NCBI GenBank assembly: GCA_002282445.1
Contig: NCJK01000002.1
Coordinates: 124,001 to 188,000, forward strand
Direction: 5' to 3'
Source of the DNA: Burkholderiales bacterium 39-55-53
GTDB taxonomy: Bacteria > Pseudomonadota > Gammaproteobacteria > Burkholderiales > Burkholderiaceae_C
DNA: 64,000 nt
Shown here: in pieces, positions 1 to 64,000 of the stretch
How positions within the stretch are numbered: the first letter of the stretch is position 1
Layout: each line of letters starts with the position of its first letter
Position numbers and translations under genes: made by a program
Notes under the pieces: generated by a model
What the model was told of the DNA's origin: nothing
What the model saw: only the letters and a program-made list of their open reading frames with translations
The model's database searches: none

Positions 1-276
1 AGCGCGGACACGCGCGCCATCGGCAAAACCTAAAGCCAACACACGGCCAGCCACTTCGGGGCGCAACATGATGTTTTGCGAAGAGCGCAAAGTGCCCACT
101 GCTTCGGCGTCATCACGCAAGGCCATTTTTTTAACTTGTCCAATCTCCACCCCTAAAGGGCGAGCGCCTGTTGGAGCAGCGACGTCTGACTTAGGCGACT
201 GCAACCACCAAGCCAAGGTCGAGGCACCCACAATGCCCACGACTGCCACAACGGTATGCAATTTTTTAAAAGCCAT
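1..276 (-). CDS. RND efflux pump periplasmic adaptor subunit (partial, N-terminus only)
   Basis: Only the first 92 codons lie in the window; the gene continues past the left edge. The product begins with a basic stretch and one hydrophobic segment (about residues 6-21) that anchors or exports it. Then comes the family-typical start of the adaptor core, with GTLRSSQNI followed by PEVAGRV, where the first beta-barrel strand leads into the lipoyl/hairpin region. Such membrane-fusion proteins link an inner-membrane RND pump to an outer-membrane channel. The ATG at 276 is the only sensible start. The pump gene would lie beyond the edge. Family call is firm; substrate is unknown. Confidence 0.8.
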   Translation of the reverse strand, partial: MAFKKLHTVVAVVGIVGASTLAWWLQSPKSDVAAPTGARPLGVEIGQVKKMALRDDAEAVGTLRSSQNIMLRPEVAGRVLALGFADGARVRA

Positions 277-344
277 GGGTCAAGTTCTTTATGGTGATCT
301 GAAAGTCAAACTGCAATGTACCAGTGCAACAGGTTGAATGGTGG

Positions 345-797
345 TCACTCACCCGACAAGGCCAGTTCTACGCCCCTATTCGCCAAGCCGTCAGCCCGCT
401 CATTGTCCACATGGCCAGCATGGCCCTTGACCCAATGCCAAGCGATGTCGTGGTCACCTTGGTGGGTCAGCTCATCCAACTGCTGCCAAAGGTCAGCGTT
501 CTTCACAGGCTGCTTGGCTGCGGTGCGCCATCCACGGGCTTTCCAGCCATGAATCCACTCAGTGATACCTTTGCGCACATATTCGCTGTCCAGATACAAC
601 GCCACCTTGCAGGGGCGCTTCAAGGCGCGCAATGCCTCGATCACGGCTAACAACTCCATCCGGTTATTGGTCGTACCCAGCTCGCCGCCAAACAGCTCCT
701 TTTCTTGGCCCGAGGGCGAGCGCAGCAATGCGCCCCAACCGCCAGGACCCGGATTGCCCTTGCAAGCGCCATCTGTGTAAATCTCTACCGTGTTCAT
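345..797 (-). CDS. rnhA: Ribonuclease HI
   Basis: This 150-residue enzyme cleaves the RNA strand of RNA:DNA hybrids, removing primers and R-loops in the cytoplasm. All four acidic active-site positions are visible in context: [11 protein letters not shown] near the N-terminus, NRMEL around residue 47, LYLDSEYV around residue 70 and HVDNERAD around residue 133. Length matches the family. The frame stays open upstream to 1055, but homology starts at [10 protein letters not shown], and the ATG at 797 overlaps the stop of the methyltransferase gene as ATGA. This suggests translational coupling. The methyltransferase-rnhA pairing is common in Burkholderiales. Confidence 0.97.
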
Positions 798-1582
798 TCC
801 ATTCCTTTGGATGCAGGGCTTGTCGCCGAATGCACCGCTGTGTTGTTGGCCGCACTGGAAGCCGAGGTCACCACGGCCGCAGCGCGCGGTGCTGATTTTT
901 TCCATGCGGGCGACATCAGCCGCATGCCTTGCACACGTTTGACTGCCACCATGCCGTACACCGAGCCCAAAATGGGCCACCAGCGCACACCCGCCTCGTC
1001 CATCCAATCCCAGCGCTGCAGCCAGCGCTCGGTTTTTACCGCAGGCCTGTAGCAACCAAAACTGGTGGACTCCACCTCAAAGCTCAACAGCTTGAGCCAG
1101 TCACGCAATCGACCTTGGCCAATGAAGTTGCCCACATCATGAAAGCCTCGCCGGCAGGTTTTTGTCAGTCCCCAAAGGCTGTTGGGATTGAAGCCGCAAA
1201 TCACCACACGCCCTTCGGGAACCAACACGCGCTCCACCTCACGCAAAGTGGCGTGGGGGTCGTAACTCAGCTCAAGTGTGTGGGGCAGCACCAACAAGTC
1301 CAAGCTGGCGTTGGGAAACGGCAAAGCTTCGTAGTTGGTCAAAATCACATCACGACCCAAAGGCCAAGGCTCGGGATGTGCATCGCTGGCCAGCCAGCGG
1401 TGAGGCATCCGGTTAGCCTGCAAGCCATCGAGCGCGGGGAAGCCCAGTTGCAAGGCATGAAAACCAAAGAGGTCGACCACCGCACGGTCTAAGTAGGTTT
1501 GTTCCCACGCGCACAAATACTGGCCTGCGGGTGAGGCCAGCCAGTCAGGCAAACTATCGTTTTTTAAAGGTGAGGATGACAT
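794..1582 (-). CDS. SAM-dependent methyltransferase-like protein
   Basis: A 262-residue protein of the Methyltransf_11 type that habitually sits between gloB and rnhA in Burkholderiales; its substrate is not known. Visible family marks are the ANRMPHRW block (about residues 57-64), [18 protein letters not shown] (about 86-103) and [11 protein letters not shown] followed by [10 protein letters not shown] clear glycine-rich SAM motif is hard to see. The chosen ATG at 1582 makes its start codon share the palindrome CATG with the divergent gloB start at 1581, so each ribosome-binding region lies inside the other gene. A TTG at 1615 would extend it by 11 residues but looks unlike the family. Confidence 0.82.
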
Positions 1583-2363
1583 GAAGCTGATTGCACTGCC
1601 CGCGTTCTCTGACAACTACCTGTGGTTATGGCATGACGACCAACTGGCCGTGGTGGTTGACCCCGGTGACGCCGCACCTGTGGTGCAGGCCTTGGCGCAA
1701 AACGGGCTCAAACTTACTGCCATTCTAGTGACCCACCACCATGCCGACCATGTGGGCGGTGTGCGTGAACTACACCTCACCACAGGCGCCCAAGTCTATG
1801 GCCCCGCGGGTGAAGATGTGCCCGCCCCCTTCACCCCGGTCATGCATGGCGATGCGTTTGAAGTGCTAGGTCAAACCGTGCAAGTGTTGGATGTGCCAGG
1901 CCACACAGCCGGCCATGTGGCCTATGTATTACCCAACGCAACGCCGAGCCCTGTGCTGTTTTGTGGCGACACCTTGTTTTCGGGCGGATGCGGCCGTATT
2001 TTTGAAGGCACACCCGCGCAAATGCTGGCTTCATTAGACCTTTTGGCTTCACTCCCCGCATCCACACGGGTGTGTTGCGCCCACGAGTACACTCTATCCA
2101 ACTTGCGATTTGCGCTCGCCGTAGAACCTAGCAACACCGACTTGCAAACCTACGCAGCACACTGCCAGCAACTCAGGGCTCAAGGTGTTCCCACCCTACC
2201 CGCCCAGCTTGGCTTGGAATTGCAAATCAACCCGTTTTTACGGGCTCGACACCCCCATGTGCGACACGCTGTTGCACAGCACGCTGGACTCTCAGCGCTC
2301 GAACAAACCGACGACGTGGCTGTCTTTGCAGCCCTTCGCGAATGGAAGAACGATTTCAAATGA
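1581..2363 (+). CDS. gloB: Hydroxyacylglutathione hydrolase (glyoxalase II)
   Basis: This 260-residue cytoplasmic metallo-beta-lactamase-fold enzyme hydrolyses S-lactoylglutathione to lactate and glutathione, the second step of methylglyoxal detoxification. The di-metal motif THHHADHVGG lies at about residues 51-60. Further ligands are in GHTAGHVAYV, FCGDTLFSGGCGR and CAHEYTLSN, and the C-terminal glutathione-binding tail ends in REWKNDFK. The length is normal. An AAAGGTGAGG sequence upstream can serve as ribosome-binding site. The stop overlaps the mltD start (ATGA), so the two are probably cotranscribed. Confidence 0.96.
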   Translation: MKLIALPAFSDNYLWLWHDDQLAVVVDPGDAAPVVQALAQNGLKLTAILVTHHHADHVGGVRELHLTTGAQVYGPAGEDVPAPFTPVMHGDAFEVLGQTVQVLDVPGHTAGHVAYVLPNATPSPVLFCGDTLFSGGCGRIFEGTPAQMLASLDLLASLPASTRVCCAHEYTLSNLRFALAVEPSNTDLQTYAAHCQQLRAQGVPTLPAQLGLELQINPFLRARHPHVRHAVAQHAGLSALEQTDDVAVFAALREWKNDFK

Positions 2364-3676
2364 GATTTCTACTCGCTGTATTTAGCCTTAGCCTTGCCCT
2401 ACTGACGGGTTGCGCCAACTTGAGCGAACCACAAAGCACAGGCGATCTGAGCCCCATCGCCAAAGGCACTGTGAAACGCGACAGCGTAGCCAAACTCGAC
2501 TTACCCAACGACTTGTGGGAACGCATTCGCAAGGGCTACCAAATGCCCAACCTTGAAAACGAGCTGGCCAACGACAGAACCCAGTGGTACGCCTCCAAGC
2601 CCGACTACCTGCAGCGCATGACCGAGCGCTCTAACAAATACCTGTATCACATCGTTGAAGAACTTGAAGCGCGCAAGATGCCGACCGAGTTGGCCTTGCT
2701 GCCCTTCATTGAGAGCGCGTTCAATCCACAAGCCGTGTCTAGCGCTCGCGCCAGTGGCATGTGGCAGTTCATGCCTAAAACAGGCAAAAGCTTCGACCTG
2801 AAACAAAACGCTTTTCGCGACGATCGCCGTGATGTTCAGGCCTCCACCCGCGCCGCTTTGGACTACCTCGAACGTCTGCACAAAATGTTTGGCGACTGGC
2901 ATTTGGCCTTGGCCGCCTACAACTGGGGCGAAGGCAATGTGGGCAAAGCCATTGCACGCAACAAACGTGCAGGCTTGCCCACCGGCTACACAGACCTGAA
3001 CATGCCCATGGAAACACGCATGTACGTGCCCAAGCTGCAGGCCATGAAAAACATCGTGGGCAATCCGCCTCAATACGGCGTGGAGCTGCCCAGCATTCCT
3101 AACCACCCCTATTTCCAAAGTGTGCCGCTACCACGCGACATGGACGTGAGCGTGGCCGCCAAGCTGGCTGACATCTCTGAACAAGACTTCAAAGCACTCA
3201 ATCCTTCAGCACACCGTCCTGTGTTGCTGGCGGCGGGTTCGCCCAACATCTTGCTGCCATGGGACAACGCCGAAGTGTTCCAACGCAACTACGAAGCTTC
3301 CAGCATTGGACGTATGGCCACATGGACCGCTTGGGTCGCCCCCTCCACCATGAAGGTGGCTGACGCTGCGAAACGCGTGGGCATGAGCGAAGCTGATTTC
3401 CGTGCGGTCAACAACATTCCACCCCGCATGGTCATCAAGGCGGGGTCGGCCCTGCTTATCCCTCGAGGCGCCAATATCTTGGGCGACGTAACTGCCCAAG
3501 TGGCGGATAACGGTCACTTAGATTTGTCACCCGAAGCCGTTGCCAAACGCAAAGCTGCCGGCAAAGGCAGCAAGAATGCCAAGGGTAAAAAAACAGCTTC
3601 AGCCAAAAGCACTGGCAAAAACCCAGCTTCCGGCAAAGGCGATAAAAAAGGCGACCCGAAGGTCGCCAAAAAATAA
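2360..3676 (+). CDS. mltD: Membrane-bound lytic murein transglycosylase D, lipoprotein
   Basis: This 438-residue enzyme cleaves peptidoglycan glycan strands to 1,6-anhydro products at the outer membrane. The ATG at 2360 overlaps the gloB stop and gives a classic lipoprotein signal with lipobox LTGC (Cys18). The frame extends six codons upstream, but that would spoil the signal. The SLT domain carries the catalytic Glu at about residue 118 in PFIESAFNP, followed by SARASGMWQFMP and LAAYNWGEGNV. One LysM-like peptidoglycan-binding unit is visible near residues 330-375, fewer than in E. coli MltD. The C-terminal 50 residues are a Lys/Ala/Ser/Gly-rich basic tail. Confidence 0.94.
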   Translation: MRFLLAVFSLSLALLTGCANLSEPQSTGDLSPIAKGTVKRDSVAKLDLPNDLWERIRKGYQMPNLENELANDRTQWYASKPDYLQRMTERSNKYLYHIVEELEARKMPTELALLPFIESAFNPQAVSSARASGMWQFMPKTGKSFDLKQNAFRDDRRDVQASTRAALDYLERLHKMFGDWHLALAAYNWGEGNVGKAIARNKRAGLPTGYTDLNMPMETRMYVPKLQAMKNIVGNPPQYGVELPSIPNHPYFQSVPLPRDMDVSVAAKLADISEQDFKALNPSAHRPVLLAAGSPNILLPWDNAEVFQRNYEASSIGRMATWTAWVAPSTMKVADAAKRVGMSEADFRAVNNIPPRMVIKAGSALLIPRGANILGDVTAQVADNGHLDLSPEAVAKRKAAGKGSKNAKGKKTASAKSTGKNPASGKGDKKGDPKVAKK

Positions 3677-3712
3677 TCTACAGCGAACGGAAGGCTTCGC
3701 GCCCTCTGCGCT

Positions 3713-4309
3713 TTAAGCGTCCCGCCTGTCCACCAACGCGTGGGCAATGGTTCCCAAGTCCACGTACTCTAGCTCGCTGCCGACAGGTACGCCACGGGCA
3801 AGGCGCGTAACTTGCACACCGCGCTTCTTGAGGGCCTCGCCCAACACATGCGCCGTAGCCTCGCCTTCAGCGGTGAAGTTGGTGGCCAAAATGACTTCTT
3901 TCACCACACCGTCGCTGGCGCGCTCGATGAGTTTTTGCAAGCCAATGTCTTTGGGGCCAAACCCATCCAAGGGGCTGATGCGACCCATCAAGACAAAGTA
4001 CTGCCCCTTGTAGGCGGCAGTGCGCTCGACCGCCGATTGGTCGGCAGGTGTTTCGACTACGCACAAGCGGGTGGTGTCACGCCCCTCATCCAAGCAGGTG
4101 TCGCACACGGGTTGGGTGGTGAAGGTGTGGCAGCGTTCGCAGTGCTGCACTTGGGCTGCGGCTTGGTGCAAGGCTTGAGAAATCATCTCAGCCCCCTCAC
4201 GGTCATGCTGCAGCAAGTGATACGCCATGCGCGAGGCCGATTTCACCCCCACGCCGGGCAAACGGCGCAGGGCCTGAATCAGGCCTTCGAGCACAGACGT
4301 GTCGCTCAT
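3713..4309 (-). CDS. recR: Recombination mediator RecR
   Basis: A 198-residue protein that with RecF/RecO loads RecA on SSB-coated gaps. The order is typical: N-terminal helix-hairpin-helix ([19 protein letters not shown]), a C4 zinc finger (CERCHTF then [10 protein letters not shown]), and a Toprim domain containing CVVETPADQ and [12 protein letters not shown]. Length matches E. coli RecR (about 200). It follows ybaB with no gap (ybaB stop 4310-4312, recR ATG 4309), the usual dnaX-ybaB-recR operon. Confidence 0.97.
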
Positions 4310-4633
4310 TTAGAACGGCAGTTTCAGGCCAGGTGGCAAGCCAGCGGTGAGCTTGCTCATCTTGGCTTCGCTGGTTTCAGCGGCTTTGCGCACGGCGTCG
4401 TTGAAGGCGGCAGCCACCAAGTCTTCGAGCATGTCTTTGTCATCGGCCAACAGGCTTGGGTCAATGGTGATGCGTTTGACGTCGTGCTTGCAAGTCATCA
4501 AAACCTTGACCAAACCAGAGCCTGATTCGCCAGTCACTTCAACGAACGCCAATTCGTCTTGTGCCTTTTTCAGGTTTTCTTGCATGGCCTGGGCTTGCTT
4601 CATGAGGCCCGAGAGTTGTCCTTTGTTGAACAT
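4310..4633 (-). CDS. ybaB: Nucleoid-associated protein, YbaB/EbfC family
   Basis: A 107-residue dimeric DNA-binding protein. It shows the family pattern: a helical N-terminus ([19 protein letters not shown]), then the central beta region ([15 protein letters not shown]) and DPSLL, then a C-terminal helix ending LPPGLKLPF. It lies 41 bases after the dnaX stop and abuts recR, as in most proteobacteria. Confidence 0.96.
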
Positions 4634-4674
4634 GGTGTTTCCCTTTTACAAACTAAAAAATAAAGCGGTTGGAC

Positions 4675-6570
4675 TTAAAGCGGCTTGATGCTGCCCGGCA
4701 CGATCTTGGCGCCGTAGTCACGCATCAAACTTTGAACATAGGTGTCGTTGAGGATGATGGCCTCGGCCCCAGCTTGACGCTGCGCGGCAGCGGCGGCATT
4801 GCGTTTGGCGGGGCTGTCTTGCACACGGCCCACTTCCACCGTCAGGCGCACAGGGTAGCCCGCGGTTTCGAGCGCTTTTTGCAAACGCTCGCGACTGGTG
4901 CTGCTGTTGAGCGATTCGCGCTCGACGCGAAGCATCCAAGTGTCGGTGTCTCGGGCCACCAATTGAGACTGCAAGCCCAGTTCGCGCACCAAAGCATTGA
5001 TGGTTTCGGCGGCGGACATCTCCATCACCAACTTGTGCCAAAACTCACCTTCGGGCGTGGCCACGATTTGTGGCACTTCGGTAGTGGGCACTTGTGGCTC
5101 AAGCACGGCGCTTGGCTCGGCTTGTTGGCGCACGGGCATGGCCACCACCGCAGCATCTGAATCGTGGTCGTAGCTGGGACTGTCTGAGCCTTCTGGGTCG
5201 TAGCTGGGGTCGTCTTCCCACGGGGCCACTTCACGCGGCTGCATGTCGCGCACGGGCAAGGCTTGCACGGGGGCTGCGGGCTGGGGCTCGGGTTGGCGCT
5301 GGGCAACCACGGGGGGTGCTGGCGGCACTTGTGGCTGAACGGCTGACGGTGCTTGAGCAACAGACTGCGTAATAGGTTGTGCCGCAGCTGAAGCAGGCGA
5401 CAAAGTGGCGCGTTGCGGATTAATTAGAGTTTTTTTTTCAGCCGAGGCCGAAGCAGAGTTGGTAGCTTGAGGTTTAAACGCCAACAATCTCAGCAGCACC
5501 ATCGTCAGTGCCGCGTATTCGTCAGGGGCCAAGCCCAGCTCTTGTCGGCCATGCAAACTCAGGCTGTAGAGAAGCTGGGTTTCGTCGGGTGGCATCACAC
5601 CAGCCAAACGCGCCATCTCGGCGGCTTCGGGGTCTGAGGCATCAGCTTCAGCCATGTCAGGCACAGCTTGCAACACGGCCATGCGCTGCAAGACCATTGA
5701 CATGTCTTCTAGTGTGGCCGCAGCACTCAGGCCATTGAGGCGCAAGGCTTCTGAGGTTTCGACCACCGACTTGCCATCGCCATGAGCCAAGGCCTCGATC
5801 AAACGGAACACATGCGAGCGGTCCGCACTGCCCAGCATTTGACGCACAGCTGCTTCTTGCAACTGGCCACCACCATAGGCAATGGCTTGATCGGTCAAGC
5901 TCAGGGCATCGCGCATGGAACCGCGTGCGGCACGGGCCAACAGGCGCAAAGCCTGCGGCTCAGAATCAATGTTTTCTTGGCCCAACACATGGCCCAAGTG
6001 CTCCAGCACAGTCTCGGGGGCCATGGGGCGCAGGTTGAACTGCAAGCAGCGCGACAGCACGGTGACCGGCACTTTTTGCGGATCGGTCGTGGCGAGCACA
6101 AATTTCAAATATTCAGGCGGCTCTTCCAGCGTCTTCAACATCGCGTTGAACGCGGTGTTGGTGAGCATGTGCACCTCGTCAATCATGAAGACTTTGAAGC
6201 GGCCTTGCACAGGCTTGTAAACGGCCTGCTCCAGCAGGCTCTGCACTTCGTCTACGCCGCGGTTAGACGCTGCGTCCAACTCGGTGTAATCGACAAAGCG
6301 GCCGGCATCAATATCAGTACAGGCTTGGCAGACGCCGCAAGGGTTAGCGGTGATGCCGCCAGTGCCGTCCACGCCTTGGCAATTGAGCGATTTGGCCAGC
6401 ACCCGCGAGACGGTGGTCTTGCCCACGCCGCGCGTACCGGTGAACAGATAGGCGTGGTGCAAACGTTGGGTGGTCAGCGCATTGGTCAGCGCTTGTACGA
6501 CGTGCTCCTGCCCCACCATCTCCGTGAAGGTTTTTGGGCGATATTTGCGGGCGAGCACGAGGTACGACAT
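4675..6570 (-). CDS. dnaX: DNA polymerase III subunit tau (and gamma)
   Basis: This 631-residue clamp-loader ATPase holds the replicase together. The AAA+ module shows Walker A GTRGVGKTT (about residues 45-53), a zinc-binding cysteine cluster (CQGV, CGVCQAC), Walker B MIDEVHML and the SRC motif. A Pro/Ala/Gln-rich linker of about 120 residues separates domains I-III from the C-terminal tau-specific part (from about residue 500) that contacts DnaB and the polymerase. A nine-A run at codons 378-381 can produce the shorter gamma form (see separate entry). dnaX, ybaB and recR form an operon on the minus strand, divergent from ffs. Confidence 0.97.
   Translation of the reverse strand: MSYLVLARKYRPKTFTEMVGQEHVVQALTNALTTQRLHHAYLFTGTRGVGKTTVSRVLAKSLNCQGVDGTGGITANPCGVCQACTDIDAGRFVDYTELDAASNRGVDEVQSLLEQAVYKPVQGRFKVFMIDEVHMLTNTAFNAMLKTLEEPPEYLKFVLATTDPQKVPVTVLSRCLQFNLRPMAPETVLEHLGHVLGQENIDSEPQALRLLARAARGSMRDALSLTDQAIAYGGGQLQEAAVRQMLGSADRSHVFRLIEALAHGDGKSVVETSEALRLNGLSAAATLEDMSMVLQRMAVLQAVPDMAEADASDPEAAEMARLAGVMPPDETQLLYSLSLHGRQELGLAPDEYAALTMVLLRLLAFKPQATNSASASAEKKTLINPQRATLSPASAAAQPITQSVAQAPSAVQPQVPPAPPVVAQRQPEPQPAAPVQALPVRDMQPREVAPWEDDPSYDPEGSDSPSYDHDSDAAVVAMPVRQQAEPSAVLEPQVPTTEVPQIVATPEGEFWHKLVMEMSAAETINALVRELGLQSQLVARDTDTWMLRVERESLNSSTSRERLQKALETAGYPVRLTVEVGRVQDSPAKRNAAAAAQRQAGAEAIILNDTYVQSLMRDYGAKIVPGSIKPL
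5430..5438 (-). promoter_or_regulatory. Slippery A9 run in dnaX, likely gamma/tau frameshift site
   Basis: On the coding strand the run reads GAA AAA AAA ACT beginning at codon 378. Slipping to a tenth A (or a -1 ribosomal shift) gives AAC TCT AAT TAA, and eight A's give CTC TAA. Both alternative frames therefore stop within four codons. The product would be 381-383 residues, just domains I-III, which is what a gamma subunit is. Transcriptional slippage on A9 is known for Thermus dnaX, and ribosomal -1 shifting is known for E. coli dnaX. Confidence 0.7.
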
Positions 6571-6592
6571 AAGCCAAGCATTCTATGTGACC

Positions 6593-6598
6593 TACAAT
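6593..6598 (+). promoter_or_regulatory. Probable -10 element of the ffs promoter
   Basis: TACAAT lies eight bases before the first base of the 4.5S RNA at 6606, the right distance for a sigma-70 start. No convincing -35 hexamer is seen at the expected place. Confidence 0.5.
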
Positions 6599-6605
6599 AG
6601 ACCTT

Positions 6606-6699
6606 GACGGGCCTCCTCACATGGTGAAGCGGCCAACCGGGTCAGGTGGGGAACCAAGCAGCCCTAACTGTGGAGTCAGTGCTGAGGGTCGGGCCCGTC
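6606..6699 (+). ncRNA. ffs: 4.5S signal recognition particle RNA
   Basis: The RNA of the bacterial SRP binds Ffh and targets membrane proteins to FtsY and the translocon. The conserved Ffh-binding hairpin is readable: GGTCAGGTGG, the GGAA tetraloop at 6650-6653, then CCAAGCAGCC. The ends pair perfectly as GACGGGC (6606-6612) with GCCCGTC (6693-6699). About 94 nt is normal for the short SRP RNA. A T-rich stretch follows from 6703. Everything from the tetraloop to the 3' end is duplicated at 13715-13767 because an element integrated here. The 3' half of the working gene is therefore probably element-derived. Confidence 0.92.
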
Positions 6700-6702
6700 A
6701 CC
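6650..6702 (+). repeat. Left attachment repeat (attL core), within ffs
   Basis: 53 bases identical to 13715-13767. The repeat starts exactly at the GGAA tetraloop of the SRP hairpin and runs three bases past the end of the RNA. The crossover must lie somewhere inside it. Confidence 0.88.
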
Positions 6703-6765
6703 TTTTCTTCCTCAAATGAGGCTAGTCAAGGCTTAGCCGACATCCTCTGTCTGCCAATCGCTGAT

Positions 6766-6790
6766 TTGTGTCACCTAGCTGTGTCACTTT
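6766..6790 (+). repeat. Putative integrase arm-type site, left
   Basis: TTGTGTCAC, five bases, then TGTGTCACTTT. The same two words with the same five-base gap recur at 13644-13668 near the other end, in the same orientation. The site lies 63 bases inside the left repeat and upstream of the integrase start, suiting integrase or accessory-factor binding. Confidence 0.55.
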
Positions 6791-6814
6791 GGTCTAACCC
6801 AATCAGCACACACC

Positions 6815-7996
6815 ATGGCAACTACGACAGGACTCTTTCGCAGAAACGGACACTTCTACGTTCGTGTACTACTACCACTTCAGCACCCTCTTCGTCTGAC
6901 AGGCAAGTCCCGCATCGTAAAAAGTCTAGGGACAAGTTCACCAAATGAAGCAAAGGTACGAGCACTAGAGACAAGACTCAAGATCCTTAAGAACTTAGAC
7001 ACGTCTGTGCAATGGGCGGCACTTAGACCAACCATTCCTATCTTGGCTCCAACGACTCACTCGCTTCGAGAGATCTTCGAGAAATGGAGGCAGTCACACC
7101 CTCGAAGCACCGACAGTATCAACTCCTGCGATAGATCACTCAAACTGTTTGAAAACCTTGTGGGCAACATAGCTGTTGAGCAAGTAGACAGAGCCATGGG
7201 TGCACAATTCAAAACTCATTTATTGCAGCTAGATACGACCCCCAAGACTGCCCGAGATCGACTCATATGGGTCAAGTCATTGTTAAATTACGCCCACAGG
7301 GACTTAGAACTGACTAGCCGCAACGTATGGAACGGTATAGACATCAGCTTCAAAACAACTAAGCGCAGAAGACCATGGTCGGAGGAGGAGTTAAACACCC
7401 TCTTCTCACAACCTCTGTTTACAGAAAAGAAGCTTCCAAGAAACAAGAAAGCAGGAGGTTGGGCGGCATATTGGGTTCCACTCATTGCAGTGTTTTCAGG
7501 CGCACGAGTCAGCGAGATTTGCCAGCTAACTGCGGATGACATTGACACAAACACAAGCCACCCAACCATCAAAATCAGAAGTAGGTCTGAAGATCAGCGC
7601 TTAAAGACCGTCAATGCGGAGCGTGACATACCGATACACCCTCAACTCATTGAACTTGGTTTTCTGAAGTATGTCGAACAAATCAAAAGCGCCCCTGCTG
7701 CAAACAACCTATGGCCTGACCTGCCTAAACGTAACGAGCGCAGTGGTGGTTATTTCAGTCAATGGTTCGGCGAGTACCTCAAAACTCTTCAACTGAATGG
7801 TGAAGTGGACTTTCATAGCTTCAGACACACAGTGCGGACACAACTGGTTCTCAAAGATGTTTCTGAAATTGCAATTGACCGCTTGTTGGGCCACTCACAC
7901 ACAGGCAGCGTTGGTTCTCGGACTTACACACACATTGACTCTCAGTTACCAACGGTGGTTTGCAAAATTAGCTATCAATTCAATTTGAATAATTAA
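6815..7996 (+). CDS. Tyrosine recombinase / site-specific integrase
   Basis: A 393-residue integrase. The N-terminal arm-binding region begins GLFRRNGHFYVRV, as in phage-type integrases with a DUF6538-like start. A SAM-like core-binding domain spans about residues 85-175. The catalytic domain has the first Arg in FSGARVSEIC (about residue 231), HxxR in FHSFRHTVR (about 334-337), His in LLGHSHTGS and the nucleophile Tyr in SRTYTHI (about 371). The set R-H-R-H-Y is complete, so it should be active. Its position just inside the ffs repeat, reading away from ffs, indicates that it integrates the element into ffs. Confidence 0.93.
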   Translation: MATTTGLFRRNGHFYVRVLLPLQHPLRLTGKSRIVKSLGTSSPNEAKVRALETRLKILKNLDTSVQWAALRPTIPILAPTTHSLREIFEKWRQSHPRSTDSINSCDRSLKLFENLVGNIAVEQVDRAMGAQFKTHLLQLDTTPKTARDRLIWVKSLLNYAHRDLELTSRNVWNGIDISFKTTKRRRPWSEEELNTLFSQPLFTEKKLPRNKKAGGWAAYWVPLIAVFSGARVSEICQLTADDIDTNTSHPTIKIRSRSEDQRLKTVNAERDIPIHPQLIELGFLKYVEQIKSAPAANNLWPDLPKRNERSGGYFSQWFGEYLKTLQLNGEVDFHSFRHTVRTQLVLKDVSEIAIDRLLGHSHTGSVGSRTYTHIDSQLPTVVCKISYQFNLNN

Positions 7997-8016
7997 TACA
8001 AATCAAGCAAAAAACA

Positions 8017-8044
8017 TTGACAAATCTATAAATACGAGTAAAAT
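8017..8044 (+). promoter_or_regulatory. Sigma-70 promoter of the HTH gene with overlapping palindrome
   Basis: TTGACA (8017-8022), a 16-base spacer and TAAAAT (8039-8044) form a near-consensus promoter. A perfect palindrome GAGTA-AAA-TACTC (8036-8048) covers the -10 element and would suit a repressor operator. It drives the gene at 8131, which has a good AGGAG ribosome-binding site. Confidence 0.6.
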
Positions 8045-8130
8045 ACTCAACATAGCGCCCTTACTCGATTGGACAACGCTGTAACCACCTTTTCGGGCAA
8101 TTACGCCCATTTTTTAGGAGTTGCACGTCC

Positions 8131-8709
8131 ATGCGCTATTTGTCACTATTCCCCTTCCCTTCTGACCCGTCTGACGAGCTTGTTATCGATCTAAACAAGC
8201 CTTGCAAAGATGATGTCCAGTACGCAATTGATTTACTGCGTCACTCAGTCAGACATGCTTATCTGAGCAACTTTAAAAGACTCTTAAAGGCGAAGTTTCC
8301 GAGAGCGACCGATAACGTCGACTCAAGAAAAAGTCGCTTAATCAAGCCGGAATTCGCACCTAAACGGCTTCATGCTGACGAAGCGATCACCCTACTTGAG
8401 GGTCTTCTTTGTAGAGGCAAAGATAAGACAAAAAGACAAGTTCATCCAAACTCGCTTTGCAACCTTAGGCCAGCAACTAGATTCACTCAACAAAATCGCC
8501 CTACGAAGCCTTGCCTAATGTCGGATCAACAAGTCCAAAAGGCCATGGAACTGAGGGATCACGGTTGTTCATGGCGAAGCATTGGAGATAGTCTTGGGGT
8601 GAATTCTGAGACGGTTAGATCAACGCTTCGTCGCCGAGGGAACCAAGCATCAAATCAGGAGCTTATCTCAAGCCAAATACAAGGAGAAAAAGTGCCAATT
8701 AAGGGCTAG
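8131..8709 (+). CDS. Unknown element protein with C-terminal helix-turn-helix
   Basis: 192 residues, not recognised as a named family. The only readable domain is a helix-turn-helix near residues 130-171: DQQVQKAMELRDHGCSWRSI followed by GDSLGVNSETVRSTLRRRG, resembling resolvase/Hin-type or homeodomain-like HTHs. The N-terminal 100 residues are basic (SNFKRLLKAKFPRA and neighbours). Start ATG at 8131 has TTAGGAG upstream. It follows the integrase and precedes the polymerase-like gene, so a regulator, excision or replication-initiation role is plausible but unproven. It may bind the palindrome in its own promoter. Confidence 0.6.
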   Translation: MRYLSLFPFPSDPSDELVIDLNKPCKDDVQYAIDLLRHSVRHAYLSNFKRLLKAKFPRATDNVDSRKSRLIKPEFAPKRLHADEAITLLEGLLCRGKDKTKRQVHPNSLCNLRPATRFTQQNRPTKPCLMSDQQVQKAMELRDHGCSWRSIGDSLGVNSETVRSTLRRRGNQASNQELISSQIQGEKVPIKG

Positions 8710-8837
8710 GTAGCCAACGCCCTGTTCACCTCGAATAGAGTGTGTGTGTTGATGCTGGTGCTTTGAAGCCTTTATCAAGCCATAACAGCGATGTCATAGC
8801 CTTGAAATTGTCATCTGACTCAATCCCATTTATTGTT

Positions 8838-10124
8838 ATGAACAAAACACCCACCAGTTCCATCGAGGTAAATGATGAACCAGTTGAGAAAGACTTGTTC
8901 TTCGACCCATTAGCTAAGCCTGTCACAAAACGTGCTCAGGAGGCATCAAGGGCCTTTCTCGATCACTTCATAAAAACTGAAAGCCAATTCAAGCCAAGAA
9001 AGCGTGCGAGAAAGGCAATAGATCAGTCGATCCTCGAGGAGCAACTTGGATGTATCTTTGCCAACCTAGCCTCAAGCCAACTCTGTAAGAAGCCCAAAGC
9101 CATAGCAATCCCTCTGTCTAAGCAGGAATTGGGGCGCAAGAACACTCCACGAATTCTCAATGACAAGCTAAGGGAAGTACTTGAAACTTTGTGTGGAGCG
9201 TTTGCTGATGCTTTGACACTCGAGATCGGCAGTTACAACAAAGGCAGAAGATCGACCATAGAACCAAGGCCCTACATATCTGAACTGATCATGGCATTCC
9301 ATCTCAGGAAAAGTGACTTCAACACAAAAGAACGTCAACCCGTCATCCTAAGAGCTAGAAAGACACCTGACCAAAAAAGAAAAGGCAAGCCCGGCAAAGA
9401 ACTAGAGCTACCAGACACCGCTGAAGTCAAAAAGCTACAAGAGCAGATCAATCAGATCAATGCATTCATCAGACAACAAGACATTAGATACGTTGGAGAT
9501 AGACCTGAAATAGATGAAGAACGACTAACCATCTACAGGGTGTTCAACAACGGAAGATTAGACGAAGGTGGAAGACTCTACGGTGGGTTCTGGCAACAAC
9601 TAAGTGGTGAAGAACGTGATGATGAGATCCTGATCAATGGAGAGCATGTTGTAGGCCCTGACTACGGACAGATGGCTGTGTCTATCCTCTATGCCCTAGA
9701 AGGTATCCCAATACCCCTAGAAGACGCTTATAAGCTCAGGGGATGGGAAGACTACAGGGATGGAGTTAAAACTTACATAAACAAGCTTCTCCACGATGAC
9801 ACTGGTACACCTAAGGCTAAGAAGTCAGACTTCATTGGGTGTAAGTACAAGAAGGTAGAAACCATCACTGAGGCTTTAAGGAAGGATGTCTTTGAACAAC
9901 ATAGAGCTATAGCTCATCACTTCGATGGAAGCATCAGTGGTAGATTGTTCTACGAGGAAAGTAACCTCTTAGTCCATCTACTGCTTGAGCTACAGAACAA
10001 GGGCATCTGTGCCTTACCTGTTCACGATAGCCTCTATGTGAACATAGACATGGCCACAGAGACTATAAAGACAATGAAATCTGCCTTTAAAGAACTCTTA
10101 GGAGGTAACATTGAAGTCTATTAA
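8838..10124 (+). CDS. Superfamily A polymerase-like protein (TV-Pol type)
   Basis: 428 residues from the ATG at 8838; the frame also opens at a GTG at 8742. The C-terminal half carries GGRLYGGFWQQL (about residues 245-256), then GEHVVGPDYGQMAVSILYAL (about 268-287), where the Asp-Tyr looks like polymerase motif A. Near the end, LPVHDSLYV (about 392-400) resembles motif C (HD). This layout fits the transposon/virus polymerase family (TV-Pol) described by Iyer and colleagues as relatives of family A DNA polymerases with predicted primase-polymerase activity in mobile elements. The N-terminal half is basic and unrecognised. It probably replicates or repairs the element; activity is not shown. 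Confidence 0.68.
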   Translation: MNKTPTSSIEVNDEPVEKDLFFDPLAKPVTKRAQEASRAFLDHFIKTESQFKPRKRARKAIDQSILEEQLGCIFANLASSQLCKKPKAIAIPLSKQELGRKNTPRILNDKLREVLETLCGAFADALTLEIGSYNKGRRSTIEPRPYISELIMAFHLRKSDFNTKERQPVILRARKTPDQKRKGKPGKELELPDTAEVKKLQEQINQINAFIRQQDIRYVGDRPEIDEERLTIYRVFNNGRLDEGGRLYGGFWQQLSGEERDDEILINGEHVVGPDYGQMAVSILYALEGIPIPLEDAYKLRGWEDYRDGVKTYINKLLHDDTGTPKAKKSDFIGCKYKKVETITEALRKDVFEQHRAIAHHFDGSISGRLFYEESNLLVHLLLELQNKGICALPVHDSLYVNIDMATETIKTMKSAFKELLGGNIEVY

Positions 10125-10226
10125 GTACATAGATATACATGGATGCCTACTCCCTTAGAGGGGGTGATAGCCACCTTAGTAAACGACACACCAACGTTAA
10201 TTAACCGCATTAATAAAGGTTTAACA

Positions 10227-10769
10227 ATGAAGTTCTTCACCACAACACTAGGTATGCTACTTTCACTTTTGATTACTTCCAAAGCAATAGCGCAGCAAGT
10301 TAATGGAAGTATGGATTGCAAGGTAACTGGCAATGTTGTTATTTCTAGTGAGGAAGGGAAATCCAAACGGTACTCTAGCATTAAAGATGGTAGCAAAGAA
10401 GGTGATAAGTTAACATTTAAGTACACCATAAGAAATTCGGGGTTATTTCTTTCACTTGAAAATGAATTCACTAAACATATTGAACTTAACACAATATTTG
10501 ACTTTAAGGATGGAAAATTAGAACGCCCTAAAAGTCGAGGACTTATTTACACCGGTACCTATAACGAAGTGACATTTTCAGAAGATTACATAAGACTCGA
10601 AAACTCTTTTGGAAAAATATTTCTCTCAAGATATTATAAAAATGACTGGCATGGTATTTATTTAATGATATCTGCAATGGAGTTAACCACTCAAACAATG
10701 ACAATCAACTGCAGACATAACAATGACCAAATGGAATCGGGTTATAAAATTTATTCCCGTAAGTTATAA
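10227..10769 (+). CDS. Exported protein of unknown function
   Basis: 180 residues beginning with a signal peptide (MKFFTTTLGMLLSLLITSKA, cleavage after AIA). The mature part is about 158 residues with two cysteines (one near each end) that could form a disulfide, and predicted mostly beta structure. The ATG at 10227 is chosen because it starts the signal; AAAGG lies upstream. Codon use is AT-rich. The general plan (Cys near the start, a T-F-x-x-x-I-x-x-x-G-L-F stretch, Cys near the end) resembles the protein at 11393-11890, suggesting distant kinship. Function unknown. Confidence 0.72.
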   Translation: MKFFTTTLGMLLSLLITSKAIAQQVNGSMDCKVTGNVVISSEEGKSKRYSSIKDGSKEGDKLTFKYTIRNSGLFLSLENEFTKHIELNTIFDFKDGKLERPKSRGLIYTGTYNEVTFSEDYIRLENSFGKIFLSRYYKNDWHGIYLMISAMELTTQTMTINCRHNNDQMESGYKIYSRKL

Positions 10770-10801
10770 AATATGTTTATTAGTTTTTAGAAAATCAAAA
10801 A

Positions 10802-11083
10802 ATGAAAGCAATCTCAATAATATTAATTATGGTAACGCTAACTCTTACGCTCGGCTGTTCAAAAAATGATCCACAACTAGAACTGGAAAAAGCTGTAAAA
10901 AATCTACCAAGAAATTCAATTGGCACCCCCGCTTATTGGTACGAAATGAATGGCCTAACTGGTTGGGAAAAAGTCATATTGGTTTTTGGCTATGCAGAGA
11001 ACTTAGAAGTGTGCCAATACATGGTAAAACTTGGCAAAAAAGACTCACCGGAGAGAGATTTCAAGTGCACACCTGCTAATTAA
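10802..11083 (+). CDS. Small lipoprotein of unknown function
   Basis: 93 residues with a lipoprotein signal: a hydrophobic run then LTLGC, so Cys19 would be lipidated. The mature part is about 75 residues with two more cysteines (EVCQYM and DFKC). It follows the exported protein by 32 bases on the same strand and probably shares its transcript. No family recognised. Confidence 0.65.
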   Translation: MKAISIILIMVTLTLTLGCSKNDPQLELEKAVKNLPRNSIGTPAYWYEMNGLTGWEKVILVFGYAENLEVCQYMVKLGKKDSPERDFKCTPAN

Positions 11084-11093
11084 CTTGAGTGCG

Positions 11094-11366
11094 TTAACAG
11101 CCGTTGTAGTTCTTCTTCCCGCTAGGTGTGATCGTGTAAGTACCACCTCTAGGCCCTGTGTAACAGGTTGGAGGCTGTCTCGGCGTTGTGTCTTGTTGCT
11201 GTCGCTGAGGCGTTGCTGGTTGAACTACTGCTGGAGCACGATGGCAATGGTAGTCGCCAGTCTTATGGTTAGTGTGACAGCCTTCTGAGTTAAGACCGCC
11301 TCCATGAGCAAATGCAAAACGTACCGCCAATAGAAACAACATGAGTGCTAAGTATTTCAGCCGCAT
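11094..11366 (-). CDS. YHYH-type small secreted protein
   Basis: 90 residues with a signal peptide ending ...RFAFA. Next comes HGGGLNSEGCHTNHKTGDYHCH, shown here as two pieces: HGGGLNSEGCHTNHK and TGDYHCHR. This His/Cys-rich signature is common in small bacterial secreted proteins and may bind metal. A Pro/Gln-rich linker leads to a C-terminal CYTGPRGGTYTITPSGKKNY motif also seen in nuclease-associated small domains. Catalytic function is not evident. It is the last gene of the minus-strand exported block. Confidence 0.7.
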   Translation of the reverse strand: MRLKYLALMLFLLAVRFAFAHGGGLNSEGCHTNHKTGDYHCHRAPAVVQPATPQRQQQDTTPRQPPTCYTGPRGGTYTITPSGKKNYNGC

Positions 11367-11392
11367 AAATGTGCTTTTTAAAAAAACTTAAC

Positions 11393-11890
11393 TTAAATTT
11401 CTGAAAATTTCCTTGACTGCTGAAGAATGCATCGATATTCAGCATTAACGATCATACTCGTGGGGTTTGAACCTTGATTTAAAACAAATTCAGAAATTTC
11501 TGCCTGTCCTGTATATCTATTTATTTTTATTGTTGTTTGCCAATTTGCTTGCACTTTACCCCCCTGCTTGAATGGATCATCAAGAACATTACTGTAGGTA
11601 TGAGAATATCGATACTGCTCATCTGAGACCATGAAATGGTAGGGGCCTAAAAAACCATTTTCTAAAAAAGGACCGGAAAGCGTGTAACCGTCTATGGTAA
11701 ATAAGCCATTTTCTTTGATGGTGAATGTAACCAACGAAGCTTCCGTCTTTCCACCTGTCTTAAATAGATCCGATATTTTTTTCACTCCCTCACACTGCAA
11801 TCTAACAATTGGCTGAGCTGAAATATTCGCAGAAAATAGAAGTGTAGAAAATAGAGAAAATATAGTTATAAAACAAAATTTATATTTCAT
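11393..11890 (-). CDS. Exported protein of unknown function
   Basis: 165 residues with a clear signal peptide (MKYKFCFITIFSLFSTLLFS, cleavage near SAQ). The mature part is about 140 residues, beta-rich, with cysteines in LQCEGV and YRCILQ, near the two ends. The pattern resembles the plus-strand protein at 10227-10769. The frame is open upstream to 11920, but the ATG at 11890 gives the signal. No known family. Confidence 0.7.
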   Translation of the reverse strand: MKYKFCFITIFSLFSTLLFSANISAQPIVRLQCEGVKKISDLFKTGGKTEASLVTFTIKENGLFTIDGYTLSGPFLENGFLGPYHFMVSDEQYRYSHTYSNVLDDPFKQGGKVQANWQTTIKINRYTGQAEISEFVLNQGSNPTSMIVNAEYRCILQQSRKFSEI

Positions 11891-11894
11891 ATGC

Positions 11895-12143
11895 TTATTG
11901 CTCTGGCTCTTTAGAACCATGCTTTCCGTTGTAAGGGTTCACATTTGGTTTACTCGACCAGTTATCCCTCTGAGTGTGGTTAGGGTTAGTTGAACGATGC
12001 GGAGCGACATAAGTTCCATTCTTCTTGAAGTGTCCATTCACATGATGTGAACCACCGCCCCCTGAACCTGCTTTTTTAGCAAACGATAGAGGCGAATGAA
12101 ACATTAACGTAACCAGCAATAAACCATTTATCAATTTTTTCAT
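11895..12143 (-). CDS. Small secreted protein with HxxGxxKKNGTYV motif
   Basis: 82 residues. The signal peptide ends SFAKKA, then a glycine stretch and a 40-residue block with VNGHFKKNGTYVAPHRST, NHTQRDNWSSK and NVNPYNGKHG. This block recurs in many small exported proteins of proteobacteria and their mobile elements, but has no settled function. It lies four bases upstream of the next exported-protein gene, so they are cotranscribed. Confidence 0.68.
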   Translation of the reverse strand: MKKLINGLLLVTLMFHSPLSFAKKAGSGGGGSHHVNGHFKKNGTYVAPHRSTNPNHTQRDNWSSKPNVNPYNGKHGSKEPEQ

Positions 12144-12151
12144 CAGATCTC

Positions 12152-12532
12152 CTATTTTTCAATGCTCAAAATGCGATTTAATGTTTGATCAAAGTGACAC
12201 GTAATTACTTTGCTAACCACCTTATTTCCGAACCTATCAACATCATGGAAAACTAAAACTATGTCGCTTCCAAATGAATATTTGGGCATCACAGCTATGT
12301 TGTATTCTTTTTTTACTGCTACGCCTGCACCATCGATGCATTCTTGTCCGAGTGTTGTCAATGTCTGAAGCGATTTAAATCGGCCGCTTTCTTCAGCGAC
12401 TAGGGCAACAGACACACCACTTCTTCGCTCTTTAAAAACTGGAAACTCATAAGAATGCGAGGTGATCTGAACTGATAGCAAAGTAAAAAAGGCAACTAAG
12501 CTTGAAAATTTCAATTTCTTTCTAGTAATCAT
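12152..12532 (-). CDS. Exported protein of unknown function
   Basis: 126 residues. A basic start (MITRKKLKFSS) and hydrophobic segment suggest a signal peptide or anchor, with possible cleavage near HSYE. The mature domain is about 95 residues with two cysteines (GQECIDG and ITCHFD), probably beta-rich. Part of the tightly packed minus-strand block. No family recognised. Confidence 0.6.
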   Translation of the reverse strand: MITRKKLKFSSLVAFFTLLSVQITSHSYEFPVFKERRSGVSVALVAEESGRFKSLQTLTTLGQECIDGAGVAVKKEYNIAVMPKYSFGSDIVLVFHDVDRFGNKVVSKVITCHFDQTLNRILSIEK

Positions 12533-12568
12533 GGGTTACCGACTTGTATCAAAAAATTAAGATCACTT

Positions 12569-12994
12569 TTATTTAGTTCGTTTAAGCGCTGACTTCACCT
12601 CTTCAGCAAAGTTCTCGTTCTTTAAGTTGCAAACACTTGCGTGGTTACCCCACTCATCAGTTCCATTTGCTGACCTAATGAGATACAAAGTTTGCCCATA
12701 GCTGACTGAAGTGCCGCAAGCTTCCGTAGCGCCGACTTCCACGATAAGTTCCCTGTAGTTGAACGTACCCTTGATGTTCTCAAGGACGCTAACGGTATAA
12801 GGGCGCTGGAATGACGACCTATTTTGAAACCTCGTCCAAATCTCGCCAATAGTTGGGTAGTCGATCCTTAGCTTGGTGAATTCATACTGTTCTTGAGCTG
12901 CAATTTCCTCAGGAGTGAACATTTTGCAACTGCAAGCAAACGCTGGCCCCCAAAAAGCTAAAAAAACAATCGTTCCAGTAAGGATGAATTTCAT
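12569..12994 (-). CDS. Secreted CxC protein, possibly NTR/TIMP-like
   Basis: 141 residues. The signal peptide ends FACSC, so the mature protein may begin at Cys-Ser-Cys, as in netrin/TIMP-like (NTR) domains. Further cysteines are in EACGTS and SVCNL. The stretch YTVSVLENIKGTF followed by GQTLYLI also fits an OB-fold NTR domain. In animals such domains inhibit metalloproteases; bacterial ones are mostly uncharacterised. The call is from motif resemblance only. Confidence 0.58.
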   Translation of the reverse strand: MKFILTGTIVFLAFWGPAFACSCKMFTPEEIAAQEQYEFTKLRIDYPTIGEIWTRFQNRSSFQRPYTVSVLENIKGTFNYRELIVEVGATEACGTSVSYGQTLYLIRSANGTDEWGNHASVCNLKNENFAEEVKSALKRTK

Positions 12995-13006
12995 CTTAGT
13001 GCGCTA

Positions 13007-13360
13007 TCAATTGCATCCATAAGCGGTACAAGTCTTCGTATAAGACTGGCCTTGACTGTTCGTGCCTGAATAGGTGGTCATACCCGGCATTGTCTGGATT
13101 GTTTCATTCCATGCACGCCCATTAGCTTGGCCTTGTATCTGTGTGGTGTTTCCGTAAGTCTGACTGTTCTGTGTCCAGTTGCTACCAGTTCCAGCGTTGT
13201 GACCTTGCATGTTGGTTGTGTTGCCATACTTTTGAACGTTGTAGCTGTTGCCACTTACGTCATTGCAGTTGTAGCTGTTTGCAGATCCATAGCAAGCGGC
13301 TTGTGAACTAAGCCCCAAGCTCGTGAGAATAACGAAATAAAGAGCTTTAGATTGCAACAT
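13007..13360 (-). CDS. Secreted Asn/Gly/Thr-rich repeat protein
   Basis: 117 residues from the ATG at 13360 (AAAGGC upstream). Signal peptide ends SSQA, followed by CYGSANSYNCND. The body holds imperfect repeats built around YGNTTNMQG and YGNTTQIQG, spaced about 27 residues apart, with Gln, Asn and Gly dominating. The C-terminus has two cysteines (KTCTAYGCN). A low-complexity beta structure is likely. The frame opens upstream to 13501, but that would bury the signal. Outermost gene of the exported block. Confidence 0.62.
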   Translation of the reverse strand: MLQSKALYFVILTSLGLSSQAACYGSANSYNCNDVSGNSYNVQKYGNTTNMQGHNAGTGSNWTQNSQTYGNTTQIQGQANGRAWNETIQTMPGMTTYSGTNSQGQSYTKTCTAYGCN

Positions 13361-13714
13361 GGATGCCTTTTGGTGGTGTCTTGTCATTCTGACACCTAAT
13401 CCTTTAGCTTTGCACTTTTTTGTTCGCTGCCTGACATTAGTCAATCCGAAGATGGGTAGGTCTGGAAAATTCCGTTTTGTGTGGCTACGCAGTTCCTGCA
13501 AAAGCTACGCAGAACGCTAAGGACACCCCCGCCCTAGTTGCCGGTAAAGATTTTCTAAAGAGCGAATGCCAACACGGCTCAAAAAGACCAGTTGGAACAT
13601 GTTGTCTAAGCAAGAATCTGAGGGCTAAAATAAAGTTCTATTTTTGTGTCACTTCTGTGTGTCACTTTCAGCTATGACAGGTCAGGGTCAGGTGTTAGTT
13701 CCGCTAGGAACGTA
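13361..13714. other. Right-end noncoding region of the element
   Basis: About 350 bases hold no convincing gene. Present are the arm-type repeat (13644-13668), a ten-base copy of the SRP motif GGGTCAGGTG (13685-13694) and the inverted repeat GTTCC-GCTA-GGAAC (13697-13710) just before the right attachment repeat. Together these look like the recombination arm of the element. Confidence 0.6.
13644..13668 (+). repeat. Putative integrase arm-type site, right
   Basis: TTGTGTCAC, five bases, TGTGTCACTTT: the same words and spacing as 6766-6790. It lies 46 bases inside the right attachment repeat. Confidence 0.55.
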
Positions 13715-13767
13715 GGAACCAAGCAGCCCTAACTGTGGAGTCAGTGCTGAGGGTCGGGCCCGTCACC
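13715..13767 (+). repeat. Right attachment repeat (attR core), displaced ffs 3' end
   Basis: A perfect 53-base copy of 6650-6702. It lacks the 5' half of ffs and is not a functional RNA gene. The sequences on both sides differ from those around the left copy, as expected at an attR. Confidence 0.88.
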
Positions 13768-13862
13768 CTTGCTAAAGAGTTCACCAAAGCGCTCGCAAAC
13801 CCTATACCCGTTCCCTCAAGATAGTCCTAGACTGATCTATGTCAATCAAAGACGGGGGACTT

Positions 13863-14105
13863 ATGAAATTACATCGCTTCTTTTTAATTGCCTGGCCATC
13901 AGCCTTGGGTGCGGCCTTGATGGAGATGCTTGTTTTTGCAGTGTTAGACCCAATGCAAATTCCACAGATTGAAAACATACCGGGCATGACCACCCAAGGT
14001 GTTTACAGCATGGCTTTTTTTGTATTTTGGGCCGCCATCAGCTTTGCGTGTTCATTGACCTTGATCTTGTCCCAGCCCGTTGCCCAAAAGCACGTGGCAA
14101 TCTAA
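13863..14105 (+). CDS. Small two-helix membrane protein, unknown
   Basis: 80 residues from the ATG at 13863, preceded by a G-rich stretch usable as ribosome-binding site; an in-frame ATG at 13839 is the alternative. Two hydrophobic segments (about residues 5-25 and 42-65) make it an inner-membrane protein. Similar short proteins occur near respiratory genes in Burkholderiales. It is the first chromosomal gene right of the element and ends one base before the convergent ctaB stop. Confidence 0.6.
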   Translation: MKLHRFFLIAWPSALGAALMEMLVFAVLDPMQIPQIENIPGMTTQGVYSMAFFVFWAAISFACSLTLILSQPVAQKHVAI

Positions 14106-14106
14106 T

Positions 14107-14985
14107 TCAAATTAGGTAGTGGTCTAGCAACAGCGCTGCAAAAAGCGCTGACAGGTGGATGAGCGAAAACCGGAAGGTTTTGCGCGCCAACTCATCCGAA
14201 TAATTTCTCATCAATGCAACAGCGTAAGCAATAAACCCTGCACTGAGAATCACTGCCACGGCTAAATAAAGCCATGAACTCATGCCGATCACAAACGGCA
14301 GCAAGCACGCGGCCATCAAAAGAAATGTGTAGAGCAGGATTTGAAGCCGTGTGAATTCATTGCCGTGAGTCACGGGCAGCATTGGCAAGCCTGACTTGCG
14401 GTAGTCTTCGACACGATAAAGCGCCAGAGCCCAAAAGTGAGGCGGCGTCCACAGAAAAATGATCAATACCAAGATCAAAGCTTGAGAGCCAATTTCGCCT
14501 GTGATCGCAGTCCACCCTAACAATGGAGGCATCGCACCCGAAGCGCCGCCAATCACAATGTTTTGGGGCGTCAAAGGCTTAAGAATCAAGGTGTAGATAA
14601 CGGCATACCCAATAAAGGTGGCAAACGTTAACCACATGGTCAATGGGTTGACCAGCACGTAAAGAATGGCAGAACCCAATGAGCAGAGCAAAAATGAAAA
14701 AAGCAAAGCTTGGGTGTCAGACAACTGGCCGGTTGCTGTTGGACGCCATGCAGTTCGGCGCATTTTTGCATCAAGGGTCTTTTCTACCAAGCAATTGAAG
14801 GCGGCCGCAGCTCCCGCCACCAGCCAAATGCCAATGCAAGCCCAAGCCATTCGAATCCACTCACCGGCAGTTGGTAGACCTGGAATCGCGAGCACCATCC
14901 CAATCAACGCACAAAACACGATGAGCTGTATAACGCGCGGTTTGGTGAGCGCGTTGTACTGCTGGATGACGGCGGCAATAGACAT
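14107..14985 (-). CDS. ctaB: Protoheme IX farnesyltransferase (heme O synthase)
   Basis: A 292-residue UbiA-family inner-membrane enzyme that adds a farnesyl group to heme b, giving heme O, the precursor of heme A for the oxidase encoded next door. The first Asp-rich motif region reads [15 protein letters not shown] (about residues 66-80), and about eight or nine membrane helices are visible. It is divergent from the cytochrome c gene. In many relatives ctaB follows ctaA at the other end of the cox cluster, so here it is relocated and inverted. Confidence 0.95.
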
Positions 14986-15035
14986 AGATTGGGGTGATGT
15001 TAACTAAAGAGTAAATGAAGGGTTTTTACCGATTA

Positions 15036-15049
15036 TTGATTTACATCAA
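15036..15049 (+). promoter_or_regulatory. FNR/Anr box upstream of the diheme cytochrome c gene
   Basis: TTGAT-TTAC-ATCAA matches the FNR consensus TTGATnnnnATCAA in all ten specified bases. A TATAAA -10 element lies at 15072-15077, implying a start near 15084. The box centre is then at about -41.5, the class II activation position. It suggests oxygen-dependent control of the gene at 15096. Confidence 0.7.
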
Positions 15050-15095
15050 TGTAACTTATAGTGAACTCGTTTATAAAAACTCATTCATCATAATA

Positions 15096-15761
15096 ATGCA
15101 AAGACAATCACTCCGATTTCTATCAGCAACTATTTCTCTGTTGCTCTTGTCTCTGAATCCTGCAAAAGCCAATGAGCCAACCGGCAATGCAGCCAATGGT
15201 GAAAACAAAATTGCGATGTGCATAGGATGCCACGGAATTGTTGGTTATCAATCAAGTTTTCCAGAGGTTTACAAAGTCCCAATGATTTCTGGTCAGACCA
15301 GCAAATACATTGTGAACTCGCTCAAGGCCTATCAAAGCGGTGAGCGCAAGCACCCAACCATGCGCAGCGTCGCCAAGGGTTTGTCCGAACAAGACATGCT
15401 TGACATTGCGGCGTACTACGAAAAGCATGGCACATCTACCTCACTCCCAGAGCAGGCGAGTGCAGCACCAGAAAAAGTGAACAACCTTCTCACCAAAGGT
15501 GCTTGCAACTCCTGTCACGGTGCCAATTACAGCAAGCCGATTGATCCAAGCTTCCCGAAAATCGCAGGCCAAAGCCGCGATTACTTGTTCGTAGCGCTCA
15601 AGTCTTACAAATCGGAAGGCAACACGACATGGGGTCGCAGCAACGCCATCATGGGCGGCGTTGCCAAACAGTTCAGCAATGCCGAACTCAAGGAACTCGC
15701 CAACTACATCGGCAAACAGCCCGGTGAGTTGCAAGTTGTCCCACAAGCCAAGTTCCGCTGA
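15096..15761 (+). CDS. Diheme cytochrome c (c4-like), periplasmic
   Basis: 221 residues with a signal peptide (to about residue 25, ...PAKA) and two heme-c sites: CIGCH near residue 40 and CNSCH near residue 138. Each lies in a class I cytochrome c domain, so this is a c4-type tandem protein passing electrons from the bc1 complex to oxidase. The ATG at 15096 is chosen for the signal; the open frame begins at 15015. No strong ribosome-binding site is seen, and the predicted leader is only about 12 nt. It lies just upstream of ctaC and behind an FNR box. Confidence 0.88.
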   Translation: MQRQSLRFLSATISLLLLSLNPAKANEPTGNAANGENKIAMCIGCHGIVGYQSSFPEVYKVPMISGQTSKYIVNSLKAYQSGERKHPTMRSVAKGLSEQDMLDIAAYYEKHGTSTSLPEQASAAPEKVNNLLTKGACNSCHGANYSKPIDPSFPKIAGQSRDYLFVALKSYKSEGNTTWGRSNAIMGGVAKQFSNAELKELANYIGKQPGELQVVPQAKFR

Positions 15762-15799
15762 TCCGCTTGCTCTTTTAATAATTACATCCGAATAACAAA

Positions 15800-16684
15800 A
15801 TGATGAAAACCATGACCAAGACCCTTGCATCTGGCCTGATTTGGATTGGAGCTTGGGCCGCAACCGCTGCCTATGCTGTGAATGACCTGCCCGGCGGCCC
15901 AGCCGTGCGTCAACTGAACATGCACCCACCGGTGACCAAGATTGCAGAAGAGCAACATGCGCTTCATTGGATGATGATGGTGATTTGCACCTTGATCTTC
16001 GTAGCCGTGTTTGGTGTGATGTTCTATTCGATTTGGAAGCACCGCAAGTCCACTGGACACCAACCTGCACACTTCCATGAGTCCATCAAGGTCGAAATCG
16101 CATGGACTTTGGTTCCTCTGATCATTGTTGTCATCATGGCCATCCCCGCCACCAAAGCTGTCGTGGCTGGCAAGGACACATCGAATGCCGACCTCACCAT
16201 CAAAGCGACGGGCCACCAATGGCGCTGGGGTTACGACTACCTTAAAGGTGAAGGCGATGGGATCGCATTCATTTCTTCTCTGGATAACGAACAACGTGTT
16301 TTGTCAAATTCAGGCAATGTCGGCAAAAACATCGATGACTATTTGCTGAAAGTTGACAACCCACTCGTGGTGCCTGTGAATAAAAAAATCCGCATCATCA
16401 CCACCAGCACGGACGTGATTCATGCCTTTGCAGTGCCAGCGTTTGGCATCAAACAAGATGCGATTCCCGGCTTTGTTCGAGACACTTGGTTCAAAGCAGA
16501 AAAAACCGGTGATTTTTATGGCCAGTGCCAAGAGTTGTGTGGCAAAGAGCACGCTTACATGCCCATTCACGTCAAAGTTCTCAGCGAAGCTGACTACTCT
16601 GCATGGGTCAAAGCGCAGCAGACCACCAAAAGCGCAAAGTCCAACACGCCACAGTTAGTCGCTGACGCCAGCGCTGTCAAATAA
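15800..16684 (+). CDS. ctaC: Cytochrome c oxidase subunit II
   Basis: 294 residues. This subunit accepts electrons from cytochrome c through the CuA centre. It has a signal peptide, two membrane helices (about residues 54-75 and 95-115) and a periplasmic cupredoxin domain. The binuclear copper ligands are in CQELCGKEHAYMPIH (about residues 243-257), with the upstream His in DVIHAFAVPAFG. The aromatic electron-entry patch QWRWGYDY is present. It begins the subunit II-I-assembly-III operon. Confidence 0.96.
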   Translation: MMKTMTKTLASGLIWIGAWAATAAYAVNDLPGGPAVRQLNMHPPVTKIAEEQHALHWMMMVICTLIFVAVFGVMFYSIWKHRKSTGHQPAHFHESIKVEIAWTLVPLIIVVIMAIPATKAVVAGKDTSNADLTIKATGHQWRWGYDYLKGEGDGIAFISSLDNEQRVLSNSGNVGKNIDDYLLKVDNPLVVPVNKKIRIITTSTDVIHAFAVPAFGIKQDAIPGFVRDTWFKAEKTGDFYGQCQELCGKEHAYMPIHVKVLSEADYSAWVKAQQTTKSAKSNTPQLVADASAVK

Positions 16685-16707
16685 ATAGTTAAAGAAGAGG
16701 TCCTCAC

Positions 16708-18336
16708 ATGAGCGCAGTAATTGATTCCCACGGTAACGTGGCAGGCCATCATGACCACGATCACCACCACGCCCCCGTTGGTTGGCGTCGATGGGTGTTT
16801 GCCACCAATCACAAAGACATTGGCACACTTTATTTGCTGTTTGCTTTTGTGATGTTGATGTTCGGTGGCGTGTTGGCCTTGCTCATCCGCGCTGAGTTAT
16901 TTCAGCCGGGTCTGCAATTGGTCAACCCAGAGTTGTTCAACCAGCTCACCACCATGCATGGCCTGATCATGGTTTTTGGCGCGATCATGCCGGCGTTCGT
17001 TGGTTTTGCAAACTGGATGATTCCCCTGCAAATTGGCGCGCCTGACATGGCTTTTGCCCGCATGAACAACTTCAGTTTCTGGCTGATGGTTCCTGCTGCA
17101 GCCATGCTCGGCAGCACATTTTTCATGCCTGGCGGTGCACCTGCCACGGGTTGGACGATGTATGCACCGCTCACGATTCAAATGGGCCCATCGATGGACG
17201 TTGCAATTTTTGCAATGCACGTTTTAGGCGCTTCTTCGATCATGGGCTCTATCAACATCGTGGTCACCATCTTGAACATGCGCGCTCCTGGCATGACTCT
17301 GATGAAAATGCCCATGTTTGTTTGGACTTGGTTGATCACCGCTTACCTCTTGATCGCTGTGATGCCTGTGCTCGCTGGCGCGATCACCATGACTTTGACG
17401 GATCGTCACTTTGGCACAACCTTCTTCAACCCAGCTGCCGGTGGTGACCCCATCATGTTCCAGCACATCTTCTGGTTCTTCGGACACCCAGAGGTGTACA
17501 TCATGATCTTGCCGGCTTTTGGCATCGTGAGCCAAGTGGTGCCAGCGTTTGCTCGTAAAAAGCTGTTTGGCTACGCCTCCATGGTTTATGCCACGTCGTC
17601 CATTGCGATCTTGTCTTTCATTGTGTGGGCACACCACATGTACACCACAGGTATGCCAGTCACTGGGCAACTGTTCTTTATGTACGCCACCATGCTGATT
17701 TCCGTTCCGACGGGTGTGAAAGTGTTCAACTGGATTGCCACGATGTGGCGTGGTTCCATGACATTTGAAACGCCAATGCTTTTCGCAGTGGGCTTTATCT
17801 TCGTGTTCACGATGGGTGGATTCACAGGCCTGATCCTGTCTATGGCTCCCATTGACTTGCAATTGCAAGACGGCTACTACGTGGTTGCACACTTCCACTA
17901 TGTGCTCGTCGCTGGCTCATTGTTTGCCATGTTCGCTGGCGTCTATTACTGGCTGCCCAAGTGGACAGGTGTGATGTACAACGAAGGCCGTGGCAAGATT
18001 CACTTCTGGTGGACATTGATCTCTTTCAACGTCACCTTCTTCCCAATGCACTTCTTAGGTCTGGCTGGTATGCCACGCCGTTACGCTGACTATCCTATGC
18101 AGTTCGCTGACTTCAATGCATTGGCTTCGGTTGGCGCATTTGCGTTTGGTATTGCTCAGGTTTATTTCTTTGTGATGGTCGTCCTGCCTTGCATGCGCGG
18201 TCATGGTGAAAAAGCACCACAACGCCCTTGGGAAGGTGCTGAAGGTTTGGAGTGGGAAGTGGCCTCACCTGCCCCGTTCCACACCTTCGAGGTGCCACCC
18301 AAGTTGAACAGTGACGCCACCAAGATCATTGCCTAA
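16708..18336 (+). CDS. ctaD: Cytochrome c oxidase subunit I
   Basis: The 542-residue catalytic subunit with heme a and the heme a3-CuB site reduces O2 and pumps protons. Family marks: TTMHGLIMVFGA (heme a ligand), FFGHPEVYIMILP (CuB His and the cross-linked Tyr), AHHMYTTGMP (two CuB His) and VVAHFHYVLVAGS (heme ligands). About twelve membrane helices. The His-rich start (HHDHDHHHAPVGW) is typical of this subfamily. An AAGAAGAGGTC ribosome-binding region precedes the ATG at 16708. Confidence 0.98.
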   Translation: MSAVIDSHGNVAGHHDHDHHHAPVGWRRWVFATNHKDIGTLYLLFAFVMLMFGGVLALLIRAELFQPGLQLVNPELFNQLTTMHGLIMVFGAIMPAFVGFANWMIPLQIGAPDMAFARMNNFSFWLMVPAAAMLGSTFFMPGGAPATGWTMYAPLTIQMGPSMDVAIFAMHVLGASSIMGSINIVVTILNMRAPGMTLMKMPMFVWTWLITAYLLIAVMPVLAGAITMTLTDRHFGTTFFNPAAGGDPIMFQHIFWFFGHPEVYIMILPAFGIVSQVVPAFARKKLFGYASMVYATSSIAILSFIVWAHHMYTTGMPVTGQLFFMYATMLISVPTGVKVFNWIATMWRGSMTFETPMLFAVGFIFVFTMGGFTGLILSMAPIDLQLQDGYYVVAHFHYVLVAGSLFAMFAGVYYWLPKWTGVMYNEGRGKIHFWWTLISFNVTFFPMHFLGLAGMPRRYADYPMQFADFNALASVGAFAFGIAQVYFFVMVVLPCMRGHGEKAPQRPWEGAEGLEWEVASPAPFHTFEVPPKLNSDATKIIA

Positions 18337-18350
18337 GCGTGACTACCCCC

Positions 18351-18464
18351 ATGAACACTGAACAAAAGAAAAGCAATCTGCGTCTCGCCTTGATCTTGGC
18401 GAGCGTGGTTGCCGTGTTCTTTTGCGGCTTTATTTTCAAAATCACTTTGTTAGGCAAAGCATGA
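18351..18464 (+). CDS. Cytochrome oxidase small assembly protein
   Basis: A 37-residue single-helix protein: MNTEQKKSNLRLALILASV, then a hydrophobic stretch ending ITLLGKA. It overlaps ctaG by ATGA (stop 18462-18464, ctaG ATG 18461) and follows ctaD by 14 bases. Such tiny proteins between coxA and ctaG are conserved in Burkholderiales and annotated as assembly factors, but their precise role is unclear. It is short enough to be missed by gene callers. Confidence 0.8.
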   Translation: MNTEQKKSNLRLALILASVVAVFFCGFIFKITLLGKA

Positions 18465-19060
18465 ACATCAACGGCAGAAACGTCAGCCTGATGGGCAAGC
18501 TTTCTGCCATCGCACTTGGCATGTTTGCCTTTGGCTACATGCTTGTGCCTATGTACAAAGCATTTTGCGAATGGACCGGCGTCAACGTACTCGCTCTCAG
18601 CGAGCGCGAAGCATCTGGCTCTATGAATGGCCGAGCAGGACTCAACAACACGCAAGTCGACAGCTCCCGCACCATCACGGTGGAGTTTGACACGAACGTA
18701 CGCGGGCCATGGAACTTCGCGCCCGAAAAACGCTTTGTTGAAGTCCACCCAGGTGAACTCGTGACGGTGATGTTTGAATTTCAAAACATCCAAGACCGAA
18801 CCATGTCCGCTCAAGCGATACCAAGCTACGCGCCACGCGAAGCTCAGTCGCATTTCAATAAATTGGAATGCTTTTGCTTCAACGAATATTCTTTGTCGCC
18901 CGGCGAGAAGAAGTCATGGCCTGTGGTGTTTTATGTATCGCCCAAAATTTCTAAAGATGTGAAGACGATCACCTTGTCTTACACGTTCTTTGAAGTTGGC
19001 TCTACTGTCCCCTCTGCATCGATCAAACCAATTGAGATTGGGGCTGGCAATGAGTCATGA
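18461..19060 (+). CDS. ctaG: Cytochrome c oxidase assembly protein CtaG (Cox11-like)
   Basis: A 199-residue copper chaperone that delivers copper to the CuB site of subunit I. One N-terminal membrane helix (about residues 10-30) precedes the periplasmic beta domain. The copper-binding cysteines are in KLECFCFNEY, and FCEWTGVNV near residue 35 is also conserved. Start ATG at 18461 overlaps the preceding stop; the end overlaps the DUF2970 gene by 11 bases. Confidence 0.95.
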   Translation: MNINGRNVSLMGKLSAIALGMFAFGYMLVPMYKAFCEWTGVNVLALSEREASGSMNGRAGLNNTQVDSSRTITVEFDTNVRGPWNFAPEKRFVEVHPGELVTVMFEFQNIQDRTMSAQAIPSYAPREAQSHFNKLECFCFNEYSLSPGEKKSWPVVFYVSPKISKDVKTITLSYTFFEVGSTVPSASIKPIEIGAGNES

Positions 19061-19259
19061 ACCAGAAAATGTGCCGCTCTGGCGTTCAACGCTGCGCGCA
19101 TTCCAAGCGATTTCTTGGTCTTTTTTTGGCATTCGCAAACGAAGCGAATCCAACACTGACTTGTCCCAAGTTAAACCAGCTCAGCTAATTTTTGTGGGCT
19201 TGGTATCGGGTTTGATTTTTGTACTTGTTTTGGTCCTAGTGGTCAATTCGATTGTTTAG
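19050..19259 (+). CDS. DUF2970 family membrane protein
   Basis: 69 residues: a soluble start with WRSTLRAFQAISWSFFGIRK (the family signature), then one C-terminal membrane helix. It begins inside the end of ctaG and precedes ctaE by 18 bases. The same order is kept in many betaproteobacterial cox operons. Function unknown, presumably assembly or stability of the oxidase. Confidence 0.85.
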   Translation: MSHEPENVPLWRSTLRAFQAISWSFFGIRKRSESNTDLSQVKPAQLIFVGLVSGLIFVLVLVLVVNSIV

Positions 19260-19277
19260 ATTTTTCAGGAGAGAAGC

Positions 19278-20162
19278 ATGAGTGCCAATTCGCACGGGTC
19301 CGTTCCAAACTACTACGTCCCTGAACCGTCACGCCATCCGGCCATGGCTGCGCTAGGCCTGTTCTTCATCATCATGGGTGCAAGCCAATGGGTGAATGAT
19401 TCCAGCTGGGGGCCGTATGCCCTGCTCTTTGGCATGCTGATCCTATTGACCGTTCTGTATCAGTGGTTTGGTGATGCCATCCATGAAAGCGAATCAGGCG
19501 AGTATGGCGACAACATCGATGCCTCGTTTCGCTGGAGTATGAGTTGGTTCATCTTCTCTGAAGTCATGTTCTTCGGCGCTTTTTTTGGCGCACTCTGGTG
19601 GGCTCGCGTTCACTCTGTGCCAGCACTGGGTGATCCCGACAACTTTTCAGTCCTCTGGCCAGATTTCAAGGCCATTTGGCCGAGCGTGGCCGCTGGTGCA
19701 ACTGCCTCACCCGCACAAATCATTGAGCCGTTTGTCACCATGTCGCCACTTTGGCTGCCCACGATCAACACAGCATTGCTGTTGAGCTCTGGTGTCACCA
19801 TCACCATTGCACACCATGCCATGCGTGAAAACGACCGTAGCAAAACGATCCTTTTCATGTGGATGACTGTACTTTTCGGTGTTGTCTTCTTGGGGCTACA
19901 AGGCTATGAGTACTACCATGCCTACACAGACTTGAATCTCAAGTTGACCTCCGGCATTTTTGGCTCTACCTTTTTTATGCTGACCGGATTTCACGGCTTC
20001 CACGTCTTCTTAGGGACGTTGATGTTGATCATCATCACCTTGCGTTTACAAAAAGGCCATTTCACCGCTGAGCGTCACTTTGGATTTGAAGGGGTTGCTT
20101 GGTATTGGCACTTTGTAGACGTTGTGTGGCTGGGCCTCTACATCTTGGTCTACTGGCTATAA
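19278..20162 (+). CDS. ctaE: Cytochrome c oxidase subunit III
   Basis: 294 residues with about seven membrane helices. Recognised by PSRHPAMAALG near the start, FSEVMFFGAFFGALWW (about residues 92-107), TGFHGFHVFLGT (about 235-246) and the end YWHFVDVVWLGLYILVYWL. It supports O2 access and turnover stability of subunit I. AGGAGAG lies upstream of the ATG. A terminator follows. Confidence 0.96.
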   Translation: MSANSHGSVPNYYVPEPSRHPAMAALGLFFIIMGASQWVNDSSWGPYALLFGMLILLTVLYQWFGDAIHESESGEYGDNIDASFRWSMSWFIFSEVMFFGAFFGALWWARVHSVPALGDPDNFSVLWPDFKAIWPSVAAGATASPAQIIEPFVTMSPLWLPTINTALLLSSGVTITIAHHAMRENDRSKTILFMWMTVLFGVVFLGLQGYEYYHAYTDLNLKLTSGIFGSTFFMLTGFHGFHVFLGTLMLIIITLRLQKGHFTAERHFGFEGVAWYWHFVDVVWLGLYILVYWL

Positions 20163-20181
20163 GAGATTTCAAGCTTTCAAC

Positions 20182-20211
20182 AAAAAGGCCGTTTCAACCA
20201 ACGGCCTTTTT
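20182..20211 (+). terminator. Bidirectional rho-independent terminator
   Basis: AAAAAGGCCGT and ACGGCCTTTTT form an 11-bp stem with an eight-base loop and T-runs on both sides. It ends the ctaC-ctaE operon on the plus strand and the convergent twin-TM gene on the minus strand. Confidence 0.85.
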
Positions 20212-20230
20212 TAATCACGGAAATAAAAAT

Positions 20231-20455
20231 TTACAGTTGGCCTGGAATGATGCCTGTAGGTTGAATAATGCCCAGAGACCAAGAAATCAAAATCAACAAG
20301 AACAAAATCACCGAAATGGCAATGCGAAACGTCAAGGCACGCGCCATATTTTTCTTTTGAACGCCCTTGGTATCTGAACCCCTCAACATGAACAGACCTG
20401 CCGCACCTAAGCTGATGAGGATGCCTACAAACGCCAAGGTAATGAAGATAGTCAT
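20231..20455 (-). CDS. Twin transmembrane protein
   Basis: 74 residues with two membrane helices (about residues 3-24 and 44-64) joined by a basic loop (MLRGSDTKGVQKKNMARAL). Small proteins of this kind sit beside SURF1 in betaproteobacterial cox clusters. Its direction is opposite to its neighbours. Role unknown. Confidence 0.78.
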   Translation of the reverse strand: MTIFITLAFVGILISLGAAGLFMLRGSDTKGVQKKNMARALTFRIAISVILFLLILISWSLGIIQPTGIIPGQL

Positions 20456-20503
20456 GGCTTCTATTATGACTTTTAAATTCGGTTCTTGTTAATTAGACAA
20501 CTG

Positions 20504-21268
20504 ATGCAAACACACTTCTCATCACAGCATCTTTTCTCACGGCATTGGTGGCTCATTTTGTTGGCCACGACGTGCATGACTGTTCTCACCATTCGGCTTG
20601 GATTTTGGCAACTTGGGCGCGCCCAACAAAAAGAAGCAACTTATCAACTCGAAATGGCCAATGCCGACTTGCCTGCACTGGGAGTAAATGACTTTTTGTA
20701 TACCCCTCCCCTTGCCGAAGCCAACCTCCAGCGTCGCATCGAAGTCAACGGCCAGTGGCTCAACCAATGGACCATCTTCCTTGAAAATCGCACGATGCAA
20801 GGCAAGCCCGGATTTTGGGTGTTGACGCCTTTACAAATTGCGCCCGGTAAGGCCCTGTTGGTACAAAGAGGCTGGGTGGCAAGAGACCTGATTTACAGCG
20901 ACAAGCTCCCTGCCATCGATACACCGCGTGGCGTTGTCGAAGTGCAAGGTCGCTGGATCCCTGCGCCATCGGTCATGTATGAACTGACAAGCAAACCCGA
21001 CAACCTTTCGGACCGTCATGGATTTGCTACCCTGAGGCAAAATGTCGACGTCAAGTTACTTGCAGACGAGACAGGCTTAGAGTTGCTCGCCAATGTGCGT
21101 CAAACTGGCGCACCCTCTGAGGGCCTGCAACGCGACTGGTCAAGCAGTCTCTCGGGTGCAGACAAAAATCGAGCTTATGCCTTGCAGTGGTTTGCTCTGG
21201 CTGCTTTATGTGCTGGACTCTTCACATGGTTCCAAATTATTCAGAAACTTAGACATGACTCCCGCTAA
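20504..21268 (+). CDS. SURF1 family cytochrome oxidase assembly protein
   Basis: 254 residues. SURF1 helps insert heme a into subunit I. N- and C-terminal membrane helices (about residues 15-37 and 222-242) flank a periplasmic domain carrying LGFWQLGRAQQKE, GKPGFWVLTPL and LVQRGWVARD. The ATG at 20504 gives the normal start. The end overlaps the next gene by 14 bases. Confidence 0.93.
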   Translation: MQTHFSSQHLFSRHWWLILLATTCMTVLTIRLGFWQLGRAQQKEATYQLEMANADLPALGVNDFLYTPPLAEANLQRRIEVNGQWLNQWTIFLENRTMQGKPGFWVLTPLQIAPGKALLVQRGWVARDLIYSDKLPAIDTPRGVVEVQGRWIPAPSVMYELTSKPDNLSDRHGFATLRQNVDVKLLADETGLELLANVRQTGAPSEGLQRDWSSSLSGADKNRAYALQWFALAALCAGLFTWFQIIQKLRHDSR

Positions 21269-21947
21269 TCCCCCCCCGCAAAAACCAATTGAACTCACCG
21301 TCTACGATTTACCCTCGCCCGTAGACGCAGCGATTCAAGACAGCTCGCGTACGCGCGCAGGCCGAATCCGCATGCTGATGGTGTTTGCGATTTGTGCGGC
21401 CCCCATGTTGCTGTCGTATTTTTCTTACTACGTGATTCGACCCCAAAGCATTTCTGCATTTGGTGAATTGATTGAGCCACAACGTGACTTACCTTCAATC
21501 AAGGTGAAGCAACTCGATGGACAAGCCATTGATTTCACTCAGCTACGGGGGCAATGGCTGTTTGTCGCGACCACCAGCGGTAAATGTGAAGCAGATTGTG
21601 AAAAGTTACTCTACATACAACGTCAGTTGCATAAAGGCTTAGGCAAACAGCAAGACAAGTTAGAACGCGTATGGCTTGTCTCTGATGATGCGCCGGTGTC
21701 CCCTCTTTTGGTGGAAGCTCTGCAAGGTGCAACCATCTTACGTATCGACCCTAAGGCCTTGGAGCAATGGCTCTACCCGTCTCAAGGACACCTACTCAGC
21801 GACCATCTCTATTTGGTTGATCCGATGGGTCATTGGATGATGCGCTTCCCACCCAATATTGAAGCGCCCGAAGCTGCCTCAAAAATCAAACGTGACCTAG
21901 AGCGCTTGCTGCGCGCAGCCAGCTCATGGGATCAACCTGGACGTTGA
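21255..21947 (+). CDS. SCO-like thioredoxin-fold protein of the cox cluster
   Basis: 230 residues. One membrane helix (about residues 39-62) precedes a periplasmic domain. In it, RGQWLFVATTSGKCEADCEKL places Cys111 and Cys115 as CxxxC, the copper-binding spacing of SCO1/SenC proteins. SDHLYLVDPMG (about residues 184-194) supplies a His where SCO has its third ligand. Sequence similarity to classical SCO is otherwise weak, and databases usually list such genes as hypothetical. Copper delivery to CuA would fit, since no other SCO gene is in the cluster. That is inference. Confidence 0.65.
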   Translation: MTPANPPPQKPIELTVYDLPSPVDAAIQDSSRTRAGRIRMLMVFAICAAPMLLSYFSYYVIRPQSISAFGELIEPQRDLPSIKVKQLDGQAIDFTQLRGQWLFVATTSGKCEADCEKLLYIQRQLHKGLGKQQDKLERVWLVSDDAPVSPLLVEALQGATILRIDPKALEQWLYPSQGHLLSDHLYLVDPMGHWMMRFPPNIEAPEAASKIKRDLERLLRAASSWDQPGR

Positions 21948-21948
21948 A

Positions 21949-22380
21949 ATGAAAAACAAAACCTTGGCCACTTGGCTGGCCTTCCTCTTGGGTCCCTTGG
22001 GCTTTCACAGGTTCTATTTATTTGGCCGTCAAGACACACTTGGCTGGTTACTCCCCATTCCAACGGCACTCGGCGTTTACGGTTTCGAACGGGTTAGCCA
22101 ATACGGCTTAGACGATGTGGTGAGCTGGTGGCTGTTGCCCATTTTTGGGCTCTTGCTGACAGGAACATGCCTCAATGCCATCATCTATGGATTGATGAGC
22201 CCTGAGGCTTGGAACCGTCGCTTTAACCCAGATGCAGACCCCTTAGACAAGGCAGGTCAAACCCAATGGGCCACGATCGGCGCAATTGTCATGAGTCTGA
22301 TGATCGGCACAGTTGCCATGTTGTCTGCCATGGCCTATGCATTCCAGCGCTACTTTGAGACAACCATGCCCCTCAACTAA
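21949..22380 (+). CDS. TM2-like membrane protein
   Basis: 143 residues. The start resembles the TM2 domain (KNKTLATWLAFLLGPLGFHRFYLFG), here quoted as KNKTLATWLAFLLGP and GFHRFYLFG. Three to four membrane helices are visible. It begins one base after the previous stop, so it is translated with the cox assembly genes. Role unknown. Confidence 0.72.
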   Translation: MKNKTLATWLAFLLGPLGFHRFYLFGRQDTLGWLLPIPTALGVYGFERVSQYGLDDVVSWWLLPIFGLLLTGTCLNAIIYGLMSPEAWNRRFNPDADPLDKAGQTQWATIGAIVMSLMIGTVAMLSAMAYAFQRYFETTMPLN

Positions 22381-22477
22381 AAATAGGGATATCTGGGTCT
22401 GTCGCATGTTTTGCGCGTAATGCATTTAAGATATTTTCAATTTTTTCACTCACAAGCCTGATTCAGGAGTTCCAAAC

Positions 22478-23476
22478 TTGTCCACCCTCCGTCAAAAACT
22501 TCTGATTCTTGGCATCATCTTGACGCTATCTGTCGTCAGTCTTGGCGCATACGTCCGATTGTCAGATGCAGGTCTAGGCTGCCCTGACTGGCCCGGTTGC
22601 TATGGCAAATTGCTGGGCGTTCCCGACAACCACGCCGAAATTAGCCACGCTGAAAGCGTCTTTCCAAACGCGCCTGTCGAAATTGACAAGGCTTGGAAAG
22701 AAATGATTCATCGCTATCTCGCCAGCGGCTTGGGATTCTTGATCCTCGTTTTGGCTGCGACAGCCATTTGGCCCAGAAAAACCTCCACCAATGTTGCGCC
22801 CTACGTCTTTTTGGTGGCCTTGGTAGGTGTGCAAGGTGCACTAGGCATGCTCACAGTCACTTGGCTGTTAAAACCCGTCATCGTGACCCTCCACTTGCTG
22901 GGGGGTATGCTGATACTTGCAACCTTGGTCAGCATGCACACCAAGGAAACCCAGAATCCCTCGAAAACAAGCCTGTTTTCTACTCAATCAGCGTCTTGGC
23001 TTGTCACCGCCATCATCATGCTGCAAATCGCTCTAGGCGGCTGGACCAGCACCAATTACGCCGCGATGGCATGCACAGACTACCCACTCTGCCAAGGGCA
23101 ATGGATTCCCGCTGATCTTGATTGGTCTCACGCATTCGTCTTCAACCGCGAACTGGGCCAAACCAGCGATGGCCAAATGCTCAGTCTGCAAACCCTCACA
23201 GCGATTCATTGGACACATCGCACCTTCGCTTTGGTGGTTCTCGCTGCCTGCGTTGCCATGGCGTTGCATCTGAGGAAAAAGGCAGGCACAGCCACGATGG
23301 GAAATTGGCTTTTGGCAGCCATTTTGTTCCAGGTCGTGGTGGGCATCAGCAATGTCTGGCTCCAATGGCCCTTAGGTTTGGCCGTCTTGCACAACACTGG
23401 CGCTGCCGTCTTGTTAGCCATTTCGGTGTTCATCAGTGTTCGGCTGGGACGCAGCAGAACTGCTGAATACGCTTAA
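22478..23476 (+). CDS. ctaA: Heme A synthase (COX15/CtaA family)
   Basis: A 332-residue, eight-helix membrane enzyme that oxidises heme O to heme A. Marks: SDAGLGCPDWPGCYGK (about residues 30-45), MIHRYLASGLGF (about 73-84), the second half repeat with CTDYPLCQG and IHWTHRTFAL, and HNTGAAVLL near the end. The start is a TTG at 22478 with AGGAG eight bases upstream; no better ATG exists. It completes heme A synthesis together with ctaB at 14.1-15.0 kb. Confidence 0.93.
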   Translation: MSTLRQKLLILGIILTLSVVSLGAYVRLSDAGLGCPDWPGCYGKLLGVPDNHAEISHAESVFPNAPVEIDKAWKEMIHRYLASGLGFLILVLAATAIWPRKTSTNVAPYVFLVALVGVQGALGMLTVTWLLKPVIVTLHLLGGMLILATLVSMHTKETQNPSKTSLFSTQSASWLVTAIIMLQIALGGWTSTNYAAMACTDYPLCQGQWIPADLDWSHAFVFNRELGQTSDGQMLSLQTLTAIHWTHRTFALVVLAACVAMALHLRKKAGTATMGNWLLAAILFQVVVGISNVWLQWPLGLAVLHNTGAAVLLAISVFISVRLGRSRTAEYA

Positions 23477-23557
23477 TTCATATGGATGTGCGTTCAAGCC
23501 TTGTAAAAAATGCTCTCACGCACTCAAGTTTGACTAAGGTCATGCCGATAAACGGTG

Positions 23558-24169
23558 ATGGCCATTGAAACGACAGAAGCAACTCAAGATCTCAACCCCA
23601 CCACACCAGAGGTGGGGCTTGAGGCTGCTCCTTCCACGACTGAGACTGAAATTAACGCAGCAGATGCAACATCTGATGCGGAGTTAACTTCATCAGCTTC
23701 CGAAACTGAGAACGCCCTCCCTCCCGCGGAGGAGGCAACACAGGACAGTACTTCTGAGACAGTTCAAGCGGATGCGGCCGCGAACACAGAAGAAGTAAGC
23801 CCGGAAGTTAAACCACCGGACGACATCGATCCTTTCATCACCAAAGCCTGCGAAACCATTCAGCATGAAGTCGATGACGCAGAGTTAGATAAGTTTTTAC
23901 GCTCTCACATCAAAACTTTCCGCGAAGAATGGGATGCCATGTCGGATACGGCCAAAGACGCCTACCTGCACATGATGACCTCGCAGTTGCTGCAGCGCAA
24001 AGCATCAACCACGCGCATCATGCTTTACGAAGAACTGAAGCTGCCTGTGCCATCGGCACAAACTAAACTGTTTGAATCCCTCAAACAGTCTCAGATCAAG
24101 CCCAAGAAGTGCATCCCTGTGTTGCTGATGCCACCTAACTTGCGCCCTACTTATTCCCTGAAGAAGTAG
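23558..24169 (+). CDS. Hypothetical protein with acidic low-complexity N-terminus
   Basis: 203 residues. The first 95 are rich in Glu, Thr, Ala and Ser with almost no Lys or Arg, so probably disordered. The rest is a helical domain (DPFITKACETIQHEVDDAEL to KCIPVLLMPPNLRP). ATG at 23558; a GTG directly before it extends the frame by one codon. It overlaps the convergent gene at 24147 by 23 bases. No family recognised. Confidence 0.68.
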   Translation: MAIETTEATQDLNPTTPEVGLEAAPSTTETEINAADATSDAELTSSASETENALPPAEEATQDSTSETVQADAAANTEEVSPEVKPPDDIDPFITKACETIQHEVDDAELDKFLRSHIKTFREEWDAMSDTAKDAYLHMMTSQLLQRKASTTRIMLYEELKLPVPSAQTKLFESLKQSQIKPKKCIPVLLMPPNLRPTYSLKK

Positions 24170-24443
24170 TCTTCGCTTTTAAGTAATCAGCTAGGCCCGC
24201 GTTATTGAGTCGGACGCCCCCACCGCTGTCTTTGGCCACAGCGCCACGAATTTGCTTCAGCAGCAAACCTTTCACATCACCCTGCATGGCTTGCGTGCGC
24301 AGCGCCACATAGCGCACTTGTGCTTTGGCTGTGTCCATTTTGGATTCGGACATGGCTTGCAGCCACAGCCCATCATCACGTTTACCCGCCTCTAGCTCGC
24401 GCAAAACCAAAGCGCGAACCATATTGGAAGATGTGTCAGACAT
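24147..24443 (-). CDS. Hypothetical small protein
   Basis: 98 residues, mostly helical (ALVLRELEAGKRDDGLWLQA near the start, then AQVRYVALRTQAMQG). A GGAG sequence lies 11 bases upstream of the ATG. It lies 14 bases downstream of the DsbA-family gene on the same strand, probably one transcript. No signal peptide or membrane segment; function not recognised. Confidence 0.68.
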   Translation of the reverse strand: MSDTSSNMVRALVLRELEAGKRDDGLWLQAMSESKMDTAKAQVRYVALRTQAMQGDVKGLLLKQIRGAVAKDSGGGVRLNNAGLADYLKAKTTSSGNK

Positions 24444-24457
24444 AAAGCACCAACTCC

Positions 24458-25111
24458 TTATTCATCCGTAGCGGAATTCATCGCCTCCACCATGCCTTGA
24501 AGCAGAGTTTCAGCCTCATGCGCACCCGACAAGCCCACTTGGCGGTTGAAGATGAAAAACGGCACGCCCGTGATACCCATCTCTCGTGCCGCTTTGTCGC
24601 TGTCAATCGTTTGGCTGTGCAGTTCTGAGTTTTGTAAATGTGCTTCAGCCACTGCGCGGTCCATGCCGGCAGATTCGGCGATGTCCATCAACACGGAAGC
24701 CTCAGTCAAATCTTTGCCTTCTAAGAAGTAGGCCTTGAAAAAGGCTTCCACCATCGCGTCTTGTTGCATGCCGGCCTCTGACACCGCAATCAAGCTATGC
24801 GCCACCACGGTGTTGGGTTGGCGGCTAATTTTGTCAAACGCAAATGAAATACCCACCTCTTTACCAACGCCCGCCACTCGGTCGTAAATGGCAGTGGCTT
24901 CATCTCCAAATTTCTTGTTTACATAGTCAACGCGTGCCATGCCATCGGGTGACAGGTCTGGGTTGAGTTGGAAGGTGTGCCAACTGACCTCGGGGTCTAC
25001 ATCCGGATGCTGAACTGCCAAAAGTGCCAAAGCACGTTCCAAACGTCTTTTACCGATGTAGCACCACGGGCAAACCACATCAGACACAACATCAATGGTG
25101 AGAGTTTTCAT
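24458..25111 (-). CDS. DsbA family oxidoreductase (FrnE-like)
   Basis: 217 residues with a thioredoxin fold. The active motif CPWC is at residues 14-17 in [38 protein letters not shown] and [13 protein letters not shown] (cis-Pro region) follow the FrnE/2-hydroxychromene-2-carboxylate isomerase-like branch. There is no signal peptide, so it is cytoplasmic and not the periplasmic DsbA. It is divergent from trxA. Substrate unknown. Confidence 0.88.
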
Positions 25112-25181
25112 AAGGTCACTTGGTTTCTGTCACAATGCCCCAACTGTAGCTCTATCGCCAATTGAAAGAGGAAATAAAACC

Positions 25182-25514
25182 ATGGCCAGCGATTTGATCA
25201 AACACATCACCGACTCCAGCTTTGAAGCAGACGTTTTGCAAGCTGACAAACCCGTTTTAGTGGACTACTGGGCCGAATGGTGCGGTCCTTGCAAAATGAT
25301 TGCCCCCATCTTGGATGAAGTGGCCAACGCCTACGAAGGCAAACTGCAAATCGCCAAGATGAACGTTGACGAAAACCGTGACATCCCTGGTAAATTGGGC
25401 ATCCGTGGTATCCCCACCTTGATGGTTTTCAAAGGTGGCCAATTGGCTGCTACCAAAGTAGGCGCCATGAGCAAAGCCCAATTGACCGCCTTCATTGACC
25501 AACAATTGGCTTAA
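25182..25514 (+). CDS. trxA: Thioredoxin 1
   Basis: A 110-residue cytoplasmic disulfide reductant for ribonucleotide reductase and many other targets. The active site WCGPC is in [15 protein letters not shown] (about residues 28-42), and the cis-Pro loop is [23 protein letters not shown] precedes the ATG at 25182; the longer open frame from 25095 has no support. It is followed by a terminator and then rho, the conserved trxA-rho order. Confidence 0.97.
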
Positions 25515-25542
25515 TCCAAAGCCAACACACTTGTCATAAGAA

Positions 25543-25576
25543 AGCCCGCAGATTGTTCAGTCTGCGGGCTTTTTTC
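25543..25576 (+). terminator. Rho-independent terminator after trxA
   Basis: AAGCCCGCAGA pairs with TCTGCGGGCTT around an eight-base loop, followed by a T-run. Confidence 0.88.
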
Positions 25577-25725
25577 CTGCCATAATCCGTTTCGAATTCA
25601 CCTTGCGGTCCATCTAGACCTCTCGGTTCCCCATCAGGGCTTGAATTCCGGTCCAGAGGTATTTCTCTCCTCGCTCCGACCTCCCCCCCTATTTTTTAAC
25701 GAACTCCCATCATTGGAGTCCCAAG
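25577..25725 (+). promoter_or_regulatory. Leader region of rho
   Basis: This 149-base gap between the trxA terminator and rho is C/T-rich near its end (CTCCGACCTCCCCCCC). Pyrimidine-rich, C-rich leaders suit Rho binding, and rho is autoregulated by leader termination in E. coli. No hairpin or defined site can be claimed here. Confidence 0.35.
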
Positions 25726-26988
25726 ATGCATCTGAACGAACTCAAGGCACTGCACGTATCCGAAGTGCTGAAGCAAGCCGAAGCCCTCGAAATCGAGAAC
25801 ACAGGACGCATGCGCAAACAAGAACTGATGTTTGCCATCATCAAAAAGCGCGCCAAAGCAGGCGAGCAAGTGTTTGCAGACGGCGTGCTCGAAATCTTGC
25901 CCGACGGTTTTGGCTTCTTGCGTAGCCCCGACACCAGCTACACCGCCTCGACAGACGACATCTACATCAGCCCCAGCCAAGTGCGCCGCTTCAACCTGCA
26001 TACCGGCGACATGATCGAAGGCGAAGTCCGTATCCCCAAAGACGGCGAGCGCTACTTTGCCTTGACCAAGCTCGACAAGGTCAATGATGACCTGCCTGAG
26101 AACAACAAGCACAAGGTCATGTTCGAGAACTTGACCCCTCTGTTCCCCCGCGAACAGATGAAGCTTGAGCGCGAAATCAAAGGTGAAGAAAACATCACCG
26201 GCCGCATCATCGACATCATTGCGCCCATCGGCAAAGGCCAACGCGCCTTGGTCGTCGCCCCGCCCAAGAGCGGTAAGACCGTGATGATGCAGCACATCGC
26301 CCACGCTATTTCGGCTAACTACCCAGACGCCCACATGATGGTGTTGTTGGTGGACGAGCGCCCAGAAGAAGTGACAGAAATGCAGCGCTCGGTCAAAGCC
26401 GAAGTGATTGCGTCTACCTTTGACGAACCCGCCGCTCGCCACGTGCATGTGGCTGAGATGGTGATCGAACGCGCCAAGCGTTTGGTGGAACTGAAAAAAG
26501 ATGTGGTCATCTTGCTCGACTCCATCACCCGCCTCGCTCGCGCCTATAACAACGTAGTCCCTTCATCAGGCAAAGTGTTGTCAGGTGGTGTGGATTCCAA
26601 CGCCTTGCAACGCCCCAAGCGCTTCTTTGGTGCAGCCCGTAAAGTGGAAGAAGGCGGCTCACTCACCATCATCGCTACAGCCTTGGTCGACACCGGCAGC
26701 CGCATGGACGAAGTGATCTTTGAAGAATTCAAAGGCACAGGTAACTGCGAAATTCACCTCGACCGCCGCTTGTACGAAAAGCGCGTGTTCCCAGCGATTC
26801 AACTCAACCGTAGCGGCACACGCCGCGAGGAGTTGTTGCTGCCACCCGAGATCTTGTCAAAGACCCGCATCCTGCGCCAGTTCATGTACAACATGGACGA
26901 AATCGAATCGATGGAAATGGTTTTGAAGAGCATGAAGGCGACCAAGTCCAACGTCGAGTTCTTCGACATGATGCGTCGCGGCGGCTAA
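25726..26988 (+). CDS. rho: Transcription termination factor Rho
   Basis: A 420-residue hexameric RNA helicase that ends transcription. The N-terminal Rho-N and cold-shock-like RNA-binding part contain [13 protein letters not shown]. The ATPase core has Walker A APPKSGKT (about residues 178-185), the [10 protein letters not shown] segment, Walker [17 protein letters not shown] and the R-loop [17 protein letters not shown]. Length matches E. coli Rho (419). Its own terminator follows at 27012. Confidence 0.98.
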
Positions 26989-27011
26989 AGCCTCTCAGCG
27001 GACTAAAGACA

Positions 27012-27044
27012 AAGGGCGTATGCGGTTTTCGCATACGCCCTTAA
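27012..27044 (+). terminator. Rho-independent terminator after rho
   Basis: AAGGGCGTATGCG pairs with CGCATACGCCCTT over 13 bp, with a five-base loop. The right side continues TTAATTATTTT. It may work in both directions and also serves the convergent DUF262 gene. Confidence 0.85.
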
Positions 27045-27063
27045 TTATTTTGCAATTTAACGT

Positions 27064-28707
27064 TTAAGGATTTTGAACAATTTTTTTCGCCAATGCTTCG
27101 GTTAGTACTTTAATTTTTTTAACAGTCCACTCAGTTTCAGTCGTCACTTGAAGACTTCTTGGATAGTCAGACAACCGCTCTTTCAAATAGCTTTCCTTTT
27201 TTACTTCAAAATCATGGTTGCTTGCTGATGAACTTTTAGACCTGCTAAGTAAAACAAGATTACCAATCGAGTCGACAACTGCTTTATGCTGATCGAAATC
27301 AGGGTCTTGACGCCATTCGGAGGTAGCAGCAGGATTCTGAGGAAAAACATGCTCAATCGATTTGGCATTAATCTCTTTATACATATCATTCTCACTCTCT
27401 ACAACCTCAAGTCTCAACAAGAAATACTTTACATAGCGAGCGCCATACAACTTGCTTAATTTTGCTGCAGCAATAATCTTAGATGTATTAAATGTGATTT
27501 GAGACAATACATCCTCTGACTTCTTGCACTCATCAATTAGCTTAAGCAACTTGGAGTAAATAGTAAATCGCTCATCTTTTCTAACAGTAGAAACCCATTG
27601 TTCAAGATAGATTTTTTCTAAGTCAAGCATGAACTCATAAAAATTTACAGTCCCAAATTTTTTCGCAAAGAACATCAAACATGACCGCCACTCTGACGCC
27701 TCAAACTCAGAATCCATAATATGAATCATGGCTTTAAATTTAAGGTGGTTTTTATCTTGTTTAGGAATGAACTCCTTATCAGAAAAAATTGACCGATACA
27801 GATCACAATAAATTTTCACTTCATCTACAAACTTTTCACCACGTGATAGCAATCCTTTTTTAAAAATTCTATTTTCGAACTCCGACAGTAAATCCTCTTG
27901 CGGTTTTTCTTTAATTAATATCATGCGCATGGAGTAAAGAATTGACTCAAACTCAGATTCACCTATATCATTCTCCATCGACTCCCATTGCTTAGCAACT
28001 TTATCTCGTGTCTGTGGAATAGCTATTGCATCGGGCGAGATGTTTTGTGCTTTTAAAACATCTATGCGCCTTAATTGTTTACCTCGATCATTAACGATAG
28101 TAAACAACTTGAAAGCGTCATCGAAAGTTGTTGTTGCCAAATAAACAATAGTGCAATTTTGATTGATGAATTTAGCTGTTCTCTGTAACTCTTCTTGATT
28201 TAATTTCCCGAGATGCTTTTGAAAAACTTTTATCGCCTGCACATAACGAATATGTGGCTCTGGAAATTCATCATCTCGTCTTAATAATTGAGTTCCACCA
28301 CTCTCTAAAATTAACTCACGAAAAATTTGCCTGTCTTTTACCGCGATCCTTGGCATTTCCGGAATGCCGTCAACTTTATTTTCTTTCTGCAAAATCTTGT
28401 CTTGCAATGATGTCTTAAATTCAGAATCGGTAATTAAATCTCGAAGACATGCAATCAAAATCAATAGAGAAGTTATACGCTGCTGTCCATCAACAACGTC
28501 ATAAAGATTCTTTTCCTGCTTTTTGTGCAATACCAATGTTCCAAGAAAATACTGCTTACCTCCTTGGGCAGATTGCAAATCATCAATAAGATCTTGGAAA
28601 TTTGACTCATCCCATGCAAATGGTCTTTGGTAGTCGGGGATTTCAAAAAAGAAATCTGAAGAAAACAATTTTCCAATTACTTCTATTTTTCCGTCTAGAT
28701 TATTCAT
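27064..28707 (-). CDS. DUF262/DUF1524 protein (GmrSD-like, putative defence nuclease)
   Basis: 547 residues. The N-terminal DUF262 (ParB/Srx-like) shows IPDYQRPFAWDE (about residues 23-34) and VVDGQQRITSLLIL (about 71-84), the DGQQR signature. The C-terminal DUF1524 has an HNH-like pair: IEHVFPQNP and IGNLVLLSRSKSSSASNHDF. This two-domain plan is that of GmrSD type IV restriction enzymes, which cut modified phage DNA using NTPs; related proteins occur in other defence systems. The gene is far more AT-rich than rho and its other neighbours and stands alone, so recent transfer is likely. ATG at 28707; TTG at 28713 is an alternative. Confidence 0.85.
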   Translation of the reverse strand: MNNLDGKIEVIGKLFSSDFFFEIPDYQRPFAWDESNFQDLIDDLQSAQGGKQYFLGTLVLHKKQEKNLYDVVDGQQRITSLLILIACLRDLITDSEFKTSLQDKILQKENKVDGIPEMPRIAVKDRQIFRELILESGGTQLLRRDDEFPEPHIRYVQAIKVFQKHLGKLNQEELQRTAKFINQNCTIVYLATTTFDDAFKLFTIVNDRGKQLRRIDVLKAQNISPDAIAIPQTRDKVAKQWESMENDIGESEFESILYSMRMILIKEKPQEDLLSEFENRIFKKGLLSRGEKFVDEVKIYCDLYRSIFSDKEFIPKQDKNHLKFKAMIHIMDSEFEASEWRSCLMFFAKKFGTVNFYEFMLDLEKIYLEQWVSTVRKDERFTIYSKLLKLIDECKKSEDVLSQITFNTSKIIAAAKLSKLYGARYVKYFLLRLEVVESENDMYKEINAKSIEHVFPQNPAATSEWRQDPDFDQHKAVVDSIGNLVLLSRSKSSSASNHDFEVKKESYLKERLSDYPRSLQVTTETEWTVKKIKVLTEALAKKIVQNP

Positions 28708-28754
28708 GATCAAAAAGAGTTATATGGAATTACATAATACATTAAAAGTTCTAA

Positions 28755-28786
28755 TAAAAATCCCCAACCAGCAAGCCAGTTGGGGA
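28755..28786 (-). terminator. Terminator after the alpha-E gene
   Basis: Read on the minus strand, TCCCCAAC and GTTGGGGA form an eight-bp stem with a ten-base loop followed by a T-run. It ends the alpha-E/ATP-grasp operon. Confidence 0.75.
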
Positions 28787-28817
28787 TATCAAACCTAAGA
28801 GATAAAAAATCAGTGGA

Positions 28818-29771
28818 TCAATTCGGCACCAAAAACTCCCGACTAATGCTCGCACCAATTTCATTCACACGGTCCAAGAACTGTGTGAGGTAAGCGTGCA
28901 AACCATTGGCCAAAATTTCTTCAATGCGGCTGAACTCCATCTCGGCGCACAGCTTGCCCGCGCGGCGATAGCTCTCTAAGGAACGGTCGTCTGACACCAT
29001 CGCAATGTTGCTGACCACTTCGTTCAAGCAAGCATGCAAAGAGCGCGGCATGTCGGCACGCAGAATCAGCAGCTCAGCCACGCGCTCGGGATGAATCACA
29101 TCACGATAGACCTTGCGGTAAATCTCAAAGCCAGACACGCTGCGCAAAATCGCGCTCCAATGGTAGAAGTCGTGTTGCTGGGTTTTCTCGCTGCCATCAG
29201 CAAACAAGTCGCCATGCACGGCGTGGAACTTCACATCCACCAAGCGTGCGGTATTGTCGGCACGCTCTAGGAAAGTGCCTAAGCGCATGAAGTGCAAGGC
29301 TTCGTCCATCAACATCGTGCCCACGGTCACGCCGCGTGATAGGTGCGAGCGGAACTTGACCCATTCAAAAAACTCACCTGGGTCGCTCTCGAGCAAACCA
29401 CTTTTCAGCAAACGGTTGAGTTCCAACCAAGTTTGGTTTTGTGTTTCCCACACTTCGGTGGTCAGGCTGCCACGCACAGCGCGAGCGTTCTCACGCGCAG
29501 CGCGCAGGCACGAGATGATGGAAGACGGGTTGCTCTCGTCTTTCACCATGAACTCCATCACGCGCAGCGGCGTGATGTCGCCATGACGCGCTTGGTAGGC
29601 AGGCAGCAACTCGCTGATGGACAGCAAGCCTTGCCAGCCCAGCAGCGCCACTTCGGCAGACTGAGGCAACAAAGAGGTTTGGTAGTTCACGTCCAGCAGG
29701 CGTGCGGTGTTCTCGGCCCGCTCGGTATAGCGGGACATCCAAAACAAGTGGTCAGCGGTACGGCTCAGCAT
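28818..29771 (-). CDS. Alpha-E domain protein (DUF403)
   Basis: 317 residues, almost wholly helical. It begins with the hallmark MLSRTADHLFWMSRYTERAE, continuing NTARLLDVN, and repeats the same kind of motif later (MRLGTFLERADNTARLVDV, about residues 165-183). Alpha-E proteins always accompany circularly permuted ATP-grasp enzymes and transglutaminase-like proteins in a predicted peptide-modification system (Iyer and colleagues); biochemical role unknown. It follows the ATP-grasp gene by two bases. A paralogous domain is fused in the protein at 38043-40739. Confidence 0.93.
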   Translation of the reverse strand: MLSRTADHLFWMSRYTERAENTARLLDVNYQTSLLPQSAEVALLGWQGLLSISELLPAYQARHGDITPLRVMEFMVKDESNPSSIISCLRAARENARAVRGSLTTEVWETQNQTWLELNRLLKSGLLESDPGEFFEWVKFRSHLSRGVTVGTMLMDEALHFMRLGTFLERADNTARLVDVKFHAVHGDLFADGSEKTQQHDFYHWSAILRSVSGFEIYRKVYRDVIHPERVAELLILRADMPRSLHACLNEVVSNIAMVSDDRSLESYRRAGKLCAEMEFSRIEEILANGLHAYLTQFLDRVNEIGASISREFLVPN

Positions 29772-29773
29772 TG

Positions 29774-31219
29774 TTAAACCTCAAGAATCCATGTGTCTTT
29801 GGTGCCGCCGCCTTGGGACGAGTTCACCACCAGTGAGCCTTCTTTCAGCGCTACGCGGGTCAAGCCGCCGGGCACCATTTGCACGGTCTTGCCGCTCAAC
29901 ACGAAGGGGCGCAAATCAATGTGGCGCGGCGCGATGCCGCTCTCCACATAGGTCGGGCAACTCGACAAGCTCAGCGTCGGTTGCGAGATGTAGCCATCAG
30001 GTTTGGCCAGCAACACTTGACGGAACTCTTCAATCTCAGCCTTGGTGGCAGCGGGGCCGACCAACATGCCATAGCCGCCAGCGCCGTGCACTTCCTTCAC
30101 CACCAGCTCGCTCAAATGCGCCAGCGTGTAGTCAAGGTCTTCTTTCTTGCGGCACTGGAATGTGGGCACGTTGTTGAGAATGGGCTTCTCACCCAAATAG
30201 AACTCAATCATTTGCGGCACATAGGGGTAGATGGATTTGTCATCGGCAATGCCTGTACCCACCGCATTGCAAATGTTCACATGGCCTGCTTTGTAAACAT
30301 CCATCAAACCGGCACAGCCCAACGTCGACGTTGAGCGGAACACGCTGGGGTCAAGGAAGTCATCGTCCACACGGCGGTAAATCACATCCACGCGCTTAGG
30401 CCCGCGTGTGGTGCGCATGTAAACAAAGCTGTCGTTCACAAACAGGTCTTGGCCTTCGACCAACTCCACGCCCATTTGTTGCGCCAAGAAGGCGTGCTCA
30501 AAGTAGGCGCTGTTGTACATGCCGGGTGTCAACACCACCACGGTCGGGTCGTCAGTGGTGGACGGGCTGCTGGCACGCAAAGTCTCTAGCAACAAGTCGG
30601 GGTAATGAGCCACAGGGGCCACGCGGTGTTGGCTGAACAATTCAGGGAAGAGGCGCATCATCATCTTGCGGTCTTCCAGCATGTAGCTCACGCCGCTGGG
30701 CACGCGCAAGTTGTCTTCCAGCACGTAGTACTCGCCGTTGCCTTGGGAATCAGGCGCACGCACGATGTCGATGCCGCTGATTTGCGAATACACCTTGTGC
30801 GGCACATCGACCCAACGCATCTCGGGGCGGTACTGTGCGTTGTTCAAAATCTGTTCGCTGGGAATGAGGCCGGCTTTGAGAATGCCTTGGTCGTGATAGA
30901 TGTCGTGAATGAACATGTTGAGCGCCGTCACGCGCTGCACCAAGCCCTTTTGCATGCTCGTCCACTCATGGGCGGGGATGATGCGGGGGATCAAATCAAA
31001 CGGAATGAGGCGTTCGGTACCTGCGCCGTCTTCGTCTTTGTCGCCGTACACCGCAAAGGTGATGCCGACGCGACGGAAAATCATCTCGGCTTCTTCGCGC
31101 CTGTCGCGCATGGTCTGTGGGTCTTGGCGCTTGAGCCAGTCCAAGTAGTTCCGGTAGTGGGGGCGCACCGCACTGTCCACAAACGGCAGCTGGGCGAACA
31201 TTTCATCAAACTTGTGCAT
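29774..31219 (-). CDS. Circularly permuted ATP-grasp protein (DUF404/DUF407)
   Basis: 481 residues from the ATG at 31219, which has AGGAGTT just upstream; an ATG at 31237 lies before that ribosome-binding site and is rejected. Family marks: RIIPAHEWTSMQKGLVQR (about residues 78-95), IYHDQGIL, YYVLEDNLRVPSGVSYMLEDR (quoted in part: EDNLRVPSGVSYMLE), VVLTPGMYNSAYFEHAFLA and VVKEVHGAGGYGM. It is predicted to ligate a peptide or amine with ATP; the substrate is not known. Forms an operon with the alpha-E gene. Confidence 0.93.
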   Translation of the reverse strand: MHKFDEMFAQLPFVDSAVRPHYRNYLDWLKRQDPQTMRDRREEAEMIFRRVGITFAVYGDKDEDGAGTERLIPFDLIPRIIPAHEWTSMQKGLVQRVTALNMFIHDIYHDQGILKAGLIPSEQILNNAQYRPEMRWVDVPHKVYSQISGIDIVRAPDSQGNGEYYVLEDNLRVPSGVSYMLEDRKMMMRLFPELFSQHRVAPVAHYPDLLLETLRASSPSTTDDPTVVVLTPGMYNSAYFEHAFLAQQMGVELVEGQDLFVNDSFVYMRTTRGPKRVDVIYRRVDDDFLDPSVFRSTSTLGCAGLMDVYKAGHVNICNAVGTGIADDKSIYPYVPQMIEFYLGEKPILNNVPTFQCRKKEDLDYTLAHLSELVVKEVHGAGGYGMLVGPAATKAEIEEFRQVLLAKPDGYISQPTLSLSSCPTYVESGIAPRHIDLRPFVLSGKTVQMVPGGLTRVALKEGSLVVNSSQGGGTKDTWILEV

Positions 31220-31263
31220 CTTAGGAACTCCTGGCATCTATTACGCAAGTTGGATGCCAGCCT

Positions 31264-33864
31264 TCAGAATACGTGTTGCCAATAGCGTTGTCTTTGATTT
31301 CGCTCACATTGCACCAACTTGGGTTGCTCACTGCGCCATGTCGATGCACCACAACGAGGCGTCTGCACCACAAGCACCCCTAAATCGCTGTAACGCCGCA
31401 GCACATCAGGCCTTGGATGAGCAAAGCGATTGCGGTAGCCCGCTTGCACGATGGCCACGCTGGGCTGCACCGCATCCAGAAAGGCTTGCGTCGACGAAGT
31501 GGCGCTGCCGTGATGGGGCACTAGCAGCCAATCGGCTTGCAGGGCTTGGCCACTTTGCAACAGGTCTTGCTCTTGGGCGGCTTCGATGTCGCCTGCAAGT
31601 AGTGCAGATGTATCGGCTGCCGTCACTCGCAACACACAACTCAGCGCATTGGGTTTAAGTTTGCGCTCGTAATCACTTGCACTTGGGTGCAACACCTCAA
31701 ACCGCACACCATCCCAGACCCACGATTGCCCGCGTTCGCAGCGCTGCATCGCGCCCAACGCTTGAAGCGGATGCTCTAGTGCAATCGACGTCAACACATC
31801 CGCTTGCGGCTGCATGGCCATCACCGCAGGTGCGCCGCCACTGTGGTCGCTGTCTTGGTCGCTGTCTTGGTGGCTGATGACGATGCGGTCTAGCCGCTCA
31901 CCCCACGCACGCAGCAGCGGCACGAGCACGCGCTGGCCTGCATCGGTCTCGGCCGAGTAACGCGGTCCTGTGTCGTACAGCAAGCTGTGCGTGGCCGTGC
32001 GTACCAACACCGCATGGCCCTGCCCCATGTCGGCCGCCACCAATTCAAACGTGCCGTGCGCAGGGCGCGGCGTTTGCCAACTGAGCACGGGCAGCACCAA
32101 GGCCACGCCAAAGCACCGCAGCCACATGGGCACGCGCATGGCCCACACACCCATACCCACCAGCGCTGCTGCCCCCGCCCACAAAGGCGCAGCAGGTGCC
32201 GACCATTGCGCCCACGACACACCCGCACACGCTTTGAGTAGCCACACCAACCACTGCAACGCCTCTGCCGACACGCTCCACGCCAACGGCAACACCAGCC
32301 CCAACAAACACAGCGGTGTGACCACCAAGGTCACCCACGGCACGGCCAGCAAGTTAGCAAACAAACCCACGACCGACACTTGGTGAAACAGCAGCAAAGT
32401 CAGCGGGGCCAAGCACACACTCATCTGCCACTGCTCGCGCAACATGCGCTGCGCAGAAGCCCATGCATTTGCGAGAAAGCGCCCTCGCCTATCCGACTGA
32501 AGGCTTTGCTCTTTCGTCGCGTCAAAAACATTCAGCGCATCAGAGTGCGCCGTCGTCTCCACGGGTGCATGCGAGCCCGATGCAAACAACACAGCCACTG
32601 CGACAAAGCTGAGCCAAAAGCCAGCTTGCATCAGCGCCCACGGGTCTAGCGCCAGCACCACCGCGCACACGGTCAGCCACACCTGCATCAAGGGCCAACG
32701 CAAGCCATACACACGCAGCAGCGAGACCACACCTAGCATCCACACCGTGCGCTGCGCGGGCACACCCCAGCCGGTGAACACCGCATACGCCAGCGCCACG
32801 ATTGCGGCACATGCACTGGCGGCGATGGGTGCGGGCAGCCACAAGCTCCAAGGCTTGGCAGGAGACCACACATCGCTGCGCCGCCACAACCAGCCCACAC
32901 ACAATGCCGCCAGCCACGCGAGGCCCGTGATGTGCAAACCCGAAATCGCCATGAGGTGCGCCACACCCGTGGCACGAAACACATCCCAATCCGCACGCTC
33001 AATCGCCGCTTGGTCGCCCACCAACAAGGCCGCCACAATGCCAGCCATTGCGCGGTCGGCCACGCGTGCATCGATGGCACTGCGCACGCGCTGGCGCAGC
33101 CGCTCCACGGGATGCGCCCATGTGCCGCCTAGCCACTGCGGCGGCGCGTCTTTGGCCCCATTGCGCACATAGCCCGTGGCTTGCAGGCCCTGCTCCCACA
33201 GCCACAGCTCGTAATCAAAACCATGTGGGTTGATGTGGCCGTGTGGCGCTTTGAGGCGCACGGCCAGTTGCCATCGGTCGCCGGGGCGAAAGTCTGCGGG
33301 TGGGGCTTGCACTTTGTCGTCACTGCCATTCAATCGGTTGCCATACCAACCCAGCAGCAATTGCGCCGGTAGCTGCACCAGTGCGCCGTCGCTGTTGCGA
33401 GCCGACTCCACTTCAAAGCGAAAACGCGCACTGTCTTCCATGCGCTGCGGCAAGTTGGCCACGATGCCCACCACTTGCAAGGTGCGGCCTTCGAGTTCGA
33501 GTTTCAAAGTGCTTTGTGCATAGTGGCTGGCCCGTGCGCCAGCTTGGGCGAATGCCATCAAAGCCGATAAAGCGGCCACCAACGCAAACCCAACAGCGGC
33601 TTGCACCCCTGCGCCAGCCGACGCACGCGAGAGCAAATTTGAAGCACTGCGAATCCATGCGAAGCGTGAAACATCGATGCGCGTTGCGATATACGCCGTC
33701 ATCAGGGTAACCGCAGCTAATCCCCAATACACCTCCCCCGCCCACAACTGCGCCTGCTGCAACTGCAAAGCCGTGCCCGTAATCCAGCCCAAAGCCAAAG
33801 GTGTGATGACAGAAAACATGGCCGCATGTTCGGGCCAACGTGGCGGCACGTGGGCGATGCCCAC
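31264..33864 (-). CDS. comEC: DNA uptake channel ComEC/Rec2
   Basis: An inner-membrane protein of about 866 residues that carries single-stranded DNA into the cell during natural transformation. Order: N-terminal membrane helices and DUF4131, the competence domain with HLMAISGLHITGLAWL (about residues 295-310), many helices, then a C-terminal metallo-beta-lactamase-like domain (ADMGQGHAVLVRT, YDTGPRYS). The metal motif reads SHQDSDQDSDHSGG, with four extra residues from a 12-bp tandem repeat (31846-31869); the usual form is SHxDxDHxGG. Start is uncertain: GTG at 33864, or ATG at 33819 (MFSVITPLALG). Confidence 0.92.
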   Translation of the reverse strand: MGIAHVPPRWPEHAAMFSVITPLALGWITGTALQLQQAQLWAGEVYWGLAAVTLMTAYIATRIDVSRFAWIRSASNLLSRASAGAGVQAAVGFALVAALSALMAFAQAGARASHYAQSTLKLELEGRTLQVVGIVANLPQRMEDSARFRFEVESARNSDGALVQLPAQLLLGWYGNRLNGSDDKVQAPPADFRPGDRWQLAVRLKAPHGHINPHGFDYELWLWEQGLQATGYVRNGAKDAPPQWLGGTWAHPVERLRQRVRSAIDARVADRAMAGIVAALLVGDQAAIERADWDVFRATGVAHLMAISGLHITGLAWLAALCVGWLWRRSDVWSPAKPWSLWLPAPIAASACAAIVALAYAVFTGWGVPAQRTVWMLGVVSLLRVYGLRWPLMQVWLTVCAVVLALDPWALMQAGFWLSFVAVAVLFASGSHAPVETTAHSDALNVFDATKEQSLQSDRRGRFLANAWASAQRMLREQWQMSVCLAPLTLLLFHQVSVVGLFANLLAVPWVTLVVTPLCLLGLVLPLAWSVSAEALQWLVWLLKACAGVSWAQWSAPAAPLWAGAAALVGMGVWAMRVPMWLRCFGVALVLPVLSWQTPRPAHGTFELVAADMGQGHAVLVRTATHSLLYDTGPRYSAETDAGQRVLVPLLRAWGERLDRIVISHQDSDQDSDHSGGAPAVMAMQPQADVLTSIALEHPLQALGAMQRCERGQSWVWDGVRFEVLHPSASDYERKLKPNALSCVLRVTAADTSALLAGDIEAAQEQDLLQSGQALQADWLLVPHHGSATSSTQAFLDAVQPSVAIVQAGYRNRFAHPRPDVLRRYSDLGVLVVQTPRCGASTWRSEQPKLVQCERNQRQRYWQHVF
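31846..31869 (-). repeat. 12-bp tandem duplication in comEC
   Basis: GTCGCTGTCTTG occurs twice in a row, encoding QDSD-QDSD. It keeps the frame but lengthens the metal-binding motif by four residues. Confidence 0.85.
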
Positions 33865-33875
33865 TCACAAGTTAA

Positions 33876-33903
33876 AAAGCCCCAACCATTCGGCAGGGGC
33901 TTT
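33876..33903 (-). terminator. Terminator after the surface-adhesin-like gene
   Basis: On the minus strand AAAGCCCC and GGGGCTTT form the stem with a 12-base loop, followed by a T-run. It separates the gene at 33930 from comEC. Confidence 0.75.
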
Positions 33904-33929
33904 CGCATCCAAGGGGTGTCGGCTGGGGC

Positions 33930-34361
33930 TTAGCCCGAAGCAGCTTTAGAGCCGCCGCACACTTCTTTCTTCAAAGCGGCCAAATAAGTGTTTGGGCGAA
34001 TCGGGTATTCGCGTGGACGCCATTCGTGCACATCGTCCGAAGCCACTTCTTTGCCTTTGCCCATTTGCTTGTCAAAGTAGCTCACAGACAGGCGCACCAC
34101 GGTGTCGTTCTTGCAGTACATGCGCACGCGCAACATCATCGACTTGTAGCTCTCGCCTGTTGGGGTTTTTTCAGCCTTGGGCAAATCGGTCAACACCCAA
34201 GCAAAACGCGACACGTGCACGGGCATGACCGCTTCTTTGTCAAAGTAATACGTGGCTTCGTCTTCCTTGACCAATTCGCTCCACTCGGCCGAAGCCGGCG
34301 CAGCCCAAGCCAGAAGGCTGGTCAACACGAAAGCAACAACAGAAAGGTGGCGTGAGCGCAT
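33930..34361 (-). CDS. Small secreted protein, surface-adhesin E-like
   Basis: 143 residues. A strong signal peptide ends PASA, and the mature start EWSELVKEDEATYYFDKEAV is typical of the surface-adhesin protein E-like family. Two cysteines (RMYCKND and EVCGG) may pair. The ATG at 34361 begins the signal; the open frame upstream is not used. Widespread in betaproteobacteria as small periplasmic or surface proteins of unclear function. Confidence 0.75.
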   Translation of the reverse strand: MRSRHLSVVAFVLTSLLAWAAPASAEWSELVKEDEATYYFDKEAVMPVHVSRFAWVLTDLPKAEKTPTGESYKSMMLRVRMYCKNDTVVRLSVSYFDKQMGKGKEVASDDVHEWRPREYPIRPNTYLAALKKEVCGGSKAASG

Positions 34362-34505
34362 GGTGTGTATCAAAGATAAAACTGACTTGCCTAGGGAATC
34401 GGCGGGGCTACAGAAAACTTGAGCCCAAACTTGAGGTAACTCATACCCAAAATGCGCACCGCTTTGGCGCATCAGGCATGGCGCGTGTTTTGCTAGACAA
34501 AGGAT

Positions 34506-37500
34506 ATGTCTATCCATGCCGCACTTCACCACGTCACCCATTACAGCTACGACCGACTGGTTGAGTTAGGCCCACAGGTCATTCGCCTGCGCCCTGCCCC
34601 ACACTGCCGCAGCAACGTGATTTCGTACTCGCTCAAGGTCGAGCCCGAGCACTTCATCAACTGGCAGCAAGACCCCTTCGCCAACTACCAAGCCCGCTTG
34701 GTGTTTCCCGAGAAGACGCGTGAGTTCAAAGTGACGGTGGACTTGGTGGTGGAGATGGCGGTGTACAACCCGTTTGACTTCTTCTTGGAGCCCCACGCCG
34801 AAAAGTTCCCCTTCGCCTACGGCGTGACCTCAGCCCAAGAGCTGGCCCCCTACTTGGTGACCAACCGCTTCACGCCCAACTTCAAGCACTATTTCAAGAG
34901 CATCGACTTCAAGGCTCTGAAGCGCGAGCCCATTCGCACCATCGACTTTTTGGTTGAGATCAACCGCAAGCTGCACGAAGACATCGCGTACACCATCCGC
35001 ATGGAGCCCGGCGTGCAAACGCCAGAAGAAACGCTGACGCTGCGCAGCGGCTCGTGCCGCGACAGCGCTTGGCTGCTGGTCAACTTGCTGCGCCACTGCG
35101 GCTTGGCGGCACGCTTTGCGTCTGGCTATTTGATTCAGCTTGCCCCTGATGTGAAGTCGCTCGACGGCCCCAGCGGCACGGAAGTGGACTTCACCGACCT
35201 CCACGCGTGGTGTGAGGTATATCTGCCCGGCGCAGGCTGGATTGGCCTTGACCCAACCTCAGGCCTGTTGGCTGGTGAAGGCCACATTCCGCTGGCTTGC
35301 ACACCGCAACCATCCAGCGCCGCACCCATTGAAGGCTTGGTAGACGAAGCCGAGGTGGAGTTTGGCCACGAGATGAAGGTTACCCGCGTGCTTGAATCGC
35401 CCCGCGTGACCAAGCCCTACACCGAAGAAGAGTGGATGGAGGTGCTGGCCTTGGGCGACGAGGTAGACCGCCGACTGACAGAAGGCGATGTGCGACTGAC
35501 CATGGGTGGCGAGCCCACCTTCGTCACCGTGCACGACCGCGACGCACCAGAATGGAACACCGATGCACTAGGCCCGACCAAACGCGGTTTTGCCACCGAA
35601 TTGGTGCACAAGCTACGCGCCGAATACGGCGATGGCGGCTTCTTGCATTTCGGCCAAGGCAAGTGGTACCCGGGCGAGCAGCTGCCACGCTGGGCGCTGG
35701 GCATTTACTGGCGCACCGATGGCCACCCTTGCTGGCACAACCCCGATTTGTTTGCCGACGAACGCGTGCCCAGCAGCTACACCACCGAAGACGCACAACG
35801 CTTCACCCAAACCCTCGCGCACAAACTGGGGCTGGACGACCAATACATCACCCCCGGCTATGAAGACACGTGGTACTACCTGTGGCGCGAGCGCCGCTTG
35901 CCCGTGAACGTAGACCCGTTTGACGCCAAGCTCGACGATGAAATGGAACGCGTGCGCCTGCGCCGTGTGTTCAGCCAAGGCTTAGACAAAACCGTGGGCT
36001 ATGTGCTGCCCCTCAAAGCGGGTGAAGTGGCTGGCGGCCCACGTTGGAGCACTGGCCCTTGGTTCTTGCGCGACGAGCGCATGTACCTCGTGCCCGGCGA
36101 CTCGCCCATGGGCCTGCGCTTACCGCTCGACTCACTGCCATGGGTCAGCCAAGCCGACTACCCCTATGCGATTGAGCAAGACCACTTTGCCGAGCGCAAG
36201 CCCCTGCCCCACGCGGCGGCCTTGCGCGCGCAGTACTCGCACCATGCACGGCACACACACTATGACTATCACATCAACACGCATGTGGCGGGTGGTGGCT
36301 TGGCCCAAGGCGGCACGGTTGGGCTGCAAACAGGCATGGGTCAAGACGGTTTTGTGCCGGGCGCACCGCACCCGATTCCCGCCAAAGACCAATCGGCACA
36401 TTGGATTACCCGAACCGCCATTTGCGTAGAAGTGCGCGACCCATCACGCGCCAACGGCCCCGCCGTTGAGTTGAAGGCGATGGAAAACCCACAAGGGTTG
36501 ATTTATGTTTTCATGCCGCCACTCGGCAACCTTGAGGATTACTTAGAACTGCTCAGCGCGATTGAAGCCACGGCCGAACACTTAGGCGTGCGCATTGTGT
36601 TGGAAGGCTACCCGCCCCCACGCGATGTGCGCCTGAAAGTGCTGCAAGTCACCCCCGACCCCGGCGTGATTGAAGTCAACATTCACCCCGCCCACAACTG
36701 GCTGGAAATCGTGGACCACACCGAGTTCTTGTACAAGGCCGCGTTCGAGTCGCGTCTGTCTGCCGAGAAATTCATGACAGATGGTCGCCACACCGGCACA
36801 GGCGGCGGCAACCACATCGTGATGGGCGGAGCCACGCCTGCAGACAGCCCGTTCTTGCGCAAGCCCGAACTGTTGGCATCGCTCATCTTGTATTGGCACA
36901 ACCATCCCTCGCTCAGCTACTTGTTCAGCGGCATGTTCATTGGCCCTACCAGCCAAGCCCCCCGTGTGGACGAAGCACGCAATGACCAAATTTACGAACT
37001 CGAAATTGCGCTGGCCGAAATCCAAAAGAACCGCGAGAAGTTCGGCGCTGATATGCCGCCGTGGATCGTGGACCGCACCTTGCGTAACTTACTGATTGAC
37101 GTCACAGGCAACACGCATCGCAGCGAGTTTTGTATTGACAAGCTCTACTCGCCCGACTCATCCACCGGACGCTTGGGGCTGCTCGAACTCCGCGCCTTCG
37201 AGATGCCACCACACGAACGCATGAGCATCGTGCAGCAGCTCTTGCTGCGCGCCTTGGTGGCGCGTTTTTGGGAAACACCATACCAAGCACCTGCCACGCG
37301 TTGGGGCACAGAGCTACACGACCGCTTCTTGCTGCCGCATTTCGTCAAAGCCGACTTTGACGATGTCCTGACCGAGTTGGGCGACTGTGGCTTTCAGTTT
37401 GACCCCGCATGGTTTGCGCCACACTTTGAATTCCGCTTCCCACGCGTGGGCGACTTGCAAACACTGGGCATCAACCTCACCCTGCGCAACGCCTTGGAGC

Positions 37501-37988
37501 CTTGGCATGTCATGGGCGAAGAAGGCTCAAGCGGCGGCACGGTGCGCTATGTGGACTCGTCGCTCGAACGCATCGAGGTGCATGTGGCTGGCCTCAACCC
37601 CAGCCGCCACACCATCACCGTCAACGGCACGCCGTTGCCTTTGCAACCCACGGGTACGGTTGGCGAATACGTGGCCGGTGTGCGCTACCGCGCATGGGCG
37701 CCGTCATCGGCCTTACACCCCACCATCGGCGTGCATGTACCGTTGACGTTTGACATTGTGGACACGTGGATGAAACGCTCGGTAGGCGGCTGCCAGTACC
37801 ACGTGGCGCACCCGGGTGGGCGTAACTACGACAGCTTTCCCGTCAACGCGTATGAGGCTGAAAGCCGCCGCTTGTCGCGCTTTTTCCCGCTGGGCCACAC
37901 GCCGGGCAAGTTGGATGTGCCGCAAGCCACCGTGGGGGTGCCTGCCAGCAAAGAGTTCCCATTCACGTTGGATTTGCGACGCGTCTAA
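34506..37988 (+). CDS. Transglutaminase-like protein with DUF2126
   Basis: 1160 residues. The N-terminal part (to about 290) is a bacterial transglutaminase-like domain with the catalytic Cys at about 183 (RSGSCRDSAWLLV), His at about 233 (DLHAWCEVYLP) and Asp at about 248 (IGLDPTSGL). The remaining 850 residues are DUF2126, seen always fused to or beside such domains (LTMGGEPTFV, GGGNHIVMGG, ILYWHNHPSLSYLFSG). No signal peptide, so cytoplasmic. It heads the second ATP-grasp/alpha-E gene set and is predicted to act as peptidase or amide-forming enzyme. Activity unknown. Confidence 0.93.
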   Translation: MSIHAALHHVTHYSYDRLVELGPQVIRLRPAPHCRSNVISYSLKVEPEHFINWQQDPFANYQARLVFPEKTREFKVTVDLVVEMAVYNPFDFFLEPHAEKFPFAYGVTSAQELAPYLVTNRFTPNFKHYFKSIDFKALKREPIRTIDFLVEINRKLHEDIAYTIRMEPGVQTPEETLTLRSGSCRDSAWLLVNLLRHCGLAARFASGYLIQLAPDVKSLDGPSGTEVDFTDLHAWCEVYLPGAGWIGLDPTSGLLAGEGHIPLACTPQPSSAAPIEGLVDEAEVEFGHEMKVTRVLESPRVTKPYTEEEWMEVLALGDEVDRRLTEGDVRLTMGGEPTFVTVHDRDAPEWNTDALGPTKRGFATELVHKLRAEYGDGGFLHFGQGKWYPGEQLPRWALGIYWRTDGHPCWHNPDLFADERVPSSYTTEDAQRFTQTLAHKLGLDDQYITPGYEDTWYYLWRERRLPVNVDPFDAKLDDEMERVRLRRVFSQGLDKTVGYVLPLKAGEVAGGPRWSTGPWFLRDERMYLVPGDSPMGLRLPLDSLPWVSQADYPYAIEQDHFAERKPLPHAAALRAQYSHHARHTHYDYHINTHVAGGGLAQGGTVGLQTGMGQDGFVPGAPHPIPAKDQSAHWITRTAICVEVRDPSRANGPAVELKAMENPQGLIYVFMPPLGNLEDYLELLSAIEATAEHLGVRIVLEGYPPPRDVRLKVLQVTPDPGVIEVNIHPAHNWLEIVDHTEFLYKAAFESRLSAEKFMTDGRHTGTGGGNHIVMGGATPADSPFLRKPELLASLILYWHNHPSLSYLFSGMFIGPTSQAPRVDEARNDQIYELEIALAEIQKNREKFGADMPPWIVDRTLRNLLIDVTGNTHRSEFCIDKLYSPDSSTGRLGLLELRAFEMPPHERMSIVQQLLLRALVARFWETPYQAPATRWGTELHDRFLLPHFVKADFDDVLTELGDCGFQFDPAWFAPHFEFRFPRVGDLQTLGINLTLRNALEPWHVMGEEGSSGGTVRYVDSSLERIEVHVAGLNPSRHTITVNGTPLPLQPTGTVGEYVAGVRYRAWAPSSALHPTIGVHVPLTFDIVDTWMKRSVGGCQYHVAHPGGRNYDSFPVNAYEAESRRLSRFFPLGHTPGKLDVPQATVGVPASKEFPFTLDLRRV

Positions 37989-38042
37989 ACACCCGATTCA
38001 AACCATGGCAAAACCTGAAGGCGGTGAGACAATGCAGCCACT

Positions 38043-40739
38043 GTGCAAAAGCCCTCTTCGCCCTCTTCAGCGTCTGTTACCTCACCACGTTTGGTTGACG
38101 TGGTGAAGGGCCTTGCACATTCCGCCGACAGCGGGCACTTTGATGAGCTGCAAGGCAAGTGTTCGCCTGCGGCTGCATCAGCAGCCAAAGCTCTTGAGTC
38201 AGCAGCAAATGCACAAGACCTGTCTTCGCCTTGGCGCACGTTTTTTGAACAGCTCGGCAGCACCGGCCTAGACGACCTAGACCGCCGCACCCAAACCCTC
38301 GCGCGCCAAGTGCGCGACAACGGCATCACCTACAACGTGTACGCCAGCCAAGGTGGGCCACAGCGGCCTTGGGCCTTGGACTTGTTCCCCCTTATCGTCA
38401 CCCCCGACAGCTGGCAGCAAATTGAAGTGGGCGTGAAGCAACGCGCACGTTTGCTAGAGCGCGTGATGGCCGATGTGTATGGCCCACAGCAGTTGATTCG
38501 CGAAGCCATGATTCCGCCCGCCTTGGTGCAAGGCCACCCCGGCTACTTGCGCGCCATGCATGGGGTCACACCTGTGGGCGGCACGCATTTACACATTGCC
38601 GCGTTCGACCTCGCGCGTGGGCCAGATGGCAACTGGGCCGTGGTGTCGCAACGCACGCAAGCGCCTTCGGGCTTGGGCTATTTGCTAGAAAACCGCTTGC
38701 TCATTTCGCGCCAGTTCCCCCAAGCGTTTGAGGCCATGAGCATTCAGCGCTTAGCTGCCACTTACCGTGTGTGGGTGGAGTCGCTCAAGGCGCACAGCCC
38801 TGAAGGTGCCAATGCACACGTGGCCTTGCTCACGCCCGGTCCGTACAACGAAACGTATTTTGAACACGCCTACCTTGCGCGCTACTTGGGCCTCACCTTG
38901 GTCGAAGGCCATGATTTGACTGTGCGCGATGAGCGTGTGTACCTGCGCACGCTGCGGGGCCTAGAGCCAGTGCATGTGTTGCTCAAGCGTTTGGACGATG
39001 AGTTCTTAGACCCCCTTGAATTGCGCGCTGATTCCACCTTGGGCATCCCAGGCTTGCTGCAAGCCGTGCGAGCAGGCAATGTGGTGGTGGCCAATGCGCC
39101 GGGCTCGGCGTTTTTAGAGTCACCCGCTTTGTTAGGTTTCTTACCCGCACTCAGCGAAAAGCTGTTGGGCGAAGAGCTGCAACTGCCCGCGCTCGACTCT
39201 TGGTGGTGTGGTGAACGCGCGGCCTTGGCGTCAGTGTTGCCGCAACTTGAACACATGGCCATCAAGCCCACCTATCCCGGCTCGGTCACGCACGGTACCT
39301 TTAACGCGACCTTGGGCCGCACACTCACCCAAGCGCAACGTGACGAATGGGTAGGCCGCATCACCCGCCAACCTGACCGCTACACCTTGCAGGCGTACAC
39401 GCCGCTCTCGCAAATGCCGACTTGGAAAAATACCACCGAAGGCGTGGTGCAACGCTCGGTCATGCTGCGCGTTTTCGCATTAAGAGATGGCAAAGATTCT
39501 TGGCGCGTGCTGCCCGGTGGCTTGGCACGAATTGCCGCGCCGAACGCACAAATTGCATCGATGCAACGCGGCGGCAGCAGCGCCGATGTGTGGGTGCAAA
39601 CCCATGCCGACATTGACCGCAGCAGCTTGCTGCCCAAGTACAACGCAGCCTCTGGCTTCAAACACCGCGAGCGCATGGTCACCAGCCGTGCCGCAGAAAA
39701 CTTGTATTGGCTTGGCCGCTACACCGAGCGCAGCGAAAACATGGTGCGTTTGGTGCGCCTATGCATTGAAGCCTTGAACGGCGAAGACCCCGCCTCACGC
39801 AGCTTGTGGGCGTGGCTGCAGTTGCTCACACAACGCCAAGGCTTGGTGCCTGTAGGTGTGCCATCGGCACACGCTGCTGCGGGCGACGACAAAACCGCCA
39901 GCACACCGAGCATGGGTGCACGCCGTCGCGTGTTTGAACGCACGCTCATTGCCTGCCTCGACCAAGACGACCACAGCACCAGCGTGGGCTACAACTTGCG
40001 TGCTTTGCATCAAGCGGCGTCATCGTTGCGCGAACGCTTATCGCCCGAGCACTGGAACGCCATCGTTCACTGTGTGGATCAGTTCAGCGCCGACTGCGCA
40101 CTGTCGGGTTCGCAACGCGAGTTCTCTGCGGTACAAGCCTTGCAAGCACTGGATGCAGCGAGCTCGGCATTGGCCGCCATCACCGGCGCACAAACAGATC
40201 GCATGACACGCGATGATGGCTGGCAACTGCTCAGCATTGGCCGTCATGTGGAACGCTTGGGATTTTTATCCTCAGCACTCGACTTGGCGGTGGAAGTGGG
40301 CGTGTTTGAACACACCGAAGATGAAGCCAGCCATGCGGATGAAAACAACTCGCACTATGTCGCGCTGTTGTCGCTGTTTGACAGCACCATCACCTTCCAA
40401 GCGCAGTACCAACAAAGCCGCGAACTCGCCCCGCTCATTGAGCTGCTGGTGCAAGACAACGACAACCCTCGCTCACTTGCTTGGGTGGCGCGCACGCTGC
40501 GTGGCCGCTTGTCCAAACTGGCCAACACACCGATGGGCGAGCCCGATGCTTTAGCCCGCTTGGTGCCCGACTTGAAGCAAACAGATTTAGAAAAGCTCTG
40601 CACGCCTAATGCAGCAGGTCATCACCCCCAACTGCGTGCTTGCTTGACCGAATGCATGCAAGCCGCGTGGCAAGTGTCAGACGCCATCACAGCGCACTAC
40701 TTCAGCCACACCGACGACGCTGACAGCGTGGGGGCTTAA
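38043..40739 (+). CDS. Fused ATP-grasp (DUF404/407) and alpha-E (DUF403) protein
   Basis: 898 residues, with the GTG at 38043 as likely start. Residues about 70-540 are a circularly permuted ATP-grasp module (IVTPDSWQQIEVGVKQR, LLENRLLISRQFPQAF, VALLTPGPYNETYFEHAYLA). Residues about 545-890 are an alpha-E domain that opens with SRAAENLYWLGRYTERSENM. The separate genes at 28.8-31.2 kb encode the same two domains, so the window has both split and fused versions. The glycine-rich phosphate loop of the first version (HGAGGYGM) is not seen here, so ATP binding may differ. Four bases separate it from the next gene. Confidence 0.9.
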   Translation: MQKPSSPSSASVTSPRLVDVVKGLAHSADSGHFDELQGKCSPAAASAAKALESAANAQDLSSPWRTFFEQLGSTGLDDLDRRTQTLARQVRDNGITYNVYASQGGPQRPWALDLFPLIVTPDSWQQIEVGVKQRARLLERVMADVYGPQQLIREAMIPPALVQGHPGYLRAMHGVTPVGGTHLHIAAFDLARGPDGNWAVVSQRTQAPSGLGYLLENRLLISRQFPQAFEAMSIQRLAATYRVWVESLKAHSPEGANAHVALLTPGPYNETYFEHAYLARYLGLTLVEGHDLTVRDERVYLRTLRGLEPVHVLLKRLDDEFLDPLELRADSTLGIPGLLQAVRAGNVVVANAPGSAFLESPALLGFLPALSEKLLGEELQLPALDSWWCGERAALASVLPQLEHMAIKPTYPGSVTHGTFNATLGRTLTQAQRDEWVGRITRQPDRYTLQAYTPLSQMPTWKNTTEGVVQRSVMLRVFALRDGKDSWRVLPGGLARIAAPNAQIASMQRGGSSADVWVQTHADIDRSSLLPKYNAASGFKHRERMVTSRAAENLYWLGRYTERSENMVRLVRLCIEALNGEDPASRSLWAWLQLLTQRQGLVPVGVPSAHAAAGDDKTASTPSMGARRRVFERTLIACLDQDDHSTSVGYNLRALHQAASSLRERLSPEHWNAIVHCVDQFSADCALSGSQREFSAVQALQALDAASSALAAITGAQTDRMTRDDGWQLLSIGRHVERLGFLSSALDLAVEVGVFEHTEDEASHADENNSHYVALLSLFDSTITFQAQYQQSRELAPLIELLVQDNDNPRSLAWVARTLRGRLSKLANTPMGEPDALARLVPDLKQTDLEKLCTPNAAGHHPQLRACLTECMQAAWQVSDAITAHYFSHTDDADSVGA

Positions 40740-40742
40740 GCC

Positions 40743-41795
40743 ATGTTGCTGTACATCACCCACACCACCACTTACCACTATGTGCCGCAGGTCAACACCG
40801 CGCAGCACATGGCTCACTTGCTGCCGCGCAGCGATGCAGCACAAACCGTACAACACGCCGAGTTGCACATCACGCCCACACCAGCGGCCACCAGCACGCA
40901 TGTGGATGTGTTTGGCAACAACCGCACCTTCTTCTCGCTGCCCGTGGTGCACGACACACTCAGCATCACAGCCAAGAGCACGGTCGACACGCACTTCATC
41001 GCCTACCCGCCTGAGCAAGCCTTAAAAACTCCAGCTTGGGAAAACGTGCGTGAGCACTTTGTGTATCACTCAGGCGCTGCGTGGGACTCGGCCACCGAAT
41101 ACGTGTTTGCCTCGCCCTACGTGCAGCCGCATCCAGACTTTGCCGAATATGCGCGTGCCAGTTTTGTGCCCGCCCGTCCCGTATTGGCAGCAGCGTGCGA
41201 TTTGATGACGCGCATTCACCAAGAGTTCACCTACGAGACGGCCAGCACCGACATCAACACGCCTGCGCTTGAAGCGCTGAAAAGCCGCAAAGGCGTGTGC
41301 CAAGACTTTGCGCACATCCTCATTGGTTGCTTGCGCACGCAAGGTTTGGCCGCACGTTATGTGAGCGGCTATTTGGTGACCGAAGTGCCAGAAGGTCAAA
41401 CCCGCTTGATAGGTAGCGACGCATCACATGCATGGGTGTCGGTCTATGTACCCAACGACTTAGACGATGCAGCCGAGACCGCCAAAACCGGCGCACTCGC
41501 CACCCATGGCCAATGGTTTGACCTTGACCCGACCAACAACCGCTGGGGCTTGAACTCGCCCGGCATCGACTACGTGACCTTGGCCATTGGCCGTGACTAC
41601 GCCGATGTGTCGCCGGTACGTGGCGTGATTCATGGCGGGGCGAGCCATACGCTTGAAGTGGCTGTGACGGTGCAGCCGGCTTCGGAGTTGGCTGCAGCTT
41701 CTGGACAAACTCAGTCTCAGTCGCAAACTCAAGGACAGTCGCAGACTCAGTCCCAAGGGCAATCACAAAGCCAGCGTCAAAGTGAGGCGCTCTGA
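40743..41795 (+). CDS. Transglutaminase family protein
   Basis: 350 residues. The N-terminal beta domain has ITHTTTYHYVPQVN, and the transglutaminase core has the catalytic Cys at about 186 (KGVCQDFAHILIGCLR), His at about 229 (SDASHAWVSVYVP) and Asp at about 260 (WFDLDPTNNRWG). The last 35 residues are almost only Gln, Ser, Thr and Gly, an unusual repeat-built tail for this family. It follows the fused ATP-grasp/alpha-E gene by three bases and completes the second gene set. No signal peptide. Confidence 0.9.
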   Translation: MLLYITHTTTYHYVPQVNTAQHMAHLLPRSDAAQTVQHAELHITPTPAATSTHVDVFGNNRTFFSLPVVHDTLSITAKSTVDTHFIAYPPEQALKTPAWENVREHFVYHSGAAWDSATEYVFASPYVQPHPDFAEYARASFVPARPVLAAACDLMTRIHQEFTYETASTDINTPALEALKSRKGVCQDFAHILIGCLRTQGLAARYVSGYLVTEVPEGQTRLIGSDASHAWVSVYVPNDLDDAAETAKTGALATHGQWFDLDPTNNRWGLNSPGIDYVTLAIGRDYADVSPVRGVIHGGASHTLEVAVTVQPASELAAASGQTQSQSQTQGQSQTQSQGQSQSQRQSEAL

Positions 41796-41852
41796 CGCCA
41801 GTCACGCGCTTTGAGCGCTCTTAAAATCATGGGATTCAAACTAGGAATTCAC

Positions 41853-42308
41853 ATGAGCGTTTACGACAAACTCCAAGCCCTGAACATCACCCTGCCCCCA
41901 GTGGCGACGCCCGCTGCGGTTTATCTGCCGTTTGTGCAAACAGGCAACTTGGTGTTTTTGAGCGGCCACATCGCCAAAAAGGACGGCCAAGTGTGGACTG
42001 GCCAACTAGGCAAAACCATGCAAACCGCTGAGGGCGCGCAAGCCGCACGCGCCGTGGCTGTGGATTTGTTGGGCACGCTGCACGCCGCCGTGGGCGACTT
42101 GAACAAGGTCAAGCGCATCGTCAAAGTGATGAGCTTGGTCAACTCCAGCCCCGACTTCACCGAGCACCATTTGGTCACCAACGGCTGTAGTGAATTGATT
42201 GGCCAAGTGTTTGGCGACAAAGGCACGCATGCACGCAGCGCCTTTGGCGTGGCGCAAATACCGTTGGGTGCTTGCGTGGAAATTGAGTTGATTGCTGAGT
42301 TGGCTTAA
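41853..42308 (+). CDS. RidA family protein
   Basis: 151 residues from the ATG at 41853. It resembles the YjgF/RidA fold in its longer form: NLVFLSGHIAKKDGQVWTGQLG, quoted as NLVFLSGHIAKKDG, then VMSLVNSSPDFTEHHLVTNG and ARSAFGVAQIPLGACVEIEL. RidA proteins hydrolyse reactive enamine/imine intermediates. The Arg in ARSAFG corresponds to the usual catalytic Arg region. Independent of the transglutaminase operon upstream. Confidence 0.9.
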   Translation: MSVYDKLQALNITLPPVATPAAVYLPFVQTGNLVFLSGHIAKKDGQVWTGQLGKTMQTAEGAQAARAVAVDLLGTLHAAVGDLNKVKRIVKVMSLVNSSPDFTEHHLVTNGCSELIGQVFGDKGTHARSAFGVAQIPLGACVEIELIAELA

Positions 42309-42319
42309 AGCCAGTCAGA

Positions 42320-42954
42320 TCAGCGCAGCGCCGCTGTGCAGGCTTTGAACTGGGCCATGGGTGGCTCAGTCTCTTTGCCTGAAGGGCCAAACTTAGACAG
42401 GTCTACCACGACCGATGGTTGCTTGGTCACCAGTGGGAACAACAAGCTGAGATTTTTGGCCTCATCGCTGACCCATGTTTGCAGCTCGTGCTTTTTGGTG
42501 TCTTTGTACTCAGCGCACACATGGCCTTTTTTGCACTTTTGCTTGTGCTCTGCGTAGCGTCGCACGCTGACATCTTCCACGCCTAGCTCAATGCGTGGAA
42601 TGGGAAACGGTTTGACATCTTTGCCCCCCGGTGTGAGCTGGTGGTTTTGTCCCACCACCGTCAACACCATGTCTTTGCCTTTTTCACGCTTGGCCACGAC
42701 AGAACCGGTGAACGCAAACTGGGTGTGTTTTTTATTGAACTTGCTGGTGTACACATGCATCAGCGTGAGCTGACAGCTGGGCTCTTTTTTGTTCTTTTTG
42801 TTTTCTTTGAACACCATGCGCGAAGCGTCGCCAGACATATTAGGCGACTGCGCATTGCGCGCTGCCTGTGCAGGCACAGCGGCCACCAGACCGCAAACGA
42901 GCGCGCAATAAGCAACCAGAGCCTTGCGGCTCTGGACCTTGAACAACCGGCTCA

Positions 42955-42955
<1 letters not shown>
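42320..42955 (-). CDS. Exported hypothetical protein, coupled to mreB
   Basis: 211 residues. The ATG at 42955 overlaps the mreB stop (TGATG), so translation is coupled. A signal peptide (RKALVAYCALVCGLVAAVPAQA) is followed by a basic, Lys-rich mature domain with cysteines in PSCQLTL, HKQKCKKGHVC and FKACTAA. No known family. The linkage to an actin-like cytoskeletal gene suggests an envelope role, which is inference only. Confidence 0.72.
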
Positions 42956-44031
<1,076 letters not shown>

Positions 44032-44124
44032 TTATCGGTAAATTAACAAAAATGATCCATACACCGCAAGGCGTATAAATCTTTGAATTTAAAAATAAAT
44101 TACTAAATTAGTATGCAAATAAAA

Positions 44125-44145
44125 AGGGCGCCTGTTGGGCGCCCT
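44125..44145 (-). terminator. Rho-independent terminator
   Basis: On the minus strand AGGGCGCC pairs with GGCGCCCT around a five-base loop, followed by TTTTT. It ends the small gene at 44163. Confidence 0.85.
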
Positions 44146-44162
44146 CGAATTGGTTCTGCAAA

Positions 44163-44402
44163 TTAGGCTTTGACAGCACGGAATCCTGAGTACATGCGAG
44201 AAGCAGGGCGACTACGCTGCTCGGCTTCTTGAGCCAGCTGTGCGCGAATTCGATCGAAGGTTGCTTTGATGCCGGCCTTTTCGTTTGAAACGATTTTGAA
44301 GCGACGCTCCACAGCAACATTGGGCGATTCGATCTGAACTACTGATTTATCCAATTTAGGCTCCAAGGAACTTAGTGAAGAATCAACGCCCCAGAGTTTC
44401 AT
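44163..44402 (-). CDS. Hypothetical small protein
   Basis: 79 residues with no signal or membrane segment; the middle and end are basic and helical (ATFDRIRAQLAQEAEQRSRP). It stands between two terminators as a single-gene unit. A CCACCAA leader before the ATG is a poor ribosome-binding site. Function not recognised. Confidence 0.6.
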   Translation of the reverse strand: MKLWGVDSSLSSLEPKLDKSVVQIESPNVAVERRFKIVSNEKAGIKATFDRIRAQLAQEAEQRSRPASRMYSGFRAVKA

Positions 44403-44493
44403 TTGGTGGACACATTTTTAAAAAAATATTGATATCAAATTAAAATAAAAAAGACAAGTCATTGATTTATATGAATTTTTAAATTTAAAAGCA

Positions 44494-44520
44494 CATAAAA
44501 AAACCACCCGAAGGTGGTTT
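44494..44520 (-). terminator. Rho-independent terminator after the binding-protein gene
   Basis: AAACCACC and GGTGGTTT form an eight-bp stem with loop CGAA; on the minus strand a long T-run follows. Confidence 0.85.
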
Positions 44521-44547
44521 AAAAATGCCAAATATAACCAATAAGAA

Positions 44548-45690
44548 TTATCGAACCACGGCAATTTGATCGCGCTTACCAGCTTTGAATGTGTACAGCG
44601 TCAACGCTCCGTTTTTGATATCGCCCTTAGCGTCGAAAGAGATCGTGCCAGTCACGCCCTTGTAGCCTGACGTCTTAGCCAACTCAGGCAAGTACTTGGC
44701 GGGTTCGGTGGACTTGGCGCGTTGCATGGCATCGACCATCACAAACACCGCGTCGTACACATAAGGTGAATACAGCTTCACATCGTCGTTGAAACGCTTC
44801 TTGAATTTGGCACCGAAGTCATCCATGCCCTTTTTCAAAGCGCCGTCTACACCGCCAGCCTCAGCACACACGACTTGGCCGTCGGCCATAGCGTCGCCAG
44901 CCAACTTGATCATCTCGTTGGTACAAATGCCATCACCGCCCATGAACTTGGCTTTGATGCCCAGGGATTTCATTTGCTTCATCATCGGGCCGCCCACGGC
45001 GTCCATGCCACCGAAGAAGATGATGTCTGGCTTCTTACCCTTGAGGGTGGTCAAGATAGGCATGAAGTCTGTGGCTTTGTCGGTGGTGAACTCGTGGCCC
45101 ACCAAATTGCCGCCTGCCGCCTTGACAGCTTTTTCAAACTCTTCCGCAACGCCTTGGCCGTAGGCTGTGCGGTCATCGATCACAGCAATGGATTTGCCTT
45201 TGAGCTCGTTCACAGCGTAGCGACCCAACGTACCGCCCAAATGCACGTCGTCAGCCACAACGCGGAAGGCAGTTTTATAGCCTTGGCGTGTGTACTTGGG
45301 GTTGGTAGACGATGGCGAAATTTGGGGGATGCCAGCATCGCTGTAAATCTTGGACGCTGGAATCGTGGTACCTGAATTCAAGTGGCCAATCACGCCGCTG
45401 ACTTTGGCATCCACCAGTTTTTGCGCAGCAGCTGTGCCTTGCTTGGGGTCGGCCGCATCATCTTCGGCAACCAATTCAAATTTAATTTTTTTACCATTGA
45501 TGCTCACGCCCTTGGCGTTGAGTTCTTCAATGGCCAAACGTGCGCCCCACTCGTTGTCTTTACCCAAGTGGGCAATCGCGCCACTGACAGGACCTACATG
45601 GCCGATTTTGACCACTTGATCTTGCGCCACAGCAAGACTGCTAATGGCGGCCAAAGTTGCAACGGCTGTCAATTTGAGAGAGAGATGCAT
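44548..45690 (-). CDS. Branched-chain amino-acid ABC transporter substrate-binding protein
   Basis: 380 residues. Signal peptide ends LAVAQ. The mature LivK-like type 1 periplasmic binding fold shows KIGHVGPVSGAIAHLGKDNE, quoted in part, then NSGTTIPASKIYSDAGIPQISPS, quoted as SKIYSDAGIPQISPS, and VYDAVFVMVDAM. It captures Leu/Ile/Val or related amides for an inner-membrane ABC transporter. The livHMGF transporter genes are not adjacent, so it is an orphan binding protein locally. Its own terminator follows. Confidence 0.93.
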   Translation of the reverse strand: MHLSLKLTAVATLAAISSLAVAQDQVVKIGHVGPVSGAIAHLGKDNEWGARLAIEELNAKGVSINGKKIKFELVAEDDAADPKQGTAAAQKLVDAKVSGVIGHLNSGTTIPASKIYSDAGIPQISPSSTNPKYTRQGYKTAFRVVADDVHLGGTLGRYAVNELKGKSIAVIDDRTAYGQGVAEEFEKAVKAAGGNLVGHEFTTDKATDFMPILTTLKGKKPDIIFFGGMDAVGGPMMKQMKSLGIKAKFMGGDGICTNEMIKLAGDAMADGQVVCAEAGGVDGALKKGMDDFGAKFKKRFNDDVKLYSPYVYDAVFVMVDAMQRAKSTEPAKYLPELAKTSGYKGVTGTISFDAKGDIKNGALTLYTFKAGKRDQIAVVR

Positions 45691-45727
45691 GCAAGAACTC
45701 CTATTGGTGAAAAAACACAGAGAAAAA

Positions 45728-46174
45728 TCAGGCCGAAGTTTCCTTCAACTTCAGATCATGCCGCGTGATGGAATACCCGCGATCGGCGTAGTGTTTCCAG
45801 CGCTGGCGCGCCAACTGGCGATCGTCGTCATCGAGGCTCACCACTTCGATGGTGCGCTCAAACCGCTCGTAGCCTGCAGCGACGTCAGCGCCTAAATTCA
45901 ACAGCACTTGATGGTGCGGCAGTTCGGGGCCACCTTCGATCTTGGCGGCCAACACCACGGGCGACGCCATCAACTGCTCCGCAGGGCTGCCTGCTCGGCA
46001 ATGCGCCACAAACTCATTCGGAGAAAACGTCCAAAGCAAGGTGTCAAGCGCTTGAAGTGATGCAGGTGCGCCCGTCACCACCACCTTCGCGCCGCTGGCA
46101 ACGGCCTTGCGCAGCAAGCGGCAGGCATAGGCCAGTTTGTCAGGCGCGTTGAAGTGAAAAGCGATTTCGGTCAT
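45728..46174 (-). CDS. holC: DNA polymerase III subunit chi
   Basis: 148 residues. Chi links the clamp loader to SSB. Recognised by the start TEIAFHFNAPDKLAYACRLLRKA, quoted as FHFNAPDKLAYACRLLRKA, then DTLLWTFSPNEFVAHC and the end RQRWKHYADRGYSI. It overlaps pepA by ATGA (46171-46174), the conserved pepA-holC pair. Confidence 0.94.
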   Translation of the reverse strand: MTEIAFHFNAPDKLAYACRLLRKAVASGAKVVVTGAPASLQALDTLLWTFSPNEFVAHCRAGSPAEQLMASPVVLAAKIEGGPELPHHQVLLNLGADVAAGYERFERTIEVVSLDDDDRQLARQRWKHYADRGYSITRHDLKLKETSA

Positions 46175-47622
46175 TTGGCCTTAGCTGTGCCCATCAAGTA
46201 GTGCAACAACAAGCCCACAGGACGACCAGTGGAACCTTTAGCTGCACCACTCTTCCAAGCTGCACCGGCAATATCTAAGTGTGCCCAAGGGTAGTCTTTG
46301 GCAAAGCGCTGCAAGAACTTGGCCGCCGTGATGGAGCCAGCTTCGCGACCCGCGATGTTGGCGACATCCGCAAAGTTGGACTTGAGGCCTTCGGCGTACT
46401 CCTCATCCAAAGGCAAGCGCCAGCAAGGATCCAGCGAAGCTTCACCAGCGGCAAACAAGGCGTTGGCCAGCTCGTCAGATGGCGAGAACAAACCACTGCG
46501 CACATGGCCCAGAGAAATCACGCAAGCTCCAGTGAGGGTGGCAATGTCAATCACGGCGCGGGGCTTGAAGCGGGTGGCGTAAGTTAAAGCATCGCACAAG
46601 ATCAGGCGGCCTTCAGCGTCGGTATTGAGCACCTCAATGGTTTGACCGCTCATGCTGGTGATCACATCACCGGGCTTGAGGGCTGTGCCGTCCGGCATGT
46701 TTTCGCAGGTAGGTATCAGGCCGACCACGTTGATGGCTGGCTTCAAGTGCGACAGCGCCTCAAACGTGCCCAATACGCTGGCTGCGCCACACATATCAAA
46801 CTTCATCTCGTCCATGCCAGGGCCTGGCTTTAGCGAGATACCGCCCGTGTCAAAGGTGATGCCCTTGCCTACCAGCACGGTAGGCGCCACCGACTTGGCT
46901 GCGCCGGTGTACTCGAGCACGATAAAACGCAAGGGCTCAACTGAGCCACGCGCTACAGCGGCAAACGAGCCCATGCCGAGCTTTTCAATCTCTTTAGGGC
47001 CCAGCACTTGGCACTTGATGCCTGCTTTTTTGCCCAAAGCCTTGGCCACATCACCCAAATGTGTGGGTGTTGCATGGTTGGCTGGACGGTTGCCCCACTC
47101 TTTGGCCAGCGACACACCGGCTACTTGGGCTTTGGCCCATTCAAAAGCGGGCTTTGCTGCGTTGGTTTTCTCCGCTGTAGGCAATGCCAATGTCACGCGT
47201 TTGAGCGTTGAGGCCTTAGCCGATGGCTTGGTTGCGGTGTAAACATAACTTGCATCGGCCACGGCCTGGGCAGCGGCTTGCAGGCGCTGATCAGCTGCAT
47301 CGGCCAAACAGACCGTCAGGTGCGCAGGCTTGGCTGCTTTCACTGCCCCCACCGCAGCTGTCACGGCCTTGCGCACATGGGCAGCAGAGCCATCCGCACA
47401 CGACACCAGCACCACACGGGTGGCGCTCACGCCTTGGGGTTGCCAAACCGTCAGCAACTTGGCTGGGGACTCATCCAAATCGCCGCTTTTACGAGCATCT
47501 GAAATAAGTTGCGCCAAAACGCTTTTGGTAGGTTTGTCCTTGGCAGATACCAAGATAATCAGCGCATCTGTTTTATGGGCTGCTGCTGTGTGTAAATCTA
47601 GGGTCTTGAGCTCGAAGTTCAT
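46171..47622 (-). CDS. pepA: Leucyl aminopeptidase
   Basis: A 483-residue cytosolic M17 metallopeptidase removing N-terminal residues from peptides; E. coli PepA also binds DNA. The C-terminal catalytic domain has VGKGITFDTGGISLKPG, quoted in part (GKGITFDTGGISLKP), the Zn-binding NTDAEGRLILCDALTY and GREAGSITAAKFL. The end, HLDIAGAAWKSGAAKGSTGRP, appears as HLDIAGAAWK. Length fits. Divergent from lptF with 24 bases between the starts. Confidence 0.96.
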   Translation of the reverse strand: MNFELKTLDLHTAAAHKTDALIILVSAKDKPTKSVLAQLISDARKSGDLDESPAKLLTVWQPQGVSATRVVLVSCADGSAAHVRKAVTAAVGAVKAAKPAHLTVCLADAADQRLQAAAQAVADASYVYTATKPSAKASTLKRVTLALPTAEKTNAAKPAFEWAKAQVAGVSLAKEWGNRPANHATPTHLGDVAKALGKKAGIKCQVLGPKEIEKLGMGSFAAVARGSVEPLRFIVLEYTGAAKSVAPTVLVGKGITFDTGGISLKPGPGMDEMKFDMCGAASVLGTFEALSHLKPAINVVGLIPTCENMPDGTALKPGDVITSMSGQTIEVLNTDAEGRLILCDALTYATRFKPRAVIDIATLTGACVISLGHVRSGLFSPSDELANALFAAGEASLDPCWRLPLDEEYAEGLKSNFADVANIAGREAGSITAAKFLQRFAKDYPWAHLDIAGAAWKSGAAKGSTGRPVGLLLHYLMGTAKAK

Positions 47623-47646
47623 AATTGCGGTTTTCCTCTGTCGCTG

Positions 47647-48735
47647 ATGTTATTCCATTCCTCCATTCGTAAAGAGCTGGCCCGCAGTTTTGGTGCCACG
47701 TTGATCGTCTTGGTCACCATCGTGATGACCATGATGCTGATTCGCACGCTCGGTCAAGCCTCTATTGGCAGTGTCAACCCAGCAGAGGTCACTCTGATTC
47801 TGGGGTACACCATGCTGGGACAGCTACCCATTTTGCTAACCATGAGCCTGTTTATTTCAGCAGTAGGCACACTTTCTCGTATGTATTTAGAAAGCGAAAT
47901 GGTCATTTGGTTGGCCAGTGGCAAGGGACTAACCGCCTTGGCTTCGCCTATGCTGCGCTTTGCTTGGCCCATGTTAGTAAGCGTTTTCGTGCTTATGCTG
48001 ATCGTTTGGCCATGGTCAAACGAAAAAATAGGTGAATTGAAGAACCGCTACGAGCGACGTGGTGATTTAGAGCGCGTTGCCCCTGGCCAATTCCAAGAGT
48101 CGGCTAGCGGCCTACGTGTGTTCTTCATCGACAAAGAAAGCTTGGATAACAAGGAAGGTAAAAACGTCTTCATATCCTCTACCGATCACAACAAACAAGC
48201 AATGACATCTTCCAAAAAAGGCCACGTAGAAAGCATCAATGGGGAAGCTTACTTAGTTCTTGAGGATGGGCAAAGGGTCGAGCAGACCATCGGTAAATCC
48301 GAAATCAAAATCACACAATTTAAAAGCTATACAACGCAACTCAATCCCTCTGTCACTACCCCAGACAAACCGCCATTGAAAACCATCTCCAGCATTGAGC
48401 TGATCAAAAGCCCATCAGCCAGCAATTTGGGCGAACTTGGTTGGAGACTTGGCGTCGCTTTTTCTGCGTTCAATGTGATCATCATTGCTTTAGCCATTAC
48501 CAGCGCAAATCCACGCGTAGGACGCGGCGGCAACTTAGCGCAAGCACTCCTTATTTTTATCGTCTATTTCAACTTAATCAACTTGGGTCAGACTTGGGTA
48601 GGTTCAGGCAAAGCAAACCTAGGGGCATTTTTTATTGCTCTACACGGAGGCGTCTTCTTGCTGGCTTTTACATGGCTAACTGCTCGCCACAATAACTGGA
48701 ATTGGCGTCAGTTATTTAGACAAACTAGCGCTTAA
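47647..48735 (+). CDS. lptF: LPS export system permease LptF
   Basis: 362 residues, YjgP/YjgQ family. With LptG and the LptB ATPase it extracts LPS from the inner membrane. Six membrane helices (three before and three after a periplasmic beta-jellyroll of about residues 120-260). The start MLFHSSIRKELARSFGATL, the internal GQLPILLTMSLFISAVGTLSR and the C-terminal NPRVGRGGNLAQALL fit LptF. Directly followed by lptG. Confidence 0.95.
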   Translation: MLFHSSIRKELARSFGATLIVLVTIVMTMMLIRTLGQASIGSVNPAEVTLILGYTMLGQLPILLTMSLFISAVGTLSRMYLESEMVIWLASGKGLTALASPMLRFAWPMLVSVFVLMLIVWPWSNEKIGELKNRYERRGDLERVAPGQFQESASGLRVFFIDKESLDNKEGKNVFISSTDHNKQAMTSSKKGHVESINGEAYLVLEDGQRVEQTIGKSEIKITQFKSYTTQLNPSVTTPDKPPLKTISSIELIKSPSASNLGELGWRLGVAFSAFNVIIIALAITSANPRVGRGGNLAQALLIFIVYFNLINLGQTWVGSGKANLGAFFIALHGGVFLLAFTWLTARHNNWNWRQLFRQTSA

Positions 48736-48741
48736 ATAAAT

Positions 48742-49842
48742 ATGAAAACCCTTCGCAAACTTATTCACGCAGAAGTCTGGGTCTCTGTCGCTTTTGTCAC
48801 CCTCTGTTTTGTTGCATTGTTTTTTTTCTTTGATTTTATTGACGAATTGCCAAATGCGGGGGGTAACAACAACCTCTATCAAATAAAGCACGTAATTGGA
48901 TTCGTTCTTTTCTCGGTCCCAAGTCACTTGTATGAGTTACTGCCCATCACCGTTTTGATTGGCACTATTTTTGTCATGTCCCGGCTGGCACAAAGCTCAG
49001 AGTTCACAATTCTTCGTACCAGTGGACTGACGCCCATCATGGCTCTCCGTAGCCTGATGGGTTTGGGCCTCATTTTTGTGCTCATTACTTTTGCAGTAGG
49101 CGACTACATTGCCCCCATCAGTGATCGATATGCCCAGTTGCTCAAATCAACTTACCTGGGAACGCAACTTAAAGTCGGACATACGGGTGCTTGGCTGCGA
49201 GAAAACACTTCAGACAAGAAAGTTTTTTTGAATATCAACCAACTTTCTGGTGATGGCTCACCAAAAGACATTCGAATCTTTGAGTTCAATGAAGAGGGCG
49301 GGTTGATTGCAATCAACAAAGCAGCGAGTGCCCATATTGAAAATGGCACTTGGTTACTCAGAAACGCAGAACGCAGTGAACTCAAAATGCAATCTGACAA
49401 TGCTCACCTACAAACGCAGCACGCAGAGAAACTCCCGTGGGCCTCTGAAATTACCAGTGAGATGATCTCAGTCGCCATCCTTAAGCCGAGCCGCATGAGC
49501 ACCATTGACTTATTCCAATACATACGACATCTGAGTGCCAATGGCCAGAGCACTCAGCGTTTCGAAATTGAATTTTGGAAAAAAGTGTTTTATCCACTGA
49601 GTTGTTTGGTGATGGTTGTTTTAGCACTGCCCTTTGCTTATTTGCATTCTCGTAGTGGCAACATCGCAAGCAACGTATTTGGAGGCGTTCTTGCGGGTAT
49701 CAGCTTTTTCTTACTTAACAATGTATTTAGCTATTTAGGCAATATAAATAATTGGACGCCTTGGTTCGCAGCTGCTGCGCCAGGCATTCTTTATTCGATT
49801 GCATCACTCACCGCTTTTGGATGGCTGGTCGTTCGCCAGTAA
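48742..49842 (+). CDS. lptG: LPS export system permease LptG
   Basis: 366 residues, same architecture as LptF. Recognised by FFFDFIDELPN after helix 1, YELLPITVLIGTIFVMSRLA (about residues 66-85), SSEFTILRTSGL and the C-terminal helices with HSRSGNIASNVFGGV. Six bases after lptF; the two must form a heterodimer. Confidence 0.95.
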   Translation: MKTLRKLIHAEVWVSVAFVTLCFVALFFFFDFIDELPNAGGNNNLYQIKHVIGFVLFSVPSHLYELLPITVLIGTIFVMSRLAQSSEFTILRTSGLTPIMALRSLMGLGLIFVLITFAVGDYIAPISDRYAQLLKSTYLGTQLKVGHTGAWLRENTSDKKVFLNINQLSGDGSPKDIRIFEFNEEGGLIAINKAASAHIENGTWLLRNAERSELKMQSDNAHLQTQHAEKLPWASEITSEMISVAILKPSRMSTIDLFQYIRHLSANGQSTQRFEIEFWKKVFYPLSCLVMVVLALPFAYLHSRSGNIASNVFGGVLAGISFFLLNNVFSYLGNINNWTPWFAAAAPGILYSIASLTAFGWLVVRQ

Positions 49843-49849
49843 CCGTTTC

Positions 49850-50206
49850 ATGCAAGCCATCATTTTATTTGCTCACGGCTCACGCGACCCGCAGTGGCAT
49901 CAACCCATTCAATCGGTAGCAAAGCGCATCGTGCAACGCTCACCGACGACTTTGGTGCGCTGTGCCTACCTTGAACTAACAACGCCTGATTTGCCAAGTG
50001 TGGCAAAAGAACTCATCGAACAAGGTGTCAATCGCCTCACTGTTGTGCCAATGTTTTTAGGTGTTGGGCGCCATGCCCGTGAAGACTTACCCGAGTTGAT
50101 ACGCGACCTGAAAATGCAATATCCAACAGTACAAATTTGCTGTCAATGTGCGGTCGGGGAACAGTCCAGGCTTCTCGACTTGCTAGCCGACATTGCACTG
50201 AGTTGA
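49850..50206 (+). CDS. CbiX/SirB-like protein
   Basis: 118 residues from the ATG at 49850, seven bases after lptG. Start MQAIILFAHGSRDPQW contains the family His (AHGSR), and VVPMFLGVGRHAREDLP contains the second metal-binding His. Short single-domain CbiX proteins resemble sirohydrochlorin cobalt/ferrochelatases of cobalamin or siroheme synthesis. No other tetrapyrrole gene is adjacent, so the substrate is unclear. Confidence 0.86.
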   Translation: MQAIILFAHGSRDPQWHQPIQSVAKRIVQRSPTTLVRCAYLELTTPDLPSVAKELIEQGVNRLTVVPMFLGVGRHAREDLPELIRDLKMQYPTVQICCQCAVGEQSRLLDLLADIALS

Positions 50207-50266
50207 TACAGGGCTCTACAAAGCCCAAATGTTAGAATTTGGGATCTTTTGATTGCGTGAGAACTT

Positions 50267-51433
50267 ATGAAAATAGCCATTGCAGGCACAGGTTATGTTG
50301 GCCTGTCAAATGCTGTATTACTAGCACAACGCCACGAAGTAGTAGCGCTAGATATCTCTGATAAGCGCGTCAATGCCATCAACACACGTCAGTCCCCAAT
50401 TGACGACCGCGATATCGAAGCCTATCTGGCTGAAAAAACGCTCAATCTTCGTGCCACCCTCGACCCAGTCGACGCTTACACCGGCGCGCAATACGTGATC
50501 ATTGCGACCCCAACCGATTACGACCCTCAAACCAACTATTTCAACACCAGCTCAGTTGAGTCTGTCATCGCTGATGTCAAACGCATCGCTCCTAATGCGG
50601 TGATGGTGATCAAATCCACTGTTCCTGTCGGCTTTACAGAAAAAGTACGTGCCGAATTGGGCACTGAACAAGTCATCTTTAGTCCCGAGTTTTTGCGTGA
50701 AGGCAAAGCCTTGCACGACAACCTGCACCCAAGTCGTATCGTGGTTGGCGAAGTTTCAGATCGTGCACGTGTGTTTGCTGGCCTACTCCAAGAAGCATCA
50801 CTCAAACCCGATGTCCAAGTGCTGTTTACAGGCAGCACCGAAGCTGAAGCCATTAAGCTTTTTGCAAACACGTACTTAGCCCTTCGTGTCGCCTACTTCA
50901 ATGAGTTAGACAGCTACGCAGCGTCGCACAACCTAGACACACGACAAATCATTGATGGTGTTTGTCTTGATCCTCGAATTGGTAGCCACTACAACAACCC
51001 GAGCTTTGGCTACGGTGGCTATTGCCTACCCAAGGACACCAAACAGCTCTTGGCCAATTACAACAATGTGCCGCAAACCCTGATTGGAGCTATCGTCAGT
51101 GCTAACAGCACACGCAAAGACTTTATTGCAGATGACATCTTGCGTCGCAAGCCCAGCACGGTAGGTATCTTCCGCCTCATCATGAAAGCCGGTAGCGACA
51201 ACTTCCGCGCCAGCAGCATTCAAGGCGTGATGAAACGACTCAAAGCCAAGGGCGTTCGCGTCATTGTTTATGAACCCTTGTTAGCAGAAGCTGAGTTTTT
51301 CAAATCCGAGGTCACCCATGACCTTGCTTCTTTCAAATCGCAATGTGATGTGATCGTGGCCAACCGCCAAACAGCAGAGCTCAATGATGTTGCAGACAAA
51401 GTCTACACACGCGATCTGTTTGGCAGTGACTGA
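50267..51433 (+). CDS. ugd: UDP-glucose 6-dehydrogenase
   Basis: A 388-residue cytoplasmic enzyme oxidising UDP-glucose to UDP-glucuronate with 2 NAD. The Rossmann motif is [15 protein letters not shown] (residues 4-18), and the catalytic Cys is at about 254 in [14 protein letters not shown]. Length equals the short E. coli Ugd type. It begins the envelope-glycan run and supplies the precursor for the epimerase at 58046. Confidence 0.94.
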
Positions 51434-51453
51434 TCGACCGCGGCCCTCTACGC

Positions 51454-52257
51454 ATGCTTCAATCTTTGTCGCCGCCACCTAACGCTCGTGTTTGGTTCGC
51501 ATTGGCGATGTTTTTCATTGCTGCAGGTGTTTTTGTTCAAAACGCCGAATGGCATGCCAACCTCATGCTGGCACTGAACCAAGCCGCAGGTGAATTGCCA
51601 GAAACATTTTGGTCCGTCATCACCGTTTCTGGTTTGGGATGGGCGGTCTTGATCCTGGTCAGCATCATGCATCGTGCAGACTTGGGAGCGCGCATCGTCC
51701 TGACCGCCTTCGTCATTGGTGGCCTTGTGACACACACGATCAAGCCTTTGCTGAGCTTTCCTCGCCCTGGCGAAGTGCTGTCATTAGATTTGTTGCATTT
51801 CATTGGCAATCCCGTGATCAACCACCACTCCATGCCATCTGGTCACGCACTTGCTGCGCTCTCGATGGGGACGCTTTGGGTTTGCTTGATTCGCTCTCAA
51901 CAACTCCCACGTTGGCTTGAGTGGCTATCGTGGTCAACGGTATTTTTGATTGCGGCCTCTCGTGTCGCCGTCGGTGCACATTGGCCTGCTGATGTGCTGG
52001 TCGGCTCTGGCTTAGGCATGATGGTGGGGTGGATTGCATGGCGATTTCCGTTCGCGTGGCCTCGTCATGACCCTCGTGCTTTTCCATGGCTTCCAGTGAT
52101 GGTTGAAGGTCTTGGTGCTTGGGCTGCTTTGACGTTCGACGAGGGCATGCCATTGGCCTTGATCTGGCAAGGCGCATTGGGCGGCATTGCAGTTTTGAGC
52201 ATCATGTGGCGCATTCAAACTTGGCGTGCTTCACCAGCCAGCGAAAACACCGCATGA
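51454..52257 (+). CDS. PAP2-family membrane phosphatase
   Basis: 267 residues with about six membrane helices. The three phosphatase motifs are readable: KPLLSFPRP (KxxxxxxRP-like), SMPSGHALAAL (PSGH) and SRVAVGAHWPADVLVGS (RxxxGxHxxxD). PAP2 enzymes remove phosphate from lipids, for example polyprenyl diphosphate or lipid A (LpxE/LpxF). In this run of glycan genes lipid A or carrier dephosphorylation is likely. ATGA overlap with the next gene. Confidence 0.88.
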   Translation: MLQSLSPPPNARVWFALAMFFIAAGVFVQNAEWHANLMLALNQAAGELPETFWSVITVSGLGWAVLILVSIMHRADLGARIVLTAFVIGGLVTHTIKPLLSFPRPGEVLSLDLLHFIGNPVINHHSMPSGHALAALSMGTLWVCLIRSQQLPRWLEWLSWSTVFLIAASRVAVGAHWPADVLVGSGLGMMVGWIAWRFPFAWPRHDPRAFPWLPVMVEGLGAWAALTFDEGMPLALIWQGALGGIAVLSIMWRIQTWRASPASENTA

Positions 52258-53183
52258 AACAATCACCTAAAAAAATGTGGGCGTCGGTAGGTGTCACGCT
52301 TGCAGCGATTGCCATCATGGTTTGGATGCTGCGTGCAGTCGACTGGCCAGCAGCGATCGCGGCTTGGGAACGTGTGCCCTTTTACATCTGGCTTGTCAGT
52401 GCTCTTGGTTTGGCCGCGAGTCACCTACTCAGAGCTGGGCGGGTTCGTGTCGAATGGCGCGACACGCTCAACATGGGTTGGCGAGAGGCATGGGGGTTGA
52501 TGGTGCGGCACAGCGCATGGGTCGTACTCGTGCCTATGCGTGGCGGAGAAGCCATTTACGTGTGGGTGCTTCATCGGCAAGGCGGCATCTCGCTTCGTGA
52601 CGCAAGCATCAGCTTGTTGAGATTGCGTGTGCAAGACATGGCCGTCTTAGGTGGATTGTCTGTGGCCTTGTTTGCCCCGTTTTCATTTGAAATCAGCCTT
52701 GCGCTCGCTGTGGTGATGATGGCCCTGGTCATTTGGATACTTCCGCTGAGTTGGAAATGGCTGATGTATCGCATGTCTCGCAAAGAAGGCGCGGCCCCCT
52801 TCCAAGCGCCTCCCCCCGCTTGGGAAAGCTGGATTTATGCCATTTCCAACTGGATTCTCAAGGCTTGTGCCATCGCATGGCCACTTTGGATCATGCTGCC
52901 CGTCGACTTTCGAACCGCCTTACACGGTTCAGTAGGCGGCGAACTCGCCGCTACACTTCCCCTTCAGCCTCCCGCAGGGTTTGGACCCTACGAAGGCGGT
53001 GTCATTTTTGGCATCCAATGGACATCCACACTGCCTTGGCAAGACATTGCTGCCACAGCCTTGGCGGTTCACTTACTCGCTTTGGCAGTCACCGTTGGAT
53101 CAGCCACTGTGGCTCGCATTTTGGGCTGGAGCCAAAAGTCGCTACATCGACTCGACGGGGCTCAGGCCACATTTCCTCAATAA
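52254..53183 (+). CDS. Flippase-like membrane protein (UPF0104/LPG synthase TM type)
   Basis: 309 residues with about seven or eight membrane helices. GWREAWGLMVRHSAWVVLVP, MRGGEAIYVW and LQPPAGFGPYEGG are typical of the lysylphosphatidylglycerol synthase TM-like family that lacks the synthetase domain. Such proteins may move glycolipids across the membrane. ATG at 52254 overlaps the PAP2 stop; the open frame from 52119 is not used. Confidence 0.82.
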   Translation: MKQSPKKMWASVGVTLAAIAIMVWMLRAVDWPAAIAAWERVPFYIWLVSALGLAASHLLRAGRVRVEWRDTLNMGWREAWGLMVRHSAWVVLVPMRGGEAIYVWVLHRQGGISLRDASISLLRLRVQDMAVLGGLSVALFAPFSFEISLALAVVMMALVIWILPLSWKWLMYRMSRKEGAAPFQAPPPAWESWIYAISNWILKACAIAWPLWIMLPVDFRTALHGSVGGELAATLPLQPPAGFGPYEGGVIFGIQWTSTLPWQDIAATALAVHLLALAVTVGSATVARILGWSQKSLHRLDGAQATFPQ

Positions 53184-53196
53184 GGTTTTTTTCATC

Positions 53197-54210
53197 ATGT
53201 CCGACCTCATCCCACACATGCCACAGCACACGTTATCTGTCGTTGTACCGATGTACAACGAACAAGAGAACGCACCTTTGCAAATTGATGCGGTGCAAGA
53301 TGCGCTGAAACATTACCCTATGCCATGGGAAATGATTTTGGTTGACGATGGCAGCTCGGATAACACCGTCAATGCTTTGCTCAAACGCGCCAAAGAAATT
53401 GGTTCACACATCCGCGTGGTCGAACTGCGCCGTAACTTCAAGCAAACCGCAGCCATGCAAGCTGGCATTGATGCAGCGCGTGGTGATGTGATCGTCACCA
53501 TGGACGGTGATTTACAAAACGACCCGTGCGATATTCCTAAACTCGTGGCACGCTTACTCAACGAAGACCTCGACATGGTGGCGGGGTGGCGTCAAAAACG
53601 ACAGGATGGTTTCATCTTGCGCAAATTCCCCTCCATGATTGCCAACACCTTGATACGCAAAGTTTCGGGCTTGGACTTCAAAGACTTGGGCTGTAGCCTC
53701 AAAGCTTTCCGTGGCGAAGTGCTGCGCAAAGTTCGTCTGTATGGCGAAATGCACCGCTTCATTCCTGCATGGCTGGCCACGGTCACATCACCACGCCGGA
53801 TGGCCGAGGAGCCTGTGCGTCACCATGCACGTGTGTTGGGTGAATCCAAATACGGCATTTCACGTACTTTCCGCGTGATTGTTGATTTGCTCGCGATGTA
53901 TTTCTTCTTGCGCTTTGGCACACGCCCTGGCCACTTTTTTGGTGGTATCGGTCTTGTGTTCTCAGCCTTGGGTGGCTTGATCTTGTCGTACTTGGGTCTT
54001 CTCAAACTGTTTGGCGAACAAGTGGGTGGCCGCCCCTTGTTGTGGCTGGGCTTCTTTGCCCTGCTTGCAGGCGTGCAAATGCTCACCACTGGCGTGCTCG
54101 CTGAAATTCTGATGCGCAGCTACTTTGACCAAAGCGGCGCTCGCTCCTACCATGTGATGCGCAACGATACCCCTGCGACAAACGACGGCTGGCATCACGC
54201 ACAAGCATGA
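53197..54210 (+). CDS. Polyprenyl-phosphate glycosyltransferase, GT2 (ArnC/RgtE-like)
   Basis: 337 residues. GT2 motifs: VVPMYNEQENA, LVDDGSSDNT and MDGDLQNDP (DxD), then HHARVLGESKYGISRTFRV, quoted as GESKYGISRTFRV. Two C-terminal membrane helices follow (about residues 232-290). The architecture is that of ArnC, dolichol-phosphate mannose synthase and RgtE: transfer of a sugar from UDP to polyprenyl phosphate at the inner membrane. The donor is likely to be UDP-uronic acid given ugd and the epimerase. ATGA overlap with the next gene. Confidence 0.9.
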   Translation: MSDLIPHMPQHTLSVVVPMYNEQENAPLQIDAVQDALKHYPMPWEMILVDDGSSDNTVNALLKRAKEIGSHIRVVELRRNFKQTAAMQAGIDAARGDVIVTMDGDLQNDPCDIPKLVARLLNEDLDMVAGWRQKRQDGFILRKFPSMIANTLIRKVSGLDFKDLGCSLKAFRGEVLRKVRLYGEMHRFIPAWLATVTSPRRMAEEPVRHHARVLGESKYGISRTFRVIVDLLAMYFFLRFGTRPGHFFGGIGLVFSALGGLILSYLGLLKLFGEQVGGRPLLWLGFFALLAGVQMLTTGVLAEILMRSYFDQSGARSYHVMRNDTPATNDGWHHAQA

Positions 54211-55769
54211 CCCCACTCGGCAACCCCATTCGCTGGACCAGCGCTAGCTGGGTCGCAATTGCTCTGCTGAGCCTGTATTTGGTTCGCCTCGCAGGCGCGC
54301 CTTTGTTTGATGTGGACGAAGGGGCTTTTGCCGAAGCCTCACGCGAAATGTTGACCTCTGGCGATTGGGGGCACACCACCCTCAATGGCGCAGACCGATT
54401 TGACAAGCCCATCTTTATTTATTGGTGCCAAGCCGCCCTGATGGCTGTGTTTGGTACGCATGACTGGGTGGCTCGTTTGCCATCTGCATTGGCAGTACTT
54501 GCTGCCACCCTCGGCGTTTGGCGTTTTGCCGCAAAACAATGGGGCGAAGCGGCTGGGCAACGCGCTGCGTTCATGTTGGGTTCTAGCTTGGGCCTGCTCG
54601 CCATTGGCCGTGCAGCCACTGCCGACGGCATGCTTAATGCATTACTCATCGCAACAGGTTTATGTCTGTGGAACTTTGCCTCCTCTGGGTCACGCATAGC
54701 GCTGCGTTGGGCTTATGTTTGGTGTGGTCTTGGCTTGCTCACCAAAGGCCCTGTGGCCGTGCTGATTCCCGGCGTCACTTTGCTGATTTGGTCTTTGGTC
54801 ACCGACCGCGGTCGTACGGCCCTACAAGCTCTTTGGGAACCCAAAGGTTTGCTGATGTTGCTCGTCATTGCAGTGCCTTGGTATGTCTACGCATTACAAC
54901 GTCATGAAATGGCATTTGTGCAGGGCTTCTTTTTAAAGCACAACGTCGAGCGCTTCACCGGCACGCTTGAGGGACACAGCGGCAATCCGCTTTACTACGT
55001 CATGGTGTTGCCACTTCTGCTCTTGCCGTGGTCACCCTGGTGCGTGCGGGTGCTGGGCAGTTTTCGCACGCAGTGGACCGACCCCTTGCAACGCTTTTTG
55101 TGGATCTGGGTGCTGTTCGTCTTAGGGTTCTTCTCCCTGTCTGGCACCAAACTGCCCCACTACATGCTCTACGGCCTCACGCCGATGGTGTTGCTGATCG
55201 TGGCGCAATCTGTCAAAAACCCAGCCTCGAACGTGTGGCAATCTTTGCTTTGGATCTGTACTGGACTAACCTGTGCCTTGGCGTTTGCCGTGCCAACTAT
55301 CGTGGCTTGGGGCGCCAACACTGTCAAGGACACTTGGGTGCAACCTCTGCTAGCAAGTGCACCCGATGGTTGGGTTGTTCAAATCGCTGCCGCAGGTGTG
55401 GCCATCGCAGGTGTGACGCTTGCCGTCATTCGTCGAGCTGATGCATGGGCCCGCCTGATGGCTTGCGTTTGGTTGGTCAGCATGCTTTGGATTGGCATTG
55501 TGATTCCTTGGTTGGGCCAAGTGCTTCAGGCCCCTTTCCAAGAGGTCGCCACTTGGGCGCGCCAACACCACCCAGAGGTTCGCATTGTGCAATGGCGTAT
55601 GCATCAACCCAGCTTTGCTTTCTACCTTGGCTCACCCACCACAAATCAGCCCCCCTCGGCCACCGATTGGGTCATTGTGCGTCATGACCGCGTGCAAGGC
55701 CTGCCCATGAACCGCTATGAAACAGCACACAGCCATCGTGGCCTGCTGTTGCTCAAGCCTTTGCCATAA
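54207..55769 (+). CDS. GT39-family membrane glycosyltransferase (ArnT-like)
   Basis: 520 residues with about twelve membrane helices. The first periplasmic loop carries the acidic motif DVDEGAFAEASREML (about residues 33-47), and RFDKPIFIYW follows, as in ArnT/PMT-like enzymes. It uses a polyprenyl-phosphate sugar donor on the periplasmic side, probably made by the GT2 enzyme just upstream, and an LPS or lipid acceptor. Confidence 0.9.
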   Translation: MTPLGNPIRWTSASWVAIALLSLYLVRLAGAPLFDVDEGAFAEASREMLTSGDWGHTTLNGADRFDKPIFIYWCQAALMAVFGTHDWVARLPSALAVLAATLGVWRFAAKQWGEAAGQRAAFMLGSSLGLLAIGRAATADGMLNALLIATGLCLWNFASSGSRIALRWAYVWCGLGLLTKGPVAVLIPGVTLLIWSLVTDRGRTALQALWEPKGLLMLLVIAVPWYVYALQRHEMAFVQGFFLKHNVERFTGTLEGHSGNPLYYVMVLPLLLLPWSPWCVRVLGSFRTQWTDPLQRFLWIWVLFVLGFFSLSGTKLPHYMLYGLTPMVLLIVAQSVKNPASNVWQSLLWICTGLTCALAFAVPTIVAWGANTVKDTWVQPLLASAPDGWVVQIAAAGVAIAGVTLAVIRRADAWARLMACVWLVSMLWIGIVIPWLGQVLQAPFQEVATWARQHHPEVRIVQWRMHQPSFAFYLGSPTTNQPPSATDWVIVRHDRVQGLPMNRYETAHSHRGLLLLKPLP

Positions 55770-55791
55770 GCCTCTTGTTGCGCGCTGCCCT

Positions 55792-57330
55792 ATGAACCGC
55801 CCCACCCCTTCCACGCTTGCGATTCTTGTGTTGCTGTCTTGTGCCCTGTTGGCTCTAAGGATGGTTGAATTCACCCTCAGTGGCGCAGGCTTACATGTGG
55901 ATGAGGCCCAGTATTGGTTGTGGTCGCGTGATCTGCAATGGGGCTATTTTTCAAAGCCCCCCGTATTGGTCGCACTCATCTCCACGTCGACGGCAATATT
56001 TGGCAACTCCATCTTGGCCGTCAAAGCCTTGGCCATGACTTGTTGGATTCTGAGCGCTTGGGTGCTGGGTTGGCTAGCCTATCGCATGAGTGGGATACGC
56101 ACCGCCATCTTTGCTGGTGGTTTGTTTTCTACCACCTTGGTCTCTGGTTTATTGGGTCTAAGTGTTACCACTGATGCGCCGCTCACACTGTGCTGGGCGT
56201 TGTGCATGGTCACGCTGTGGGAGGCCGCGCATGCATCGGGCACACGTGCCTCCCTTTGGTGGATGGCCTGTGGCTTGAGCTTGGGACTGGGTGTGCTGTC
56301 GAAGTACAGCGCATTGGCTTTAGGAATTTCTGCCGTTTGGCTGTTAGTCGCCGCCCCATCCACCCAACGTCGCTCTGTCTTTTTAGGCGGATTGCTTGCC
56401 AGCGCAGTGGCGGTTCTGGTGTTGGTACCGCACCTACTTTGGAATATGGCTAACCATTGGCCCACTGCTCAACACACGCTGGAGATCACCGTGCAAGAGA
56501 CAGGCTCAACCGTCGCCAAGGGCGCTGGCGGTTGGCGACGTGCATTGACTTCAGGCCTTGAGTTTTCGCTAGGGCAGCTGCTCATCTTGGGCCCTAGCAT
56601 GTGGCTGGTGCTCTTTTGGGTTTGGCGCAAACCACACACCAACGTGACTGCCGCAACAAGCACCAGCAGCCAAGCAGCAGCCATTTGGTCAACTCGCACC
56701 TATGCCTTGGCTTTTGCGTTTCCTATTTTGGCGCTTGGCTTGATTCAGGCACTGAAATCCAAAGCTCTGATCAACTGGTCAGTACCCATGACCTTGGGTA
56801 TGTGCTTGTGGCTGGCTTATTGGGCAAATGAGAAAGTGCTTTCCCTTCATCGTTTCGTCTGGGCCTGCCTCACGGGCGTCTTGCTGAGCGGCTTGATTGC
56901 CACGGGCGGAGACATCAAACAATGGGTGGGGATACAAACCCAAGCTCACCAATCCAAATGGGATATTTGGGGACGTATGCGCGGTTGGGATGAGTCATTG
57001 CAGACGCTCAAGCCATCGCTTGAGCCCTACCGTGATGTACCTTGGCTGACAGGCGACCGCAGCACATTGGTTCAAACGGCCTACAGCCTTCGTTCGTTAC
57101 AACCCAAGCTCTATGCTTGGAACAGCGATGGCAGCGTCCATCACCACTTTGAATGGAAGCAAGCTTGGCCTGCTGATGCAGACGCAAAAGCTGTGATATG
57201 GCTCAACCCCAATGCACCGCACCCACTTTTGCTCCAGAGCTACCCTAAGGCACGCCTTCTTGCCGAAGCAACGTCTGGACGCATCACCCTACAGGCTTGG
57301 CTCCTTGAAACACAAGGCGCTCAGCCATGA
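55792..57330 (+). CDS. GT39-family membrane glycosyltransferase (second copy)
   Basis: 512 residues from the ATG at 55792. The acidic loop motif is HVDEAQYWLWSRDLQWGYFS followed by KPP, a different subgroup from the preceding gene and close to Rgt-type enzymes. About ten to twelve membrane helices and a soluble C-terminal domain. ATGA overlap with the downstream PAP2 gene. Having two GT39 transferases suggests two attachment sites for the sugar. Confidence 0.9.
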   Translation: MNRPTPSTLAILVLLSCALLALRMVEFTLSGAGLHVDEAQYWLWSRDLQWGYFSKPPVLVALISTSTAIFGNSILAVKALAMTCWILSAWVLGWLAYRMSGIRTAIFAGGLFSTTLVSGLLGLSVTTDAPLTLCWALCMVTLWEAAHASGTRASLWWMACGLSLGLGVLSKYSALALGISAVWLLVAAPSTQRRSVFLGGLLASAVAVLVLVPHLLWNMANHWPTAQHTLEITVQETGSTVAKGAGGWRRALTSGLEFSLGQLLILGPSMWLVLFWVWRKPHTNVTAATSTSSQAAAIWSTRTYALAFAFPILALGLIQALKSKALINWSVPMTLGMCLWLAYWANEKVLSLHRFVWACLTGVLLSGLIATGGDIKQWVGIQTQAHQSKWDIWGRMRGWDESLQTLKPSLEPYRDVPWLTGDRSTLVQTAYSLRSLQPKLYAWNSDGSVHHHFEWKQAWPADADAKAVIWLNPNAPHPLLLQSYPKARLLAEATSGRITLQAWLLETQGAQP

Positions 57331-58013
57331 CGCATCCTCAGCGAGTTGAGGTGCGCATCTGGCTCGCACTGAGCCTGCTTTGCATCTCTGTCTATTTGTT
57401 GTGGCCAACACTTGACCTACAAGTTGCGCAGTTGTTTTACATCCCCAATGTTGGGTTTGTGGCCGATCAATGGCCTTGGGTCAGCACTTGGCACATGAGC
57501 GTTCCTTGGGTTGGACGTGCCATGCTGGTCGGGGGATTGTTGGTGTGGTTTGTCGGACGGCGTTTCAGTTCACCCGCCTTACGACGCAAAGCCATTGCCT
57601 TGAGCCTATGTCTCATCGTCGGTCTATGGCTCATCTTGCATGTTGGCTTCAAGGACAACTGGGGGCGCGCTCGACCCAGCCAAGTCAGCGCACTGAGCGG
57701 AACCGAAATCTACACATCCCCCCTGATTCCAAGTAACGGCTGTGAACGCAATTGCTCATTCATGAGCGGACATGCTGGCACAGGCTTTGTGCTCATCGCT
57801 GTTGGCGCACTCGCCACCACGCGCACACGCCGACGCTGGCTGGTCATTGGCTGGACTGCGGGCTTGACGCTGGGGCTGATTCGCATGGCCCAAGGCGGTC
57901 ACTTTTTGGGTGATGTGCTTTTTGGCGGCTTGTTGTTGTGGGGCTGCGCCTGGACCACACGCTGGTTTTATGTGCACTGGCGAGCGCACCGCAGGTTCAA
58001 AACCCACGGCTGA
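57327..58013 (+). CDS. PAP2-family lipid A phosphatase-like protein
   Basis: 228 residues with about six membrane helices. Motifs: KDNWGRARP (about residues 108-116), NCSFMSGHAGTGFV (SGH, about 143-156) and RMAQGGHFLGDVLFGG (about 184-199). The spacing and the CSF-SGH form recall LpxF/LpxE lipid A phosphatases more than undecaprenyl-diphosphate phosphatase. It may free a lipid A position for sugar addition. Confidence 0.85.
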   Translation: MTHPQRVEVRIWLALSLLCISVYLLWPTLDLQVAQLFYIPNVGFVADQWPWVSTWHMSVPWVGRAMLVGGLLVWFVGRRFSSPALRRKAIALSLCLIVGLWLILHVGFKDNWGRARPSQVSALSGTEIYTSPLIPSNGCERNCSFMSGHAGTGFVLIAVGALATTRTRRRWLVIGWTAGLTLGLIRMAQGGHFLGDVLFGGLLLWGCAWTTRWFYVHWRAHRRFKTHG

Positions 58014-58045
58014 TTGGCCTTGACTTTTTGCGGGACAATCACCGC

Positions 58046-59053
58046 ATGAAAGTACTCCTCACTGGTTGCGCCGGCTTCATTGGCATGCATGCAGCTCAAC
58101 GACTCATTGCCCGTGGCGATGATGTGGTTGGCATTGACAACTTCACCCCCTATTACGACGTCAAGCTCAAGCACGCGCGCATGCAGCAACTGCTGGACAA
58201 GCCTAATTTCCGTTTCATCGAAGAAGACTTGGTCAATATGGCTGCCATTGAGAGCCAGTTGGGTACTTGGCGTCCCGATGTCATTCTTCACCTCGCCGCT
58301 CAACCTGGCGTGCGCTACTCCATCGACTATCCGCATGTGTATGCGCAATCAAATCTGGTCGCTTTCTTGAACATTCTCGAATGGTCGCGCCACTGGCAAG
58401 TCAAACACCTAACCTACGCCAGTAGCTCCAGCGTGTATGGTGGCAATGAAAAACTCCCTTTCAAAGAGACAGACCCCGTCGACCATCCCGTCAGTTTGTA
58501 CGCTGCCACCAAGCGTGCCAACGAACTGATGGCGCATACCTACAGCCATTTGTACGGCACGCCCACCACTGGCTTACGCTTCTTCACGGTCTATGGCCCT
58601 TGGGGACGTCCCGACATGGCTCCCTTCAAATTTGCGGATGCCATCATCAAAGGGCAACCCATCGAAATCTACAACCACGGCCAGCAAATGCGTGACTTCA
58701 CCTACGTGGACGACATCGTCGAATCCACCCTGCGTGTGCTCGACAGACCACCCGTAGCTCAAACGTTTGCCAAAGGCCAAGAGCCTGGTTGCGCTGAGAG
58801 TTGGGCACCTTACCGCGTGTTCAACATTGGCAATTCAGATCCTGTGCAGCTCATGGACTTCGTCCACACCATTGAGCAAGCGGTGGGTGTTGAAGCCAAC
58901 AAGATCATGAAACCTGCGCAACCTGGGGACGTGACGGCTACGTTTGCCGACACCACCCAGCTAGAAGCTCACATTGGATTTACACCAGCCACCCCCTTGA
59001 GTACTGGCATTGAAAAGTTTGTCGCTTGGTATCGCGACTATTACAAAGCATAA
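58046..59053 (+). CDS. NAD-dependent epimerase, probable UDP-glucuronate 4-epimerase
   Basis: 335 residues, extended short-chain dehydrogenase. The start KVLLTGCAGFIGMHAAQRL holds the GxxGxxG loop, and DNFTPYYDVKLKHAR (about residues 33-47) is characteristic of UDP-GlcA 4-epimerases (LpsL/Cap1J type). The catalytic YAATK is at about residues 152-156, and YGPWGRPDMAPFKF binds substrate. It converts UDP-glucuronate from Ugd to UDP-galacturonate. ATG at 58046; the longer open frame from 57938 overlaps the PAP2 gene and is rejected. Confidence 0.92.
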   Translation: MKVLLTGCAGFIGMHAAQRLIARGDDVVGIDNFTPYYDVKLKHARMQQLLDKPNFRFIEEDLVNMAAIESQLGTWRPDVILHLAAQPGVRYSIDYPHVYAQSNLVAFLNILEWSRHWQVKHLTYASSSSVYGGNEKLPFKETDPVDHPVSLYAATKRANELMAHTYSHLYGTPTTGLRFFTVYGPWGRPDMAPFKFADAIIKGQPIEIYNHGQQMRDFTYVDDIVESTLRVLDRPPVAQTFAKGQEPGCAESWAPYRVFNIGNSDPVQLMDFVHTIEQAVGVEANKIMKPAQPGDVTATFADTTQLEAHIGFTPATPLSTGIEKFVAWYRDYYKA

Positions 59054-59110
59054 AGAATCGAATAGTTAGATGCTCAAGGCATAATGATTGGCAAATTACA
59101 AAGCCACGCC

Positions 59111-60052
59111 ATGAACCTACATCAGTTTCGTTTCGTACAAGAAGCCGTCCGCCGCAACCTCAACCTCACCGAGGTGGCCAAGTCGCTGCACACCTCGCAG
59201 CCCGGCGTTTCAAAGGCCATCATTGAGTTGGAAGAAGAGCTGGGCATCGAAATCTTCTCGCGCCACGGCAAGCGCCTCAAGCGCGTGACCGAGCCCGGCC
59301 AGCATGTGCTGCGTAGCATCGAAGTCATCTTGCGCGAAGTAGGCAACCTCAAACGCATCGGCGAGCAGTTCAGCGCTGAAGACAGCGGCACTTTGTCGAT
59401 TGCCACCACCCACACCCAAGCCCGCTACGTGCTGCCCGTTCCTGTGGCCAAGCTGCGTGATGCCTACCCCAAAGTGAACATCAGCCTGCACCAAGGTGCA
59501 CCCTCACAAGTGGCGCAAATGGTGATGGACGAAGTGGCTGAGATTGGCATTGCCACCGAGTCGCTCTCTGAATACCCCGAGCTGGTCACCCTGCCCTGCT
59601 ACGAGTGGGAACACATGTTGGTCATCCCAAAGTCACACCCGCTTGCTGGCAAAGTCCGTATCACTTTGGAAGACTTGGCGGCTGAACCCATCATCACCTA
59701 TCACCCTTCTTTCACAGGTCGCACACGCATTGACAAAGCTTTTGCTGCCAAAAACCTCACGCCACGCATTGCGCTTGAGGCGATTGACTCTGACGTGATC
59801 AAGACCTATGTGCGCTTAGGCTTGGGCGTGGGCATCGTGGCCGAAATGGCTGTGAAAGATGGCTTGGACAACGACTTGGTGGCTCGCCCCGCCTCGCTGC
59901 TGTTTGGCAAAAACGTGGCGCGTATTGCGTTCAAGCGCAGCGCCTACATTCGCCACTTTGTGTATGACTTTGCTGCACTCTTGAGCGACCGCCTCGACCG
60001 CAACCTCATCATGAAGGCCCTCGACGGCCATCCAACTGATTTCAATATGTGA
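59111..60052 (+). CDS. CysB-family LysR-type transcriptional regulator
   Basis: 313 residues from MNLHQFRFV (ATG 59111); an upstream ATG at 59084 adds nine. The winged HTH is NLTEVAKSLHTSQPGVSKAI (about residues 19-38), and the effector domain has ATTHTQARYVLP and FTGRTRID, as in CysB/Cbl. CysB regulators activate sulfate or sulfonate assimilation with O-acetylserine-type inducers. No cys operon is adjacent, so the regulon cannot be read here. Confidence 0.92.
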   Translation: MNLHQFRFVQEAVRRNLNLTEVAKSLHTSQPGVSKAIIELEEELGIEIFSRHGKRLKRVTEPGQHVLRSIEVILREVGNLKRIGEQFSAEDSGTLSIATTHTQARYVLPVPVAKLRDAYPKVNISLHQGAPSQVAQMVMDEVAEIGIATESLSEYPELVTLPCYEWEHMLVIPKSHPLAGKVRITLEDLAAEPIITYHPSFTGRTRIDKAFAAKNLTPRIALEAIDSDVIKTYVRLGLGVGIVAEMAVKDGLDNDLVARPASLLFGKNVARIAFKRSAYIRHFVYDFAALLSDRLDRNLIMKALDGHPTDFNM

Positions 60053-60060
60053 CCCCCGTG

Positions 60061-61224
60061 ATGACTACACCACACCTCGACACCAAGTTCCCCAAAATCG
60101 GCACCACCATCTTCACGGTCATGTCGGCTTTGGCCGCTGAGAAAAATGCCGTCAACCTCGGCCAAGGCTTCCCCGACTTTGACTGCGACCCCAAACTCGT
60201 GGCCTGCGTGAACGACGCCATGACCCACGGCCTCAACCAATACCCGCCCATGACCGGCGTGCCTGCGCTGCGTGAAGCTGTGGCTGACAAGATTGAATCG
60301 CTTTATCAGCACCGCTACGACCCCACCAGCGAAATCACCATCACAGCGGGCGCAACCCAAGCCATCCTCAGCATCATCTTGGCGGTCGTGCGTGCAGGTG
60401 ATGAGGTGATCGTGCTCGAACCCTGCTACGACAGCTACATCCCCAACATCGACATGGCGGGCGGCGTGGCCGTGTGCGTGCCGCTCACCCCCGGCACATT
60501 CCGTCCTGACTTCGACAAGATCGCAGCGGCCATCACACCCAAGACCCGTGCCATCATCGTCAACAGCCCGCACAACCCCAGCGCCACCGTGTGGACGCGC
60601 GAGGAAATGCTCAAGCTGCAAGAACTGCTCGCCCCCACCAACATCGTGCTCATCAGTGATGAGGTCTACGAGCACATGGTCTACACGCCACTGAAGCACC
60701 TCAGTGCGTCAAGCTTTCCTGGCTTGGCTGAGCGTGCTTTCATCGTGTCGAGCTTTGGCAAAACTTTCCATGTCACCGGCTGGAAAATTGGCTACGTCGC
60801 AGCACCTGCGGCGTACAGCGCCGAGTTCCGCAAGGTACACCAGTTCAACGTATTCACCGTCAACACCCCTGTGCAACACGGCTTGGCCGCGTTCCTCAAA
60901 GACCCACAGCCCTACTTGCAACTGCCAGCTTTCTACGCCGCCAAGCGCGACCTGTTTCGCCAAGGTTTGGCGCAAACCAAGTTTGAGTTGTTGCCGTCTG
61001 AGGGCAGCTACTTTCAGTGCGTGCGCATCGACAAACTAGGCGTACCAGAGAAAGACCTGAGCGAAGCCGACTTCTGCAAATGGCTCACATCCGAAATTGG
61101 CGTAGCAGCCATTCCCCTATCTGCCTTTTATGCCGATGGTTTTGACCAACGCGTTGTGCGCTTTTGCTTTGCCAAAAAGGATGAGACCTTGAAACTCGCC
61201 CTTGGCCGACTGGCCCGTTTGTGA
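60061..61224 (+). CDS. PLP-dependent aminotransferase (YbdL/kynurenine-type)
   Basis: 387 residues from the ATG at 60061 (an in-frame GTG at 60049 is less likely). Class I aminotransferase fold: VNLGQGFPDFDCDP, NQYPPMTGVPALREAVADK, quoted as NQYPPMTGVPALRE, AGATQAILSIILAVV, NSPHNPSAT and SFGKTFHVTGWKIGY with the PLP lysine (about residue 238). This matches the methionine/kynurenine-oxoglutarate aminotransferase branch. Exact amino donor unknown. Confidence 0.9.
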   Translation: MTTPHLDTKFPKIGTTIFTVMSALAAEKNAVNLGQGFPDFDCDPKLVACVNDAMTHGLNQYPPMTGVPALREAVADKIESLYQHRYDPTSEITITAGATQAILSIILAVVRAGDEVIVLEPCYDSYIPNIDMAGGVAVCVPLTPGTFRPDFDKIAAAITPKTRAIIVNSPHNPSATVWTREEMLKLQELLAPTNIVLISDEVYEHMVYTPLKHLSASSFPGLAERAFIVSSFGKTFHVTGWKIGYVAAPAAYSAEFRKVHQFNVFTVNTPVQHGLAAFLKDPQPYLQLPAFYAAKRDLFRQGLAQTKFELLPSEGSYFQCVRIDKLGVPEKDLSEADFCKWLTSEIGVAAIPLSAFYADGFDQRVVRFCFAKKDETLKLALGRLARL

Positions 61225-61234
61225 TGATGCACCT

Positions 61235-61861
61235 ATGAAAGTCATCGTCGTTGCCAACCCCAAAGGGGGCGCTGGCAAATCCACCCTGTCCACAAACATT
61301 GCCGGCTACTTTGCCAGTCAAAGCCATCGCGTCATGCTGGGTGATGCGGACACTCAGCAGTCCTCTAGGCTCTGGCTGCAACAGCGCCCTGATGTGCTGC
61401 CCAAAATTTCGACGTGGGAATACGAGGCCGACCTTGTGCTCACAGCCAAACCTCCTGCAGGTACCACCCATGTGGTGATCGATACACCTGGCGGCATTCA
61501 TGGCTGGCGACTGAAGGAAGTGATCCTGCGCGCAGACAAAGTCATCGTGCCCGTCATGCCTAGCTTGTTTGACATGCACGCCACGCAAGACTTTTTGAAA
61601 CAGCTGGTAGAGATCACCAAAGGCATCCCCACTGATGTACGCGTCATTGGCAACCGCGTGGATGCGCGCACCATCTCGGCGTCTAACCTGCGCAAATTTG
61701 TGGAGTCACTCGACGTGCAAGTGCTCAGCTATTTGCGCGACACGCAATACTACTTGCACATGGCGGCACACGGCTTGTCGTTGTTTGACATCACGCCGTC
61801 TAAAGTGCAAAAAGACTTGGAGCAGTGGCAGCCCATTTGCCAGTGGCTCGATGCAGACTAA
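61235..61861 (+). CDS. ParA-family ATPase
   Basis: 208 residues from the ATG at 61235. The deviant Walker A is NPKGGAGKST (residues 8-17), switch I includes DADTQQSS (about 39-46) and switch II VVIDTPGG (about 74-81). No parB or parS-like repeats are visible nearby. Short orphan ParA proteins of this kind position diverse cell cargos. It overlaps or abuts the SenB-like gene. Confidence 0.87.
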   Translation: MKVIVVANPKGGAGKSTLSTNIAGYFASQSHRVMLGDADTQQSSRLWLQQRPDVLPKISTWEYEADLVLTAKPPAGTTHVVIDTPGGIHGWRLKEVILRADKVIVPVMPSLFDMHATQDFLKQLVEITKGIPTDVRVIGNRVDARTISASNLRKFVESLDVQVLSYLRDTQYYLHMAAHGLSLFDITPSKVQKDLEQWQPICQWLDAD

Positions 61862-61865
61862 ACGC

Positions 61866-62837
61866 ATGCCCACCTTGTGCATCGTTAGCCCTGCCTTGGC
61901 AGATGCCAACAACGGCAATTGGCAAACCGCCCAACGCTGGGCGCACATGCTGGCGAAGCAATACCAAACCCGCATCAGCACGGCATGGCCCGATGGTCAA
62001 GATGCCGATGTGCTAGTGGCCTTGCATGCCCGCCGCTCTGCCCCGTCTATCGCGGCATGGGCACAAACACACCCCACGCGTCCCTTGGTGGTGGCCCTCA
62101 CAGGCACAGACCTGTACCACGACATTCACCACGATGCCGATGCCAAAAGATCGCTGCAGCTAGCGCATGCCCTCATCATATTGCAGGACCTTGGCTTGGC
62201 AGAACTACCCCATGCCTTGCATAACAAAGCGCATGTGATTTACCAATCCAGCACTGCGCTGCCCAGCGTCACTAAAACCACTGCGCATTTGCGTGTGCTG
62301 ATGGTGGGCCACTTGCGTGATGAAAAAAATCCACAGCTGCTCTGGCAAGCTGCGCAAGCCCTGAACGCAGACGATGGCATTTACATCGACCACATTGGCA
62401 AAGCCCTCAACCCCGCACTGGCGCAACAAGCCCAAAGCGTGGCCAGCCAATGCCCTCACTACCGCTGGTTGGGTGAGCAGCCACACGCACACACACGCCG
62501 CAGCATTCAGCGCGCCCATGTGCTGGTGCATCCCAGCCACTTAGAGGGTGGCGCACACGTCATCATGGAAGCGGTGCAAAGCGGCACACCTGTGCTAGCT
62601 TCTCGCGTGCCAGGCAATGTGGGCATGTTGGGCGCTGACTATGCAGGCTACTTCGAACCCGGCAACGCAGCCCAATTGGCAGACCTGCTGCGCCAATGCC
62701 AACGCACCCAAACACAGCCCGACGGTTTGTTGGCCCAACTGACACAAGCGTGTCACGGGCGTGCGCCACTCTTTCAGCCCGAGCATGAACAAGCCAGCTT
62801 GTGCACACTGCTGGATTCACTGACACGCACCGAATGA
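61866..62837 (+). CDS. senB: SenB-like selenosugar synthase / TIGR04348 glycosyltransferase
   Basis: 323 residues from the ATG at 61866; the ATG at 61851 is an alternative that overlaps parA. GT4-like fold: the start TLCIVSPALADANNGNWQTA holds the NNGNWQTA block typical of the family, then VVALTGTDLYHDI, VLMVGHLRDEKNPQLLW and VHPSHLEGGAHVIMEAVQSG. The family was shown to make a selenosugar from selenophosphate and UDP-GlcNAc in selenoneine synthesis, together with SenA and SenC. Neither partner is in the window, so function here is inferred. ATGA overlap with the next gene. Confidence 0.75.
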   Translation: MPTLCIVSPALADANNGNWQTAQRWAHMLAKQYQTRISTAWPDGQDADVLVALHARRSAPSIAAWAQTHPTRPLVVALTGTDLYHDIHHDADAKRSLQLAHALIILQDLGLAELPHALHNKAHVIYQSSTALPSVTKTTAHLRVLMVGHLRDEKNPQLLWQAAQALNADDGIYIDHIGKALNPALAQQAQSVASQCPHYRWLGEQPHAHTRRSIQRAHVLVHPSHLEGGAHVIMEAVQSGTPVLASRVPGNVGMLGADYAGYFEPGNAAQLADLLRQCQRTQTQPDGLLAQLTQACHGRAPLFQPEHEQASLCTLLDSLTRTE

Positions 62838-63793
62838 CTCACCTGCATCGCCGACAACTCTTGGGCCTCATGGGCCGCATCAGCCTTTTGGCATGCACAC
62901 CATTACCGCTGACCGTGTCAGCTCAAAACCAAAAAGCCAACCTAGGCCGCTTGGTCATCATTGGTGGAGCCGAAGACCGCAAGCAAGACCGCATCATCTT
63001 GCGCAAATTCTTAGAACTCAGCGGCGGGCCGAACGCCAAAATTCGTGTCATCACAGCCGCCAGTGGCGTGCCCGACATGGTGTGGGCCAGCTACCAAGCT
63101 GTGTTTCAAGACCTTGGCGCACTCAACTGCGAAGTAGTACCCATGCTCACCCGAGCTGATGCATCCAAGCCAGACGTGGTCAGCATGCTGGCCGAGGCTG
63201 ATGGCATCTTCATCACGGGCGGCGACCAAAACCGCCTCATGCAAGCCATTTGGGAATCTCCCGCAGCACAAGCCATGCACCGTGCATTTCATCTGAACGG
63301 CACATGCATTGCAGGTACCAGTGCAGGCGCGGCTGTGATGTCGCGCCACATGTTGGCCGAAGGTGCGCCCACCCCTTCCCCTGAAAAAGACACCGTACTC
63401 ATGGACATCGGCCTGAGCTTCATGCCCAACGCCATCGTGGACCAGCACTTCTCACAACGCCACCGCTTGAGCCGTTTGCTCTCGGCCTTAGCCCAGCGGC
63501 CCGACCTGCTGGGTGTGGGCATTGACGAAGACACCGCCTTGATCATCGAACCTAATCAATCGGTAGAAGTTGTGGGCCGTGGCGCGGTGACCTTGGTCGA
63601 CCCACGCCGCATGCGCAGCAACTTTGACAAAGCCGAAGAAGGCGACAAACTCGAAATGCTCGGCCTTCAACTGCACCTGCTCCCTGCAGGTAGCCGCTAT
63701 GTGCTGGCCAACACACCCAAGAACCGTAAACCCGCAGTGCCGTTTTGGGATGCGCTATCGGTGTTGGCTAAGACGGGAGCCATGCGCGGCTAA
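62834..63793 (+). CDS. Exported cyanophycinase-like S51 peptidase
   Basis: 319 residues. The start THLHRRQLLGLMGRISLLAC combines RR with a hydrophobic stretch, resembling a twin-arginine or lipoprotein signal. The catalytic domain has GRLVIIGGAEDRK, FITGGDQNRL and the nucleophile Ser at about 163 in IAGTSAGAAVMS, then VDQHFSQRHRLSRLL. Cyanophycinases split the Asp-Arg storage polymer to dipeptides. No cyanophycin synthetase is in view, so it may act on external polymer. Coupled to the SenB-like gene. Confidence 0.88.
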   Translation: MTHLHRRQLLGLMGRISLLACTPLPLTVSAQNQKANLGRLVIIGGAEDRKQDRIILRKFLELSGGPNAKIRVITAASGVPDMVWASYQAVFQDLGALNCEVVPMLTRADASKPDVVSMLAEADGIFITGGDQNRLMQAIWESPAAQAMHRAFHLNGTCIAGTSAGAAVMSRHMLAEGAPTPSPEKDTVLMDIGLSFMPNAIVDQHFSQRHRLSRLLSALAQRPDLLGVGIDEDTALIIEPNQSVEVVGRGAVTLVDPRRMRSNFDKAEEGDKLEMLGLQLHLLPAGSRYVLANTPKNRKPAVPFWDALSVLAKTGAMRG

Positions 63794-63967
63794 ACCAAAA
63801 TGCACTTCGGCAGATTGGCGAGAAAGATGTGTCATCGCGACTTACACAGCTAAGTCACTTGCAGAATTACAACCGGCGCATGTTCAATCACCTTGGCCCT
63901 GAGACTGACCTAGCCCAAAGCAAATTTGCGGCAATTGCCAAAGGTCGGCCAATGGCCTACACTCACC

Positions 63968-64000
63968 ATGAATTTCGAGTGGGATGAAATCAAAAGCGAA
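63968..64000 (+). CDS. BrnT-family toxin (partial, first 11 codons)
   Basis: MNFEWDEIKSE is the first strand and turn of BrnT ribonuclease toxins (usual start MxFEWDExK). The gene runs off the right edge; an antitoxin brnA would follow. No ribosome-binding site is evident before the ATG. The 174 bases between it and the previous gene hold nothing else that I can support. Confidence 0.6.
   Translation, partial: MNFEWDEIKSE

Follow-up and report, generated by a model that had tools for sequence, protein, structure and literature searches.

An integrative element of about 7 kb very probably occupies the 4.5S SRP RNA gene ffs in a Burkholderiales genome

Introduction

Is the 3′ end of an essential RNA routinely provided by mobile DNA? 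This question is raised by a locus in Burkholderiales bacterium 39-55-53, a freshwater bacterium, in which the gene for the 4.5S SRP RNA (ffs) is followed at some distance by a second copy of its own 3′ end. We analyzed a stretch of 64,000 nucleotides around this locus (the window), for which an initial annotation had proposed an integrative element of about 7 kb with ffs as its attachment site. The direct repeat, an intact integrase gene, and an empty site in a close relative all agree with this proposal, and we consider it very probable that a small integrative element, or genomic island, recombined into ffs at this locus; it would be of the kind whose tyrosine integrases target RNA genes.

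Results

The ffs gene was located by cmscan at positions 6606–6702 of the plus strand (RF00169, 59.7 bits, model positions 1–97). This is the window's single match to the bacterial small SRP RNA, and cmscan of the whole genome returned one small SRP RNA match at the same place. The perfect 53-bp repeat of the ffs 3′ end noted in the initial annotation is present: the attL copy (6650–6702, +) is identical to the attR copy (13715–13767, +), which represents the displaced 3′ end of ffs. Extending the comparison to 6650–6708 and 13715–13773 gives a longer direct repeat with 57 of 59 identical positions (97%). Between ffs and the copy of its 3′ end lie 7,065 bp of low-GC DNA, and the GC content of 0.427 between the repeats versus 0.543 in the remaining window bears out the AT-rich interior that had been described. 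Each border thus carries, in direct orientation, the 3′ end of the target, and the target is regenerated at attL, where the 5′ part of ffs is host DNA and the 3′ end belongs to the element. ARAGORN detected neither tRNA nor tmRNA genes in the window.

An empty site was sought in related genomes and found in a close relative (G028). The joined flanks of the window align to this genome in one piece of 715 columns (81%) that runs across the junction at 397; with the element left in place, the match splits. A second genome (G005) was not taken as an empty site, as ~660 bp with one small ORF lie between its ffs and the host flank. It has no second core and is perhaps a remnant.

Comparison of the 12 complete elements (5.1–14.8 kb, the window's included) revealed that ffs 82–95 is the only stretch repeated in all of them. 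This stretch, at 6687–6700 (+) in the window, is the probable crossover zone, assigned in the window's element by homology to elements with integrases 35–49% identical and to one Pseudomonas element of another clade. As the common repeat is limited to these positions, the part of ffs contributed by the element most likely amounts to 16 nt or fewer at the 3′ terminus, together with the sequence downstream. Restoration of the gene, as initially proposed, stands; its extent is probably smaller than the 53-nt repeat suggests and than the "3′ half" that had been assumed. The sequence GACGGGCC was found at the start of 60 of 71 distinct ffs sequences, and the near-constancy of this partner strand across these hosts would explain how ffs continues to fold with an imported 3′ end. 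One element (G081) was kept outside the 12, its ends falling on two contigs; an ffs copy is present behind its right-end arm-like site. Searching 17 kb in G319 (L127) with exact seeds of 12 yielded no repeat.

The first gene of the low-GC DNA, just inside ffs, is a tyrosine integrase gene (6815–7996, +), complete as claimed and with an open ORF. Its product of 393 aa combines DUF6538 (1.4e-9) with the catalytic domain (Phage_integrase, 1.8e-14), and the residues R231, K264, R337, H360, and Y371, which we take to be catalytic, are invariant or nearly so in the integrase alignment A2. That homologous integrases also abut ffs was evident from the family search, in which the nine best-scoring places are all at ffs, and from the phylogenetic tree, in which the Burkholderiales clade of the window's integrase consists of ffs users in 22 of 22 rows (support 98/97). 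The branch of the window's integrase is long (0.96), and the sisters of this clade use tRNA-Ser, tRNA-Ala, or tRNA-Val. A separate gammaproteobacterial clade (Pseudomonas, Halomonas, and Ferrimonas) is found at ffs in all seven cases, and Pseudomonas perhaps holds a third ffs-using group.

Among the best 80 of 108 relatives, 33 loci carry ffs on the plus strand upstream of the integrase match, which is no unbiased rate, since the scan patterns were taken from ffs-adjacent integrases; in one of the 33 (L204), ffs lies ~1 kb ahead of a broken integrase frame. A regular expression for ffs missed the two Halomonas genes, which were detected by cmscan and by a covariance model (R1), and counts therefore rest on this model. 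Of the 16 ffs sequences behind it, 14 come from the searched loci and match by construction. The tree left out eight of the 80 loci with open frames below 350 aa (L148, L153, L157, L181, L194, L195, L204, and L209) as well as columns filled in fewer than half of the rows; the window and G098 were added, and 17 viral loci stand outside. Among its loci labeled none_found, L185 does contain a tmRNA gene, and L161 and L163 were later found at ffs. For L122, L140, and L141, the frames used extend too far upstream, into ffs, which produces false integrase matches on ffs.

Inside both ends of the element stands the pair TGTGTCAC-N5-TGTGTCAC, at 6767–6787 (+) for attL and 13645–13665 (+) for attR, without mismatch. 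These two matches compare with 0.05 expected in the window. A TGT-N10-TGT pair (13-bp spacing) occurs at +64 to +75 after ffs in 23 of 25 attL sites, at a shuffle rate of 0.007; these sites are those of the window and of all named Burkholderiales ffs loci but one (24 of 25, without L195). Across the 12 complete elements, the left-end pair is present in nine (missing in L122, L157, and L171) and the right-end pair in five (the window, L123, L125, L126, and L160); of the others, four show just one right-end site, and no such site occurs in L122, L135, and L171. The pairs are putative arm-type sites, and the integrase most likely binds them at both ends.

Two further plus-strand genes follow the integrase. 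The first (8131–8709) encodes a helix-turn-helix DNA-binding protein of 192 aa with a weak match (phrog_664, 2.6e-6; Pfam HTH below cut-off), and the second (8838–10124) a protein of 428 aa that is tentatively family-A DNA-polymerase-like (phrog_4756, 2e-31). Folding the latter from its single sequence gave a pLDDT of 33.5 and was not usable; AF2 with a 7-row alignment reached 79.0, and Foldseek returned family A DNA polymerases as best matches to this model (best E 2.7e-5, but TM-scores of at most ~0.35). PDB sequence searches with this protein gave nothing useful. The remaining ORFs appear to be cargo. On the plus strand, they comprise a secreted-type protein of 180 aa (10227–10769; signal-like N-terminus by eye; Lipocalin_4 0.007, below cut-off) and a small lipoprotein-type ORF of 93 aa (10802–11083, by eye). 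The minus strand holds small ORFs judged by eye to be of secreted type, with 90 aa (11094–11366; PBCV_basic_adap 0.0011, below cut-off), 175 aa (11393–11920; 32% over 74 columns to the 10227 ORF, E 0.004), 82 aa (11895–12143, outside the family scans), 126 aa (12152–12532), and 141 aa (12569–12994), and another secreted-type ORF, of 117 aa from an internal ATG (13007–13360), from the ORF list and the family scan. No excisionase was identified in the element, and matches to promoters and terminators were no more frequent than in shuffled sequence.

The locus could also be a dead remnant, i.e., an old integration at ffs that is now immobile and whose secreted-type cargo has turned into host DNA; we regard this as unlikely, though it retains some weight. 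Among 299 family genomes, the polymerase-like gene was found in the window's genome alone, so this particular element has been seen once, and the genus also holds decayed elements at ffs, either as left-end sequence without an integrase (G075 and G038) or with truncated integrases (G008 and G061). Against this stand the intact integrase ORF, repeats that are perfect over 53 nt, and arm pairs free of mismatches at both ends. The element is probably still mobile.

A degenerate prophage or phage satellite with incidental use of ffs is an unlikely origin. Viral contigs do encode relatives of the polymerase-like protein, which also matches four large phage records weakly, and D5/DUF5906 primase-helicases are present in other elements at ffs (L124, L126, and L157). 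However, capsid, portal, and terminase matches, as a prophage should give, are absent from the 10 of 11 element ORFs scanned against Pfam and PHROGs, and ffs was found in none of 17 viral contigs with related integrases, five of which (L216, L221, L222, L223, and L230) have an integrase frame that starts at the contig end and an unreadable flank. The same 10 ORFs gave no match to relaxase or mating-pair genes, the mark of an integrative conjugative element, and Pfam returned no D5/DUF5906 primase-helicase, the mark of a P4-type satellite, in the window's element.

It is hardly credible that chance duplication, or homologous recombination acting through ffs, created the 53-nt copy next to an integrase placed there by coincidence: near-whole ffs is duplicated in some relatives (115 nt in L124, 98 in L126, 92 in L145, and 104 in L171), as homologous recombination could produce, but same-clade elements with repeats of just 14–23 nt still contain ffs 82–95, a shared core that already contradicts this origin, all rows of the integrase clade lie at ffs, and the arm pairs keep a fixed distance from ffs. 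Two ffs genes each in G024 and G039 were rejected as duplications; beyond ffs, the sequence is the same or almost the same at the contig ends, which marks these copies as assembly overlaps or variants. G046, which may be an assembly overlap, was not counted as a repeat, and G064 was left out, its second dnaX-ffs having a different sequence.

Discussion

An integrative element in ffs is directly supported by the anatomy of the locus, the empty site, the repeated clade-specific association with ffs, and the recurrent end architecture. In the mechanism we propose, an attP with a copy of the ffs 3′ end would have been recombined with the chromosomal ffs by the element's integrase. Judging from the shared core, the exchange probably took place within the last ~14–16 bp of ffs, which form the 3′ strand of the terminal helix. 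In the resulting gene, the promoter and 5′ part would be the host's own, and the 3′ end with the sequence downstream would come from the element; the former 3′ end would have been moved to its position at the far border. Once the element is excised, the helix-turn-helix and polymerase-like proteins may act in its regulation and replication.

In a wider reading, which we consider improbable, several independently evolved integrase lineages share ffs as a general landing site that has been largely overlooked. The occupants would modify the SRP RNA gene, each replacing the 3′ tail and the downstream terminator region and some adding a complete second ffs (Comamonas L145, Curvibacter L124/L143, and Pseudomonas L171), with the integrase read from the ffs promoter. 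If true, integration could tune SRP RNA level or 3′ processing. 

The ffs site is missed by island finders restricted to tRNA/tmRNA genes, and these integrases are on offer for a conserved chromosomal site. Within this integrase family the recognized core differs (tRNA 3′ ends versus ffs), whereas at least one sister that uses a tRNA gene has arm sites that look alike, a clean case that opens target switching to direct study.

The initial annotation had called ffs a rarely noted target. Rarity holds in the literature found; the site is already known, as PPH015, a prophage group of Streptococcus pneumoniae, has ffs (SPD_RS00125, SRP RNA) as its integration site, with short, near-identical attL/attR cores and attB within ffs, according to the available text (PMC8637289). 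Among the matches listed, several from blunt searches, this is the sole report found of ffs as an attachment site, and none was found of the elements described here; the available text of PMC10383233, PMC10763512, PMC12637031, PMC12884075, PMC12424338, and PMC539331 holds no report of such a site. PPH015 resembles the window's element in its target, and differs in being a prophage (39,182 bp in one example), in its Gram-positive host, and in its core sequence, as far as the available text describes it (PMC8637289).

Islander and TIGER islands share site-specific integration, an RNA gene that is split and restored, and a displaced fragment at the other end, according to the available text (PMC4383910, PMC12424338). 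Islander differs in that, as described there, tRNA/tmRNA genes alone were examined (PMC4383910); the TIGER/Islander announcement gives tRNA/tmRNA, protein-coding, or intergenic loci, and its available text lacks the terms ffs, SRP, and 4.5S (PMC12424338). Also close are the tRNA (L154, L155, L156, L158, and L164) and tmRNA islands (L162, L173, L184, and others) with related integrases. They target the 3′ end of a tRNA or tmRNA gene rather than ffs; as in the window's element, their integrase gene follows the 3′ end of the RNA gene in the same orientation, and the tRNA user in Derxia (L155) has the same TGTGTCAC pair.

Structure of the element and its empty site

The window contains a single gene for the 4.5S SRP RNA, ffs (6606-6702, + strand; RF00169, 59.7 bits, full model), and a whole-genome scan returned one match at the identical place. 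The initial annotation had described a 53-nt repeat of the ffs 3' end, a complete tyrosine integrase just inside ffs, and an AT-rich interior, all of which were borne out: 6650-6702 is identical to 13715-13767, an intact 393-aa integrase frame lies between the repeats (6815-7996), and GC content is 0.427 inside the element versus 0.543 in the remainder of the window. Further contents between the repeats are an HTH protein, a 428-aa protein, and eight small ORFs of secreted appearance, as judged by eye. No tRNA or tmRNA genes were found within the window. The regenerated ffs folds into one long hairpin.

The empty site anticipated in relatives was found in genome G028, where dnaX and ffs are followed by a relative of the window ORF 13839-14105 and then by ctaB, with no insert between. 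Window flanks joined in script aligned to G028 as one piece (715 columns, 81% identity) spanning the junction, and the match split in two when the element was retained. In another relative, G005, ffs and the host flank are separated by some 660 bp (locus L111, 1598-2250) that hold a single small ORF of secreted type; both integrase and second core are absent from this stretch, which is perhaps a remnant.

Probable crossover zone and arm-type sites

Both ends are visible in twelve loci, comprising the window element (7,065 bp, repeat of 53 nt) and those of L122 (14,771 bp, 17 nt), L123 (13,571 bp, 23 nt), L124 (14,764 bp, 115 nt), L125 (11,638 bp, 14 nt), L126 (12,910 bp, 98 nt), L135 (11,175 bp, 80 nt), L145 (5,146 bp, 92 nt), L157 (9,711 bp, 18 nt), L159 (5,260 bp, 23 nt), L160 (6,665 bp, 21 nt), and L171 (9,862 bp, 104 nt). 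The only repeat stretch common to all twelve is window 6687-6700, corresponding to ffs 82-95 when numbered backwards from the conserved 3' end, with both limits set by L125; within the terminal helix it forms the 3' strand. Most likely, then, the element supplies at most 16 nt of the SRP RNA plus downstream sequence. Thus, the proposal that it restores the 3' half of ffs holds for the 3' end but not for a half, and the extra identity of the 53-nt repeat lies left of the core and is unnecessary for rebuilding ffs. Since the partner strand GACGGGCC starts 60 of the 71 distinct ffs sequences read, an imported 3' strand should be able to base-pair in nearly all of these hosts. Some ffs elements (L124, L145, L171, and L068/L069 of G081) carry a complete or near-complete second ffs at attR, the right end; by eye, no native-looking promoter precedes the copies of L145 and G081.

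The pattern TGTGTCAC-N5-TGTGTCAC, with up to two mismatches allowed, has exactly two matches in the window (0.05 expected), at 6767 and 13645, i.e., one pair inside each element end. A TGT-N10-TGT pair starts 64-75 nt past ffs in 23 of 25 Burkholderiales attL (ffs-side) sites, compared to 0.7% of shuffles. A stricter pair pattern detected the left pair in nine and the right pair in five of the 12 complete elements. Relative to ffs 82, the right pair lies at -83/-70 in L125 and L160, which have short repeats, at -82/-69 in L123, at -107/-94 in the window, and at -116/-103 in L126. Four elements show a single right-end site (L124, -106; L145, -107; L157, -83; and L159, -107 despite its short repeat), and the stricter pattern found none in L122, L135, and L171. 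The motif of the ffs-element attL sites is also carried by L155, a tRNA-Ala user. These putative arm sites would be bound by the DUF6538 domain of the integrase.

Integrase relatives and repeated use of ffs

A family-wide integrase search gave matches in 31 of 399 genomes (E ≤ 1e-20), and 30 of the 38 listed places were taken as loci. The integrase adjoins ffs in 11 of these 30; the suspected association with ffs held for the nine best-scoring places, which are among the 11, and for all 22 rows of the window's clade. Within the window's genus, 71 of 84 genomes have an ffs match, and an integrase homologue follows ffs in at least seven of the 71 (window's included), a lower bound because some contigs end near ffs. 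G075 and G038 have left-end sequence containing arm-like sites after ffs, with no integrase within the stretch read, and in G064 the contig edge falls inside left-end-type sequence after ffs. The integrase of G002, from the same genus, is 99.7% identical to that of Limnohabitans sp. B9-3. Locus L137 is from a record titled Rickettsia typhi MAG; an identical integrase is present in G057, which belongs to the window's genus, so the record's label looks wrong.

A scan of named genomes yielded 108 loci encoding an integrase relative. Of the best 80, searched with a covariance model, 33 have a + strand ffs upstream of their integrase match, and three more, all Pseudomonas, have an adjoining minus-strand ffs or ffs fragment; these rates are biased because the scan patterns derived from ffs-adjacent integrases. 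Hosts of ffs-adjacent copies include Limnohabitans, Variovorax, Polaromonas, Curvibacter, Comamonas, Piscinibacter, Pelomonas, and Pseudorhodoferax.

A tree computed from 74 integrases groups the 22 ffs users from Burkholderiales in one clade with no other row (support 98/97), neighboured by users of tRNA-Ser, tRNA-Ala, and tRNA-Val. In a distant clade drawn from Pseudomonas, Halomonas, and Ferrimonas, all seven integrases are at ffs, counting two Halomonas loci whose ffs was missed by a regular expression and recovered by cmscan. The integrases of Pseudomonas L191, L198, and L199 make up a third group. Each neighbours an ffs copy, seemingly displaced, in the reverse orientation; this appears to be a different layout, with attR as the integrase-bearing end. 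No ffs was found in the loci of their sisters L187 and L197. Thus, ffs probably became a target at least twice in this set of integrase relatives. Five Vibrio relatives (L162, L173, L184, L186, and L189) are located at tmRNA genes, and four of them share a sub-clade.

Cargo and comparison with known elements

Cargo varies among the relatives' elements. According to Pfam scans of 20 selected proteins, L124 encodes type I restriction-modification, L135 a restriction helicase, and L171 an Mrr/nSTAND protein; L124, L126, and L157 each have a D5 or DUF5906 primase-helicase, and L122 has a serine resolvase. More resolvase-like ORFs were seen by eye. The 428-aa protein (window 8838-10124) has no sequence match in Pfam or PDB and belongs to phrog_4756 (function unknown, no Pfam model), a family represented in viral contigs as well as in this small integrative element. 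Its fold, predicted with six viral relatives in the alignment (pLDDT 79.0), gave 33 PDB matches at E ≤ 0.001, all of them DNA polymerases of family A (lowest E 2.7e-5). As TM-scores are low (at most ~0.35), the predicted likeness to these polymerases is tentative. In Neorhizobium (L238) and G594 (L240), distant relatives of the protein are encoded a few kilobases away from an integrase; a role in replication after excision would be a guess.

Our search of open-access full-text literature, in part too broad for full reading, turned up no description of ffs islands from these bacteria. In pneumococci, prophages of group PPH015 are described as integrating into ffs (PMC8637289). The kind of element is familiar; what is new is the ffs target and its clade-specific, repeated use.
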